Assembly (NCBI GenBank): GCA_944325585.1
Contig: CALVAS010000008.1
Span: 1 to 43,601 of the forward strand
DNA length: 43,601 nt
Direction: 5' to 3'
Source of the DNA: Candidatus Gastranaerophilales bacterium
GTDB lineage: Bacteria > Cyanobacteriota > Vampirovibrionia > Gastranaerophilales > Gastranaerophilaceae
Part shown: in pieces, positions 1 to 43,601 of the stretch
Layout: the number at the start of each line of letters is the position of its first letter
How positions within the stretch are numbered: the stretch's first letter is position 1
Notes under the pieces: model-generated
What the model was told of the DNA's origin: nothing
Database searches by the model: none
Seen by the model: only the letters and a program-made list of their open reading frames with translations
Program-made: the position numbers and the translations under genes

Positions 1-627
1 GAGGTAAGAGCAGAATTAAAATCAATTATAGACGATATGCGCAAAGAAAAAAGTGAAAAAATTGCGCGCAGATCTTATTCGCGTCTTGCCAAACTTGAAC
101 AGGGATTCAACGAAAAACTAAATGAATATGATGAAAAAAATAAATATGCTCCGGTTGATTTTGAAAACATTCAAATCGGCGGCAAACTTCTTGTAAAAGA
201 ACTTCACCAGACTGTAACCCTTCTTTCAAAACCTGACAAAAAAGGAAAAGTTCTGGTACAGATGGGAAATATCAAAACTCAGATGGACAAAGACAAACTC
301 GCTCCTTACGATAAAAAATACGAAACAAAATCCACAGGCTATAAACCCGTAATGACCGAAAGATTTGAACTCAGAAAAACAGAAATTTCAAACAGACTTG
401 ACATTCGCGGAAAAACTGTCGAAGACGGTCTGGATGCTCTTGAACTGTTTCTTGATCAGGCAAGCCTTGCAGGTTTTGGAGAAGTAACAGTTATTCACGG
501 GCACGGAACAGGTGCGCTCAAATCCGCAGTCAGAGAGTTTTTGAATACCTCACCTTATGTCCGCGATTTTCGCGCCGGCGGAGACGGTGAAGGCGGAGAT
601 GGAGTTAGTATAATTGACTTAAAATAA
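1..627 (+). CDS. mutS2: Endonuclease MutS2, C-terminal part (5' truncated by window edge)
   Basis: The frame is open from base 1, so this is the tail of a gene starting upstream; about 208 codons are visible. The last 75 residues form a Smr domain: the L-D-I-R-G motif, a helix, then V-I-H-G-H-G-T-G, followed by the usual glycine-rich 'GGDGEGGDG' stretch. Before it lies a Lys-rich helical region and a small beta domain (about visible residues 65-110), the usual order at the end of MutS2. MutS2 proteins are MutS-like ATPases with a C-terminal Smr nuclease; they suppress recombination or rescue collided ribosomes, depending on species. The ATPase domain is outside the window. A separate true MutS is encoded at 27536-30112. 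Confidence 0.93.
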   Translation, partial: EVRAELKSIIDDMRKEKSEKIARRSYSRLAKLEQGFNEKLNEYDEKNKYAPVDFENIQIGGKLLVKELHQTVTLLSKPDKKGKVLVQMGNIKTQMDKDKLAPYDKKYETKSTGYKPVMTERFELRKTEISNRLDIRGKTVEDGLDALELFLDQASLAGFGEVTVIHGHGTGALKSAVREFLNTSPYVRDFRAGGDGEGGDGVSIIDLK

Positions 628-680
628 ATTAAGAGTTATTATTAATTTGGTCAATATAAATATAAAATAATCGTTTTCTG

Positions 681-713
681 TGTTATAATATACAAACAAT
701 AAAGTTTAAGGAG
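681..713 (+). promoter_or_regulatory. Extended -10 promoter and RBS of the M20 peptidase gene
   Basis: TGtTATAAT (681-689) is a consensus extended -10 box. No convincing -35 lies 17 bp upstream. A strong AAGGAG (708-713) sits six bases before the ATG at 720, which fixes the start of the downstream gene. Confidence 0.5.
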
Positions 714-719
714 CTTGCA

Positions 720-1880
720 ATGCCAATAAATAAAATAAGAAATGAATATGAACTGATTAATTTGTTCTGCACTCTTGCAGAAATTCCGTCTCCGTCTCTG
801 CACGAAGACAAAGTCATTGAATGGCTCCAAACTTATTGCAAAAACAAATCACTTAACTGCAGGCTTGATAATTATAAAAACGTTTTAATAAATATTCCTG
901 CAACTGACAGCTCAAAACCTCCGCTGCTATTGTCAGCACATATGGATATAATAGGTGATGACAGTCCTGTTGAAACTTATCTTGACGGAGACTTGATAAG
1001 AGCAAAAGGACGCACTCTCGGAGCAGATGATAAAGCAGGACTCGCAAATGCGCTTTATTTTGCAACAGAATTGTCAAAATCAGATGTTCCGCACGGAGAG
1101 CTTGAACTTGTTTTCACAAGGGACGAAGAAAACGGTGCCTCCGGTATCCGAAATATTGAATTTGACAAATTGAATTCCAAATATGTTCTGGTTCTTGACA
1201 GCGACAGCCTCGGACAGCTTATGACATCAGGCGCCAGCTACACAACGGTAAAAATTCATGTAACCAGTTTTAAAGGCGGACATTCAGGAATTGATATAGC
1301 TGATTCAACAAGAGAAAATGCGGCAAAACTGATTGCTGATATTGTGGCAAATCTTCCGCAGGGCGTTTATTATTCAGAGAACGGCGAGGTAGTAACTTCC
1401 TGCAATATCGGCGGAATCTCATCAGGCAATTTGAATGTTACAAATATTATAAACACAACGGCTGATGCAAGTTATTCAATCAGAAGCTCCAGCAGACAAA
1501 TGGAAGAAGAATTAAAAGAAAGAATGCTTTTTGAAATAGAAGATTTCAACAACCAGTATGAAGGCATTGCAAAAGCAGAAATAACTTTTGAAGAGCATCT
1601 TCCGCCATTTGAGAAATCAGAGGATGAATACATTCCGATTTTATTTGAAACGGTTGCGAAAAAAGTAGGGATTAAGCCTGAAATTTCTTCTTTTCATGCC
1701 GGTGCGGAAACACATATTTACGCAAACAGAACCAATGCAAAAGGCGAAAAATTTCTGCCGTATCTTGTCGGACTTGCCGATGTACACAACATGCACTCGA
1801 CGGATGAAAATGTGGATTACAAATCAATTTTAAAAGGTCAAGAACTTTTATCAGAGTTTTATTCTGCCTACATTCGCTAA
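720..1880 (+). CDS. Peptidase T-like M20 family metallopeptidase
   Basis: This 386-residue protein has the zinc-hydrolase motifs of the M20 family in order: S-A-H-M-D (H74, D76), G-A-D-D-K (D103, D104), T-R-D-E-E-N-G (E136/E137, general base and metal ligand), V-L-D-S-D (around D160) and a C-terminal H-N-M-H-S (around H359). The dimerisation (lid) domain lies between about residues 175 and 290. Length and motif spacing fit the PepT-like branch (tripeptide aminopeptidases), so it probably trims small peptides in the cytosol. Substrate cannot be read from sequence. The gene stands alone after mutS2 with its own promoter, and ends in a strong terminator shared with the convergent lytic transglycosylase gene. 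Confidence 0.88.
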   Translation: MPINKIRNEYELINLFCTLAEIPSPSLHEDKVIEWLQTYCKNKSLNCRLDNYKNVLINIPATDSSKPPLLLSAHMDIIGDDSPVETYLDGDLIRAKGRTLGADDKAGLANALYFATELSKSDVPHGELELVFTRDEENGASGIRNIEFDKLNSKYVLVLDSDSLGQLMTSGASYTTVKIHVTSFKGGHSGIDIADSTRENAAKLIADIVANLPQGVYYSENGEVVTSCNIGGISSGNLNVTNIINTTADASYSIRSSSRQMEEELKERMLFEIEDFNNQYEGIAKAEITFEEHLPPFEKSEDEYIPILFETVAKKVGIKPEISSFHAGAETHIYANRTNAKGEKFLPYLVGLADVHNMHSTDENVDYKSILKGQELLSEFYSAYIR

Positions 1881-1901
1881 ATTAAATTTTTATTTAAACA
1901 C

Positions 1902-1950
1902 ATAAGAAACGGGCGGGATTTTCAATCCCGCCCGTTTCTTATACACCTTT
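1902..1950. terminator. Bidirectional intrinsic terminator
   Basis: A perfect 19-bp inverted repeat (1902-1920 with 1924-1942) with a 3-base loop carries a GC-rich core (GGGCGGGATT). It is followed on the + side by ACACCTTTTTT and on the - side by an AT-rich tract. It sits between two convergent stop codons (1880 and 1952) and probably ends both transcripts. Confidence 0.93.
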
Positions 1951-1951
1951 T

Positions 1952-2563
1952 TTAAATAGCCAGTGTTGTTGCCTCAATTTCTAATTCAATCGGAGTTTCT
2001 TCAACCACTTCAACTTTCACAGGCTTGGCAGCATCAGACTTAATATTTGCTGTTGAAGTCTTTGCGTTCTGAGCAGAGACTTTTGTTGCTTTTACCATTG
2101 ACGGATCCGGATTAGCTTTATAATTATGGTAGTCCGTCATAATTTTGTTTACAAAACGTTTAGTTTCAGCGTACGGAGGAACCGCGTTGTATTTTTTAAC
2201 ATTTCCCGGCCCTGCGTTATATGCTGCAAGCGCCAATTCCATAGAACCGAACATTTTGTACATCATCTTGTAGTACATAATACCGCCACGGATATTATCA
2301 TTCAGCAAATAAGGATTCAATCCCATTCTTCTTGCTGTTGAAGGCATCAATTGAAATACGCCTACAGCTCCGTGGCTGCTTTTGGCTTCATGACGAAACC
2401 CTGATTCTGTTCTTGCAATAGATAAAGCAATTGCCGGATCAACACCCATTTCAAGAGCGTGTTTAACAATTGTTGCTTTCACGGTGTTTATATCCGCAGC
2501 ATGAGCCGGGGCACATAAAGTTGTACACAAAAGTGCGACCGTGAATACTAGTAATTTTTTCAA
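1952..2563 (-). CDS. Secreted lytic transglycosylase (SLT domain)
   Basis: This 203-residue protein has a clear Sec signal peptide (KK, hydrophobic core to about residue 18, A-H-A cleavage near 22). An SLT/goose-lysozyme-like domain follows: A-R-T-E-S-G-F with catalytic Glu53, then G-A-V-G-V-F-Q-L-M-P-S-T-A, then A-L-A-A-Y-N-A-G-P-G. Lytic transglycosylases cut the MurNAc-GlcNAc bond of peptidoglycan and leave 1,6-anhydroMurNAc ends. The last 50 residues are Lys/Ala/Thr-rich then acidic and look disordered. It acts outside the cytoplasmic membrane and could supply muropeptides to the MurQ recycling step encoded at 33775-34671 (inference). The RBS AGAGGA lies about nine bases before the start. 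Confidence 0.93.
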   Translation of the reverse strand: MKKLLVFTVALLCTTLCAPAHAADINTVKATIVKHALEMGVDPAIALSIARTESGFRHEAKSSHGAVGVFQLMPSTARRMGLNPYLLNDNIRGGIMYYKMMYKMFGSMELALAAYNAGPGNVKKYNAVPPYAETKRFVNKIMTDYHNYKANPDPSMVKATKVSAQNAKTSTANIKSDAAKPVKVEVVEETPIELEIEATTLAI

Positions 2564-2664
2564 AATGTAATCCTCTGGTTGTAAATTGAGAATCCCTGAA
2601 AGCTATTTATTCTCTCCCTCTTTTTTCAAGGAATTTAACTTCCAAGAATTTAAATCATACCCTT

Positions 2665-2692
2665 ATAATATTACAAAAATTTCAAATTTCAA
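2665..2692 (-). promoter_or_regulatory. Predicted promoter of the lytic transglycosylase gene
   Basis: On the minus strand TTGAAA (2692-2687), a 16-bp spacer and TATTAT (2670-2665) form a sigma70-type promoter. It leaves a 5' leader of about 95 nt before the ATG at 2563. The leader can fold GAGAAT with ATTCTC and a TTC..GGAA/TTCC..GAA hairpin. Confidence 0.45.
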
Positions 2693-2775
2693 GTCTTAAT
2701 TTTTACCATCCCGCCAAAACCCGCGCACAGCAAGGCTTTAACAATTGTAAATTTTACGATTATTTGTCAAGTTTT

Positions 2776-2802
2776 TTGTCAAATTTGTAAATTTGCTATA
2801 AA
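2776..2802 (+). promoter_or_regulatory. Predicted promoter of mtnP
   Basis: TTGTCA (2776-2781), a 15-bp spacer and an extended TGcTATAAA (2794-2802). A second TTGTCA lies at 2764-2769 and a second -10-like TATGAT at 2810-2815, so the exact start is uncertain. Confidence 0.4.
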
Positions 2803-2856
2803 CTTTTTTTATGATAAAATTTCAGATAAGATATCAAAAAATTTAAGGAGAAGCAA

Positions 2857-3660
2857 ATGGAAAATAAAAAATTAGCAACAATCGGTGTTTTTGGCGGTTC
2901 AGGATTTTATAAATTTCTTGATGATATAGAGGAAGTCCGTGTTGAAACACCTTACGGAATGCCGAGTGACAATCTTTTTATCGGAAAAATCGGCCCGCAC
3001 AAAGTTGCATTTATGCCGCGTCATGGCAGAAATCATACCATTTTGCCTCACCTTTTAAATTACCGCGCAAATGTATGGGCAATGAAATCTGTCGGTGTTG
3101 AAAGAGTAATTTCTCCATGCGCTGCCGGAAGTTTACAAAAACATGTAAAACCCGGAGATTTTGTAATCTGCGATCAGTTTGTTGACTGGACTGACGGAAG
3201 AAAATCAACATTCTTTGAAGGTCCTGTTGTAACACACCCTTCTCCGGCTGAAACTTATTGTCCGGAACTTAGACAACTTGCAATCGAAACAGGAAAAGAA
3301 TTGGGAATTACTGTTCATGAAACCGGTACGGTAGTTGTCATTAACGGCCCGAGATTTTCTACAAAAGCAGAATCAAAATTCTTTACCAATCAAGGTTGGG
3401 AAGTAATCAATATGACCGCTTTCCCTGAAAACTATCTTGTCAAAGAAATGGATATGTGTCCTTTGAATATTTCTTTGATTACAGACTACGACGCAGGACT
3501 TGTCGGTGATGTTCCGCCTGTTTCTCATCACGAAGTTATTGAAGTGTTTAATAACAATCTCTCAAACTTAAAAACATTACTCTTCAAGATGATTGAAAAA
3601 ATTCCGGCTGAACGCAATAATTGTCAGTGTAAAAATACAAAATCAAATTCTCAATTGTAA
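2857..3660 (+). CDS. mtnP: S-methyl-5'-thioadenosine phosphorylase (MTAP/PNP family)
   Basis: This 267-residue protein of the purine nucleoside phosphorylase family 2 begins I-G-V-F-G-G-S-G-F-Y (phosphate-binding loop). It has P-R-H-G-R-N-H..P-H..Y-R-A-N near residues 50-70, the typical MTAP stretch V-I-N-G-P-R-F-S-T-K, N-M-T-A-F-P-E-N and T-D-Y-D-A-G. It would cleave 5'-methylthioadenosine, the by-product of polyamine or homoserine lactone synthesis, to adenine and methylthioribose-1-phosphate. A close relative acting on inosine-type nucleosides cannot be excluded from sequence alone. The C-terminal tail (N-N-C-Q-C) is unusual. AAGGAG lies seven bases before the ATG. YggT follows after 30 bp on the same strand. 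Confidence 0.88.
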   Translation: MENKKLATIGVFGGSGFYKFLDDIEEVRVETPYGMPSDNLFIGKIGPHKVAFMPRHGRNHTILPHLLNYRANVWAMKSVGVERVISPCAAGSLQKHVKPGDFVICDQFVDWTDGRKSTFFEGPVVTHPSPAETYCPELRQLAIETGKELGITVHETGTVVVINGPRFSTKAESKFFTNQGWEVINMTAFPENYLVKEMDMCPLNISLITDYDAGLVGDVPPVSHHEVIEVFNNNLSNLKTLLFKMIEKIPAERNNCQCKNTKSNSQL

Positions 3661-3690
3661 TTGAGCCCCCGTAAACGATAAAGGATTTTT

Positions 3691-3960
3691 ATGATTAGAG
3701 GTTTAATCTACGGCATTAATAATATCTTTCTGATATTTTATATTTTGATAATCGCAAGAATCTTCTTAAGCTGGATTCCCAGACTAAATTGGTACAAACA
3801 GCCCTGGAAATTCATCTGGCAGTCGACAGAACTTTATCTTGGAATTTTCAGAAAATTTATACCGCCGATTGGCATGATTGATATCTCCCCGATTGTTGCA
3901 ATTCTTGCGCTTCAACTAATACAGAATGTTCTGATTTTCATTTTGTTTCAATTTGCCTGA
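3691..3960 (+). CDS. YggT family membrane protein
   Basis: This is an 89-residue protein with two hydrophobic segments (about residues 8-28 and 65-87). Between them lies the conserved R-I-F-L-S-W-I-P then F-R-K-F-I-P-P-I-G-M-I-D-I-S-P stretch of the YggT/Ycf19 family. In cyanobacteria and plastids, members help place division or nucleoid structures and assemble membrane complexes; the role here is unknown. The RBS AAAGGA lies just before the ATG. It sits between mtnP and trkA and may be cotranscribed with mtnP. Confidence 0.85.
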   Translation: MIRGLIYGINNIFLIFYILIIARIFLSWIPRLNWYKQPWKFIWQSTELYLGIFRKFIPPIGMIDISPIVAILALQLIQNVLIFILFQFA

Positions 3961-4010
3961 ATCTTTACTGACTTGTAAAAAAAACATCTTTAGGGTAATA
4001 TCTCTTTGTT

Positions 4011-5351
4011 ATGAAGATTATAATTTACGGAGCAACGGAAGTCGGATGTCTTCTTGCAACAGAATTTTTTGAAGACCATGACATTACAATCATAGATAAA
4101 GAAGAAAACAGAACAGATGAATTTAACAAACTTGATATAAGTTTTATTCAAGGAAACGCATCCGATATTGAAGTTTTAAAATGCGCGGATATAACAAATG
4201 CTGATATTTTTATTGCCTGCACTGCAATGGATGAAGCAAATATTGTTGCATGTCTTGCGGCAAAAAGATACGGAAAAATTCGAACTATTTGTTTTGTAAG
4301 TAAAGAAGAATATAAGAACACTCTTACTTATCAAAAAAGCGACGATTATTTTACGGATGTTTTCATTGACTACATAATCTGGCCGGAAGAACTTTTAACG
4401 CAGGAAATTTTCCGGATTGTCACGGTAGCTCATGCGCTTGACGTTGAAAATTTTTCCGACGGCAAAGCAAGACTTCTTGAATATAAAGTAAAAGAAAATC
4501 TTCCGATTGCCGGTAAAAAAATAAAAGATGTCGGTTTTACTGATGACACGCTGATTGTCGGGATAACAAGAGACAGCCAGCTTTTCATTCCAAACGGCGA
4601 AACGGAAATTCTTGTAAATGACAAGCTCATTTTTATGGGAACATCATATTCACTGGATATTTTAGCCGGAACGTTTTTCCATGAAAAAGAACAGGTTAAA
4701 AATGTTGCAATCATTGGCGGCGGTAATGTTGGAATGATGCTTGCGCAAAGTCTCGAAACATTAAAAATAAAAACTAAAATAATTGAAAAAGATTATGAAC
4801 GCAGTCACTGTCTTGCAGAAAACCTTCAAAATACACTGGTGCTTAACGGCGACGGAACGGATCTTAAACTTCTGGATGAAGAAGATATCGGCTCATCTGA
4901 TGTTGTTATAAGTGTTACAAATAATGACGAACGGAATTTATTATGTTCGCTTCTTGCAAAACAACTCGGCGTAAAACGTGTAATTGCAAGAGTTTCGAAA
5001 GTTTTAAACATTCCGCTTTTTGAAAAAGTAGGTATCGACATAGCAATTTCACCAAAGAATTCGGCTATTAATGAAGTCAGAAATGATTTGCAGGAAAATG
5101 ATGTTGATATTCTTGCAACAGTCGAACAAGGACAGGGAGAAGTTTTAGAAATCGGAGTGCTTCCGGAATTTAACGGCAGAAGAATTATGGATTTACAGCT
5201 TCCGCGACATGCAATTATCGGAACGCTTGAACGAAATAATTCGGTCATAATTCCTAAAGGCATAACTGAAATTCAAACAGGTGATATTATGATTATCTTT
5301 ACCAAAGCGGAAGATGCACTGGAAATTAAAAAATTCTTTAAGGTAAAATAA
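4011..5351 (+). CDS. trkA: Trk potassium uptake system regulatory protein TrkA
   Basis: This 446-residue cytosolic protein is built as two tandem RCK units, each an NAD-binding Rossmann domain followed by a TrkA-C domain. The second nucleotide-binding loop (about residues 232-241) is canonical I-I-G-G-G-N-V-G. The first (residues 4-12) reads I-Y-G-A-T-E-V-G and lacks the middle glycine of GxGxxG. TrkA gates the TrkH channel in response to NAD(H) or adenine nucleotides. Its stop codon is one base before trkH, so the pair is an operon. The RBS is weak (AGGGTAAT, about 13 bases upstream). Confidence 0.93.
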   Translation: MKIIIYGATEVGCLLATEFFEDHDITIIDKEENRTDEFNKLDISFIQGNASDIEVLKCADITNADIFIACTAMDEANIVACLAAKRYGKIRTICFVSKEEYKNTLTYQKSDDYFTDVFIDYIIWPEELLTQEIFRIVTVAHALDVENFSDGKARLLEYKVKENLPIAGKKIKDVGFTDDTLIVGITRDSQLFIPNGETEILVNDKLIFMGTSYSLDILAGTFFHEKEQVKNVAIIGGGNVGMMLAQSLETLKIKTKIIEKDYERSHCLAENLQNTLVLNGDGTDLKLLDEEDIGSSDVVISVTNNDERNLLCSLLAKQLGVKRVIARVSKVLNIPLFEKVGIDIAISPKNSAINEVRNDLQENDVDILATVEQGQGEVLEIGVLPEFNGRRIMDLQLPRHAIIGTLERNNSVIIPKGITEIQTGDIMIIFTKAEDALEIKKFFKVK

Positions 5352-5352
5352 T

Positions 5353-6825
5353 ATGCGTCTTAATTATCTTGCTAATGCAATAGGATTAATATTAAAATAC
5401 ATCGGCTTGGTTATATTGGCGCCGATTGTAGTGGCAATAATTTACAAAGATTATGTTTCAATTCTGCCTTTTTTAACAGCCGGAATCGCTTCAATATTAT
5501 GCGGACATTCGCTTAGAAAATTTGTAAAAAATGCATATCAGATTGAAAATATCAACGATATAAAAAAATCAGAAGCTTTATTTACGGTAGCCATATCCTG
5601 GATACTATTTGGAATAATCTCAGGACTGCCTTTTTTATTTTATGGATTGAGTCCTGTTGATGCACTTTTTGAAGCCGTATCTGGCATTACCACAACAGGT
5701 GCAACAATATTAACCGATTACAACTATCCGGAAACATTTTTCTTCTGGCGTTCTTTGACACAATGGCTGGGCGGTTTGGGCATTATAGTATTATTTATTG
5801 CAATTTTACCTCAATTTGCGGTGGCTGGTCGTCAAATGTTTTTTGCTGAAGCCCCGGGGCCTACTGAAGATAAAATTACTCCTCGTATTAAAAATACCGC
5901 TTCCATTTTATGGAAAATTTATACAGTACTAACAATAATTGATGTAATTCTTTTATATTTAGCGGGTATGCCGCTTTTTGATGCAGTATGCAATGCTCTG
6001 TCTACATTAGCTGCTGGCGGGTTTTCACCAAACTCGCAAAGCCTTGCAGGTTATCATTCAAATATTATAATTTGGATAACGACAGTTTTCATGTTTCTTG
6101 CAGGCTCAAGTTTTATTTTTCAATACAAAGTCTTTACACAAAGAAAACCTTCCCTGCTATTCCAAAATGAAGAATTCAGAACATATGCAAGCGTAATTTT
6201 TATTATGTCAATTTCAATCGCTATTGCTTTAATATTTTGCGACGGTTACGGAATTAAAGACTCATTAATGCACGCCTTTTATCAGGTTGCAAGTATTATA
6301 ACATCAACAGGCAGTGCCAGTGTTGATTTTGCTAAATGGAGTTTTCTTCCTCAGGCACTTTTATTTACCGTTATGTTTATGGGTTCATGCGCAAGTTCTG
6401 CAGGCGGCGGTATTAAAATGATGCGCTGGATTCTTGTTTATAAATCAATGAAAAATTCTTTAGTTAAAATTCTTCACCCGAATGCTATTTTAAATGTTAA
6501 AGTTGATAATGCAATAATCCCGCATGAAATATTAAATCAAACAGTTGTATTTGTATTCTTTTATTTTATTTGTTTTGCCATTGGTGCTTTTTTAATAACA
6601 ATTATTGAACAAAATATAACAATCGGTATAACAGGCTCTATTACAGCTCTTGGCAACATAGGCCCCGGATTTGGAGAAGTCACAGGACCAATGGGATCAT
6701 TTAACAGTATGCATGCTGCGACAAAAATCATTATGATAATTTCAATGCTTGTCGGCAGGCTTGAAATTATACCGTTTCTGGTAATGTTCCAAAAGGATTT
6801 CTGGACATTTAAAAGGGCTGTCTGA
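5353..6825 (+). CDS. trkH: Trk potassium uptake system transmembrane subunit TrkH
   Basis: This 490-residue polytopic membrane protein is made of four pseudo-repeats with P-loops. S-G-I-T-T-T-G-A-T-I-L (about 107-117), L-A-A-G-G-F-S (about 219-225), I-T-S-T-G-S-A-S (about 315-322) and L-G-N-I-G-P-G-F-G each give the selectivity-filter glycine. The cytosolic G-S-C-A-S-S-A-G-G-G-I-K stretch before the last repeat is typical of TrkH/KtrB. It forms the K+ pathway with TrkA, encoded one base upstream. The 3' end overlaps the convergent glycosyltransferase gene by 17 bp, so no terminator can lie between them. Confidence 0.94.
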   Translation: MRLNYLANAIGLILKYIGLVILAPIVVAIIYKDYVSILPFLTAGIASILCGHSLRKFVKNAYQIENINDIKKSEALFTVAISWILFGIISGLPFLFYGLSPVDALFEAVSGITTTGATILTDYNYPETFFFWRSLTQWLGGLGIIVLFIAILPQFAVAGRQMFFAEAPGPTEDKITPRIKNTASILWKIYTVLTIIDVILLYLAGMPLFDAVCNALSTLAAGGFSPNSQSLAGYHSNIIIWITTVFMFLAGSSFIFQYKVFTQRKPSLLFQNEEFRTYASVIFIMSISIAIALIFCDGYGIKDSLMHAFYQVASIITSTGSASVDFAKWSFLPQALLFTVMFMGSCASSAGGGIKMMRWILVYKSMKNSLVKILHPNAILNVKVDNAIIPHEILNQTVVFVFFYFICFAIGAFLITIIEQNITIGITGSITALGNIGPGFGEVTGPMGSFNSMHAATKIIMIISMLVGRLEIIPFLVMFQKDFWTFKRAV

Positions 6826-7747
6826 AACCATCTTTTTCAATGGTTAATATTTTAAATAATCCAAAAAGTTTATAAACTTCAGTATTTGGATAATAAAATT
6901 CTTTTTGTAAAATTTTAATTCCCATAAATCTAATTTTTTCTTTTTCTCCTGTACTGCAGGGCAAAAGAATATTTATATTATGCTCTCTCATAAAATTGAA
7001 CAAATCTTTATAGGCATTAATGTTATCAATCTTAGTTTTCTGAGATCTTTTGGTAACTATTGACGTGTTATTTCTTCTATAATGGTAATAAGTACCTGGC
7101 ACTGTTACAAGACCGTTAAGACCATATACAACTCTTACAAGCCAATAAATATCCTCATATAATCTTCCTTCAGGGAAAAGTATATTCAATTTTAACAGCG
7201 CATCACGTTTATAAATTTTATTCCACACATAATTAAATCTCGGAATAAACGCCCTTGCAACTTTAATAGAAATGTCGGTAAAAAATTCTTCTTTTTTATA
7301 ATTACATCTTTTACTTTTAATAAATTTTCCAGAACGAACAAAACTTGTTGCGGCACAATCACTGTTAAATTTTTTAGCACCTGAATAAAGTCTTTCATAA
7401 AAATCATTGTCAACCCAATCATCAGCATCAACAAAACCAATATATTCGCCCTGAGCAGCTTTTATACCTGTATTTCGAGCAGCGCTCGGGCCTTTATTGC
7501 ATTGTTCAATAATCTTTATACGTTTATCTTTTACTGCAAATTGGGAAATTATTGATTTAGTTCCGTCAGTAGAGCCATCATCAACTACAATTATTTCAAT
7601 ATCTTTCAGAGTTTGATTTACTAAAGACGACAAACACTTTGCAATATATTTTTCAGTATTATACGCGGGGATTATAACAGAAACTTTTACAATCTCGGCT
7701 TGACGATAATAGTCACTCTCCGAATTTAAATCAAAAAATTCACTCAT
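6809..7747 (-). CDS. Glycosyltransferase family 2 (GT-A fold)
   Basis: This 312-residue protein has the GT2 N-terminal domain: V-S-V-I-I-P-A-Y-N (residues 22-30), V-V-D-D-G-S-T-D-G (54-62), G-P-S-A-A-R-N-T-G and the metal-binding D-A-D-D-W (107-111). It has no membrane segment and probably adds sugars to a surface polysaccharide or glycolipid. Donor and acceptor cannot be inferred. GGAG lies six bases before the start. It follows the second glycosyltransferase gene by 15 bp, so the two probably form an operon transcribed leftwards. Confidence 0.9.
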   Translation of the reverse strand: MSEFFDLNSESDYYRQAEIVKVSVIIPAYNTEKYIAKCLSSLVNQTLKDIEIIVVDDGSTDGTKSIISQFAVKDKRIKIIEQCNKGPSAARNTGIKAAQGEYIGFVDADDWVDNDFYERLYSGAKKFNSDCAATSFVRSGKFIKSKRCNYKKEEFFTDISIKVARAFIPRFNYVWNKIYKRDALLKLNILFPEGRLYEDIYWLVRVVYGLNGLVTVPGTYYHYRRNNTSIVTKRSQKTKIDNINAYKDLFNFMREHNINILLPCSTGEKEKIRFMGIKILQKEFYYPNTEVYKLFGLFKILTIEKDGFRQPF

Positions 7748-7762
7748 GAAAACTCCAAATAT

Positions 7763-8491
7763 TTATTCAAAATCACCGTATTTTGCAAGCCATTTGGTTG
7801 GTTTTACATATCTGAAGCCACCTTTGCCCCAGAAACCTTTATAAGCCTGTTCCGGAGTCGGACGCCCGTGAAATACAAGGATTTTTGCATCTTCAGGATC
7901 TCTTGGAACCTTAAAATAGTTCAGCGGGAAAGGCCACAAACAATGTCTTTTAAAACTGACGCACCAGGATTTGTCCCAGTATTTTAGAATACCTTTTCTC
8001 TTCATTTCATAAGACAAATAAGCCTGCTCATTCCGGTAATTGTCGCAAACCGTATTACCAAGTTTATAAAAGTTTTCCAAAACATCCGGATGTTTGCCGA
8101 CTTCGAATCTGAATACGGAAGAGTTGCCGATTATATCATTTGGAAAGTCCCAATCCTTACAAATCAAAAATTCGCCTTCTTCTTCAAAAAACGGAGTTAA
8201 ATCTTGTTTAATAACAACGTCAAGATCAAGAAATAATGCAACACCTTCTAAATCAGCAAGTTTTTCGGCAAACAGAGAAAGTTTTCTCCAGCCTCTGTCA
8301 GGGAATGATTTATTTTCTGTAAAATCGGGCAAATCACGCACTTCAATACCGTCAGCCAAACCGCTTCCGTCATCCGTAAAACAGACAAAACGATACGGTT
8401 TTGTCATATGCTTATCAACCATTTTATAAAGACGATTGACATATGAAGCACCAAATTTATCTCCCCATTTTATACAAATAACATTCCGCAT
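7763..8491 (-). CDS. Putative glycosyltransferase with DXD motif (GT8-like)
   Basis: This 242-residue protein begins V-I-C-I-K-W-G-D-K-F-G..Y-V-N-R-L-Y, a start seen in a family of uncharacterised bacterial GT-A-like transferases. L-F-L-D-L-D-V-V (about 87-93) supplies the DXD metal-binding motif. R-F-V-C-F-T-D-D (34-41), N-S-S-V-F-R-F and the C-terminal V-F-H-G-R-P also match sugar transferases acting on nucleotide sugars. It has no membrane segment. It is first in a two-gene unit with the GT2 gene. The sugar and acceptor are unknown. Confidence 0.72.
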   Translation of the reverse strand: MRNVICIKWGDKFGASYVNRLYKMVDKHMTKPYRFVCFTDDGSGLADGIEVRDLPDFTENKSFPDRGWRKLSLFAEKLADLEGVALFLDLDVVIKQDLTPFFEEEGEFLICKDWDFPNDIIGNSSVFRFEVGKHPDVLENFYKLGNTVCDNYRNEQAYLSYEMKRKGILKYWDKSWCVSFKRHCLWPFPLNYFKVPRDPEDAKILVFHGRPTPEQAYKGFWGKGGFRYVKPTKWLAKYGDFE

Positions 8492-8524
8492 AATTTCTTA
8501 ACCCTCTTATTATAATATCATATC

Positions 8525-8542
8525 TTTTATAATATTATAAAA
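8525..8542. repeat. 18-bp perfect palindrome in the divergent promoter region
   Basis: The palindrome TTTTATAATATTATAAAA contains a TATAAT box on both strands. On the minus strand the box lies about 45 bp before the glycosyltransferase start and may be its -10 element or an operator. The rest of 8492-8729 is AT-rich, with a candidate -10 (TATAAT, 8680-8685) for the tolC-like gene and no other gene. Confidence 0.5.
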
Positions 8543-8729
8543 CCTCGGGTTGTGCAACCTTTTATCAAAAAATATTTTTTATTACGGAATTATTCTGAAA
8601 AAATTTTTCTTTTTAATCCGCTAACAAATGCGTCAATTTTTAAATTTAATCCTTATAAATGATTAAAATGAACAAAATATATAATAAAATCGTTAATTGA
8701 ATGGTAGAATATTTGAGGAAGTTTTAATT

Positions 8730-10187
8730 TTGACCATAATTAATAAAATTAAAACAATTATATTGATAACAGGCTTATTCATATCATTTGCCCCTGCTGC
8801 ATACACAGCGGAAGTTGCTGCTGTTCAAAAAGGTATGGTTCTTTCAATAGAAGACTGTATTGAAATCGCATTAAAAAACAGTCCTGCAATAAAGCAGGCA
8901 AGATATAACTATTTCTTAAGCAAAACAGATGTTAATCTGGCAAAATCAGAATTTTTCCCGACGATAGGTCTTGGCACAGGATTATATTATAATGACAGCC
9001 ACACCAGAATAAGAAACACAAATAACAATTATTACGGAGCGGAAGCATCTATAAACCAGCTTATCTGGAACTTTGGAAAAACCAATGCAAGAATAAGAAT
9101 GCAAAAATTCAATCTGATTGCAAGCCAGTTTAGTTTTGATAATACGGTTTTGTCTACAATTTATACAGTCAAAAACAATTATTATGCGGTGCTTGCGGCA
9201 AAAGCGGCAATGGACGTAAACCGTGCGAACGTTCAAATTAACACGCGGAATTATCAGAGAACAAAGGCTTATTTTGATGAAGGTTTGCGCTCAAAAATCG
9301 ATCTGGTAAACGCTGAAGTTTATCTGAGCGATTCTAAAGTTTCGCTTGTTCAATCAGAAAATCAGTATAAAAATGCAATAGTCAGATTAAACAATTCAAT
9401 GTACATAGCTTACGCACCGGAATACGAAATCAAAAATACTGAAACTTTCAACTTTAAACGAAAAGAAATTCCTGTAAATTTGACAAAAATTTCGGAAAAA
9501 AGAGACTTGAGCAAACTGCCAAAAGATGTTGAGGATGCAACATTAACCTCATCTGTTGAAAAACTTGATGTTATTGACAGTTTTAAATTCAAACCGTTTC
9601 CGTACACGTTTGAAAAATCAGTTGAAATAGCTATTGAAAACCGTCCGGATTTAAAAGCGTATGAAAACACCTTAAAGGCAATGAAACAATCTCTGCTTTA
9701 TATAAAACGTCAATTTTACCCGACACTCAGCGGCAGTGCAGGCTACAACTTTCGTGATACAAATACCACCAACTCTTTCAACATGGGACTGTCCTTAAGC
9801 ACATCCGTAAATATTTGGGGGCAAAAAACAGAAATTGATGCAGCAAAAATTCAAGTCGAACTTGCTCAAAATGAAATTGATCTTTTAAAACAAAATATTT
9901 ATTTTGAAGTTCAGGCCGCCTATATTGATATGATACAATTAGAAAAACAGATTCCGCTTCTTGCAGTAAAGGTTAAACAAACTTTAGAAAACCTTGAACT
10001 TGCAGATGGAAGATACTATGTCGGAATTGGTGATTACATAGAGCTTCAGGATGCAAAAGTCAACTACAACAACGCACAGCAATCTTATGTTGAGGCCGTA
10101 TATAATTATAATGTGGCAAGAGCAGCGCTCGAACAGGCTATCGCACTAAAACCGGATGTTAAAATTGATCTGGAGGATAAAAAATAA
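8730..10187 (+). CDS. TolC family outer membrane efflux protein
   Basis: The protein of about 485 residues has two OEP repeats (about 35-235 and 290-475). Each begins with the typical 'I-E-x-A-L-x-N-x-P' helix (I-E-I-A-L-K-N-S-P and V-E-I-A-I-E-N-R-P), with coiled-coil helices between. I place the start at the TTG at 8730: GAGGA (8715-8719) is ten bases upstream and the product begins with a compact signal peptide ending near A-A-Y-T-A. An in-frame TTG at 8697 would add 11 residues but has no RBS. It forms the outer membrane and periplasmic channel of the efflux system encoded immediately downstream, where the next ATG overlaps the stop by one base. Confidence 0.92.
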   Translation: MTIINKIKTIILITGLFISFAPAAYTAEVAAVQKGMVLSIEDCIEIALKNSPAIKQARYNYFLSKTDVNLAKSEFFPTIGLGTGLYYNDSHTRIRNTNNNYYGAEASINQLIWNFGKTNARIRMQKFNLIASQFSFDNTVLSTIYTVKNNYYAVLAAKAAMDVNRANVQINTRNYQRTKAYFDEGLRSKIDLVNAEVYLSDSKVSLVQSENQYKNAIVRLNNSMYIAYAPEYEIKNTETFNFKRKEIPVNLTKISEKRDLSKLPKDVEDATLTSSVEKLDVIDSFKFKPFPYTFEKSVEIAIENRPDLKAYENTLKAMKQSLLYIKRQFYPTLSGSAGYNFRDTNTTNSFNMGLSLSTSVNIWGQKTEIDAAKIQVELAQNEIDLLKQNIYFEVQAAYIDMIQLEKQIPLLAVKVKQTLENLELADGRYYVGIGDYIELQDAKVNYNNAQQSYVEAVYNYNVARAALEQAIALKPDVKIDLEDKK

Positions 10188-11362
10188 TGAAATTATCTGA
10201 ACTTTTGAAACGAAGATATATAATAACAGGTGCAGCATTTTTAGTTTTAATTGCGGGAACATCTGCATATGTTTATCTTAAAAACAAAGTCCGCTATGAT
10301 GCACAGCCGCTAAAACGCTGCACGATTACAGAAATAGTCGAGGCTTCCGGAACAATTAATCCGGTAAATACCGTAAGTGTAGGTTCAACAGTTTCAGGCT
10401 TAATAAAAGAAATATATGTAGACTTCAACTCGGAAGTTAAAAAGGGTCAGCTGATGGCACAGATAGATCCGGCAAACTTTGAAGCTACAGTACAGCAAAA
10501 TCAAGCACAAATCGCAAATGCACAGGCGAATCTTGCAAAACTTCAGGCAACAACAGAGTATGACCAAAAAATGTATCAGCGATATAAAAATCTTTACGCA
10601 AAAAACTTTGTAGCCAAAAGCGAACTTGATCAGGCGGAAAGCACTTACAAATCCGATCTGGCTCAGATTAATGCCGCAAAAGCGCAAATATCACAATATC
10701 AGGCATCATTAAAAACCGCAATGACAAACCTTGGTTATACAAAAATTATTGCACCTGTCGACGGGACCGTAATTTCCCGCGATATAGACCTCGGACAGCC
10801 GGTTGCGGCAAGTTTTCAGGCTCCTGAACTTTTCACAATCGCACAAGATTTAACGAAAATGCAAATTGAAGTTAACGTCTCAGAAGCAGATATCGGAAAA
10901 GTTAAAGAAGGTCAGGACGTAACATATACGCTTGACGGATATGCGGACAGTCTTTTCACCGGTAAAGTCACACAGGTTCGGCTGGCGTCCACAAACACAA
11001 GCAACGTTGTCACATATTCCGTAATTGTTGACGTCAATAATGAAGATTTAAAACTTAAGCCCGGAATGACAGCAAACGTTTCAATAATTACAAATAAACG
11101 CGAAAATGTATTATGCGCCCCGAATATTGCGCTTAAGTTTACGCCTAAAACAGACGGCACAAAATACAAAAATCAAGGCGTCTGGCTTTTGGAAAAAGGC
11201 AAACCAGTACGTCACGATATTGAAATCGGTGCAAGCGACGACAATTTTACGGAAATCAAAGCAAAAGAGATTAAAGAAAAAGACCTAATTATAACCGGAA
11301 TTAAAGGTAAAATGCCTGCGACTCCGGGAAATAAACGCCGCCGCGGCCCTGGAATGTTTTAA
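10187..11362 (+). CDS. MacA-like periplasmic adaptor (HlyD/RND-type membrane fusion protein)
   Basis: This 391-residue protein has an N-terminal membrane anchor (about residues 10-29), then a lipoyl half-motif (A-S-G-T-I-N-P-V-N-T-V-S-V-G-S). A long Gln/Ala-rich coiled-coil hairpin (about 95-180) precedes the second lipoyl half (A-P-V-D-G-T-V-I-S-R) and beta-barrel and membrane-proximal domains. The tail is basic (K-R-R-R-G-P). MacA-type adaptors connect a MacB-type ABC pump to a TolC channel. The gene overlaps the tolC-like stop by one base and precedes the ABC ATPase by 13 bp, so all four genes form one operon. Confidence 0.92.
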   Translation: MKLSELLKRRYIITGAAFLVLIAGTSAYVYLKNKVRYDAQPLKRCTITEIVEASGTINPVNTVSVGSTVSGLIKEIYVDFNSEVKKGQLMAQIDPANFEATVQQNQAQIANAQANLAKLQATTEYDQKMYQRYKNLYAKNFVAKSELDQAESTYKSDLAQINAAKAQISQYQASLKTAMTNLGYTKIIAPVDGTVISRDIDLGQPVAASFQAPELFTIAQDLTKMQIEVNVSEADIGKVKEGQDVTYTLDGYADSLFTGKVTQVRLASTNTSNVVTYSVIVDVNNEDLKLKPGMTANVSIITNKRENVLCAPNIALKFTPKTDGTKYKNQGVWLLEKGKPVRHDIEIGASDDNFTEIKAKEIKEKDLIITGIKGKMPATPGNKRRRGPGMF

Positions 11363-11375
11363 CAAAAGGTGAAAA

Positions 11376-12065
11376 ATGGCACTGATTGAAGTTAAAGACG
11401 CTATAAAAACATATCAAACAGGTGAAGACAGCTTTAATGCACTTAACTGTGTGTCATTAAGCGTTGAAGAAGGCGAATTTGTTGCCATTATGGGGGCGTC
11501 AGGCTCAGGCAAATCAACCTTTATGAACATGCTGGGCACTCTTGACAAACCGAATTCCGGCAGTTACCATCTTGACGGCATTGATATGCTTAATCTTACA
11601 CCGAACGAAGTTGCGGAAATCAGAAATTCAAAAATGGGATTTGTTTTTCAAGGCTTCAATCTTATTGCCAGAACAACCGCGCTTGAAAACGTTGAACTTC
11701 CGATGATTTACAAAGGTATTCCGGAAGAAGAGAGGATAAAACGTGCAAAACATGCCTTAAAAATAGTCGGACTTGAAGCAAGAGAAGATCATATGCCCAA
11801 TCAGATGTCGGGCGGACAGCAGCAGCGTGTTGCAATCGCAAGAGCAATTGTAAACGACCCGCCGCTTATTCTTGCGGACGAGCCGACCGGTAATTTGGAT
11901 ACAAAAACAAGTATTGAAGTTATGGAATTTTTTGTTAACCTTAACGAAAAAACAGGAAAAACAATTATTCTTGTAACTCACGAACCTGATATTGCAGAAT
12001 ACTGTAAACGTGTAGTACGCTTTAAAGACGGCAATATTATCTCGGACGAAGTCAAACGAAAATAA
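11376..12065 (+). CDS. MacB/LolD-type ABC transporter ATP-binding protein
   Basis: This 229-residue ATPase contains Walker [10 protein letters not shown] (about 39-47), the Q-loop F-V-F-Q-G-F-N-L, signature M-S-G-G-Q-Q-Q-R, Walker [13 protein letters not shown] and the H-loop V-T-H-E. The 'DEPTGNLD' form and the length place it in the MacB/LolD/FtsE group (type VII ABC systems). It powers the permease encoded 65 bp downstream. In E. coli MacB the two domains are fused; here they are separate genes. Confidence 0.94.
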
Positions 12066-12130
12066 TTTTTCAATGATTTGTCGGGTTCAAATACCAAAAT
12101 CCTAAACCATCAACACACAAGGAAACATAA

Positions 12131-13360
12131 ATGATAGATTTCAAATCGACTTTCAAAATGGCGGTTGTTTCGCTAAAAATAAACAAAATGCGCTCAATGC
12201 TCACCTCGCTCGGTATAATTATCGGCGTCAGTGCGGTAATTATTATGCTTGCCGTTGGTTCCGGCGCAAGCGAAAGAATCGCAAAAGATATGGAATCTAT
12301 GGGAAGCAACCTGCTGATGATACGCTCAAGTTCCGCAACTTCCGGCGGGGTTAGAATGGGTTCAGGAACAAAACCGACTTTAACACTTAAGGACGCCGAA
12401 GTCATTGAAAGCAATGCAAACGGAGTTTTGGCGGTTGCACCTTATTCAAGCCAGAGCCTTCAGTTGACTTACGGGAACCAGAACTGGGCAACCACTGTTG
12501 CAGGAACCACCGCATCATATCTTTTTATCAGAAATTACGAAATCGTTGACGGAAGAAACTTCATTCCTGTTGATATAAAAAACAGCACCAAAGTCGCAAT
12601 TATCGGAAACACGGTTGCAACAGAACTTTTTGGCGACATGGATCCGATAAATAAAACAATGCGTATAGGAAATGTTCCGTTTAAAATTATAGGGCTTTTA
12701 AAAATGAAAGGCGAAAACGGCATGGGAATGGATCAGGATGATCTTGTTTTCATTCCGATTACAACGGCGCAAAAGAAAGTTTTCGGAACGGATTTCCCGG
12801 GTTCTGTTAAAATGATTAATGTAAAGGCAATAAGCGACGAGGCTTTAAGCATTGCGCAGAGTGATATTACTGATATACTTAGACGCCGCCACAATATAGG
12901 AAAAAATCAGGAAGATGACTTTGAAATCAGAAACCTTGCGGAAATGCAGGAAACAATCAAATCTTCCGCAAGAACAATGTCGCTTCTTCTCGGTGCAATC
13001 GCATCAGTTTCACTGCTTGTCGGCGGAATCGGAATTATGAACATAATGCTTGTCTCCGTTACGGAAAGAACAAAAGAAATCGGAATCAGAATGGCAATCG
13101 GCGCAAAAGCCTCAGATATCAGAATCCAGTTTTTGATAGAATCATTTCTGCTTTCAATAATCGGCGGACTTATAGGTGTTGCAATCGGAGTTTTCGGCTC
13201 AAAACTTTTGCAGATATTCGCAGGAATGTCAATTTCAATATCGACTTTCTCAATTCTGTTGTCACTCGGATTTTCGGGCGCAATCGGAGTGTTATTCGGA
13301 TATTATCCCGCATACAAGGCTTCTCTTTTAAACCCGATTGATGCGCTTAGATATGAGTAG
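12131..13360 (+). CDS. MacB-type ABC transporter permease (FtsX family)
   Basis: This 409-residue protein has the MacB_PCD/FtsX layout. A first membrane helix (about 22-44, with the typical R-S-M-L-T-S-L-G-I-I-I-G-V) is followed by a periplasmic domain of about 230 residues and three C-terminal helices (about 285-310, 335-360, 370-395). The signature V-T-E-R-T-K-E-I-G-I-R-M-A-I-G-A lies between them. It transmits ATP-driven motion to the adaptor and channel. The substrate (macrolide, peptide, lipid or siderophore) cannot be told. It is the last gene of the tolC-adaptor-ATPase-permease operon; no regulator is encoded next to it. Confidence 0.93.
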   Translation: MIDFKSTFKMAVVSLKINKMRSMLTSLGIIIGVSAVIIMLAVGSGASERIAKDMESMGSNLLMIRSSSATSGGVRMGSGTKPTLTLKDAEVIESNANGVLAVAPYSSQSLQLTYGNQNWATTVAGTTASYLFIRNYEIVDGRNFIPVDIKNSTKVAIIGNTVATELFGDMDPINKTMRIGNVPFKIIGLLKMKGENGMGMDQDDLVFIPITTAQKKVFGTDFPGSVKMINVKAISDEALSIAQSDITDILRRRHNIGKNQEDDFEIRNLAEMQETIKSSARTMSLLLGAIASVSLLVGGIGIMNIMLVSVTERTKEIGIRMAIGAKASDIRIQFLIESFLLSIIGGLIGVAIGVFGSKLLQIFAGMSISISTFSILLSLGFSGAIGVLFGYYPAYKASLLNPIDALRYE

Positions 13361-13399
13361 AGGATATTTTCACGGAGTTTTTCTTTTATATTCTTCAAG

Positions 13400-14047
13400 C
13401 TAAGGTAAAAATTTTACGCCTTTCAGACCATCGAATTTATCAAAATATTCATATCCGCGTATACACCATATATTATGCAACTCCCCCGCTGAAACACTTT
13501 TACATTCAACTGAATCGAATTCGCAAACAGCTACACTATCTCCCTTTGTTTCAGATGTCCAGAAAACCACATGCGTTGGTGTAGGGTAATAAATTTCATG
13601 TTCATGAAAACCTTTAATCATTCTTTTTGCTTCTACAACATCTGGCAGGCGCTTATTTTGACGTTCACATACTTGTTTTGCCAGTTTCCATGTTACCAGT
13701 TCACCATCTGCTGAGGCTTCCAGCCGATTAATCCCCTTTTTTTCGTTTGAAATCCCCTGATACTCTGTTGTACATGATGTACCGATATCTACAGCCAAAT
13801 CATGAGGAAACTTTTTTGTAAAATCATAACCGTACGGGTAACATTCCATATCTTTGCAAGGGAATGCCGCATAATTTCCGGATTGTCTTTTAGTGTCACA
13901 TGTTTTTGTTTCTTTTTGGGGAGTTGAGGTTACATCTTTTTTAGGCACTGATTTTTTAAATATTGTTCCGTCATACGCAGAGACAAAACCACAGCTCAAA
14001 ACGACCGCTGACAGAAAACATAAAATAATCACTTTATATTGTTTCAT
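13400..14047 (-). CDS. Secreted Cys-rich protein with a DUF1566/Lcl-C-like domain
   Basis: This 215-residue protein has a signal peptide (hydrophobic to about residue 20, F-V-S-A cleavage). The C-terminal half has the pattern of DUF1566-type C-lectin-like domains: W-K-L-A-K-Q-V-C, R-L-P-D-V-V-E-A-K-R-M-I, then V-F-W-T-S-E-T, ending in I-W-C-I-R-G. About ten cysteines in the mature part suggest disulfides. The function is unknown; related domains occur in surface proteins of unknown ligand. The gene follows the SNF2 gene on the same strand after 20 bp, with its own RBS (AAGGAG), and is convergent with the efflux operon, leaving 39 bp. Confidence 0.65.
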   Translation of the reverse strand: MKQYKVIILCFLSAVVLSCGFVSAYDGTIFKKSVPKKDVTSTPQKETKTCDTKRQSGNYAAFPCKDMECYPYGYDFTKKFPHDLAVDIGTSCTTEYQGISNEKKGINRLEASADGELVTWKLAKQVCERQNKRLPDVVEAKRMIKGFHEHEIYYPTPTHVVFWTSETKGDSVAVCEFDSVECKSVSAGELHNIWCIRGYEYFDKFDGLKGVKFLP

Positions 14048-14067
14048 ACAACAGACTCCTTCCTCTA

Positions 14068-17000
14068 TTAATCAGCTGAGAAAATTTCTCTAATATCGTC
14101 CATAGTAAGAGATTTAACAATATTTCTGTCAACAGAAATTACGCTGTCAACAAGATTCCGCTTAACTGTTTTGAGTTTTTGAATTTTTTCCTCAACCGTA
14201 TTTTTTGTAATAAGTCTGTAGACAAAAACTTTCTTGGTTTGACCGATACGATAAGCTCTGTCCGTAGCCTGATCTTCAACAGCAGGGTTCCACCACGGGT
14301 CGTAATGAATAACGTAATCCGCGCCTGTCAGGTTCAAGCCGGTTCCGCCGGCTTTTAAGCTGATTAAGAAAATCGGTATATTACTGTTGTTAAATCTTTC
14401 GACAGCAGCCTGACGATCTTTTGTTTTACCAGTAAGATATTCGTAATCAATTCCTTCGCGTTCAAGCCAGTCTTTTACGATATCAAGCATGTTGACAAAC
14501 TGACTGAATAAAAGAACTCTGTGGCCTTCTGAGATAATTTCTTCAAGCATGACTTTAAGTTTTTCAAACTTGCCTGATGAAAGAATATGTTTAACATTTT
14601 CTTTATCGTACAATCTCGGGTGACAGCAGATTTGACGTAATCTGAGCAGGGCTGAGAAGATTGAAAGTCTGCTTTTTTCAAGTCCGTTTTGCTCGATTGA
14701 TTTAAAGAGTTCTTCTTTGGTTGAATCAAGGACTTGAAGATAAAAGTCTTTTTGTTCGTCAGTCAATTCACAGTATGCGATGTTTTCAACTTTATCAGGA
14801 AGATCTTTTGCAACATCCCGTTTCATACGGCGCAGGATGAACGGATAAATCTGCAATTTCAAACGTTTTTCAACTGTTTTGTCGCCGCGCTCCATTATCG
14901 GATTTACGTAACGGAAATTAAACTCGGAAATACTCATCAGGAATCCCGGCATCAAGAAATCAAATACTGACCAGAGTTCTTCGAGTTTGTTTTCAATAGG
15001 TGTTCCTGAAAGTGCAAGTTTGTGTTCGGCATTAAGTTTTTTAACAGCCTGTGCAGTTTGAGAAAGTGCGTTTTTAATATTTTGCGATTCATCAAGAATA
15101 ATATACCTGAAATTATATTTCTGAAGTTTTTCAATGTCGCGGCGCACAAGTGCATAACTTGTAATAACCACATCATAATTCGGAATTTCTTTAAAGAAGT
15201 TTTTGCGGTCAACGCCTGAAAGTTTCAGACAACTCAATGTCGGCGCAAATTTCTGAATTTCTGCTTCCCAGTTAAAAACAACCGTTGTCGGACAGATTAC
15301 AAGAGTTGGCGCAGGGCCGTCAACCTCTTTGGCCTTTTGCACAACAGCAAGAGCCTGCAATGTTTTACCGAGCCCCATATCATCAGCCAGAATGCCATTA
15401 AGTCCGTATTTATACATAAACCAGAGCCATCCGAAACCCTTAATTTGATATTCGCGGAACTCTGCATTAATGTCTTTTGGCAGTTCGTGTTCATCAGTAG
15501 TTGAAAATGATGACATCTGTTCCCAGAATTGCTGGAACTTTTCACTCAGTACAAGTTCAACATCCAAATTTTTCAATTCGTTAAGAAGCCCGGCACGGTA
15601 AGTTTTTACGGTAAATTTGTCATCGGCATTGCGGTAAACGTCAAATGAATTGAACGCTCTCATCATTGCATAAATATTTTGCGCAGGAAATTCCACAAAT
15701 CCCAAACTTCTGATGCGGCTGTATTTTTCACCGCTCTGAATTGTCTCGTAAATATCACTGAATGAAATTATTTCATCTCCTACCTGACCGTAAAGTGTAA
15801 TATCAAAACTGTCTGAGGCATCTTCGCTAAAATCAATTTTGGCACACAGTCTGAAGGGATCATCCATCAGTTTGAAAAAGCTCATATCGTCTTTTTCTTC
15901 AAACTTCCAGCCTTCTCCTGCCTGTTTTATGTAATAATTGTAAAAATCAATTGCGTTTTCTTTTTCCAGAGCAAGATTGTTCGTTTGCATAGGCACGAAT
16001 TTGCATGCCAGAAGCATATGATACGCTTCGATTTCATGCTGGTAATTTCGTTTAATCCAGTAAACCAAATCTTCGCCCGGCTTTTTAATTGTGATATATG
16101 GTGTTTTTTCAGCGGTTTTTGAGAACGGAACTTTCACACCGTCGTATTCAAACTCCAGAGTTGCCTTTAAAGATTGATCGTAATCAATTCCCATCGTTAC
16201 AATATTCAACGGCGGACGCTCTTCAAGCATAAGTTTGCTTATTGTTTCGGAAATTTCGACATCCATAATTTCGCGGAGCTGGGGCAATTCTTCATATATA
16301 AATTTGCCGCCGTCCGAGTCTTTCAAATCAGTGAAAGATGATTTAATAAGGTTTTGCGGAAGCGCCTGAATTGCAACATTTGTCGGGAAAATAAGATTTT
16401 TGTAACGTCCCCATTTCAAATGACGTGAAAAATATCTGACTTCTTCAAACGGAATAACATCATCCTTATCCGGACGCACCCATTCAAGAGAAAGCAAAAT
16501 TGTTCCCTGCGTTCCGGAATTTACGTATAATTTAAGTTTCCATTCCTCATCAACAAATTTCAGGCGGTCTTTTGTTTTTTCGTCAAGCACCTCGTCTGCT
16601 TTTGAAAGAAGCGTAAACATCGGGCCGAATTTTGTAATAGGAATATCATACCAGCCGGCTTTTTTATCCTGTCTGGAAATTGTTAAAAGCTGCTGAAATA
16701 TTGCAACTTCAACTTTTTGAGAATTATTCAATTCAAAATTTTTATCCTGCTTTTGGGCTTCAATCAGAGAACGCAAAATAGGTTCGATTTGGCGGACTAC
16801 TTTTCCTGTTTCTCTGGACATAACAAGAACTGAGAAGAAATTTGCTTTACGTTTCGGATTGAAGTGGAAAATATAATTTCCCTTCGGTTCTTCCGTTAAA
16901 GCTGTATTTTCATCAGGAAAATTCGGTTCTATTCCGTATTTTGTCTCTAACCAATCCTCATAAGCATGTTCATCAATCGCTTTTAATGCAACCGCAACGG

Positions 17001-17241
17001 CATGCTTGCACCATTCTTCTTTTAAAGGGCAATTACAACGTGCCTCAACTTTATTCTTTTTGAAAATCAAATCGGTTTTATAAAAATCCTGAAAATTACC
17101 TTTTACCTTTCCCATGTAAAAGTTTTTCTCCGGATATGTATCAAATACCATATCTTTCAAATGGTATTCATAACCGCGTCTCCAGCTTCCGGCACCTGCC
17201 CGGTCTTTTATATATTTGTAATTAAATTCTTCAACACCCAT
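14068..17241 (-). CDS. SWIM zinc finger and SNF2 family ATPase/helicase
   Basis: This is a 1057-residue protein. The N-terminus has a SWIM motif C-N-C..C-K-H (Cys69, Cys71, Cys78, His80). A long middle region (about 120-590) has no recognised motif. The SNF2 motor follows with D-D-M-G-L-G-K-T (620-627, Walker A), D-E-S-Q (717-720, replacing DEAH), S-G-T-P-I-E-N (745-751) and the helicase-C motifs L-L-F-S-Q-F and A-Y-R-I-G-Q-T near 1005. Bacterial SWIM-SNF2 (RapA/HepA-like) proteins are double-stranded DNA translocases thought to remodel nucleoprotein or RNA polymerase complexes; the target is unknown. No SD is visible directly before the ATG. Confidence 0.92.
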   Translation of the reverse strand: MGVEEFNYKYIKDRAGAGSWRRGYEYHLKDMVFDTYPEKNFYMGKVKGNFQDFYKTDLIFKKNKVEARCNCPLKEEWCKHAVAVALKAIDEHAYEDWLETKYGIEPNFPDENTALTEEPKGNYIFHFNPKRKANFFSVLVMSRETGKVVRQIEPILRSLIEAQKQDKNFELNNSQKVEVAIFQQLLTISRQDKKAGWYDIPITKFGPMFTLLSKADEVLDEKTKDRLKFVDEEWKLKLYVNSGTQGTILLSLEWVRPDKDDVIPFEEVRYFSRHLKWGRYKNLIFPTNVAIQALPQNLIKSSFTDLKDSDGGKFIYEELPQLREIMDVEISETISKLMLEERPPLNIVTMGIDYDQSLKATLEFEYDGVKVPFSKTAEKTPYITIKKPGEDLVYWIKRNYQHEIEAYHMLLACKFVPMQTNNLALEKENAIDFYNYYIKQAGEGWKFEEKDDMSFFKLMDDPFRLCAKIDFSEDASDSFDITLYGQVGDEIISFSDIYETIQSGEKYSRIRSLGFVEFPAQNIYAMMRAFNSFDVYRNADDKFTVKTYRAGLLNELKNLDVELVLSEKFQQFWEQMSSFSTTDEHELPKDINAEFREYQIKGFGWLWFMYKYGLNGILADDMGLGKTLQALAVVQKAKEVDGPAPTLVICPTTVVFNWEAEIQKFAPTLSCLKLSGVDRKNFFKEIPNYDVVITSYALVRRDIEKLQKYNFRYIILDESQNIKNALSQTAQAVKKLNAEHKLALSGTPIENKLEELWSVFDFLMPGFLMSISEFNFRYVNPIMERGDKTVEKRLKLQIYPFILRRMKRDVAKDLPDKVENIAYCELTDEQKDFYLQVLDSTKEELFKSIEQNGLEKSRLSIFSALLRLRQICCHPRLYDKENVKHILSSGKFEKLKVMLEEIISEGHRVLLFSQFVNMLDIVKDWLEREGIDYEYLTGKTKDRQAAVERFNNSNIPIFLISLKAGGTGLNLTGADYVIHYDPWWNPAVEDQATDRAYRIGQTKKVFVYRLITKNTVEEKIQKLKTVKRNLVDSVISVDRNIVKSLTMDDIREIFSAD

Positions 17242-17323
17242 CTAATTTCAGAGGATCTCTTTCTTTCCTAAGGGTACAAACGTCGGATATAGAATTAAAA
17301 TCTATAAACCCTCAACAATTTAC

Positions 17324-17351
17324 ATTATACATGAATGATAAAAAAAGGCAA
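17324..17351 (-). promoter_or_regulatory. Predicted promoter of the SNF2 gene
   Basis: On the minus strand TTGCCT (17351-17346), a 16-bp spacer and TATAAT (17329-17324) sit about 80 bp before the ATG at 17241. The rest of 17242-17356 holds no gene. Confidence 0.5.
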
Positions 17352-17356
17352 GTGTT

Positions 17357-17824
17357 TTAATAATTCAGTAAATATTGATGGAAACAAAACGCAAATAAAA
17401 TTCCGAAAAGCGCGCCCATTATGACTTCGAACGGAGTATGCCCCAGAAGTTCTTTTAATTTTCCGCCTATTGCCTGAACATCATGTTTGTAAAAATCATC
17501 CATCATTTTATTTAAGCAGGCTGCAGTTTTACCCGCAGCACGTCTTACGCCTGCGGCATCATACATTGTGATAAGAGCATAACCCAGAGCAACAGAAAAT
17601 ATAACGGAATCAAATCCTTCAATCAATCCGACTGAAGTTGATAAGCCCATAACACCCGCTGAATGAGAACTTGGCATTCCGCCTGTAGTTGTAAATATTT
17701 TAAAATTTATTTTTTTCGTTTGAATTGTAAATATAATAAATTTTATTACCTGCGCAAAAAATGCGGCAAGTACACCTGATGCCAGAGCTTCGTATCCGTT
17801 ATTTATAACATTATCTATCATCAA
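17357..17824 (-). CDS. Divergent PAP2 (DUF212) family membrane protein
   Basis: This 155-residue protein has four to five hydrophobic segments and the DUF212 signature G-G-M-P-S-S-H-S-A-G (about 48-57), then M-Y-D-A-A-G-V-R-R-A-A-G and L-G-H-T-P-F-E-V. The S-S-H motif matches the phosphatase motif of acid phosphatase/vanadium-haloperoxidase enzymes, so phosphatase activity on a lipid phosphate is plausible but unproven. The family is common in cyanobacteria, plants and Firmicutes. It follows ispA, which makes polyprenyl diphosphates, after 90 bp; a role on isoprenoid phosphates is inference. A second ATG directly follows the first. Confidence 0.83.
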   Translation of the reverse strand: MMIDNVINNGYEALASGVLAAFFAQVIKFIIFTIQTKKINFKIFTTTGGMPSSHSAGVMGLSTSVGLIEGFDSVIFSVALGYALITMYDAAGVRRAAGKTAACLNKMMDDFYKHDVQAIGGKLKELLGHTPFEVIMGALFGILFAFCFHQYLLNY

Positions 17825-17854
17825 AATCTGCTCTCTTTTCTCCTTTGCAAAAAT

Positions 17855-17882
17855 ATTCTAACATAAGAATACAGGCTTGCAA
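17855..17882 (-). promoter_or_regulatory. Predicted promoter of the PAP2-like gene
   Basis: On the minus strand TTGCAA (17882-17877), a 16-bp spacer and extended TGtTAGAAT (-10 at 17860-17855) lie about 30 bp before the start. The gene can therefore be transcribed independently of ispA. Confidence 0.5.
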
Positions 17883-17914
17883 ATCATTTTACAAAAATTC
17901 TGTCTGATTTATTA

Positions 17915-18823
17915 TTAACAATTTTTTATTTTATTCAAAATTGTTTCAAAAATCTCTGACTTAAGACCGTTTTCATCAAGGATTTTAAAACATTCGCCGA
18001 TTAATGCATTCAAATCTTCTTTTGCCTTATCAAGCCCGTACAAAGTTACATATGTAAGTTTGCCGGCTGCTTTATCTTTTCCGAGGGTTTTCCCCATCTG
18101 CTCAAACGTAGAGGTTTCATCAAGAATATCATCCGCAATTTGAAAAGCAATTCCCATCTTTTCTCCAAACTCAGTAAGTGCATTTAACTTTTCATCATCC
18201 GCATTTCCGATTATCGCACCGGAGCGAAGTGCAAGTTTGAAAAGGTCAGAGGTTTTATGAAGATGAATAAAGTGAAGAAGTTCTTTATCTTCATCAGTAT
18301 ATTTTTCAGTTTCATCAGCATCATACATCTGATACGGGGTGTAAAGTTTTTCCGCTTCTATATCCATAACCTGACCTGCTATTACACCGAAGGCACCTGC
18401 GGCTTGAAAATATTCATCCATTAATTTTACAAGTTTTTCCGCTCCAAGATTTTGGGAATGTTTTAAAATTATTTGCGGAGCGAAAGTCAAAAGCGCATCT
18501 CCTGCAAGAACAGCAATTGCCTCGCCGAAAACTTTATGATTGGTTAATTTGCCGCGTCTGTAATCATCATTATCCATGCAGGGCAAATCATCGTGAATCA
18601 GGGTTTGCGCATGAAGCATCTCTATTGCGCAGGCCGCCGGCAGTGCATCTTGAATTTCAGCACCGAAGAGTCTTGCGCTCTCCAGACACATTATAGGTCT
18701 TAATCTTTTTCCCGGAAGCAAAACCGTATATTTCATTGATTTGAAAATTTTCTGCGGATAAAAAATTCCCATATATTCATCAAGTTTTTGATTTACAATT
18801 TCCGTCAATTCTTCAATCTTCAT
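17915..18823 (-). CDS. ispA: Polyprenyl (farnesyl/geranylgeranyl) diphosphate synthase
   Basis: This 302-residue prenyltransferase has G-K-R-L-R-P (38-43) for isopentenyl diphosphate binding, the first Asp-rich motif D-D-L-P-C-M-D (78-84, bacterial DDx4D form), G-D-A-L-L, and the second Asp-rich motif D-D-I-L-D (231-235). It condenses IPP with allylic diphosphates to FPP or GGPP for quinones, undecaprenyl phosphate and other lipids. Chain length is not certain. The insertion around 160-185 (Y-T-P-Y-Q-M-Y-D-A-D) is slightly longer than in E. coli IspA. The start overlaps the rsgA 3' end by 11 bp, so the two are translationally coupled. Confidence 0.92.
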   Translation of the reverse strand: MKIEELTEIVNQKLDEYMGIFYPQKIFKSMKYTVLLPGKRLRPIMCLESARLFGAEIQDALPAACAIEMLHAQTLIHDDLPCMDNDDYRRGKLTNHKVFGEAIAVLAGDALLTFAPQIILKHSQNLGAEKLVKLMDEYFQAAGAFGVIAGQVMDIEAEKLYTPYQMYDADETEKYTDEDKELLHFIHLHKTSDLFKLALRSGAIIGNADDEKLNALTEFGEKMGIAFQIADDILDETSTFEQMGKTLGKDKAAGKLTYVTLYGLDKAKEDLNALIGECFKILDENGLKSEIFETILNKIKNC

Positions 18824-19808
18824 GATCCAATTCCTTAACTATTTTTTGTTTCAAAGTATTTCTTGCACTCTGGCGTTTTTTACCGCTGATTTTAGCAATT
18901 TGCCTGTTGTGCACAATCTTTTTGGAATGTTCTGTTTTGCGGCCTTCATATTTAACTTTTTCCTTAAATTCTTTTGCTTCTTCGACAAACGCAAGATAAC
19001 TTTCATATCTGGATTCGTCAATTTTATCAAGATTTTCCAGAACTTTACATCCGTCCTCATGAATATGAAGGCAATCCGCATATTTGCATTCACCGCGGAA
19101 TTGTGCAATTTCATCAAACAACAAGTCCACATCCGCAGGCATTATAAAATCGAATTTAACATTGCTGAATCCGGGGGTATCAACAATTCTTGAGGATTCG
19201 TTTATTTTGATAATTTCGGAATGCCTTGTTGTATGTGTACCTCTTTGTGTTTTTTCACTTACCAGTCCGGTGCGCAGGTTCAACTCAGGATTTATTGCAT
19301 TTATCAGACTTGACTTGCCGACACCTGAATTTCCGCAGAGAACACTTGTTTTATCTTTCAAAATTTTTTCAAAGGCTTTGATGCCTTTATGTTCGGTTGC
19401 AGAAGTGTAAACAATTTCATAACCCAAACTTTCGTAAATATCATGAATTCTGTTTTTGAGATTTTTATCGAATTTTAAGTCATTTTTGTTGAAACATAAA
19501 ACAGCAGGAATTTTATAGTATTTTGCAAGTGCTATGTAACGATTTAATTGTTTGAAGTTTAAATCCGGCTCTTTTAATGCCGAAACAATTATAATTTGAT
19601 CAATATTTGAAACTGACGGACGGCTTATGAAATTTTTACGCGGAATAATTTCTTCAATATATCCGTCGCCAAATTCCACAAAATCACCGACAAGAATCTT
19701 TTCTTTACGTTTTTTCAAAACTTCGCGAACTTTGCATTCAAAAGTTTCAACACCGTTGTCGATATAATAAAAGTCAGAATGGATTTTATAAATTTGTCCC
19801 TCAGCCAT
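18813..19808 (-). CDS. rsgA: Ribosome small subunit-dependent GTPase RsgA
   Basis: This 331-residue protein has an N-terminal OB fold and a circularly permuted GTPase with motif order G4 N-K-N-D (107-110), G1 G-N-S-G-V-G-K-S-S (159-167), G3 D-T-P-G-F (210-214). The zinc site follows: Cys241, Cys246, His248, Cys254. RsgA binds the decoding region of the 30S subunit late in assembly and releases after GTP hydrolysis. The basic C-terminal tail (K-K-R-Q-S-A-R) fits RNA binding. It overlaps ispA by 11 bp. Confidence 0.95.
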   Translation of the reverse strand: MAEGQIYKIHSDFYYIDNGVETFECKVREVLKKRKEKILVGDFVEFGDGYIEEIIPRKNFISRPSVSNIDQIIIVSALKEPDLNFKQLNRYIALAKYYKIPAVLCFNKNDLKFDKNLKNRIHDIYESLGYEIVYTSATEHKGIKAFEKILKDKTSVLCGNSGVGKSSLINAINPELNLRTGLVSEKTQRGTHTTRHSEIIKINESSRIVDTPGFSNVKFDFIMPADVDLLFDEIAQFRGECKYADCLHIHEDGCKVLENLDKIDESRYESYLAFVEEAKEFKEKVKYEGRKTEHSKKIVHNRQIAKISGKKRQSARNTLKQKIVKELDHED

Positions 19809-19834
19809 AATGTAATCTTAGCACAAAAAGAGAA

Positions 19835-20389
19835 TTAACGTTTCAAATCAACAAAGTCGGGAACTCTGTTTTTAGCGTTCTTAAGCACCAAATATTGCTC
19901 TTTTAATTGCGCCTTTTCTTTATTTGATGCAGTTTTTGCTTTTTCATTCATCTGCGTATAAAGCTCTTTTTCGACCTTGTTGCCTTTTATATAAACATCC
20001 ATATCTTTGCGTTTTTTGAATGCATTCACATTGCCGTCGTAATTTATTTTCGGCGCCTTGAAAAGAGTATAAAGCAGTGCAAAACCCGAAATAAACGCAG
20101 CTAAAAGTCCCGCAGCTGCCCCTAATTTTAATAATGTCTTTTTGTTGTCAGAAACATTTCTTTTTTGTTTTTCAACAATTTTATTGGCACTGTTTCCGAG
20201 CTTTTCAACCACAAAATCGCCGTCCATCAACTCGAACAAAAGTTTTGCCCCAAGCCCCAGCCCTGCAACAAAAGTAGCGGTTACAAGTTTTGCCTTTTCG
20301 CCGGATTTGGAAATCGGGTTTCCGTTTTGTTTGGACTGCGTGTTTCGGTTAGTAAAAGTATAATCATTTTTTACGGCGCCGACTCTCAT
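19835..20389 (-). CDS. Unknown membrane protein, paralogue of the gene upstream
   Basis: This 184-residue protein of unknown function has two hydrophobic segments (about residues 35-52 and 88-112) and Lys-rich ends. It shares with its neighbour (20390-20857) the N-terminal M-R-(I/V)-x-A, an N-P-I-x-K-x-x-E-K block before the first helix, a G-A-A-A-G-L-L helix, and the stretch A-F-x-(K/R)-x-K-(D/E)-M-D-V-(Y/F) after the second helix. The last 60 residues look like a charged helical tail. Its ATG directly abuts the neighbour's stop codon, so the two are an operon ahead of rsgA. Confidence 0.65.
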   Translation of the reverse strand: MRVGAVKNDYTFTNRNTQSKQNGNPISKSGEKAKLVTATFVAGLGLGAKLLFELMDGDFVVEKLGNSANKIVEKQKRNVSDNKKTLLKLGAAAGLLAAFISGFALLYTLFKAPKINYDGNVNAFKKRKDMDVYIKGNKVEKELYTQMNEKAKTASNKEKAQLKEQYLVLKNAKNRVPDFVDLKR

Positions 20390-20857
20390 TTAAGCCCCTT
20401 TAATAAGCATTCCGCGTCCGTTATTTGCCATTTGAACAGTTGCATAATGACTGATTTTCTGGTCAAGAGAAACATCTTCGTCCTTAACCTCTTTATCAAC
20501 CTCTTCCATAATATTAGATTTTAATTCACGGTCTCTGCTGAAAACATCCATTTCTTTTTCTCGCGTAAAGGCCTTAACTTTTGTATCATAAAGTTTTGCA
20601 GGAAGCGTAAGCGCCATAGTCAATAATCCTGCCGCAGCACCGATTCCGCCGAGTTTCCAGCCTCTTGATTTTGTGCCCTCTTTTATAAAACAGCTTCCGA
20701 TGCCTGCTGCTGTTGCGCCTACAAGAGCGCTTCCGCCGATAGAGCCCCAGATTGCCAGTCCTTTTTCAGTTTTTCTGTTAATCGGGTTTTCATAATCGTC
20801 TTTTTTAGCTGCAAAATGCGGTTTGGGACAACATCTGTCAATTGCTGAAATTCTCAT
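20390..20857 (-). CDS. Unknown membrane protein, first of a paralogous pair
   Basis: This 155-residue protein of unknown function has a short cytosolic-type N-terminus with C-C-P-K-P-H-F-A-A-K, then two Gly/Ala-rich hydrophobic segments (about 36-57 and 68-87) and a charged helical C-terminus. The N-P-I-N-R-K-T-E-K-G block and the F-T-R-E-K-E-M-D-V-F stretch match the downstream paralogue. Glycine-rich hairpins of this kind could insert as a helical pair or oligomerise; this is inference. AAGGAG lies a few bases before the ATG. It is divergent from efp. Confidence 0.65.
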   Translation of the reverse strand: MRISAIDRCCPKPHFAAKKDDYENPINRKTEKGLAIWGSIGGSALVGATAAGIGSCFIKEGTKSRGWKLGGIGAAAGLLTMALTLPAKLYDTKVKAFTREKEMDVFSRDRELKSNIMEEVDKEVKDEDVSLDQKISHYATVQMANNGRGMLIKGA

Positions 20858-20961
20858 GTTTTAAAACTCCTTTAACTTACTAACCTCTTGATAAACATAA
20901 TACGCTCGAAAGATTTTTTTTGCCATTTTGTTAACATGATAATCAAAATTGTTACAAATAT

Positions 20962-20989
20962 TTGAAGTTTTCCATATTTATGTTAATAT
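20962..20989 (+). promoter_or_regulatory. Predicted promoter of efp
   Basis: TTGAAG (20962-20967), a 16-bp spacer and extended TGtTAATAT (-10 at 20984-20989). The RBS AAAGGGG lies before the ATG at 21031. The 173-bp divergent region holds nothing else that I can recognise. Confidence 0.5.
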
Positions 20990-21030
20990 CAAATTAAAAT
21001 AGATAAATAGACTTTAAAAAGGGGAAAAAT

Positions 21031-21588
21031 ATGATTTCAGTAAACGACTTAAAAACAGGTTTGACATTAGAATTGGACAACGGACTCTGGTCAGTTGTTG
21101 AATTTTTGCACGTTAAACCCGGAAAAGGAGCCGCATTTGTAAGATCAAAACTTAAAAACGTCGAAACAGGACAAGTTGTTGAAAAAACATTCCGCGCCGG
21201 CGAAAAAGTTGCAAAAGCAACTCTCGACAGACGTGAAATGCAATATTTATACAAAGAAGGCGCAGATTTTGTTATGATGGATAACGAAACCTACGATCAA
21301 TTACACTTAACCGAAGATCAAATCGGCGACGGCCTTAAATATCTGAAAGAAAACATGAATGTTCAGGTTTTAATGCACGATTCAAGAATTATCGGAGTTG
21401 ATATTCCTGCTCACGTAGAATTGACAGTTACAGATACACCTCCTGCCGAAAAAGGCAACACGGCTCAAGGCGGAACAAAACCCGCAACCCTTGAAACAGG
21501 TGCTGTTGTAAACGTTCCGTTCTTCGTTTCAAACGGTGATGTTATTCGTGTAGACACAAGAACAAACGAATATTTGGACAGAGTTTAA
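21031..21588 (+). CDS. efp: Translation elongation factor P
   Basis: This 185-residue protein has the three-domain beta structure of EF-P. The loop of domain I reads K-P-G-K-G-A-A-F with Lys32 at the tip, the position that is modified in many bacteria. Domain III contains the conserved [12 protein letters not shown] end. EF-P enters the E site and relieves stalling at polyproline. No modification enzyme is encoded in the window. The gene is followed by accB, an arrangement common in cyanobacteria and many other bacteria. Confidence 0.97.
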
Positions 21589-21602
21589 TTTACAACTTTA
21601 AT

Positions 21603-21650
21603 GGTGATGAGCGGAATGTAGTTTATGCTGCATTTAATCTTCACCTTTTA
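21603..21650 (+). terminator. Two-tier hairpin between efp and accB (terminator or attenuator)
   Basis: The outer arms GGTGATGA (21603-21610) and TCTTCACC (21638-21645) pair with one mismatch. Inside, AATGTAGT (21615-21622) pairs with GCTGCATT (21627-21634) using two G-U pairs around a TTAT loop. TTTTACT follows. The form fits a leaky intrinsic terminator or an mRNA structure before accB, 21 bases from its start. Confidence 0.5.
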
Positions 21651-21671
21651 CTATAACGGAAAGGCTTAAAA

Positions 21672-22121
21672 ATGAAATTTGATATAGAATACATTGAAAA
21701 ACTTGCAAAAGTATTGTCTGATGCCTCATTAACCGAAATTTCGCTTGAAGACGGCGAACAGGCAATTACGATTCGTAAAGAATTAATAACCGGCGCTCCT
21801 GCAGTTACAGCAGTTGCGGCTGCTCCGGCGGCTGTACAGGCACCTCAAGCACCGTCAGCTCCCGCAGCAAAAGAAGAAGTTAAAAAAGGTAAACCTTTAA
21901 CTTCTCCGATGGTTGGAACATTCTACAAATCACCTTCACCGGATGCAAAACCGTTCGTAACTGTAGGCCAAACAGTAAAACAGGGTGATGTTGTTTGTAT
22001 CGTTGAGGCGATGAAACTTATGAACGAAATTGAATCCGAATTTTCAGGAACAATTACGGAAATCTGTGTAGAAGACGGACAACCCGTTGAATTCGGACAA
22101 GTTTTAATGTATATAGAATAG
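21672..22121 (+). CDS. accB: Acetyl-CoA carboxylase biotin carboxyl carrier protein
   Basis: This 149-residue protein has an N-terminal helical region (1-40), an Ala/Pro-rich flexible linker (about 42-66) and a biotinyl domain with the invariant V-E-A-M-K-L-M (biotinylated Lys115) and the thumb region [10 protein letters not shown]. It carries the carboxyl group between AccC and the carboxyltransferase in the first step of fatty acid synthesis. accC follows after 85 bp. The carboxyltransferase genes accA and accD are not in the window. Confidence 0.96.
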
Positions 22122-22133
22122 TAAAATGGGATT

Positions 22134-22167
22134 AAAGGTGAAAAGAAAAACTTTTCACCTTTTGTTA
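22134..22167 (+). terminator. Hairpin between accB and accC (attenuator-like)
   Basis: AAAGGTGAAAAG (22134-22145) and CTTTTCACCTTT (22151-22162) form a perfect 12-bp stem with an AAAAA loop, followed by TGTTATAT. The U tract is weak, so it may be a leaky terminator, an RNA processing site or a translational element. It resembles the right arm of the efp-accB hairpin (both contain TTCACCTTTT). Confidence 0.45.
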
Positions 22168-22206
22168 TATCTGCCGAAAACTCGGTATGAAAAAGGGATA
22201 ATAAAT

Positions 22207-23565
22207 ATGTTTAAAAAAGTATTAATAGCAAACCGCGGTGAAATTGCAGTAAGAATTATAAGAGCATGCAGAGAAATCGGGATTCCGACAGTTGCAATTT
22301 ATTCTCAGGCTGATGCAAACTCGCTCCACGTAAGACTTGCAACAGAGGCATACTGTATCGGACCGGCACAAAGTGCAAAAAGTTATTTGAGCATACCGGC
22401 AATTATTTCAGCGGCTCTTGTGTCAGGCGCAGATGCAATTCATCCTGGCTACGGCTTTATGTCAGAACGCGCCGATTTTGCAGAAATCTGCGAAAAACAC
22501 GGGATTAAATTTATCGGACCGACAGCGGACGCAATGAGAAAAATGGGCGATAAAGCAACTGCCCGTAAAACAATGATTGAAAATAATGTGCCTGTTACAC
22601 CCGGAACTGGTATTCTCAAAACTCCACAGGAAGTTAAAGAGTTTGCGAAAAAAGCGGGATATCCGATTATTTTGAAAGCAACAGCCGGCGGCGGCGGAAA
22701 AGGTATGAGAATTGTACGCTCTGATGACGAAGTTGAAACAAACATGAACCTTTGCCAGTCTGAAGCGCAAAACTTTTTCGGAAATCCTGATGTTTACGCG
22801 GAAAAATATCTTGAAAATCCGAGACATATTGAAGTACAGATTTTGGGCGACCAGTACGGCAACGTTGTTCACTTAGGGGAACGCGATTGTTCAATCCAGA
22901 GACGCCACCAAAAATTGCTTGAAGAAGCACCTTCACCTGCAATAGATGAAGCAACAAGAAAAGAAATGGGAGCTGCCGCAGTCAGAGCAGCTAAAGCTAT
23001 AAATTATGAAGGCGCAGGAACCTGTGAATTTCTTCTTGACCATGACGGAAAATGGTATTTTATGGAAATGAACACACGTATTCAGGTAGAACACTGTGTT
23101 ACGGAAATGATTTCCAATGTTGATTTAGTTCGCGAACAAATTATGGTTGCATCAGGCGAGCCGCTTGATTTTACTCAAGACGACATTGTTTTAAGAGGTC
23201 ATGCCATCGAATGCCGTATAAACGCAGAAAATCCGGAAAAAGATTTTATGCCGAATCCGGGACAAATTACCGGATATGTAACCCCCGGCGGCTTTGGCGT
23301 AAGAGTGGATTCTCATGTTTATCAGGATTACAAAATTCCGCCTTATTATGACAGCATGATAGGAAAACTTATCTGCTGGGGCAGAACGCGTAATGAAGCA
23401 AGACGAAGAATGTACAGAGCGTTAAAGGAATATGTTATAACCGGTGTTGAAACCACAATTCCGTTCCATCAGGATATTATTGAAGATCCTGTATTTATGA
23501 GCGGAAACTTTAACACAGGATTTATTGAAGATTTTTACAAACGCACAGGAAAAGATAAAAAATAA
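22207..23565 (+). CDS. accC: Acetyl-CoA carboxylase biotin carboxylase subunit
   Basis: This 452-residue ATP-grasp enzyme begins [14 protein letters not shown], the usual AccC start. The ATG at 22207 has AGGG nine bases upstream; an in-frame ATG at 22126 would add 27 unrelated residues that run through the upstream hairpin, so I reject it. Visible motifs are the glycine-rich ATP loop [19 protein letters not shown], the [14 protein letters not shown] bicarbonate/ATP region and catalytic [10 protein letters not shown]. It carboxylates the biotin on AccB. The gene ends in a strong terminator. Confidence 0.96.
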
Positions 23566-23588
23566 TTATTTAATTATTAAAATAGATT

Positions 23589-23618
23589 AAAAAAGACCGA
23601 GTTTTATCGGTCTTTTTT
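23589..23618 (+). terminator. Intrinsic terminator after accC
   Basis: AAAAAAGACCGA (23589-23600) pairs perfectly with TCGGTCTTTTTT (23607-23618) around a GTTTTA loop, with the U tract inside the right arm. It ends the efp-accB-accC transcript before the MATE gene. Confidence 0.92.
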
Positions 23619-23676
23619 ATATTATTTAAAATCTGAATCTTCCTAAATAAAATTTTTGAAGTATAATTAAGTCATA

Positions 23677-25011
23677 ATGAGCAGACTTAAATTCAGACAC
23701 TATGCCAGAGAACTTTTAAACATTGCCCTGCCGATTATCATGGGAAACCTTGGTTTCATTCTGATTGGTGCCGGAGATGTTTTGATTGCCGGAAGACATT
23801 CAACAGACACTCTGGCCGCAATAAGTATTGCAACAGCCATCACAAACTGTATTCAAACTTTCGGAATCGGATTAATTGCAAGCGTTTCACCGCTTTTGTC
23901 AAACTTTAGAGGGGAAAGAAAGTCCGCCAAAAAATATTTTTATCCGACCATAAGATTTTCAATGCTTCTGGGGGTAATAATAATGTTTGCCGTTCTTGCT
24001 TCAATTCCGCTGATTGACTTTATGCACTTTGAAGCAAAACTCGTTCCGATGATTAAAGAATACATGTTTATAACGGCTTTTGCAACATTCGGCGGGTACT
24101 TGCACGCAGCCTTAAAAGAATTTTTACAGGCTTTTGAAATCGTTATGGTGCCAAACCTTGTAACTGTATTTTCAGTATTTTTAAACATTGCGTTAAATAT
24201 TACATTTGTATTCGGACTTGGCCCGATTCCGTCAATGGGCGCGGTCGGACTTGCTATTGCAAGTTTTATTGTAAGATATTTTATGGGATTTTTCCTTTTG
24301 ATTTATTGCTTCAGAATAATGAAGTTTCATGACTACAAAGAATTTGATTATTATAAAAATCTTTTAAAAATCGGACTGCCTATATCGCTTGCGGTTATAA
24401 TCGAATTTATAGCCTTTAACAGTGTTGCAATTATTATGGGGCGTGTTGCGGGAATTTATGCAGCAGCGCAGAATCTGATTTGTACAATGACAACAATTTC
24501 GTTTATGGTTCCGTTTGCTATTTCAAACGCAATTGCAGTAAAAGTAGGGTTTGCAAACGGCGCGGAAAATTATTATGAATTGAAAAGATATTCATTTGTC
24601 GGCCTTGTTATGTCTGTCGGGTTTATGTTATGCAGTTCTGTCATTTTTGCAAGTTTCCCGAACTTTTTAACAGGATTGTTTACCATTGACCCGAAACTTG
24701 TTGAAATTTGCGTGCCGGTTTTATACATCGTTGCAATATTCCAAATTTTCGACGGATTGCAGGTGGCACTTTCCGGAATTTTCAAAGGAATCAAACAAAC
24801 AAATATTGTATTGATTTCAAACTTTACGGCATACTGGCTTTTATTCCTGCCGCTCGGATGTTATCTGGCTTTCCACTATAATATGAAGTTAAAAGGTTTC
24901 TGGATTGGACTTGTAATTGCGGCAATTACACTTTGCACAATTATGCTTGCGGTTTTGACCAGATATCTAAAAAATCTCAATTCAAATACAGCCCCTGTTA
25001 AAACAGTATAA
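23677..25011 (+). CDS. MATE family efflux transporter
   Basis: This 444-residue protein has about twelve hydrophobic segments in two six-helix halves. The N-terminal half opens with A-L-P-I-I-M-G-N-L-G-F-I-L-I-G-A-G-D and the second with I-G-L-P-I-S-L-A-V-I-I-E-F, the paired pattern of MATE proteins. They export organic cations or drugs using Na+ or H+ gradients; some relatives flip lipid-linked precursors. Substrate is unknown. It starts 58 bp after the accC terminator; no obvious SD is seen immediately before the ATG. Confidence 0.9.
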   Translation: MSRLKFRHYARELLNIALPIIMGNLGFILIGAGDVLIAGRHSTDTLAAISIATAITNCIQTFGIGLIASVSPLLSNFRGERKSAKKYFYPTIRFSMLLGVIIMFAVLASIPLIDFMHFEAKLVPMIKEYMFITAFATFGGYLHAALKEFLQAFEIVMVPNLVTVFSVFLNIALNITFVFGLGPIPSMGAVGLAIASFIVRYFMGFFLLIYCFRIMKFHDYKEFDYYKNLLKIGLPISLAVIIEFIAFNSVAIIMGRVAGIYAAAQNLICTMTTISFMVPFAISNAIAVKVGFANGAENYYELKRYSFVGLVMSVGFMLCSSVIFASFPNFLTGLFTIDPKLVEICVPVLYIVAIFQIFDGLQVALSGIFKGIKQTNIVLISNFTAYWLLFLPLGCYLAFHYNMKLKGFWIGLVIAAITLCTIMLAVLTRYLKNLNSNTAPVKTV

Positions 25012-25038
25012 AAAGTAGTCAGACGAATCTTTTTATGA

Positions 25039-25060
25039 TATAATTTCAATGATTGGAGGA
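25039..25060 (+). promoter_or_regulatory. -10 box and RBS that fix the ndk start
   Basis: TATAAT at 25039-25044 lies just upstream of GGAGGA (25055-25060). The RBS is four bases before the ATG at 25064. It rules out the in-frame ATG at 25049, which would lie upstream of the RBS. No clear -35 was found. Confidence 0.45.
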
Positions 25061-25063
25061 AAT

Positions 25064-25534
25064 ATGCATACAGAAGAAAGAACATTTGTGGCGATTAAGC
25101 CCGACGGTGTAAAAAGAGGATTAGTTGGAGAGATTATCGGACGTTTTGAGAAAAAAGGCTACAAACTTATCGGAATGAAAATGCTTCAGGTAACCGAAGA
25201 AATTGCGGCAAAACATTACGCAGAACATATCGGCAAACCTTTTTATCCGAATCTTGTTAAATATATAACAAGCGGCCCTATTGTTGCAATGGTATTTCAG
25301 GGATATCTTGCCGTTCAGGGAATCCGCCACGTACTGGGTGCAACAGATCCTTGCGAAGCTGATGTAGGTTCAATCAGAGCGGATTACGCACAGTTGAAGG
25401 CTTATAATACGGTTCACGGCTCTGACAGCGTTGAAAGCGCAGAAAGAGAAATCGCTATTTACTTTAAGCCCGAAGAACTCTGCCCTGATTACAAAAACAT
25501 GATGGAACTTGTAACTGAAGATGTTGATGAATAA
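25064..25534 (+). CDS. ndk: Nucleoside diphosphate kinase
   Basis: This 156-residue enzyme starts at the RBS-supported ATG (M-H-T-E-E-R-T-F). It has A-I-K-P-D-G-V-K-R-G at the nucleotide site, R..L-G-A-T-D-P, G-S-I-R-A-D-Y and the active-site T-V-H-G-S-D-S with phosphorylated His118. It balances NTP pools by transferring phosphate from ATP. It is somewhat longer than the usual 140-150 residues owing to a C-terminal tail. Its 3' end overlaps tgt by 14 bp. Confidence 0.95.
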   Translation: MHTEERTFVAIKPDGVKRGLVGEIIGRFEKKGYKLIGMKMLQVTEEIAAKHYAEHIGKPFYPNLVKYITSGPIVAMVFQGYLAVQGIRHVLGATDPCEADVGSIRADYAQLKAYNTVHGSDSVESAEREIAIYFKPEELCPDYKNMMELVTEDVDE

Positions 25535-26645
25535 AGACGAGTTTTTTAATTATGAATTAGTGCATGAATGCAGACAAACAGGCGCAAGAGCCGGAGTTTT
25601 AACAACGCCTCACGGGCTCATTAAAACTCCGATATTCATGCCTGTGGGAACCAATTCTGCGGTAAAAACACTTACATGTGACCAAATTGTAGATACAGGT
25701 GCACAGATTATTCTTGCGAACTCATATCATCTTTATTTGCGAGCAGGAACAAAAAGAATTCGGGATTTTGGCGGAATTCACGGCTGGATGAACTGGCACA
25801 AACCTGTTTTAACGGATTCTGGCGGATTTCAGGTATTTTCGCTTGCGCATTTAAGAAAAATAACAGAAGACGGCGTTGAATTTAGAGATCCGAAAGACGG
25901 CAAAAAACATTTTATCAATCCTGAAATTTCAATGGAAATTCAACAGGATATCGGTGCTGATATAATTATGGCATTTGATGAATGCGCACCCTACCCTTGC
26001 GACTACGAAACCGCTAAAAAAGCAATGGAGCGCACTCACAGATGGCTTGAACGATGCATTAAGGCCAAAACTAATCCGCGTCAGGCGCTTTTTCCGATTG
26101 TTCAGGGCGCATTTTATGATGATTTAAGAAAAGAGAGCGCCGCTGTTATTTCATCATATGATGCTCCGGGTTATGCAATAGGCGGATTAAGCGTCGGGGA
26201 AACAAAAGATATTATGAATCATTTTGTGGAATTTACAGCACCGCTTCTGCCGCAAAACAAACCGCGATATCTGATGGGTGTCGGAACGCCAGAAGATTTG
26301 CTTGACGGGATTAAATACGGCGTTGATATGTTTGATTGTGTTCTTCCGACACGCAACGCACGCCATGGCTCATTCTTCACATGGGAAGGCAAAAGAAACA
26401 TTAAGGTCAAGGCTTTTGAAGACGACAAAGGCCCGCTGGTTGAAGGGTGTAATTGTTATGCCTGCAAAAATCACTCGAAAGCATACATTAGACACCTCTG
26501 GCGGTGCGGAGAAAGCACAGCGGCAACTCTTCTTTCAATCCACAACATCCAATTTCTTGTCGAATTTTCGCAAAAATGCCGCGAAGCGATTTTGGAAGAC
26601 AGATTCGGCGATTTTTACAATGAACATTACAAAAAATTGATTTAA
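25521..26645 (+). CDS. tgt: Queuine/preQ1 tRNA-guanine transglycosylase
   Basis: This 374-residue TIM-barrel enzyme has D-S-G-G-F-Q-V-F (active-site Asp), G-G-L-S-V-G-E, and F-D-C-V-L-P-T-R-N-A-R-H-G with the nucleophile Asp. The zinc site is C-N-C..C and a His about 26 residues later. It swaps guanine 34 for preQ1 in tRNAs with GUN anticodons, the entry to queuosine. The start lies inside ndk (ATG at 25521, a second in-frame ATG at 25527), so the genes are coupled. The stop codon directly abuts that of the convergent prepilin gene. Confidence 0.95.
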   Translation: MLMNKDEFFNYELVHECRQTGARAGVLTTPHGLIKTPIFMPVGTNSAVKTLTCDQIVDTGAQIILANSYHLYLRAGTKRIRDFGGIHGWMNWHKPVLTDSGGFQVFSLAHLRKITEDGVEFRDPKDGKKHFINPEISMEIQQDIGADIIMAFDECAPYPCDYETAKKAMERTHRWLERCIKAKTNPRQALFPIVQGAFYDDLRKESAAVISSYDAPGYAIGGLSVGETKDIMNHFVEFTAPLLPQNKPRYLMGVGTPEDLLDGIKYGVDMFDCVLPTRNARHGSFFTWEGKRNIKVKAFEDDKGPLVEGCNCYACKNHSKAYIRHLWRCGESTAATLLSIHNIQFLVEFSQKCREAILEDRFGDFYNEHYKKLI

Positions 26646-27374
26646 TTACCACGGATAATCGTCTTTGATTTCCCAGCCGTCAGACATGATTAAGCCTGCA
26701 CATCCTGCCAAAGCTCCATTGCTACATTCTCTTAACATTATACTTCTGGTATGAGTATAAGCACTCCCGCCCCAAAGCCTGTAATTTGTATATTGATTCA
26801 TTTGTAATCTAAAAACATCTTTTCCCCAGGTATTTGGTCCTTTATATCCGTTTGTGTCAATATCAATTTCAACCTGTTGAGTATTATAACCGTTTTCTTC
26901 ATCTCCAGTTTTGCGCACCAGAGGAATTACAATTGTTCCGTCAGCCAGATGTATCTGAGTCATATTATTTCCTTGAGCACTGCCGCAAACACTGCAAAAC
27001 CCCACTACAGAGGTACATTCCATGGTAGAACCATCAATTTTTTTATATGTAATGTTTTTACATCCGTGCAATTTACTGTCACGATATACATTTAAATTTT
27101 GTAAATACGGAACCAGATAACGATTTGCCCAATTCCAGGAGTTGTCTGAGACGGATAGACTGTCATCAAAATAAATCCAATCTTTGGCTTCACCATAATT
27201 GGCTTCTGCCATTAAAATAGCATTATACAACTTGCTGTATGCAACTTTTAATTGATTTACCGCAAGATTTTTCTGATATTTTTGAATCAGTGAAGGCAGT
27301 GTCATTGCAGCAATAATCCCGATTATTCCAAGTGTTATTAAGACCTCAGCCATGGTAAATGCTTTTATTTTCAT
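26646..27374 (-). CDS. Prepilin-type N-terminal cleavage/methylation protein 1
   Basis: From the ATG at 27374 the product has 242 residues and begins M-K-I-K-A|F-T-M-A-E-V-L-I-T-L-G, a class III-type prepilin leader (Ala at -1, Phe1, Glu5). A hydrophobic helix and a globular part with several cysteines follow. GAGGG five bases upstream supports this start. The frame is open further upstream through an 11-base G tract to 27497, giving an N-terminal extension of 41 residues. Such pseudopilins are processed by a PilD-type peptidase and join type IV pilus or type II secretion fibres; which one is unknown. It lies directly downstream of mutS on the same strand. Confidence 0.82.
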   Translation of the reverse strand: MKIKAFTMAEVLITLGIIGIIAAMTLPSLIQKYQKNLAVNQLKVAYSKLYNAILMAEANYGEAKDWIYFDDSLSVSDNSWNWANRYLVPYLQNLNVYRDSKLHGCKNITYKKIDGSTMECTSVVGFCSVCGSAQGNNMTQIHLADGTIVIPLVRKTGDEENGYNTQQVEIDIDTNGYKGPNTWGKDVFRLQMNQYTNYRLWGGSAYTHTRSIMLRECSNGALAGCAGLIMSDGWEIKDDYPW

Positions 27375-27383
27375 TCTGCCCTC

Positions 27384-27411
27384 TATATTGTCCAATATAT
27401 TAGACAATATA
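27384..27411. repeat. 28-bp near-perfect palindrome just upstream of the prepilin 1 RBS
   Basis: The arms TATATTGTC (27384-27392) and GACAATATA (27403-27411) are exact inverted repeats. The centre is itself almost palindromic (AATATATT). It sits immediately upstream of the GAGGG RBS of the prepilin gene and could be an operator or an mRNA hairpin. Confidence 0.6.
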
Positions 27412-27475
27412 TCATTATTTTGGGCAAAAAGCAAGGGCGCTATATTTTCTGCTTTAAGAAGGCTGTTTTTACTTG

Positions 27476-27510
27476 CCCCCCCCCCCTTGAAATTCAATCA
27501 TAGTCTGCAT
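27476..27510 (-). repeat. G11 homopolymer with M-Q-T leader start (locus 1)
   Basis: On the minus strand ATG CAG ACT ATG ATT GAA.. starts at 27510, 25 bp after the mutS stop. It runs eight codons into eleven consecutive G (27486-27476). With G11 this leader stops two codons after the tract. With one G fewer it would be in frame with prepilin 1. GGAAGGTG (27529-27522) lies 11 bases upstream of the ATG. Confidence 0.85.
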
Positions 27511-27535
27511 TTTAGACACATTCACCTTCCATTTC

Positions 27536-30112
27536 TTAATTAAACAAATTCAACTGCGGAACCTCAACTTCGTTTCCGTCCGTCTTTTTCCTTGTTGCAA
27601 GATTGTTCGAAAAATCTTTCTGCATCTTAATCATCAAATCCTGTGAACGCTTGATAACAGCATTCGGCAATCCTGCCATTTTTGCAACCTGAATTCCGTA
27701 ACTTTTGCTTGCTCCGCCTTGAACTATTTTACGCAAAAATTCAATTTCGCCGTTCTCTTCCGCAACGGTTATTCTGAAATTCTTTATTTGCGGATATGTT
27801 TTTGTCATTACGTTCAATTCGTGATAATGGGTTGCAAAGATACATCTTGCTTTAATCTTTGTTGCTATAAATTCCGCAACTGACCAGGCAATCGCAACAC
27901 CGTCATAAGTGCTCGTTCCTCTTCCGATTTCGTCAAGCAGAATGAAACTTTTTTCTGTTGCAGAATTTAAAATATATGCGGTTTCAATCATTTCAACCAT
28001 AAATGTTGACTGCCCGAGAGTCAAATCATCAGACGCGCCCACACGTGTAAATATTTTATCAATTACGCCAAGTTTAAGATAATCCGCCGGAACCCATGAA
28101 CCTATTTGAGCAAGAAGCGCAATCAAGGCATTCTGTCTCATATATGTAGATTTACCTGCCATATTGGGACCTGTCAAAATCATAAACTGCGTTTTATCAG
28201 ACGAACTGCTCTGGAGTTCCAAATCGTTTGCAACATACTCGCCGAGCGGAAGAATTTTTTCCAGAACCGGATGTCGTCCGTTTTTAACAATAAAATCTCC
28301 GGATTCATCAATTTCGGGTTTTGAATAATTGTTTTCAACAGCAACCTGCGCAAGGGAAGAATAAACATCTGCTTCCGCCATACAATCAGCAATTTCTCTG
28401 ATTTTGGAAACGAATTCTTTTGAATATTCTCTAAAATCAGTGAAAAGTTTATACTCTAACTCGGTTGCCTTGAATCTTGCTGACAAAACATCATCTTCAT
28501 GAGTCTTAAGTTCCTGTGTAATGAACCTTTCCGCACCGGTTAAAGTTTGTTTTCTGATATATGTATCAGGTACAAGGTTGCGGTTTGCATTCGTAACTTC
28601 AATAAAGTATCCAAAAACTTTATTATAACCGACCTTTAAAGTTTTAATTCCTGTCGCTTCACGCTCTCTTTCTTCAAATTTGAGCAGCCAGTCCTCGCCG
28701 TTCAAAAGCAAATCGCGGTAATAATCAAGTTCACCGGATACACCTTCTTTAATTATTCCGCCTTCTTTAATCACCATAGGTGCATCGTCTTTTATCGTAC
28801 GATCAATAAGTTCGGTGAAATTTTTTATTTCTTCTTCGTATTCAATTATATTTTTAAACGGATTGTTTTCTAAGGCTGTAGATACTTCTATAAGTTCCGG
28901 CAGCATTTGAAGAGAAGCCTTGAGACTCAAAAAATCCTTCGGGTTTGCCGAATTGTTGCTTAATCTTGTTGATAATCTTTGAATATCATAAATTTTTTCA
29001 AGAAGTTCTATCAATGAAATTCTGACTGATGATTCAGAAACGAGTTCAGAAATTGCATCCTGACGTTTCATGATATCTTTAACCTGCTTGAGCGGCTGAC
29101 AAATCCAGTTTCTTAAAAGTCTTGCGCCCATGTTTGTTTTGGTCTGATCAATTGCCCATAATAAAGAACCGTATTTGTTTTTTTCGCGCATGGTTTCGAC
29201 AAGTTCAAGATTTTTTCTTGTGCTTGCATCCAAAATCATAAATTCCGAAAGTTCATACGTTTCAATCCGCTCAATTTTCGGAACATTTTCTTTCATGCTT
29301 TCCCAGATATATGCAAACAAAGCTCCTGCGGCTCTAAATCCGATTTTATATTTGTCATAGCCGTATGCAGCAAGTGCCGCAGGAGAGAAAATCGCCTTCA
29401 AATTTGCATCTGTCATGGAAAATTCAAATACGTTTGCAGGAATTTTTGAACAGTTGTAAGTGTTTACAATTCCTTCCGGCAAATCGACTTTTTCTTCCGG
29501 AACAATCTGAAAAGGTTTGATTTCTCCTCTGATAGCCGGCGCAACAATTTCTGCAGGCTGAAGTCTTGCAAGCTCTGACATCAAAAGATTTAATGGTGCC
29601 TGAGTAACTTTAAATTCGCCGGTTGAAATGTCCGAATAGGCAAAACCATATATATCAGACTTTTCATCCTTAAACATTGCGGCTATATAGTTGTTTTTAT
29701 TTTGTTTAAGAAAATCGCTCTCTGTCAGAGTTCCTGACGTAATTATACGGGTAACCCCGCGTTTGACAAGACCTTTTGCAAACTTGGGATCTTCCAGCTG
29801 ATCGCACATGGCAACCTTTATATTTTTTTGAACGAGTTTTTCAAGATATCCGGTAACGGCTTTTACAGGAATACCCGCGAGCGGTACACGCCCGTAAACA
29901 GGTCCCGCATCACGCCCTGTAAGCGTAAGTTCCAATTCTTTTGACATAAGAACAGCGTCTTCAAAAAACGTTTCATAAAAATCTCCGAGTCTGTAAAGGA
30001 GTACAGCATCAGGATTTTGACGTTTTATTTGCATATACTGCTGCATAACAGGCGTCAGCTCTTCTATTTTAACATCCCATGAATTTATTTGATTGATTTC
30101 TGATTTTGACAT
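27536..30112 (-). CDS. mutS: DNA mismatch repair protein MutS
   Basis: This 858-residue protein is full length. It has the mismatch-wedge G-D-F-Y-E (Phe45-x-Glu47), the connector, lever and clamp regions, and the ATPase with Walker A T-G-P-N-M-A-G-K-S-T (647-656), Walker B D-E-I-G-R-G (727-732), T-S-T-Y-D-G and T-H-Y-H-E-L. It recognises mispairs and small loops and recruits MutL. No clear SD precedes the ATG; a -10-like box lies so close that the transcript may have almost no leader. It is divergent from the gene at 30152, with 39 bp between the starts. The downstream gene is the prepilin with a G tract. Confidence 0.97.
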   Translation of the reverse strand: MSKSEINQINSWDVKIEELTPVMQQYMQIKRQNPDAVLLYRLGDFYETFFEDAVLMSKELELTLTGRDAGPVYGRVPLAGIPVKAVTGYLEKLVQKNIKVAMCDQLEDPKFAKGLVKRGVTRIITSGTLTESDFLKQNKNNYIAAMFKDEKSDIYGFAYSDISTGEFKVTQAPLNLLMSELARLQPAEIVAPAIRGEIKPFQIVPEEKVDLPEGIVNTYNCSKIPANVFEFSMTDANLKAIFSPAALAAYGYDKYKIGFRAAGALFAYIWESMKENVPKIERIETYELSEFMILDASTRKNLELVETMREKNKYGSLLWAIDQTKTNMGARLLRNWICQPLKQVKDIMKRQDAISELVSESSVRISLIELLEKIYDIQRLSTRLSNNSANPKDFLSLKASLQMLPELIEVSTALENNPFKNIIEYEEEIKNFTELIDRTIKDDAPMVIKEGGIIKEGVSGELDYYRDLLLNGEDWLLKFEEREREATGIKTLKVGYNKVFGYFIEVTNANRNLVPDTYIRKQTLTGAERFITQELKTHEDDVLSARFKATELEYKLFTDFREYSKEFVSKIREIADCMAEADVYSSLAQVAVENNYSKPEIDESGDFIVKNGRHPVLEKILPLGEYVANDLELQSSSSDKTQFMILTGPNMAGKSTYMRQNALIALLAQIGSWVPADYLKLGVIDKIFTRVGASDDLTLGQSTFMVEMIETAYILNSATEKSFILLDEIGRGTSTYDGVAIAWSVAEFIATKIKARCIFATHYHELNVMTKTYPQIKNFRITVAEENGEIEFLRKIVQGGASKSYGIQVAKMAGLPNAVIKRSQDLMIKMQKDFSNNLATRKKTDGNEVEVPQLNLFN

Positions 30113-30115
30113 AGC

Positions 30116-30130
30116 TATAATTGAATTATA
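30116..30130. promoter_or_regulatory. Palindromic divergent promoter core between mutS and the unknown + strand gene
   Basis: TATAATT-G-AATTATA is a perfect inverted repeat with a single central base, giving a TATAAT box on each strand. For the + strand gene it is about 30 bp before the ATG. For mutS the predicted start of transcription falls within a few bases of its ATG. Confidence 0.45.
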
Positions 30131-30151
30131 ACATGAATTAAGGAAAATGAC

Positions 30152-30751
30152 ATGGGATGCTTAAAAAATATTTGCATGGCAATTTTACTGGCTCTTGCAT
30201 TTATAGGTTTTATCTCGATTGGCGGCGGAAGAATAGCAAAAAATATACTTTACAATTTTTTAAATCCGCCGCAAAATGAACTTGTTAAGCGTGCAGAAAA
30301 AGTCGGTGATTTTTCAAAAATTAACGAAGAATTTGAACTTGAAAGAGCTGCAGGTCTGATGGGATATAACGGAGTTGTTGCGGAACACAGAGCATCCGGT
30401 CAAAAACTTATTGTGGTTGACACAAACAACAAACCGATTTTAACAAAAGAAGATATTCAATCAGATAAAATAGCAGAAAAACTTAAAAATCTTACGCAAA
30501 AAGTAAAATATCAGGCTTTTCAGGTTGAAGATTTGAAAATAACAAAACACGGAACCCTTAACTCATATGGCAAAGATGTTCCGTATGTAAAGTTTGAAGC
30601 TAAAGCTAAAAAACTTCCGATTGGTGAAGTTGCGGGAATAATTTCCGTTGCCGAAACCAAAAACGGAGAACAGCGTCTTCTTGTTTCGGCAAACGAAAAG
30701 AGAAAATATTCCCAGCTGATTTCTGATGAATTTTTTAAAGCTGTAAAATAA
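30152..30751 (+). CDS. Unknown protein with N-terminal membrane anchor
   Basis: This 199-residue protein is not recognised. One hydrophobic segment (about residues 8-27) is followed by a soluble domain of about 170 residues rich in Lys and Glu, with beta-type segments (Q-K-L-I-V-V-D-T; V-P-Y-V-K-F-E-A). No cysteines occur outside the N-terminus, and no lipobox or catalytic motif is seen. The topology suggests an anchored extracytoplasmic domain. The RBS AAGGA precedes the ATG. The stop is four bases from that of the convergent prepilin 2 gene. Confidence 0.75.
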   Translation: MGCLKNICMAILLALAFIGFISIGGGRIAKNILYNFLNPPQNELVKRAEKVGDFSKINEEFELERAAGLMGYNGVVAEHRASGQKLIVVDTNNKPILTKEDIQSDKIAEKLKNLTQKVKYQAFQVEDLKITKHGTLNSYGKDVPYVKFEAKAKKLPIGEVAGIISVAETKNGEQRLLVSANEKRKYSQLISDEFFKAVK

Positions 30752-30755
30752 AAAA

Positions 30756-31655
30756 CTATTTTGGTAAATTTTCCCAATAGCGTTTGCTGTTATCATCGGG
30801 ATTAATATCATTAAAAGCATACCATGCACACCCCATACCATTACCTTTTTGTTTGGATTTTATAGAACATGGTTGTCCAGACTGTGCGATATGAGCAGGA
30901 CTATCACTCCAGTTCTCTTCCAACTCCTCATCAGTGTATAATTTAGTCATCTTAGCTGGCTCAAAAACACCCAGTTTATTAACTCTAAATACAAAAATAT
31001 CATGACCTAATTTGTTTGGTTTTGCTCCTGCTCCATTAATATCAACAGTAAGAGCAATTATACCGCCGTTAACTTTAACTTGTGCGCAAGTACCATCTGA
31101 CAACATGTACAAAGGTTCGGTATCTCCCCAATCTATATAAGCATCAGCCGTATTATTATAATTTCGAACAGGAGCTTCATATTTACATTCCCCAATAATT
31201 TTGAGTTTTTTATAATATAAATCGTAAAATTCTTTAGCTCTGGCATAAATATTCTTTTCTGAATCATAAACATTAAACTCATTAAATAAATTATCAACCC
31301 CAGTTTCATATTTTATTAGTTCTAACACTTCAGAATGTCTTGAATAGGCTTTTTTAAATGCCGTCTCAAGTTGTTTATAACGCCAATTGCTGATTAAAGA
31401 AGGCAATGTCATGGCCGCTACTATCCCGATTACTCCTAAAGTTATCAGAACTTCTGCTAAAGTAAAGGCACACTTTTCGTCATTCTGAGCAAAGCAAAGA
31501 ATCTTCTGCTCATTCTTTTTTGAGATCAGTCGAGCTCCGCTCAATAGATGACAGGGTAAAATATGTTTTTTAAACCTCAATAATTCTAATGTAAATCCTA
31601 AAAATTTTCCTCTGAGGAGCTTATTCTCGGGTGCCCCCCCCCCCCCGTTTTTCAA
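30756..31655 (-). CDS. Prepilin-type N-terminal cleavage/methylation protein 2 (start behind a G tract)
   Basis: This is an open frame of 299 codons. The prepilin motif C-A|F-T-L-A-E-V-L-I-T-L-G and a hydrophobic helix begin about 66 residues in. A globular domain with W-G-D-T, L-S-D-G-T-C-A and G-H-D-I-F-V-F-R-V-N-K-L-G follows, the last block typical of this pseudopilin type. No start codon with an RBS lies near the motif. The frame opens at a TTG (31655) without RBS just before 13 G. The good start (ATG 31668 with AAGGAG) is out of frame by one G. The gene is therefore either switched off at this tract length, expressed by slippage, or affected by a sequencing error in the homopolymer. Confidence 0.72.
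   Translation of the reverse strand: MKNGGGGAPENKLLRGKFLGFTLELLRFKKHILPCHLLSGARLISKKNEQKILCFAQNDEKCAFTLAEVLITLGVIGIVAAMTLPSLISNWRYKQLETAFKKAYSRHSEVLELIKYETGVDNLFNEFNVYDSEKNIYARAKEFYDLYYKKLKIIGECKYEAPVRNYNNTADAYIDWGDTEPLYMLSDGTCAQVKVNGGIIALTVDINGAGAKPNKLGHDIFVFRVNKLGVFEPAKMTKLYTDEELEENWSDSPAHIAQSGQPCSIKSKQKGNGMGCAWYAFNDINPDDNSKRYWENLPK
31478..31556. repeat. Short dispersed-type palindromic repeat inside the prepilin 2 leader
   Basis: The ends CGTCATTCTGAGC and GCTCAATAGATGACAG are imperfect inverted repeats. The left end resembles a short repeat seen in many bacterial genomes whose translation gives F-A-Q-N-D, and the minus-strand reading here is exactly C-F-A-Q-N-D-E. It lies between the G tract and the prepilin motif, keeping the frame open. 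Confidence 0.45.
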
Positions 31656-31668
31656 GTATAGTCTGCAT
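31634..31668 (-). repeat. G13 homopolymer with M-Q-T leader start (locus 2)
   Basis: On the minus strand ATG CAG ACT ATA CTT GAA AAA C starts at 31668 and enters thirteen G (31646-31634). AAGGAG lies seven bases before the ATG. With G13 the leader ends four codons past the tract (G-T-R-E-stop). With twelve G it runs in frame into prepilin 2. Confidence 0.88.
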
Positions 31669-31704
31669 TTCCAGCTCCTTTTCTTTTTCTATATTTACTT
31701 TTTT

Positions 31705-31733
31705 ATTATACATTATTTTTTGTAGAATGAAAA
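31705..31733 (-). promoter_or_regulatory. Predicted promoter of the prepilin 2 leader
   Basis: On the minus strand TTTTCA (31733-31728), a 17-bp spacer and TATAAT (31710-31705) lie about 40 bp before the ATG at 31668. With the RicT terminator just upstream, this makes an independent transcription unit that starts before the G tract. Confidence 0.5.
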
Positions 31734-31770
31734 GTACTTTTATTATTTTAAATAAATAATATTTGAAAAT

Positions 31771-31800
31771 AAAGTCAGGAAATATAAAATGTTTTCCTGA
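31771..31800 (-). terminator. Intrinsic terminator after the RicT-like gene
   Basis: TCAGGAAA (31800-31793 on the minus strand) pairs with TTTCCTGA (31782-31775) around a 10-base loop. It is followed by CTTTATTTTC and lies 19 bases after the RicT-like stop codon. Confidence 0.65.
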
Positions 31801-31818
31801 TTTCAAAAATTTTAATAA

Positions 31819-32745
31819 TTACACATTACCGGTCGAGCTGTTTTTGTCATCTTCAAGCTGGCGAATGTCAATATTTGCATCAGCTTCGTCCGAATATGCA
31901 GTCATAACGGGGATATCGATATCCACATTGACATCTGCGTCAACCATTTCAATATCACCTTTCGGAAACTCTTTTACTTTTCCGTCTTCCATCTTAACGG
32001 CAACTTTTCCGCTCAAAAACTGCAGGTAACAAACTTTTCCGAGGCCTTCCGAGGTCATAACGGAAGAGCCGACAGGCGGCATACCCTTTGCCGCATCAAT
32101 ATAGTTTGAATATTCGTACGTCAGGCAGCAGAGCAGCCGTCCGCATGTTCCTGAAATTTTCCCCGGCGCAATCGGCATCCCCTGATCTTTTGCAAGTTTT
32201 ACGTTGATTGTTGCGAATTTTCTTAAAAAACTTGAACAGCAGAAAGGTCTTCCGCAAATACCTGTTCCTTCAAGAATAGAAGTTTCGTCCCGCACGCCGA
32301 TATGACGCAAATCAATACGAACACGCGTAAACGTTTGCGTCAAATCTTTCAGAAGCGCGCGAAAATCAACACGCTCCGGCGCTGTATAATAAAACGTTAT
32401 TTTTCTTCTGTCAAAGGTTATACGGCACTGCACAAGATTCATTACAAGTTTGTGCTGCTGCACAAGCGCCTGACATTTGAAAAATGCCGTAACTTCTTCT
32501 TTTTTTATATCTTCTAAAGTTTGCAGGTCTCTTTGAGTTAGAGTTCTGATAACAGTTAAAGGTTCGGGTTTATTTTTGCTTTTTTCCCACAACTTTGAAA
32601 TTCTTGAATTTACAAGAAATGCTTTTAGGGCTTCCTCGCCTTTATCGGTTCTAACCAGAACCATTTGTCCGTCCTCAAGATGAATGTTATCCGGAACTTC
32701 CAGCGGGTAAAATGTGTTTTTTATATAATTTACGGCATATTTCAT
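31819..32745 (-). CDS. RicT/YaaT-like PSP1 domain protein
   Basis: This 308-residue protein contains the PSP1 C-terminal domain with its cysteine signature: G-I-C-G-R-P-F-C-C (about residues 163-171) and G-T-C-G-R-L-L-C-C-L-T-Y-E (about 200-212). In Bacillus RicT these cysteines bind an iron-sulfur cluster, and the protein acts with RicA and RicF and RNase Y in mRNA maturation. No RicA or RicF is encoded here. The acidic C-terminus (D-A-D-V-N-V-D-I-D) is an added tail. The start overlaps the gpsA stop by one base, so the two are cotranscribed. Confidence 0.9.
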   Translation of the reverse strand: MKYAVNYIKNTFYPLEVPDNIHLEDGQMVLVRTDKGEEALKAFLVNSRISKLWEKSKNKPEPLTVIRTLTQRDLQTLEDIKKEEVTAFFKCQALVQQHKLVMNLVQCRITFDRRKITFYYTAPERVDFRALLKDLTQTFTRVRIDLRHIGVRDETSILEGTGICGRPFCCSSFLRKFATINVKLAKDQGMPIAPGKISGTCGRLLCCLTYEYSNYIDAAKGMPPVGSSVMTSEGLGKVCYLQFLSGKVAVKMEDGKVKEFPKGDIEMVDADVNVDIDIPVMTAYSDEADANIDIRQLEDDKNSSTGNV

Positions 32746-33746
32746 TATACGTATCTTTCTTCTTCTTTCAACCTTCTGTTCATTAATTTTTCAAGTAAAG
32801 CCTGCGGTGTAATATCAGTATAAACAGCTTCATAAATCGCTGATGATACAGGAACTTCAATATCCAGTTTTTTGGCAAGTTCGCAAATAGCTTTTGATGT
32901 TTTAACGCCTTCTGCAACAGAGCCCAATTCTGCTAATATATCATCAATTTTTTTACCTTTTGCAAGCATTGAGCCGACTGTGTAATTTCTGGACATCGGG
33001 CTTGAGCAGGTCGCAATCAAATCTCCCATGCCTGAAAGTCCGTATAACGTAGACGGATTTGCGCCGAGTTGAATACTTACACGAACGATTTCAGCCATCC
33101 CTCTTGTCAAAAGAGTTCCTGTACAGTTGTCGCCAAGCCCCATTGTTTTTGCAAAACCTGAAGCGATTGCAATTACGTTTTTCAAACTTCCGCCAAGCTC
33201 AACACCGATTACATCAGTATTTGTATATAATCTGAATCTTGAGGGAACATTACATGCTTCCTGAACGAATTTTGCAACTGTAATATCTTCCGATGCAACC
33301 GATGCCGCTGTAGGAAGCCCCGCAAGAACTTCTTTGGCAAGTGTCGGCCCTGAAAGTATAGCAAGTTTCTGCTCCGGTAAAACGTCTTTTATAACTTCCG
33401 ACATTCTCATCAAAGACGGCAGTTCAATACCTTTTGAGGCGTTTACAAGAATTTGTTCGGGTTTTATTCCTGCTTTTTTAAGATTTTCACAAACATCACG
33501 GGTTCCGGAAGTCGCAACAACATTCAAAATAATTTGTGCATCTTTAATTGCTTCTTCTAAATTTGAAGTGATTTCAACTTTATCTTTTAATTGAACTTCC
33601 AGAGGTTTTGAAGTGTGTTTATTTTGGATTAAATCTTCAGACAAATCCTGCGCGCGCCCCCAGACCGTAACTTTTTCAAAATTATCGGTCAAAAGCCACG
33701 CAAGTGTAAGCCCCCAACATCCCGCTCCGATTACTGTTAATTTCAT
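32745..33746 (-). CDS. gpsA: Glycerol-3-phosphate dehydrogenase [NAD(P)+]
   Basis: This 333-residue enzyme has the Rossmann loop G-A-G-C-W-G at residues 7-12, L-S-G-P-T-L-A-K-E-V, the catalytic lysine in G-G-S-L-K-N-V-I-A-I-A-S-G and the substrate-binding stretch L-L-T-R-G-M-A-E. L-S-G-M-G-D-L-I-A-T-C-S-S-P-x-S-R-N follows. It makes sn-glycerol-3-phosphate from DHAP for phospholipid synthesis. It overlaps the RicT-like gene by one base and follows murQ by 28 bp. Confidence 0.95.
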   Translation of the reverse strand: MKLTVIGAGCWGLTLAWLLTDNFEKVTVWGRAQDLSEDLIQNKHTSKPLEVQLKDKVEITSNLEEAIKDAQIILNVVATSGTRDVCENLKKAGIKPEQILVNASKGIELPSLMRMSEVIKDVLPEQKLAILSGPTLAKEVLAGLPTAASVASEDITVAKFVQEACNVPSRFRLYTNTDVIGVELGGSLKNVIAIASGFAKTMGLGDNCTGTLLTRGMAEIVRVSIQLGANPSTLYGLSGMGDLIATCSSPMSRNYTVGSMLAKGKKIDDILAELGSVAEGVKTSKAICELAKKLDIEVPVSSAIYEAVYTDITPQALLEKLMNRRLKEEERYV

Positions 33747-33774
33747 AAATTTTTATCCTCTTTTCTGTTCAATT

Positions 33775-34671
33775 TTATACAATTGCTGATTTTGTATTTA
33801 GAAGTTTTCTTAAAACTCCGCGGTGTTTTTTCAGTTCACTTCTGGCCTCATCTATATCCAGTTTCATTTCAAGCATAACAATTGCTGTTTTAATTTCCCA
33901 GTTGCATTTCAAAAGCGCAGATAAGGCCTCGCTGTGAGAAACGTTTGCAATTTGTGCAACAATTCTGATTGCGCGGTCTTTAAGTTTTTCGTTAACCGCC
34001 TGCAAATCTATCATAAAGTTTTCATAGGTTTTGCCTATTTTAATCATAGCACCTGTTGAAAGCATATTCAATATCATTTTTTGCGCGGTTCCTGCTTTTA
34101 AACGGCTTGAGCCTGCTATAACTTCAGGACCGACTTCCGCACAGATGACAAGCCCTGCCTCATCAGCAATTCTGCCGTTCGGGTTGCAAGTGATACCGAT
34201 TGTTTTACAGCCGACTTCCTCGGCACGCTTTAGAACACCGAGAAGATATTTCGGATTTCCGCTTGCAGAAATAACAACAGCAACATCATCCGGCTTTAAA
34301 ACAGATGCATCTTCATACCCCAAATCAGGGTTGTCCTCAGCGCCTTCTATTGAATGTTTGATTGCACCGTCGCCGCCCGCAATAAAACCTGTCACCAAAT
34401 CTTTTGGCACACTGAATGTCGGCGGACATTCAGAAGCATCAAGAATTCCGAGTCTGCCTGATGTGCCTGCGCCAAAATAATATAATTTTCCGCCTTTCAA
34501 AAATTGTTTTGCAATTAAGTCGATACCTTCTGCTATATGTTCAGCTTCATCCTCAACAGCAAGAGCAACAATTTTGTCTTCATCATTCATTTTTTTCACA
34601 ATTTCAATAGTCGGAAGAATATCAATATCCTTCGTATTTTCGTTTCTGAATTCCGTAATAATGTCACTCAT
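33775..34671 (-). CDS. murQ: N-acetylmuramic acid 6-phosphate etherase
   Basis: This 298-residue SIS-domain enzyme shows the family hallmarks G-A-G-T-S-G-R-L-G-I-L-D-A-S-E-C-P-P-T-F, G-G-D-G-A-I, S-I-E-G-A-E-D and S-A-S-G-N-P-K-Y. It cleaves the lactyl ether of MurNAc-6-phosphate to GlcNAc-6-phosphate and D-lactate in cell wall recycling. No MurNAc PTS transporter or kinase (AnmK) is encoded nearby, so the source of MurNAc-6P must be elsewhere. The RBS AAGGAGG lies a few bases before the ATG. Confidence 0.95.
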   Translation of the reverse strand: MSDIITEFRNENTKDIDILPTIEIVKKMNDEDKIVALAVEDEAEHIAEGIDLIAKQFLKGGKLYYFGAGTSGRLGILDASECPPTFSVPKDLVTGFIAGGDGAIKHSIEGAEDNPDLGYEDASVLKPDDVAVVISASGNPKYLLGVLKRAEEVGCKTIGITCNPNGRIADEAGLVICAEVGPEVIAGSSRLKAGTAQKMILNMLSTGAMIKIGKTYENFMIDLQAVNEKLKDRAIRIVAQIANVSHSEALSALLKCNWEIKTAIVMLEMKLDIDEARSELKKHRGVLRKLLNTKSAIV

Positions 34672-34734
34672 AAGGTACCTCCTTTTATCTTATAAACACC
34701 AGTTAAAATGCAGTTTTAAAGTTTCTCACCTTAT

Positions 34735-35193
34735 TTATAATTTCATCAAATTAGCCATTTCAATTGCGGCTTTAGCAGCATCGGAACCCTTGTTACCGGC
34801 TTTTGTTCCTGCTCTTTCTATTGCCTGTTCTATATTTTCAGTTGTAAGAACTCCAAAAATTACGGGAATACCTGTTTGCAAGCTGACTTGAGCAATTCCT
34901 TTTGAAAGTTCTGCACTCACATAATCAAAATGTGCTGTTGCGCCGCGGATTATTGCACCAAGAGTAATGATTGCATTATAGTTTCCTGATTTTGCAAACT
35001 TCTGTGCGGCAAGAGGAATTTCAAATGCGCCGGGAACTTTTACAATATCAATATTATCTTCGGACACTCCATGGCGTTTAAGTTCGTCTATGGCGCCCGA
35101 TAAAAGTTTTGAACCGATAAAATCATTGAATCTTGATAAAATTATACAAAATTTTTCATTTCCTGCTACTAGCTGACCTTCATAAGTTTTCAT
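34735..35193 (-). CDS. ribH: 6,7-dimethyl-8-ribityllumazine synthase
   Basis: This 152-residue protein (from M-K-T-Y-E-G-Q-L) has F-N-D-F-I (aryl binding), [23 protein letters not shown] (phosphate loop and catalytic His), P-V-I-F-G-V-L-T and the C-terminal G-T-K-A-G-N-K-G. It condenses 5-amino-6-ribitylaminouracil with dihydroxybutanone phosphate, the penultimate riboflavin step, and normally forms a 60-mer or decamer. The start at 35193 is chosen because GGAG is seven bases upstream; an in-frame ATG at 35223 would add ten residues. The other rib genes are not in the window. Confidence 0.95.
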
Positions 35194-35293
35194 AATTTTC
35201 TCCAACTGCTTTGTCCGCGGCATTAATATCCCTTAAAACTCTGCCTGCAAAGCGCTAACCTTTGTCTCTGCAACTATTTTAACTCATTTTATG

Positions 35294-35998
35294 TTATTTT
35301 ACAACAAAAGGCAGAAAAATCTTATAAAAAATATATAATGCAGCCAGTATCAGAAGCACACCGCTTATTTTTAAAAGTGCGTCCGACAGTTTGTAGAAAT
35401 TTTTCCAATTTTTAAGTTTGGAGGTTAAAACGCCTGCAAAAATAAGTATTATTCCCTGCCCGATTGCAAACAAAAACAGCATTACAACAGATTGTGCAAG
35501 GCTTGCCGAAAGTGATGCAAAAGCCATTATCGCCGCCAGAATCGGAGTCGAACAAGGGGTTCCGGCAAGTGCAAAAACAGCACCTAAAATTACAGGGTAT
35601 AAAAACGTATTATGCCCGTCGCTTCGCGGCATTTCTTTTATCATTACGGGCAAATCAAAGTCAAGGATTCCGACAAGTTTCAAGCCCATAATCAGGACAA
35701 TTGAAGCCAGTACAAGCCCGAAATATCCGCCCGCGAAAGAAACAAAAACTTTGCCGGTCAGAGCACATATTATGCCTATTATTGAAAATACTATTGCGGT
35801 TCCCAGAACAAAAAATATCATTTGTACAAGGGTTTTGCCGGCATTTTCCTGCGAATATCCGCCTATATATCCGACAATAAGAGGTATCATTGCCAGAGAA
35901 CACGGCGAAATTGAGGCTACAACTCCGCCCAAAAATGAAAGCCAGAATAATAACGGAAGACTTCCGCCTGTTTTAAACAATTCCACATAATTTTCCAT
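35294..35998 (-). CDS. CcdA/DsbD-type thiol-disulfide transmembrane protein
   Basis: This 234-residue membrane protein has six hydrophobic segments. The paired cysteines of the family are S-P-C-S-L-A-M-I-P (helix 1, about residue 32) and G-T-P-C-S-T-P-I-L (about residue 147). CcdA proteins carry electrons from cytosolic thioredoxin across the membrane to extracytoplasmic thioredoxin-like proteins. The membrane-anchored thioredoxin encoded immediately upstream (one-base overlap) is the probable partner. Possible clients are disulfide-bonded secreted proteins or c-type cytochromes; none is encoded in the window for certain. Confidence 0.9.
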   Translation of the reverse strand: MENYVELFKTGGSLPLLFWLSFLGGVVASISPCSLAMIPLIVGYIGGYSQENAGKTLVQMIFFVLGTAIVFSIIGIICALTGKVFVSFAGGYFGLVLASIVLIMGLKLVGILDFDLPVMIKEMPRSDGHNTFLYPVILGAVFALAGTPCSTPILAAIMAFASLSASLAQSVVMLFLFAIGQGIILIFAGVLTSKLKNWKNFYKLSDALLKISGVLLILAALYIFYKIFLPFVVK

Positions 35999-36411
35999 TA
36001 TTTAAGTTCCTTAAGATAATTTTCCAAAACATCTTTTTCGATTGCACCTTCAACACGGCGAACCTGTTTATTATTAGAATCTAAAAATATCATTGTCGGC
36101 ACTAAAGTTATATTATATTTTTTAATTTGCTCATTTGTAAAAGATTTTCCGTCCTGAACAGAGATTTCAGTCAGCACGATTTGATCCTGATATTTCGGAA
36201 AAACTTCTTTAAACAATTTGTTCATTGTCTGACAATCAAGACACATTGTTGATGTAAATTTAAGTACCTGAGGTTTTCCGATTATGACTTCTTCCGCCGG
36301 CGGAATTTCCTGATTAGTTTTTGCTGTTGTTGTGTTTGAATTATTCAGAACCCAAAACGCGATTAACGGGACCAAAAATACAAGTGCAATGATAATAATA
36401 TTTTTTTTCAT
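35998..36411 (-). CDS. Membrane-anchored thioredoxin-like protein
   Basis: This 137-residue protein has an N-terminal anchor (about residues 4-22), a short linker and a thioredoxin fold with active site C-L-D-C (about 57-60) and the cis-Pro loop L-V-P-T-M-I-F. The first strand reads P-Q-V-L-K-F-T-S-T-M-C. It would face the extracytoplasmic side and accept electrons from the CcdA-like protein encoded directly downstream with a one-base overlap. AAGGAG precedes the ATG. The region 36412-36519 downstream of its promoter side holds no gene. Confidence 0.9.
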   Translation of the reverse strand: MKKNIIIIALVFLVPLIAFWVLNNSNTTTAKTNQEIPPAEEVIIGKPQVLKFTSTMCLDCQTMNKLFKEVFPKYQDQIVLTEISVQDGKSFTNEQIKKYNITLVPTMIFLDSNNKQVRRVEGAIEKDVLENYLKELK

Positions 36412-36519
36412 AAAAATCTCTCCTTTTCGACTTACATAATAACATAAACCAAAAAGGATTTTTTCAAAACTCTAATCGGGTATTATTTATACTAGCCGTG
36501 CGGGTGAATATCAAACGAA

Positions 36520-36684
36520 TTAAATATCTTCCGGAACAAAAAACACTGCTTTTTCAAGCAGTTCTCTTGTATGCTCATAACAGCATGAATTTTTTGTTAT
36601 CTGCTGGTATTCACGAACAATATTCAAAACATCATCAACGGACATTTTAACAATCCGTCTTTCGCCTTCAATAATTCTTGCCAT
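36520..36684 (-). CDS. Small unknown protein of 54 residues
   Basis: A short frame starts M-A-R-I-I-E-G-E-R-R-I-V and ends F-V-P-E-D-I. The RBS AAGGAT lies seven bases before the ATG. The middle is helical and charged, with a Cys-Cys pair at 34-35; there is no signal peptide or membrane segment. Codon use matches neighbours. It sits alone in a 413-bp gap between the thioredoxin and DUF3137 genes. Function is unknown; a small cytosolic regulator or structural protein is possible. The rest of 36685-36824 contains only a 14-bp palindrome (36784-36797), perhaps part of a weak terminator for the DUF3137 gene. Confidence 0.68.
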   Translation of the reverse strand: MARIIEGERRIVKMSVDDVLNIVREYQQITKNSCCYEHTRELLEKAVFFVPEDI

Positions 36685-36824
36685 AATAAATCCTTTCAAA
36701 TATATTTACGGCACATGGATTCAGAAACTTTTGAAAAATCATTTAAGAGTTTTAGAAATTTCGGTCGGAATTTGAAAATTAGAGGCTTAATTAAGCCGAT
36801 AAAATTCATGCATAGATTTTAGCT

Positions 36825-37961
36825 CTACAATCCTGTTTTCTCATCAAGTTTGAAATAATCTATCAGCGCCAAAATTGATATCAGTTCATTAAAAAATTTC
36901 TCCAGCTGCTTTGGGCTGTTTAAAGGCGTAAAAAGGTTCCCTATTTCAAACAAATTTTTTCCCGTTGATATCGCAAACATCAAACTGTTACCGTAGAAGG
37001 AACATTTTGTCCTGCGGGCACCGAATGACGTTTGAAGATTCTTGAATCTTTCCATAAATGCGGGTGTTATTAAATACCTTCCTTCCACCTCGTCTGATGA
37101 ATATGCTTTGTATTTTTTATTAAATTCCGGATCTTCCAGCTTTATTTCATTTAAATATTTTTTATTTTTCTTTAATTTATATGTGTTTAACATCAAACTA
37201 AATAAAATGACAATACCAACTATGCCGTATAAACACAGGGTAAAGTCCTTACCAATAATTCCCGCTGCCACACAAAAAAGCACAGAAAATACCGTAAATA
37301 TTGACCAGTTTCTGTTTCTTATATTTGAATCATTTTTTGTTGCGATAATTGTCTTGTTTCTGATTGTTTTATTTGCCTCAAAATTTATTATTACACCGTC
37401 AAAAACAGGATAAACCCTTCTGTTTTTACCGGAGCCGGAAACGTATGTAAGATTTGTTTCAGAAATCGTGAATTTAACATCTTTAAATTTACCTTCAAAG
37501 ATATCATCGTCTGCACGTCTGTTATAAACAGAAAATAATTCACTTTCTCTTAATTGAGAGTCCGTATTTATAGTTGAATCTACTATTTGAGAAACTGCTA
37601 TATTGTACCATTGTATATCGCCAAACGCTGTAACAACTGTGTTCATACAAGACTTTTTCAAATTTTTAGCAAAATTTATATTGTTTACAATGGGCACTCC
37701 CATAATGCCCCCCAGAAAAAATAAATTTACAAATAAACAGAAAAGCGCCTGATCAGCTTTTTCTGACATTAGAAAACTCCAAAAAAATTTTAATCCAATA
37801 ATTAATAAAGTTATTAATATCGCTTCAATTATAAAAATTTTTAACCATTCAAACTGCCGTTTTTTTTCATATTTTTCCATAACCGGCGCGATATCTTTAT
37901 AGTATATTTTATGAAATGTACGCCTGATTTCAGATGTTGATGGTAACGCTTTTGTTTTCAT
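36825..37961 (-). CDS. DUF3137 domain membrane protein
   Basis: This protein of about 378 residues starts from M-K-T-K-A-L-P (AAGGAG seven bases upstream; an in-frame ATG at 38021 has no such support). It has a soluble N-terminal helix, two hydrophobic segments (about 45-65 and 72-95), a beta-rich region with D-D-I-F-E-G-K-F-K-D-V-K-F-T-I-S-E, two more hydrophobic segments (about 220-260) and a C-terminal domain. The D-D-x-x-E-G-K start of the central domain matches DUF3137 proteins. The function is unknown in the family. It is a single gene just downstream of the rpoC2 terminator. Confidence 0.75.
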   Translation of the reverse strand: MKTKALPSTSEIRRTFHKIYYKDIAPVMEKYEKKRQFEWLKIFIIEAILITLLIIGLKFFWSFLMSEKADQALFCLFVNLFFLGGIMGVPIVNNINFAKNLKKSCMNTVVTAFGDIQWYNIAVSQIVDSTINTDSQLRESELFSVYNRRADDDIFEGKFKDVKFTISETNLTYVSGSGKNRRVYPVFDGVIINFEANKTIRNKTIIATKNDSNIRNRNWSIFTVFSVLFCVAAGIIGKDFTLCLYGIVGIVILFSLMLNTYKLKKNKKYLNEIKLEDPEFNKKYKAYSSDEVEGRYLITPAFMERFKNLQTSFGARRTKCSFYGNSLMFAISTGKNLFEIGNLFTPLNSPKQLEKFFNELISILALIDYFKLDEKTGL

Positions 37962-38072
37962 ACAATTCTCCTTAATTAAACACAAAGTATAACAGAATAC
38001 GAAACCAAACACATAATGCAAAAACAGTAAAAATTATTCGATAAAAAGCAAAAGAATTTGAAACGGTTAATT

Positions 38073-38105
38073 AAAACAAAACGGGGAACCTTATTAGATC
38101 CCCCG
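38073..38105 (-). terminator. Intrinsic terminator after rpoC2
   Basis: In the minus-strand RNA CGGGGGAUC pairs with GGUUCCCCG (two G-U pairs) around a 6-base loop, followed by UUUUGUUUU. The G-U pairs only form in this orientation. It lies 25 bases after the rpoC2 stop and probably ends the rpo operon. Confidence 0.9.
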
Positions 38106-38129
38106 CCATTTTATCTTCCCGATAAATAA

Positions 38130-41100
38130 TTAATTATCATCTTGATTATCGTCTAATTGGAAATCAGGAGCCCCAAACATACCTTCGATTTCTTCCAAAA
38201 TCGCAGACGGTTTTCTTGCCTGATTTCTTTGTGCTACTGCACGTTTTCTTGCTTCGCGTTCTTTTTCTTCATTTGCATTTGTCAGGTGATGGAAACCTGT
38301 ACCGGCCGGAATCAAACGTCCTATAATTACGTTTTCTTTCAATCCGCGGAGAAGGTCTTTTTTACCATCAACTGCCGCTTCAGTAAGAATTCTTGTAGTT
38401 TCCTGGAATGAAGCTGCTGAAATGAAACTTTCAGTGTTCAATGAAGCCTTTGTAATACCTAACAACATATATTCACATGTTGCAGGAGTTTTTCCTTCTT
38501 CTTCAGCCTGCTTGTTGACATTTTCAAAATGTTGAATTTCAACCAATTCACCCGGAAGAAGTGTTGTATCACCGGCATCAACGACTTTAACTTTCTTAGT
38601 CATCTGACGAACGATAATTTCAACGTGTTTATCCGCGATTTCAACACCTTGTGAACGATATACGCGTTGAACTTCGTCTACCAGATATTGCTGAGCAGCT
38701 TCCGGTCCGCAAAGTCTGATTACATCATGCGGGTTCAGAGGACCGCTTGTTAAAGGCTGACCTTTTGTGATTTTTTGCTTGTCCTGAACAATGATATTTG
38801 CGTCAATTGCATATTTGATTTCAGTTCTGCCGTTATCCGTAACAAGGTAGAGTCTCGGCAAATCATCATCAGTTTCAATTTCCGCAACACCGTCAACTTC
38901 TGCCAAAATTGCACAGTCTTTCGGTTTACGGCCTTCAAGAAGCTCTTCTACTCTCGGAAGACCTTGAACAATATCACCGGTTTTTTGTCTTTCAAATACA
39001 AGTGTTGCAATGATATCACCGCGGAGCACCAATGCACCTGATTCTACCTGAAGCATTGTACCGGGGCTGATTAAGTAAGGACGTCCGTTTCTTATTTTAA
39101 CTTCATTTTTGTTAATTGAAACGATTTGACCTGAAACAGGAGATTTGTCACCGTTATCTGAAATAATAGAATCAAGTTTTACAAAATCGCCTTTTTTAAC
39201 CGTTGTTTTACCGCCAATTTTTACGACAGTTTCATAAGTATCGCAGACAATCAACAATCTTCTTGCTTCATCTGATTCATGCTTAATTGAAGCAGTACCG
39301 TCATTGATTGCAAGAACCTGAGTTTTTGCAACCGGAGTTTTCGGCTCAATTGTTTGACCGTCTTTTACAAGAAGCTCGGTTTGAAGAGAAGACATCAATT
39401 TTGAATTGCCTTCAAATTCACGACGAACAATAAGGTTTTCAAGAACAACGATTCTTAAGTTGCCTTTGTCATCAAGTTCTACCATACCTTTCAAGTGAGA
39501 GAGGTACCCTTGCATTTGAAGAACAAGGCTTGTTCTTGTAATTGTTGATCCGTCAAGATTTCTTACTCTTGCGCCATCTTTGTATTGAAGCTGTGTAACA
39601 GGAACAATGTCAATTAAATCGTCAGTTGTGTTGAATTTAATTGAAACATCTTTTTGTTGAACTTCCAATACTTGAACAGGTCTGATAAGAATCTGAACAG
39701 GTTGATTTGCAATGTTGTCCTCATCAAGAGAAAGGCTTGCATCAAGTTCTTCATCCAAATCATCAATATCAAGATCATCATTTGCTGAATCCATAATTGT
39801 GATTATTGAAGTTTCTTTAGCTTTGATGCCTTCAGCGATTACTGTTCCTTTTTTAACAACGTCGCCTTCATCAACTTTAAGTTCTGAGATGCTTGAAAGT
39901 GTATGAACTTCACCCGGACGAACCGTAATTTCATGAATAATATCGTTAAATTCTTTGAATTCAACAATACCGTCGATATGGCAGTAAACGTCTTTTACAA
40001 CTTCTGTTCCTGCCGTTACATAAGTTCCGTTTTCAACCATCTTCAAAGAGCTGTCTTTTGAAATCTGGTGAATTTCTTCCGGAATAAATACAACAGAACC
40101 CGGTTTTGTAATGATTTGATTTTCATCAACTTCAACATCTACATATCTGATTTCGCCTGATGAAGTTACTGCACAGTCATCGTCGAGAAGTTCCGCGATA
40201 ATCATACCGTTTTCAACCGGAGTATCAACCGGAGCTTTTACGATATATTTTTCGCCTGTCTTGTCAACAGTCCAGAGCTGTTCTTTTTTAGTTTGTTCAA
40301 ATGTTGCATTTTCAGGCTGCAATGAAGCAATAACAATTGTTAATTCTTTACCTTGAACAATCTTTTTAATATTTTTGCCTTCAAATTTAACATCTTCGAT
40401 AACAAGATCTTCACCGAAACGAACTTCGCCGCCGTGCTCTGAAATCATCAAAGTTTCCGCTAATTTTTCACCTTCGGTAACTTTTTGTTCATCTTTTACA
40501 AGAACTTTTGAGCCGCCCGGAAGGTTGTAAACGTCTCCGCCGAGTACCCAGATAATACCTTGTTTGTTTGTAGTTCTTGAAATATTGCCCTGACGGTCTT
40601 TCTTTTCGTCTGCAATAAAGTCTTCATAAATAACTTCACCTGAAAGGTCAGATGTAATATCTTTTGTAGCTTTTTCTGTCAAACGGGAACCGTCGCCTGA
40701 TGATACAGGTTCGTAAGTTGCAAGTTTAAAGCCTTTTTCAACCTGCATACCGTTTTCAAAGAATACTGTAGAACCTGCCGGAATATGATATTTATCAGTA
40801 CGTTTTGCACCTTTAATTTCAATATCAGCTTCGTAATTTGCGACTTTAACGACATCCCCGTGACGTGTTCTTACTTCGCGGGTTCTGACGTTTGAAACAA
40901 CTTCACCGGCTGATTTAGCTTCAATGGATTTCATAGCACCGGCACCTTTAAATACACCGCCTGTGTGGAATGTTCTCATTGTAAGCTGTGTTCCGGGTTC
41001 ACCGATTGACTGAGCTGCAATAATACCGATTGCTTCACCGATATCAACAAGTTTCTGAGTTGTCATTGCCCATCCGTAGCATTTTTGACAAATACCGTAT

Positions 41101-41990
41101 TCAAGTCCGCAGGTTAAGCCTGAGCGAACACGGAGTTCTTGAAGGTTCAGATGTGCAACTTTTTTGATATCATCACGGTTCATTGTTGTTCCTGATTTTA
41201 CAAGAACAGTTCCGTCCGTATCAACGATATCTTCAGCAATTGTTCTGCCTAAAAGTCTGTCAATCAACGGAACGATTACAGCGTCTCCGTTTGTAATCGG
41301 TTTCATATTGATAGCTTTTGTTGTATGGCAGTCGTCTGCACGGATAATTACATCCTGCGCAACGTCAACAAGACGTCTTGTCAAATATCCTGAGTCGGCT
41401 GTTTTCAACGCAGTATCTACAAGACCTTTACGTGCACCGTATGAAGAGATGATGTATTCGGTAACAGAAAGACCTTCTTTAAAGTTTGATTTAATCGGCA
41501 AGTCGATAATCTGTCCCTGCGCATCAGCCATCAATCCGCGCATTCCGACAAGCTGTGATACCTGTGAAAGGTTACCTCTCGCTCCAGAGAATGCCATCAT
41601 ATATACAGGGTTTAATTTATCAAAATTTTCAACAACCTGTGCTGTTAATTTTTCAGTTGTTTCAGACCAGGTGTCGATAACTTTTGTATATCTTTCAACC
41701 TCTGTAATTTCACCTTTTAAATATCTGTTTGTTGATTTTTCGATTTCTTTTTCTGCTTCCTGAAGCAGTTCTTTCTTTACTGACGGAACCTGCAAATCAG
41801 CAATTGAAATCGTGGTGCCTGATTTTGTTGCATATTTATAGCCCAAATTTTTCAGACTGTTTGCAAGTTCTGCGGTTTTTGCCCCGCCAAACTCAAGATA
41901 AATTTGAGACAGAAGGTTGTTCAAACCTTTTTTATCCATCTGCTTGTTAATATAATCAAGAGTTTTCTTTGAATTTGTATATGTTTCCAT
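38130..41990 (-). CDS. rpoC2: RNA polymerase beta' subunit, C-terminal part (split RpoC2)
   Basis: This 1286-residue protein corresponds to the C-terminal two thirds of RpoC. It starts with a short unique segment, then L-G-Y-K-Y-A-T, S-G-A-R-G-N-L-S-Q-V-S-Q-L-V-G-M-R-G-L-M and Y-G-A-R-K-G-L-V-D-T-A. The zinc site follows (Cys221, Cys294, Cys301, Cys304), then the bridge helix/trigger loop end Q-S-I-G-E-P-G-T-Q-L-T-M-R-T-F-H-T-G-G (327-345). An insertion of about 650 residues follows, made of repeated beta-barrel-like units, before the sequence resumes at L-P-R-V-E-E-L-L-E (about 1011). This is the large SI3 typical of cyanobacterial RpoC2. It starts 113 bp after rpoC1. Confidence 0.97.
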   Translation of the reverse strand: METYTNSKKTLDYINKQMDKKGLNNLLSQIYLEFGGAKTAELANSLKNLGYKYATKSGTTISIADLQVPSVKKELLQEAEKEIEKSTNRYLKGEITEVERYTKVIDTWSETTEKLTAQVVENFDKLNPVYMMAFSGARGNLSQVSQLVGMRGLMADAQGQIIDLPIKSNFKEGLSVTEYIISSYGARKGLVDTALKTADSGYLTRRLVDVAQDVIIRADDCHTTKAINMKPITNGDAVIVPLIDRLLGRTIAEDIVDTDGTVLVKSGTTMNRDDIKKVAHLNLQELRVRSGLTCGLEYGICQKCYGWAMTTQKLVDIGEAIGIIAAQSIGEPGTQLTMRTFHTGGVFKGAGAMKSIEAKSAGEVVSNVRTREVRTRHGDVVKVANYEADIEIKGAKRTDKYHIPAGSTVFFENGMQVEKGFKLATYEPVSSGDGSRLTEKATKDITSDLSGEVIYEDFIADEKKDRQGNISRTTNKQGIIWVLGGDVYNLPGGSKVLVKDEQKVTEGEKLAETLMISEHGGEVRFGEDLVIEDVKFEGKNIKKIVQGKELTIVIASLQPENATFEQTKKEQLWTVDKTGEKYIVKAPVDTPVENGMIIAELLDDDCAVTSSGEIRYVDVEVDENQIITKPGSVVFIPEEIHQISKDSSLKMVENGTYVTAGTEVVKDVYCHIDGIVEFKEFNDIIHEITVRPGEVHTLSSISELKVDEGDVVKKGTVIAEGIKAKETSIITIMDSANDDLDIDDLDEELDASLSLDEDNIANQPVQILIRPVQVLEVQQKDVSIKFNTTDDLIDIVPVTQLQYKDGARVRNLDGSTITRTSLVLQMQGYLSHLKGMVELDDKGNLRIVVLENLIVRREFEGNSKLMSSLQTELLVKDGQTIEPKTPVAKTQVLAINDGTASIKHESDEARRLLIVCDTYETVVKIGGKTTVKKGDFVKLDSIISDNGDKSPVSGQIVSINKNEVKIRNGRPYLISPGTMLQVESGALVLRGDIIATLVFERQKTGDIVQGLPRVEELLEGRKPKDCAILAEVDGVAEIETDDDLPRLYLVTDNGRTEIKYAIDANIIVQDKQKITKGQPLTSGPLNPHDVIRLCGPEAAQQYLVDEVQRVYRSQGVEIADKHVEIIVRQMTKKVKVVDAGDTTLLPGELVEIQHFENVNKQAEEEGKTPATCEYMLLGITKASLNTESFISAASFQETTRILTEAAVDGKKDLLRGLKENVIIGRLIPAGTGFHHLTNANEEKEREARKRAVAQRNQARKPSAILEEIEGMFGAPDFQLDDNQDDN

Positions 41991-42103
41991 TCTATATTTC
42001 CTTTTTCTTTTTAATATAGCTTACGTTTTTTGGAATTACCTTAGAATTTTTTCTGAGAACTGAGTCTGCTTGTGCCTTCAAGAATCTTTCCGGCAAAACG
42101 TTA

Positions 42104-43601
42104 TTAAGCAAGCGCTTTTCTTACAGCCTCGTTGAAAATAATTCTTCCGGCAGTTGTTTCAATTCTTCCGCCGTGCTCGTCACGAACAACAATCTTGTCG
42201 TGAAGGTCGATTACACCGACTTCCAATGCTGAAATTGCATCCTGGAAGTTGTAGAAATAACCTTTCGGATCTGATTCCGGATTTTTGAGGATTGTCAAAT
42301 AGTACATACCCAAAACCATATCCTGTGTCGGTGTGATAATCGGTTTTCCTGTCGCAGGAGCGAGAATGTTGTTTGTTGCAAGCATCAGCATTCTTGCTTC
42401 AGTTTGAGCTTCGATTGAAAGCGGAACGTGAACAGCCATTTGGTCACCGTCGAAGTCTGCGTTGAACGCTGTACATACAAGCGGGTGAAGCTGAATTGCA
42501 CGGCCTTCTACCAATTTCGGTTCAAATGCCTGAATACCTAATCTGTGAAGGGTCGGGGCACGGTTCAATAATACCGGATGTCCGTCGATTACTTCTTCTA
42601 AGATATCCCAAACAATTGCTTCTGAGCGCTCGATTTTCTTCTTAGCTGATTTAATATTTTGAACATATCCGCGTTCAATAAGTTTATTTACAACAAACGG
42701 TTTGAACAATTCAATTGCCATTTCTTTCGGCAAACCGCACTGGTTAAGGCTCAATTGCGGACCTACAACGATTACTGAACGGCCTGAGTAGTCAACACGT
42801 TTACCGAGCAGGTTCTGACGGAAACGTCCCTGTTTACCTTCAATAATATTTGATAATGATTTCAATGCTCTGTTGTTCGGACCGACAACTGTTCTGCCTC
42901 TTCTGCCGTTATCAATAAGAGCATCAACTGCTTCCTGAAGCATACGTTTTTCGTTACGAACGATAATTTCAGGAGCACCCATTTCCAAAAGTCTTTGTAA
43001 ACGGTTGTTTCTGTTGATTACACGTCTGTATAAGTCGTTCAAATCAGATGTTGCAAAACGTCCGCCATCCAGCTGAACCATCGGTCTCAAATCCGGAGGT
43101 GTTACAGGAAGAACATCCATAATCATCCATGTCGGATCCGTTTCTGATGAAATCAAGCTGTCTAAGAGTCTTAAACGTTTGATAAGTTTGCTTTTCTTTT
43201 GAACTGAATTTACTGAACCTGCAAGTTCTGTTCTGATTTCTTCTGCAAGTTCTTTTGTATTAATTTCAGACAAAAGTTCTTTTATGGCTTCGGCTCCGAT
43301 TCCAACTTTCAAAGTAGAATCTTCATTTTCAGCCATATAGTCTTCATATTCTTCTTCGCCTAAAAGCTGAAGTTTTTTAAACTGGCTTTCGCCCGGATCA
43401 AGAACTACGTAGTTGTTAAAATAGATAACCTGTTCAAGATCTTTCAAAGTCATATCAAGAAGTAAACCTAAATATGACGGAATACCTTTTAAGAACCAGA
43501 TATGAGAAACCGGAGCGGCAAGTTTGATATGCCCCATTCTCTGACGTCTTACTTTTGAATCAGTAACTTCAACACCGCAGCGTTCGCAGATAATACCTTT
43601 G
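42104..43601 (-). CDS. rpoC1: RNA polymerase beta' subunit, N-terminal part (split RpoC1, 5' truncated)
   Basis: The frame runs off the right edge; 498 residues are visible. It begins inside the N-terminal zinc domain (C-E-R-C-G-V-E-V-T), then [13 protein letters not shown], the lid/rudder region, [27 protein letters not shown] and the catalytic magnesium loop [10 protein letters not shown]. It ends at G-R-I-I-F-N-E-A-V, close to where cyanobacterial RpoC1 ends. After the stop the +1 frame stays open to one base before rpoC2. rpoB should lie upstream, outside the window. Confidence 0.97.

Follow-up and report, generated by a model that had tools for sequence, protein, structure and literature searches.

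The window (the whole stretch of DNA analysed here, 43,601 nucleotides from the Gastranaerophilales genome G000) carries on its minus strand a run of 13 G between a short leader and the reading frame of a type IV prepilin-like protein. We consider it rather probable that this tract, located among the leader codons of the protein, acts as a slipped-strand phase-variation switch, and that it is one of about 35–40 such switches in the genome. This reading is preferred because an ortholog with 12 G is in frame and because tract lengths differ between near-identical loci. At the level of sequence, the assemblies display the module, its repetition, the length differences and their effect on the frame; they also show that out of frame is the default and that a stop closely follows the tract. 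The default-OFF phase of the prepilin repertoire has probably been selected, and an element 3' of the tract, complementary to the ribosome-binding site (RBS) of the leader, probably contributes.

The Two Loci of the Window

On the minus strand, a promoter -10 box (TATAAT, 31705..31710, read directly from the sequence) and the Shine-Dalgarno (SD) sequence AAGGAGCT (31673..31680, with AAGGAG at 31680-31675) precede a leader ORF at 31621..31668. This ORF consists of ATG CAG ACT ATA CTT GAA AAA C, the G13 tract, and GGC ACC CGA GAA TAA, and its translation is MQTILEKRGGGGTRE (ATG 31668-31666, C at 31647, TAA 31623-31621). The tract, which is the proposed switch, occupies 31634..31646 on the same strand and exceeds the in-frame length by one G. 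The first-pass annotation had described a TATAAT box, AAGGAG, ATG and 13 G on the minus strand, with a leader stopped shortly after the tract at this length, and each of these parts was found again at its place, as was the stop after GGC ACC CGA GAA. The leader motif is conserved at other loci in the genome.

From the tract end to a stop at 30756, the frame of this protein, prepilin 2, is open throughout (30756..31633, minus strand). It contains the cleavage/methylation motif (G/A)-F-T-[LM]-A-E-V-L-I-T with a hydrophobic stretch, and its N-terminal methylation motif FTLAEVLITLG starts at 31466. Profile searches gave 19.4 bits against TIGR02532, over the cut-off of 16.3, and an E-value of 0.0011 against PF07963, which was over the cut-off in the whole-genome search. 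A structure model built from two sequences was too poor for use (mean pLDDT 32.7). Around the motif, no in-frame ATG or GTG with an SD was found, in agreement with the earlier claim that prepilin 2 has no nearby start. Joining leader and frame gives 67 residues before the cleavage site, the number first predicted, and this is the real arrangement in the orthologous ORF of the sister genome G007. The leader of prepilin 2 is unusually long because its spacer, from the tract to the cleavage site (31467-31560), consists of REP-like repeats that are translated (GTCATTCTGAGC..GAATCTT). Such spacer repeats are frequent in related leaders (e.g., L364, L351, L378), where they give peptides such as RHSETPQAGSESV and VILNLFQDL.

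The window contains only two runs of nine or more G (0.01 expected by chance), and both lie in one common leader (MQT-I/M-L/I-E..G) located 5' of the only two prepilins seen. The second copy is a G11 tract at 27476..27486 (minus strand), also one G too long, placed 5' of prepilin 1. Its leader ORF, MQTMIEFQGGGGK, runs from ATG 27510 to TAA 27469 (27469..27510), and the frame of prepilin 1, AFTMAEVLITLG, covers 26646..27475, both on the minus strand. The gene located between the two tract-controlled prepilins (27536-30112) resembles the mismatch repair gene mutS, as judged by eye.

Prepilin 1 has an internal ATG at MKIKAFTMAEV, with a possible RBS (GAGGG), directly 5' of the motif, and this possible start counts against the switch. 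It would suit a reading where the tract is irrelevant to expression and the leader is an upstream ORF; ribosomes would then translate the prepilin from a start inside its frame, or re-initiate once past the leader stop. The conserved end position of the leader ORF points the same way. However, prepilin 2 has no start codon with an RBS near its motif, many loci offer just 5–15 codons and no evident start between tract and motif, the tract-free prepilins of the genome have a normal SD-ATG, and a pure G run would not persist in tens of copies. We regard this reading as very unlikely.

Tract Length at Near-Identical Loci

The region 33750-30750 of the window has an ortholog in G007 which is 83% identical overall. 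In G007, the tract has 12 G, and leader and prepilin form one uninterrupted ORF in frame (MQTILEKRGGGAPENKLLRG...KCAFTLAEV), exactly the arrangement that had been proposed for the window after removal of one G. The stretch 31351-31800 is 97–100% identical between the two genomes, yet its tract, in a part with 97–98% identity, is G13 in the window and G12 in G007. A prepilin controlled by slippage, ON or OFF according to tract length and OFF at G13, as first suggested, fits all the comparative evidence, including this in-frame ortholog. In the gene located upstream, synonymous sites are saturated (dS 1.5), and the middle of prepilin 2 is just 58–60% identical to its ortholog; in its variable part, synonymous changes outweigh nonsynonymous ones (dS about 1.0, dN 0.37).

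Comparison of relatives for tract length had been proposed as a check of the switch, and lengths differed in two of the three cross-species pairs with near-identical flanks (G13/G12, G12/G13 and G11/G11), all tract lengths being those of MAG consensus assemblies. Pairs of near-identical loci with G11/G12 and G10/G12 also occur inside single genomes. The block from the leader to the transmembrane (TM) helix was probably exchanged recently between species, through recombination in the 5' region of the prepilin, and its tract would have changed afterwards. Compared with locus L132, the block 31351-31800 (~450–500 nt comprising promoter, tract and TM helix) is 97–100% identical, and the flanking genes are ~17% different.

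A Module Repeated in the Genome

Genome G000 (1.76 Mb, 105 contigs) contains 39 tracts of eight or more G and 55 prepilin N-terminal motifs; a prepilin frame follows 32 of these tracts. A switch of one single gene is ruled out by this genome-wide family. In its 5' part, the common module reads AAGGAGCT-n-ATG AAA AAG CAG ACT ATG ATT GAA TTT C(A)-G10..14, and in its 3' part G10..14-CAACCCG(T/C)AA(T)AA-AGCTCCTGAG, followed by 5–75 codons and then by FT[LM]AEVLIT. Of 183 loci of the family, 105 have TATAAT at 18–75 nt 5' of the start, vs 33 expected. Tract-free prepilins also occur in G000 and begin at an ordinary SD-ATG, in most cases 4–14 codons 5' of the motif, and there are therefore two classes of prepilins, fixed and tract-controlled. 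A match to the prepilin peptidase (PilD) family PF06750 (E 1.2e-33) and five matches to the pilus assembly ATPase family PF00437, four of them over the cut-off, were also detected in this genome.

A contig end is no more than 120 nt away from 12 of the 39 tracts (expected 1.4%), which fits mixed tract lengths and also sequencing failure at G runs. This proximity, together with the MAG origin of the data and the failure of Illumina reads at G runs (PMC9187656), would agree with errors of assembly or sequencing in long G runs, the real genes being in frame. Database G-tract lengths can indeed be wrong (PMC9187656). Such errors, however, would have to add one G in some species and remove one in others of a single assembly set (accessions labelled BRZ), and they would leave aside the selected-looking stop in the used off frame described below. 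An assembly artefact is highly improbable because the species of the BRZ-labelled set deviate in opposite directions, those with G10 being one short and those with G12 one long. Two loci of contigs C71 and C43 (L092 and L106) have a common sequence 3' of the tract and different sequences 5' of it (G13 vs G10); recombination or mis-assembly at the tract is a possible origin of this mosaic.

Coding Phase and the Stop after the Tract

Coding phase was established for 188 loci with a clear start and a prepilin frame, from about 32 Gastranaerophilales assemblies. The prepilin was out of frame with its leader in 160 of them (85%) and in frame in 28. The excess is significant against an expectation of 1/3 (p = 1.6e-8), a value that is indicative only, as shared descent of loci and species overstates their independence. 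Less than 1/3 of the loci were in frame in 14 of the 15 species with at least three loci. The direction of the deviation followed tract length. At G10, 63 of 71 loci need one G more, six are in frame and two need one less. The 38 loci with G11 divide into 22 that need one less, 11 in frame and five others; for G12 the counts are 45, 10 and one, and for G13 they are 14, zero and two. Thus, 81 of 110 loci with G11–13 are off by +1, and the 63 of 71 with G10 are off by -1. In nearly every species, the usual tract length would then lie one slip from ON, by gain at G10 and by loss at G11–13. Short G tracts tend to lengthen and long ones to shorten; if this is so here, ON would lie on the side favoured by slippage.

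A stop codon was found within 12 nt 3' of the tract in the used off frame at 140 of the 160 out-of-frame loci, vs 29 of 160 in the third, unused frame. In the genomes with G10, the length of the leader and the frame after the tract each vary, and their sum is constant in phase. In the genus of the window, the +1 phase was observed in 58 of 80 loci, vs 34 when tract lengths were shuffled. This phase bias and the compensation between tract and flanks are partly attributable to substitutions at the tract boundary, which preserve total length; with that caveat, pure drift of tract length is disfavoured by the bias.

These regularities also bear on programmed recoding, where the out-of-frame DNA would be the working state and slippage of RNA polymerase, or ribosomal frameshifting, would yield prepilin as a fixed minor fraction, with low, graded expression of each copy. 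The single consistent off phase per species, the stop that closely follows the slippery run in the frame used, the constant phase of the G10 species in spite of variable leaders and post-tract frames, and the off phase kept in three of seven interrupted tracts all agree with it. Also, the preference for one of the two off frames exceeds the needs of a free-running switch and fits programmed slippage as well. Nevertheless, G10 and G11–13 species need opposite shifts, not to be expected from one ribosomal mechanism; near-identical loci differ in the length of the tract in the DNA; and ~15% of loci (up to 11 of 38 for G11) are already in frame in the DNA. We hold programmed recoding, the main rival of phase variation, to be unlikely, and its form as a uniform ribosomal frameshift is rejected on the direction of the shift.

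The seven interrupted tracts were also considered as a means to decide between phase variation and recoding, and they were indecisive: three are in frame, three in the +1 phase (one of them, L377, assigned by hand with the common MQT leader assumed, its start not being assigned by the script) and one in neither. Those in frame, L385, L378 and L382 (G5AG5, G5AG4 and G5AG6), look like locked-ON versions. A G5AG5 tract in G000 is continuously open.

A Sequence Complementary to the Shine-Dalgarno

In the window, AGCTCCT (31615..31621, minus strand) includes the final base of the leader stop and is complementary to the SD region at 31673..31680; the two would form the 3' and 5' arms of a proposed hairpin. 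An SD complement adjoins the leader stop in other groups too, each with its own sequence: the pairs are GGAGCT/AGCTCC in the genus of the window, AAGGAGA/TCTCCTT in G034, GGAGAG/CTCTCC in Zag_111 and GGAGGTTAA/TTAACCTCC in CALUTI. The helix score between the SD and the post-tract sequence was 15.6 for real loci, vs 14.2 ± 0.33 when arms were swapped between species (higher than all 60 draws, of which the highest was 14.9) and 12.2 when they were shuffled. In minimum-energy folds, the SD paired with sequence 3' of the tract in 90 of 188 loci, vs 32 with shuffled arms. A 7-bp helix is present in the predicted fold of the window locus, the folding energy of which is not unusual (z -0.8). Arms rich in C may, in addition, pair with the G run. 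Taken together, these comparisons suggest that a hairpin sequestering the SD is likely, without being universal.

Distribution among Relatives

The number of tracts of nine or more G per genome ranged from 0 to 115 in Gastranaerophilaceae, vs 0–6 in the other families of the order. A search of 386 Cyanobacteriota genomes for the pattern G10-C-N12-42-FT[LM]AEV gave matches in 39, each of them from Gastranaerophilaceae, and the reversed pattern had zero matches in the same 386 genomes. The arrangement of leader, G tract and prepilin was found in none of ~215 other Cyanobacteriota genomes outside Gastranaerophilaceae. A scan of ~85,000 species genomes gave at least 116 stretches with the pattern. 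Among the matches listed, the 80 loci look like Gastranaerophilales/Melainabacteria wherever an organism is named; several records bear only the title 'uncultured bacterium', and 'Fusobacterium sp. CAG:439' was taken as a misnamed member.

Leaders differ in other genera, for example MKNLFR..AH with G10 (G034), MKNGIVSIYA with G13 (G022) and MNNFLTRP with G11 (G016). Four prepilin loci of G034 have C10–C11 on the sense strand (L112, 2623 minus strand; L115, 15184; L121, 10103 minus strand; L125, 7912 minus strand), and the flanks of these tracts resemble the reverse complement of the usual ones, as though the element were inverted. In G026, tracts of G9–G10 lie ~650–850 nt 5' of the prepilin motif with stops between (L350, L353, L365, L371); the leader is different (MADVEIKNGQ.. 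in L353), and one slip cannot join the frames.

The module is repeat-like, ~130 nt long and present at many loci. Together with the separation of some G026 tracts from the prepilin by ~700 nt, this would suit a decaying pseudogene family left by a spreading mobile leader repeat. However, prepilin frames of 200–300 codons remain open, the tract is pure, the ortholog is intact, and the variable part of prepilin 2 has the synonymous excess given above. Decay appears to us scarcely credible.

Discussion

Under phase variation, most tract-controlled genes would be OFF in most cells. Ribosomes would start at the leader ATG, traverse the G run and stop just 5' of the SD complement, and pairing of the SD with its complement may then reclose the start site and keep the OFF state quiet. 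Loss of one G during replication in species with 11–13 G, or gain of one in species with 10 G, would fuse the leader in frame with the prepilin, so that ribosomes would cross the anti-SD and the pilin would be produced. The population would be a mosaic: out of a large pilin repertoire, each cell would express a small selection that differs from cell to cell. We extend this tentatively to a family-wide switchboard built on a single promoter/SD/leader/G-tract/stop/anti-SD module and controlling tens to ~100 prepilins per genome. In it, phase may have been selected to lie exactly one slip from ON, on the side favoured by slippage, opening of the hairpin by translation coupling may make OFF tight and ON strong, and each cell may display a random pilin subset.

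G-tract phase variation is already known from Neisseria, Campylobacter and bifidobacterial sortase pili. In Neisseria, pilC, which encodes an adhesin and is present in one or two copies, has a G tract in its signal sequence, and pilE undergoes phase and antigenic variation via recombination from silent copies. As proposed here, a G run close to the N-terminal part of the coding sequence switches a type IV pilus component, and the pilin body is variable; the low copy number and adhesin nature of pilC, and the recombination of pilE, are unlike our loci. The poly-G/poly-C tracts of Campylobacter jejuni sit in unrelated surface-structure genes, whereas those described here concern one gene class, one repeated module and a biased phase. 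Strain NCTC11168 of C. jejuni has 29 such contingency loci (PMC4965091).

The sortase-dependent pili of Bifidobacterium breve (bbr_0113, bbr_1889) have a G-tract ON/OFF switch for which replication slippage was measured; slippage of -1+3n in a G11/G12 tract joins two ORFs, and ON lengths were enriched in mice (PMC9187656). The likeness is close, since in both gut commensals a G11/G12 tract splits a pilin gene between secretion leader and body, and a -1 slippage joins the frames. However, the switched loci of B. breve are single or few and belong to sortase pilus operons, whereas ours are type IV prepilins, tens of them per genome, with a common leader, an off phase that is conserved and a sequence complementary to the SD. 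Bacteria and IS elements also use programmed transcriptional slippage, which likewise involves a homopolymer run, out-of-frame halves and a stop soon after. The survey cited here covers A/T runs (PMC1088944). In contrast to such systems, DNA length varies at our loci and the direction needed differs between species. In the literature searched, which did not extend to subscription literature or preprints, we found neither a module repeated 30–100 times per genome with a conserved off-by-one phase nor an account of phase variation in Gastranaerophilales.

If true, the switch would account for the frameshifted look of Gastranaerophilaceae prepilins and for the tendency of contigs to end at tracts. 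With tens of parallel natural switches, these genomes would also be a test bed for the co-evolution of slippage bias and coding phase. In the uncultured Gastranaerophilales of the gut, which represent a branch of Cyanobacteria without photosynthesis, the set of phase-variable genes would then be among the largest known, and all its members would serve one class of surface appendage.
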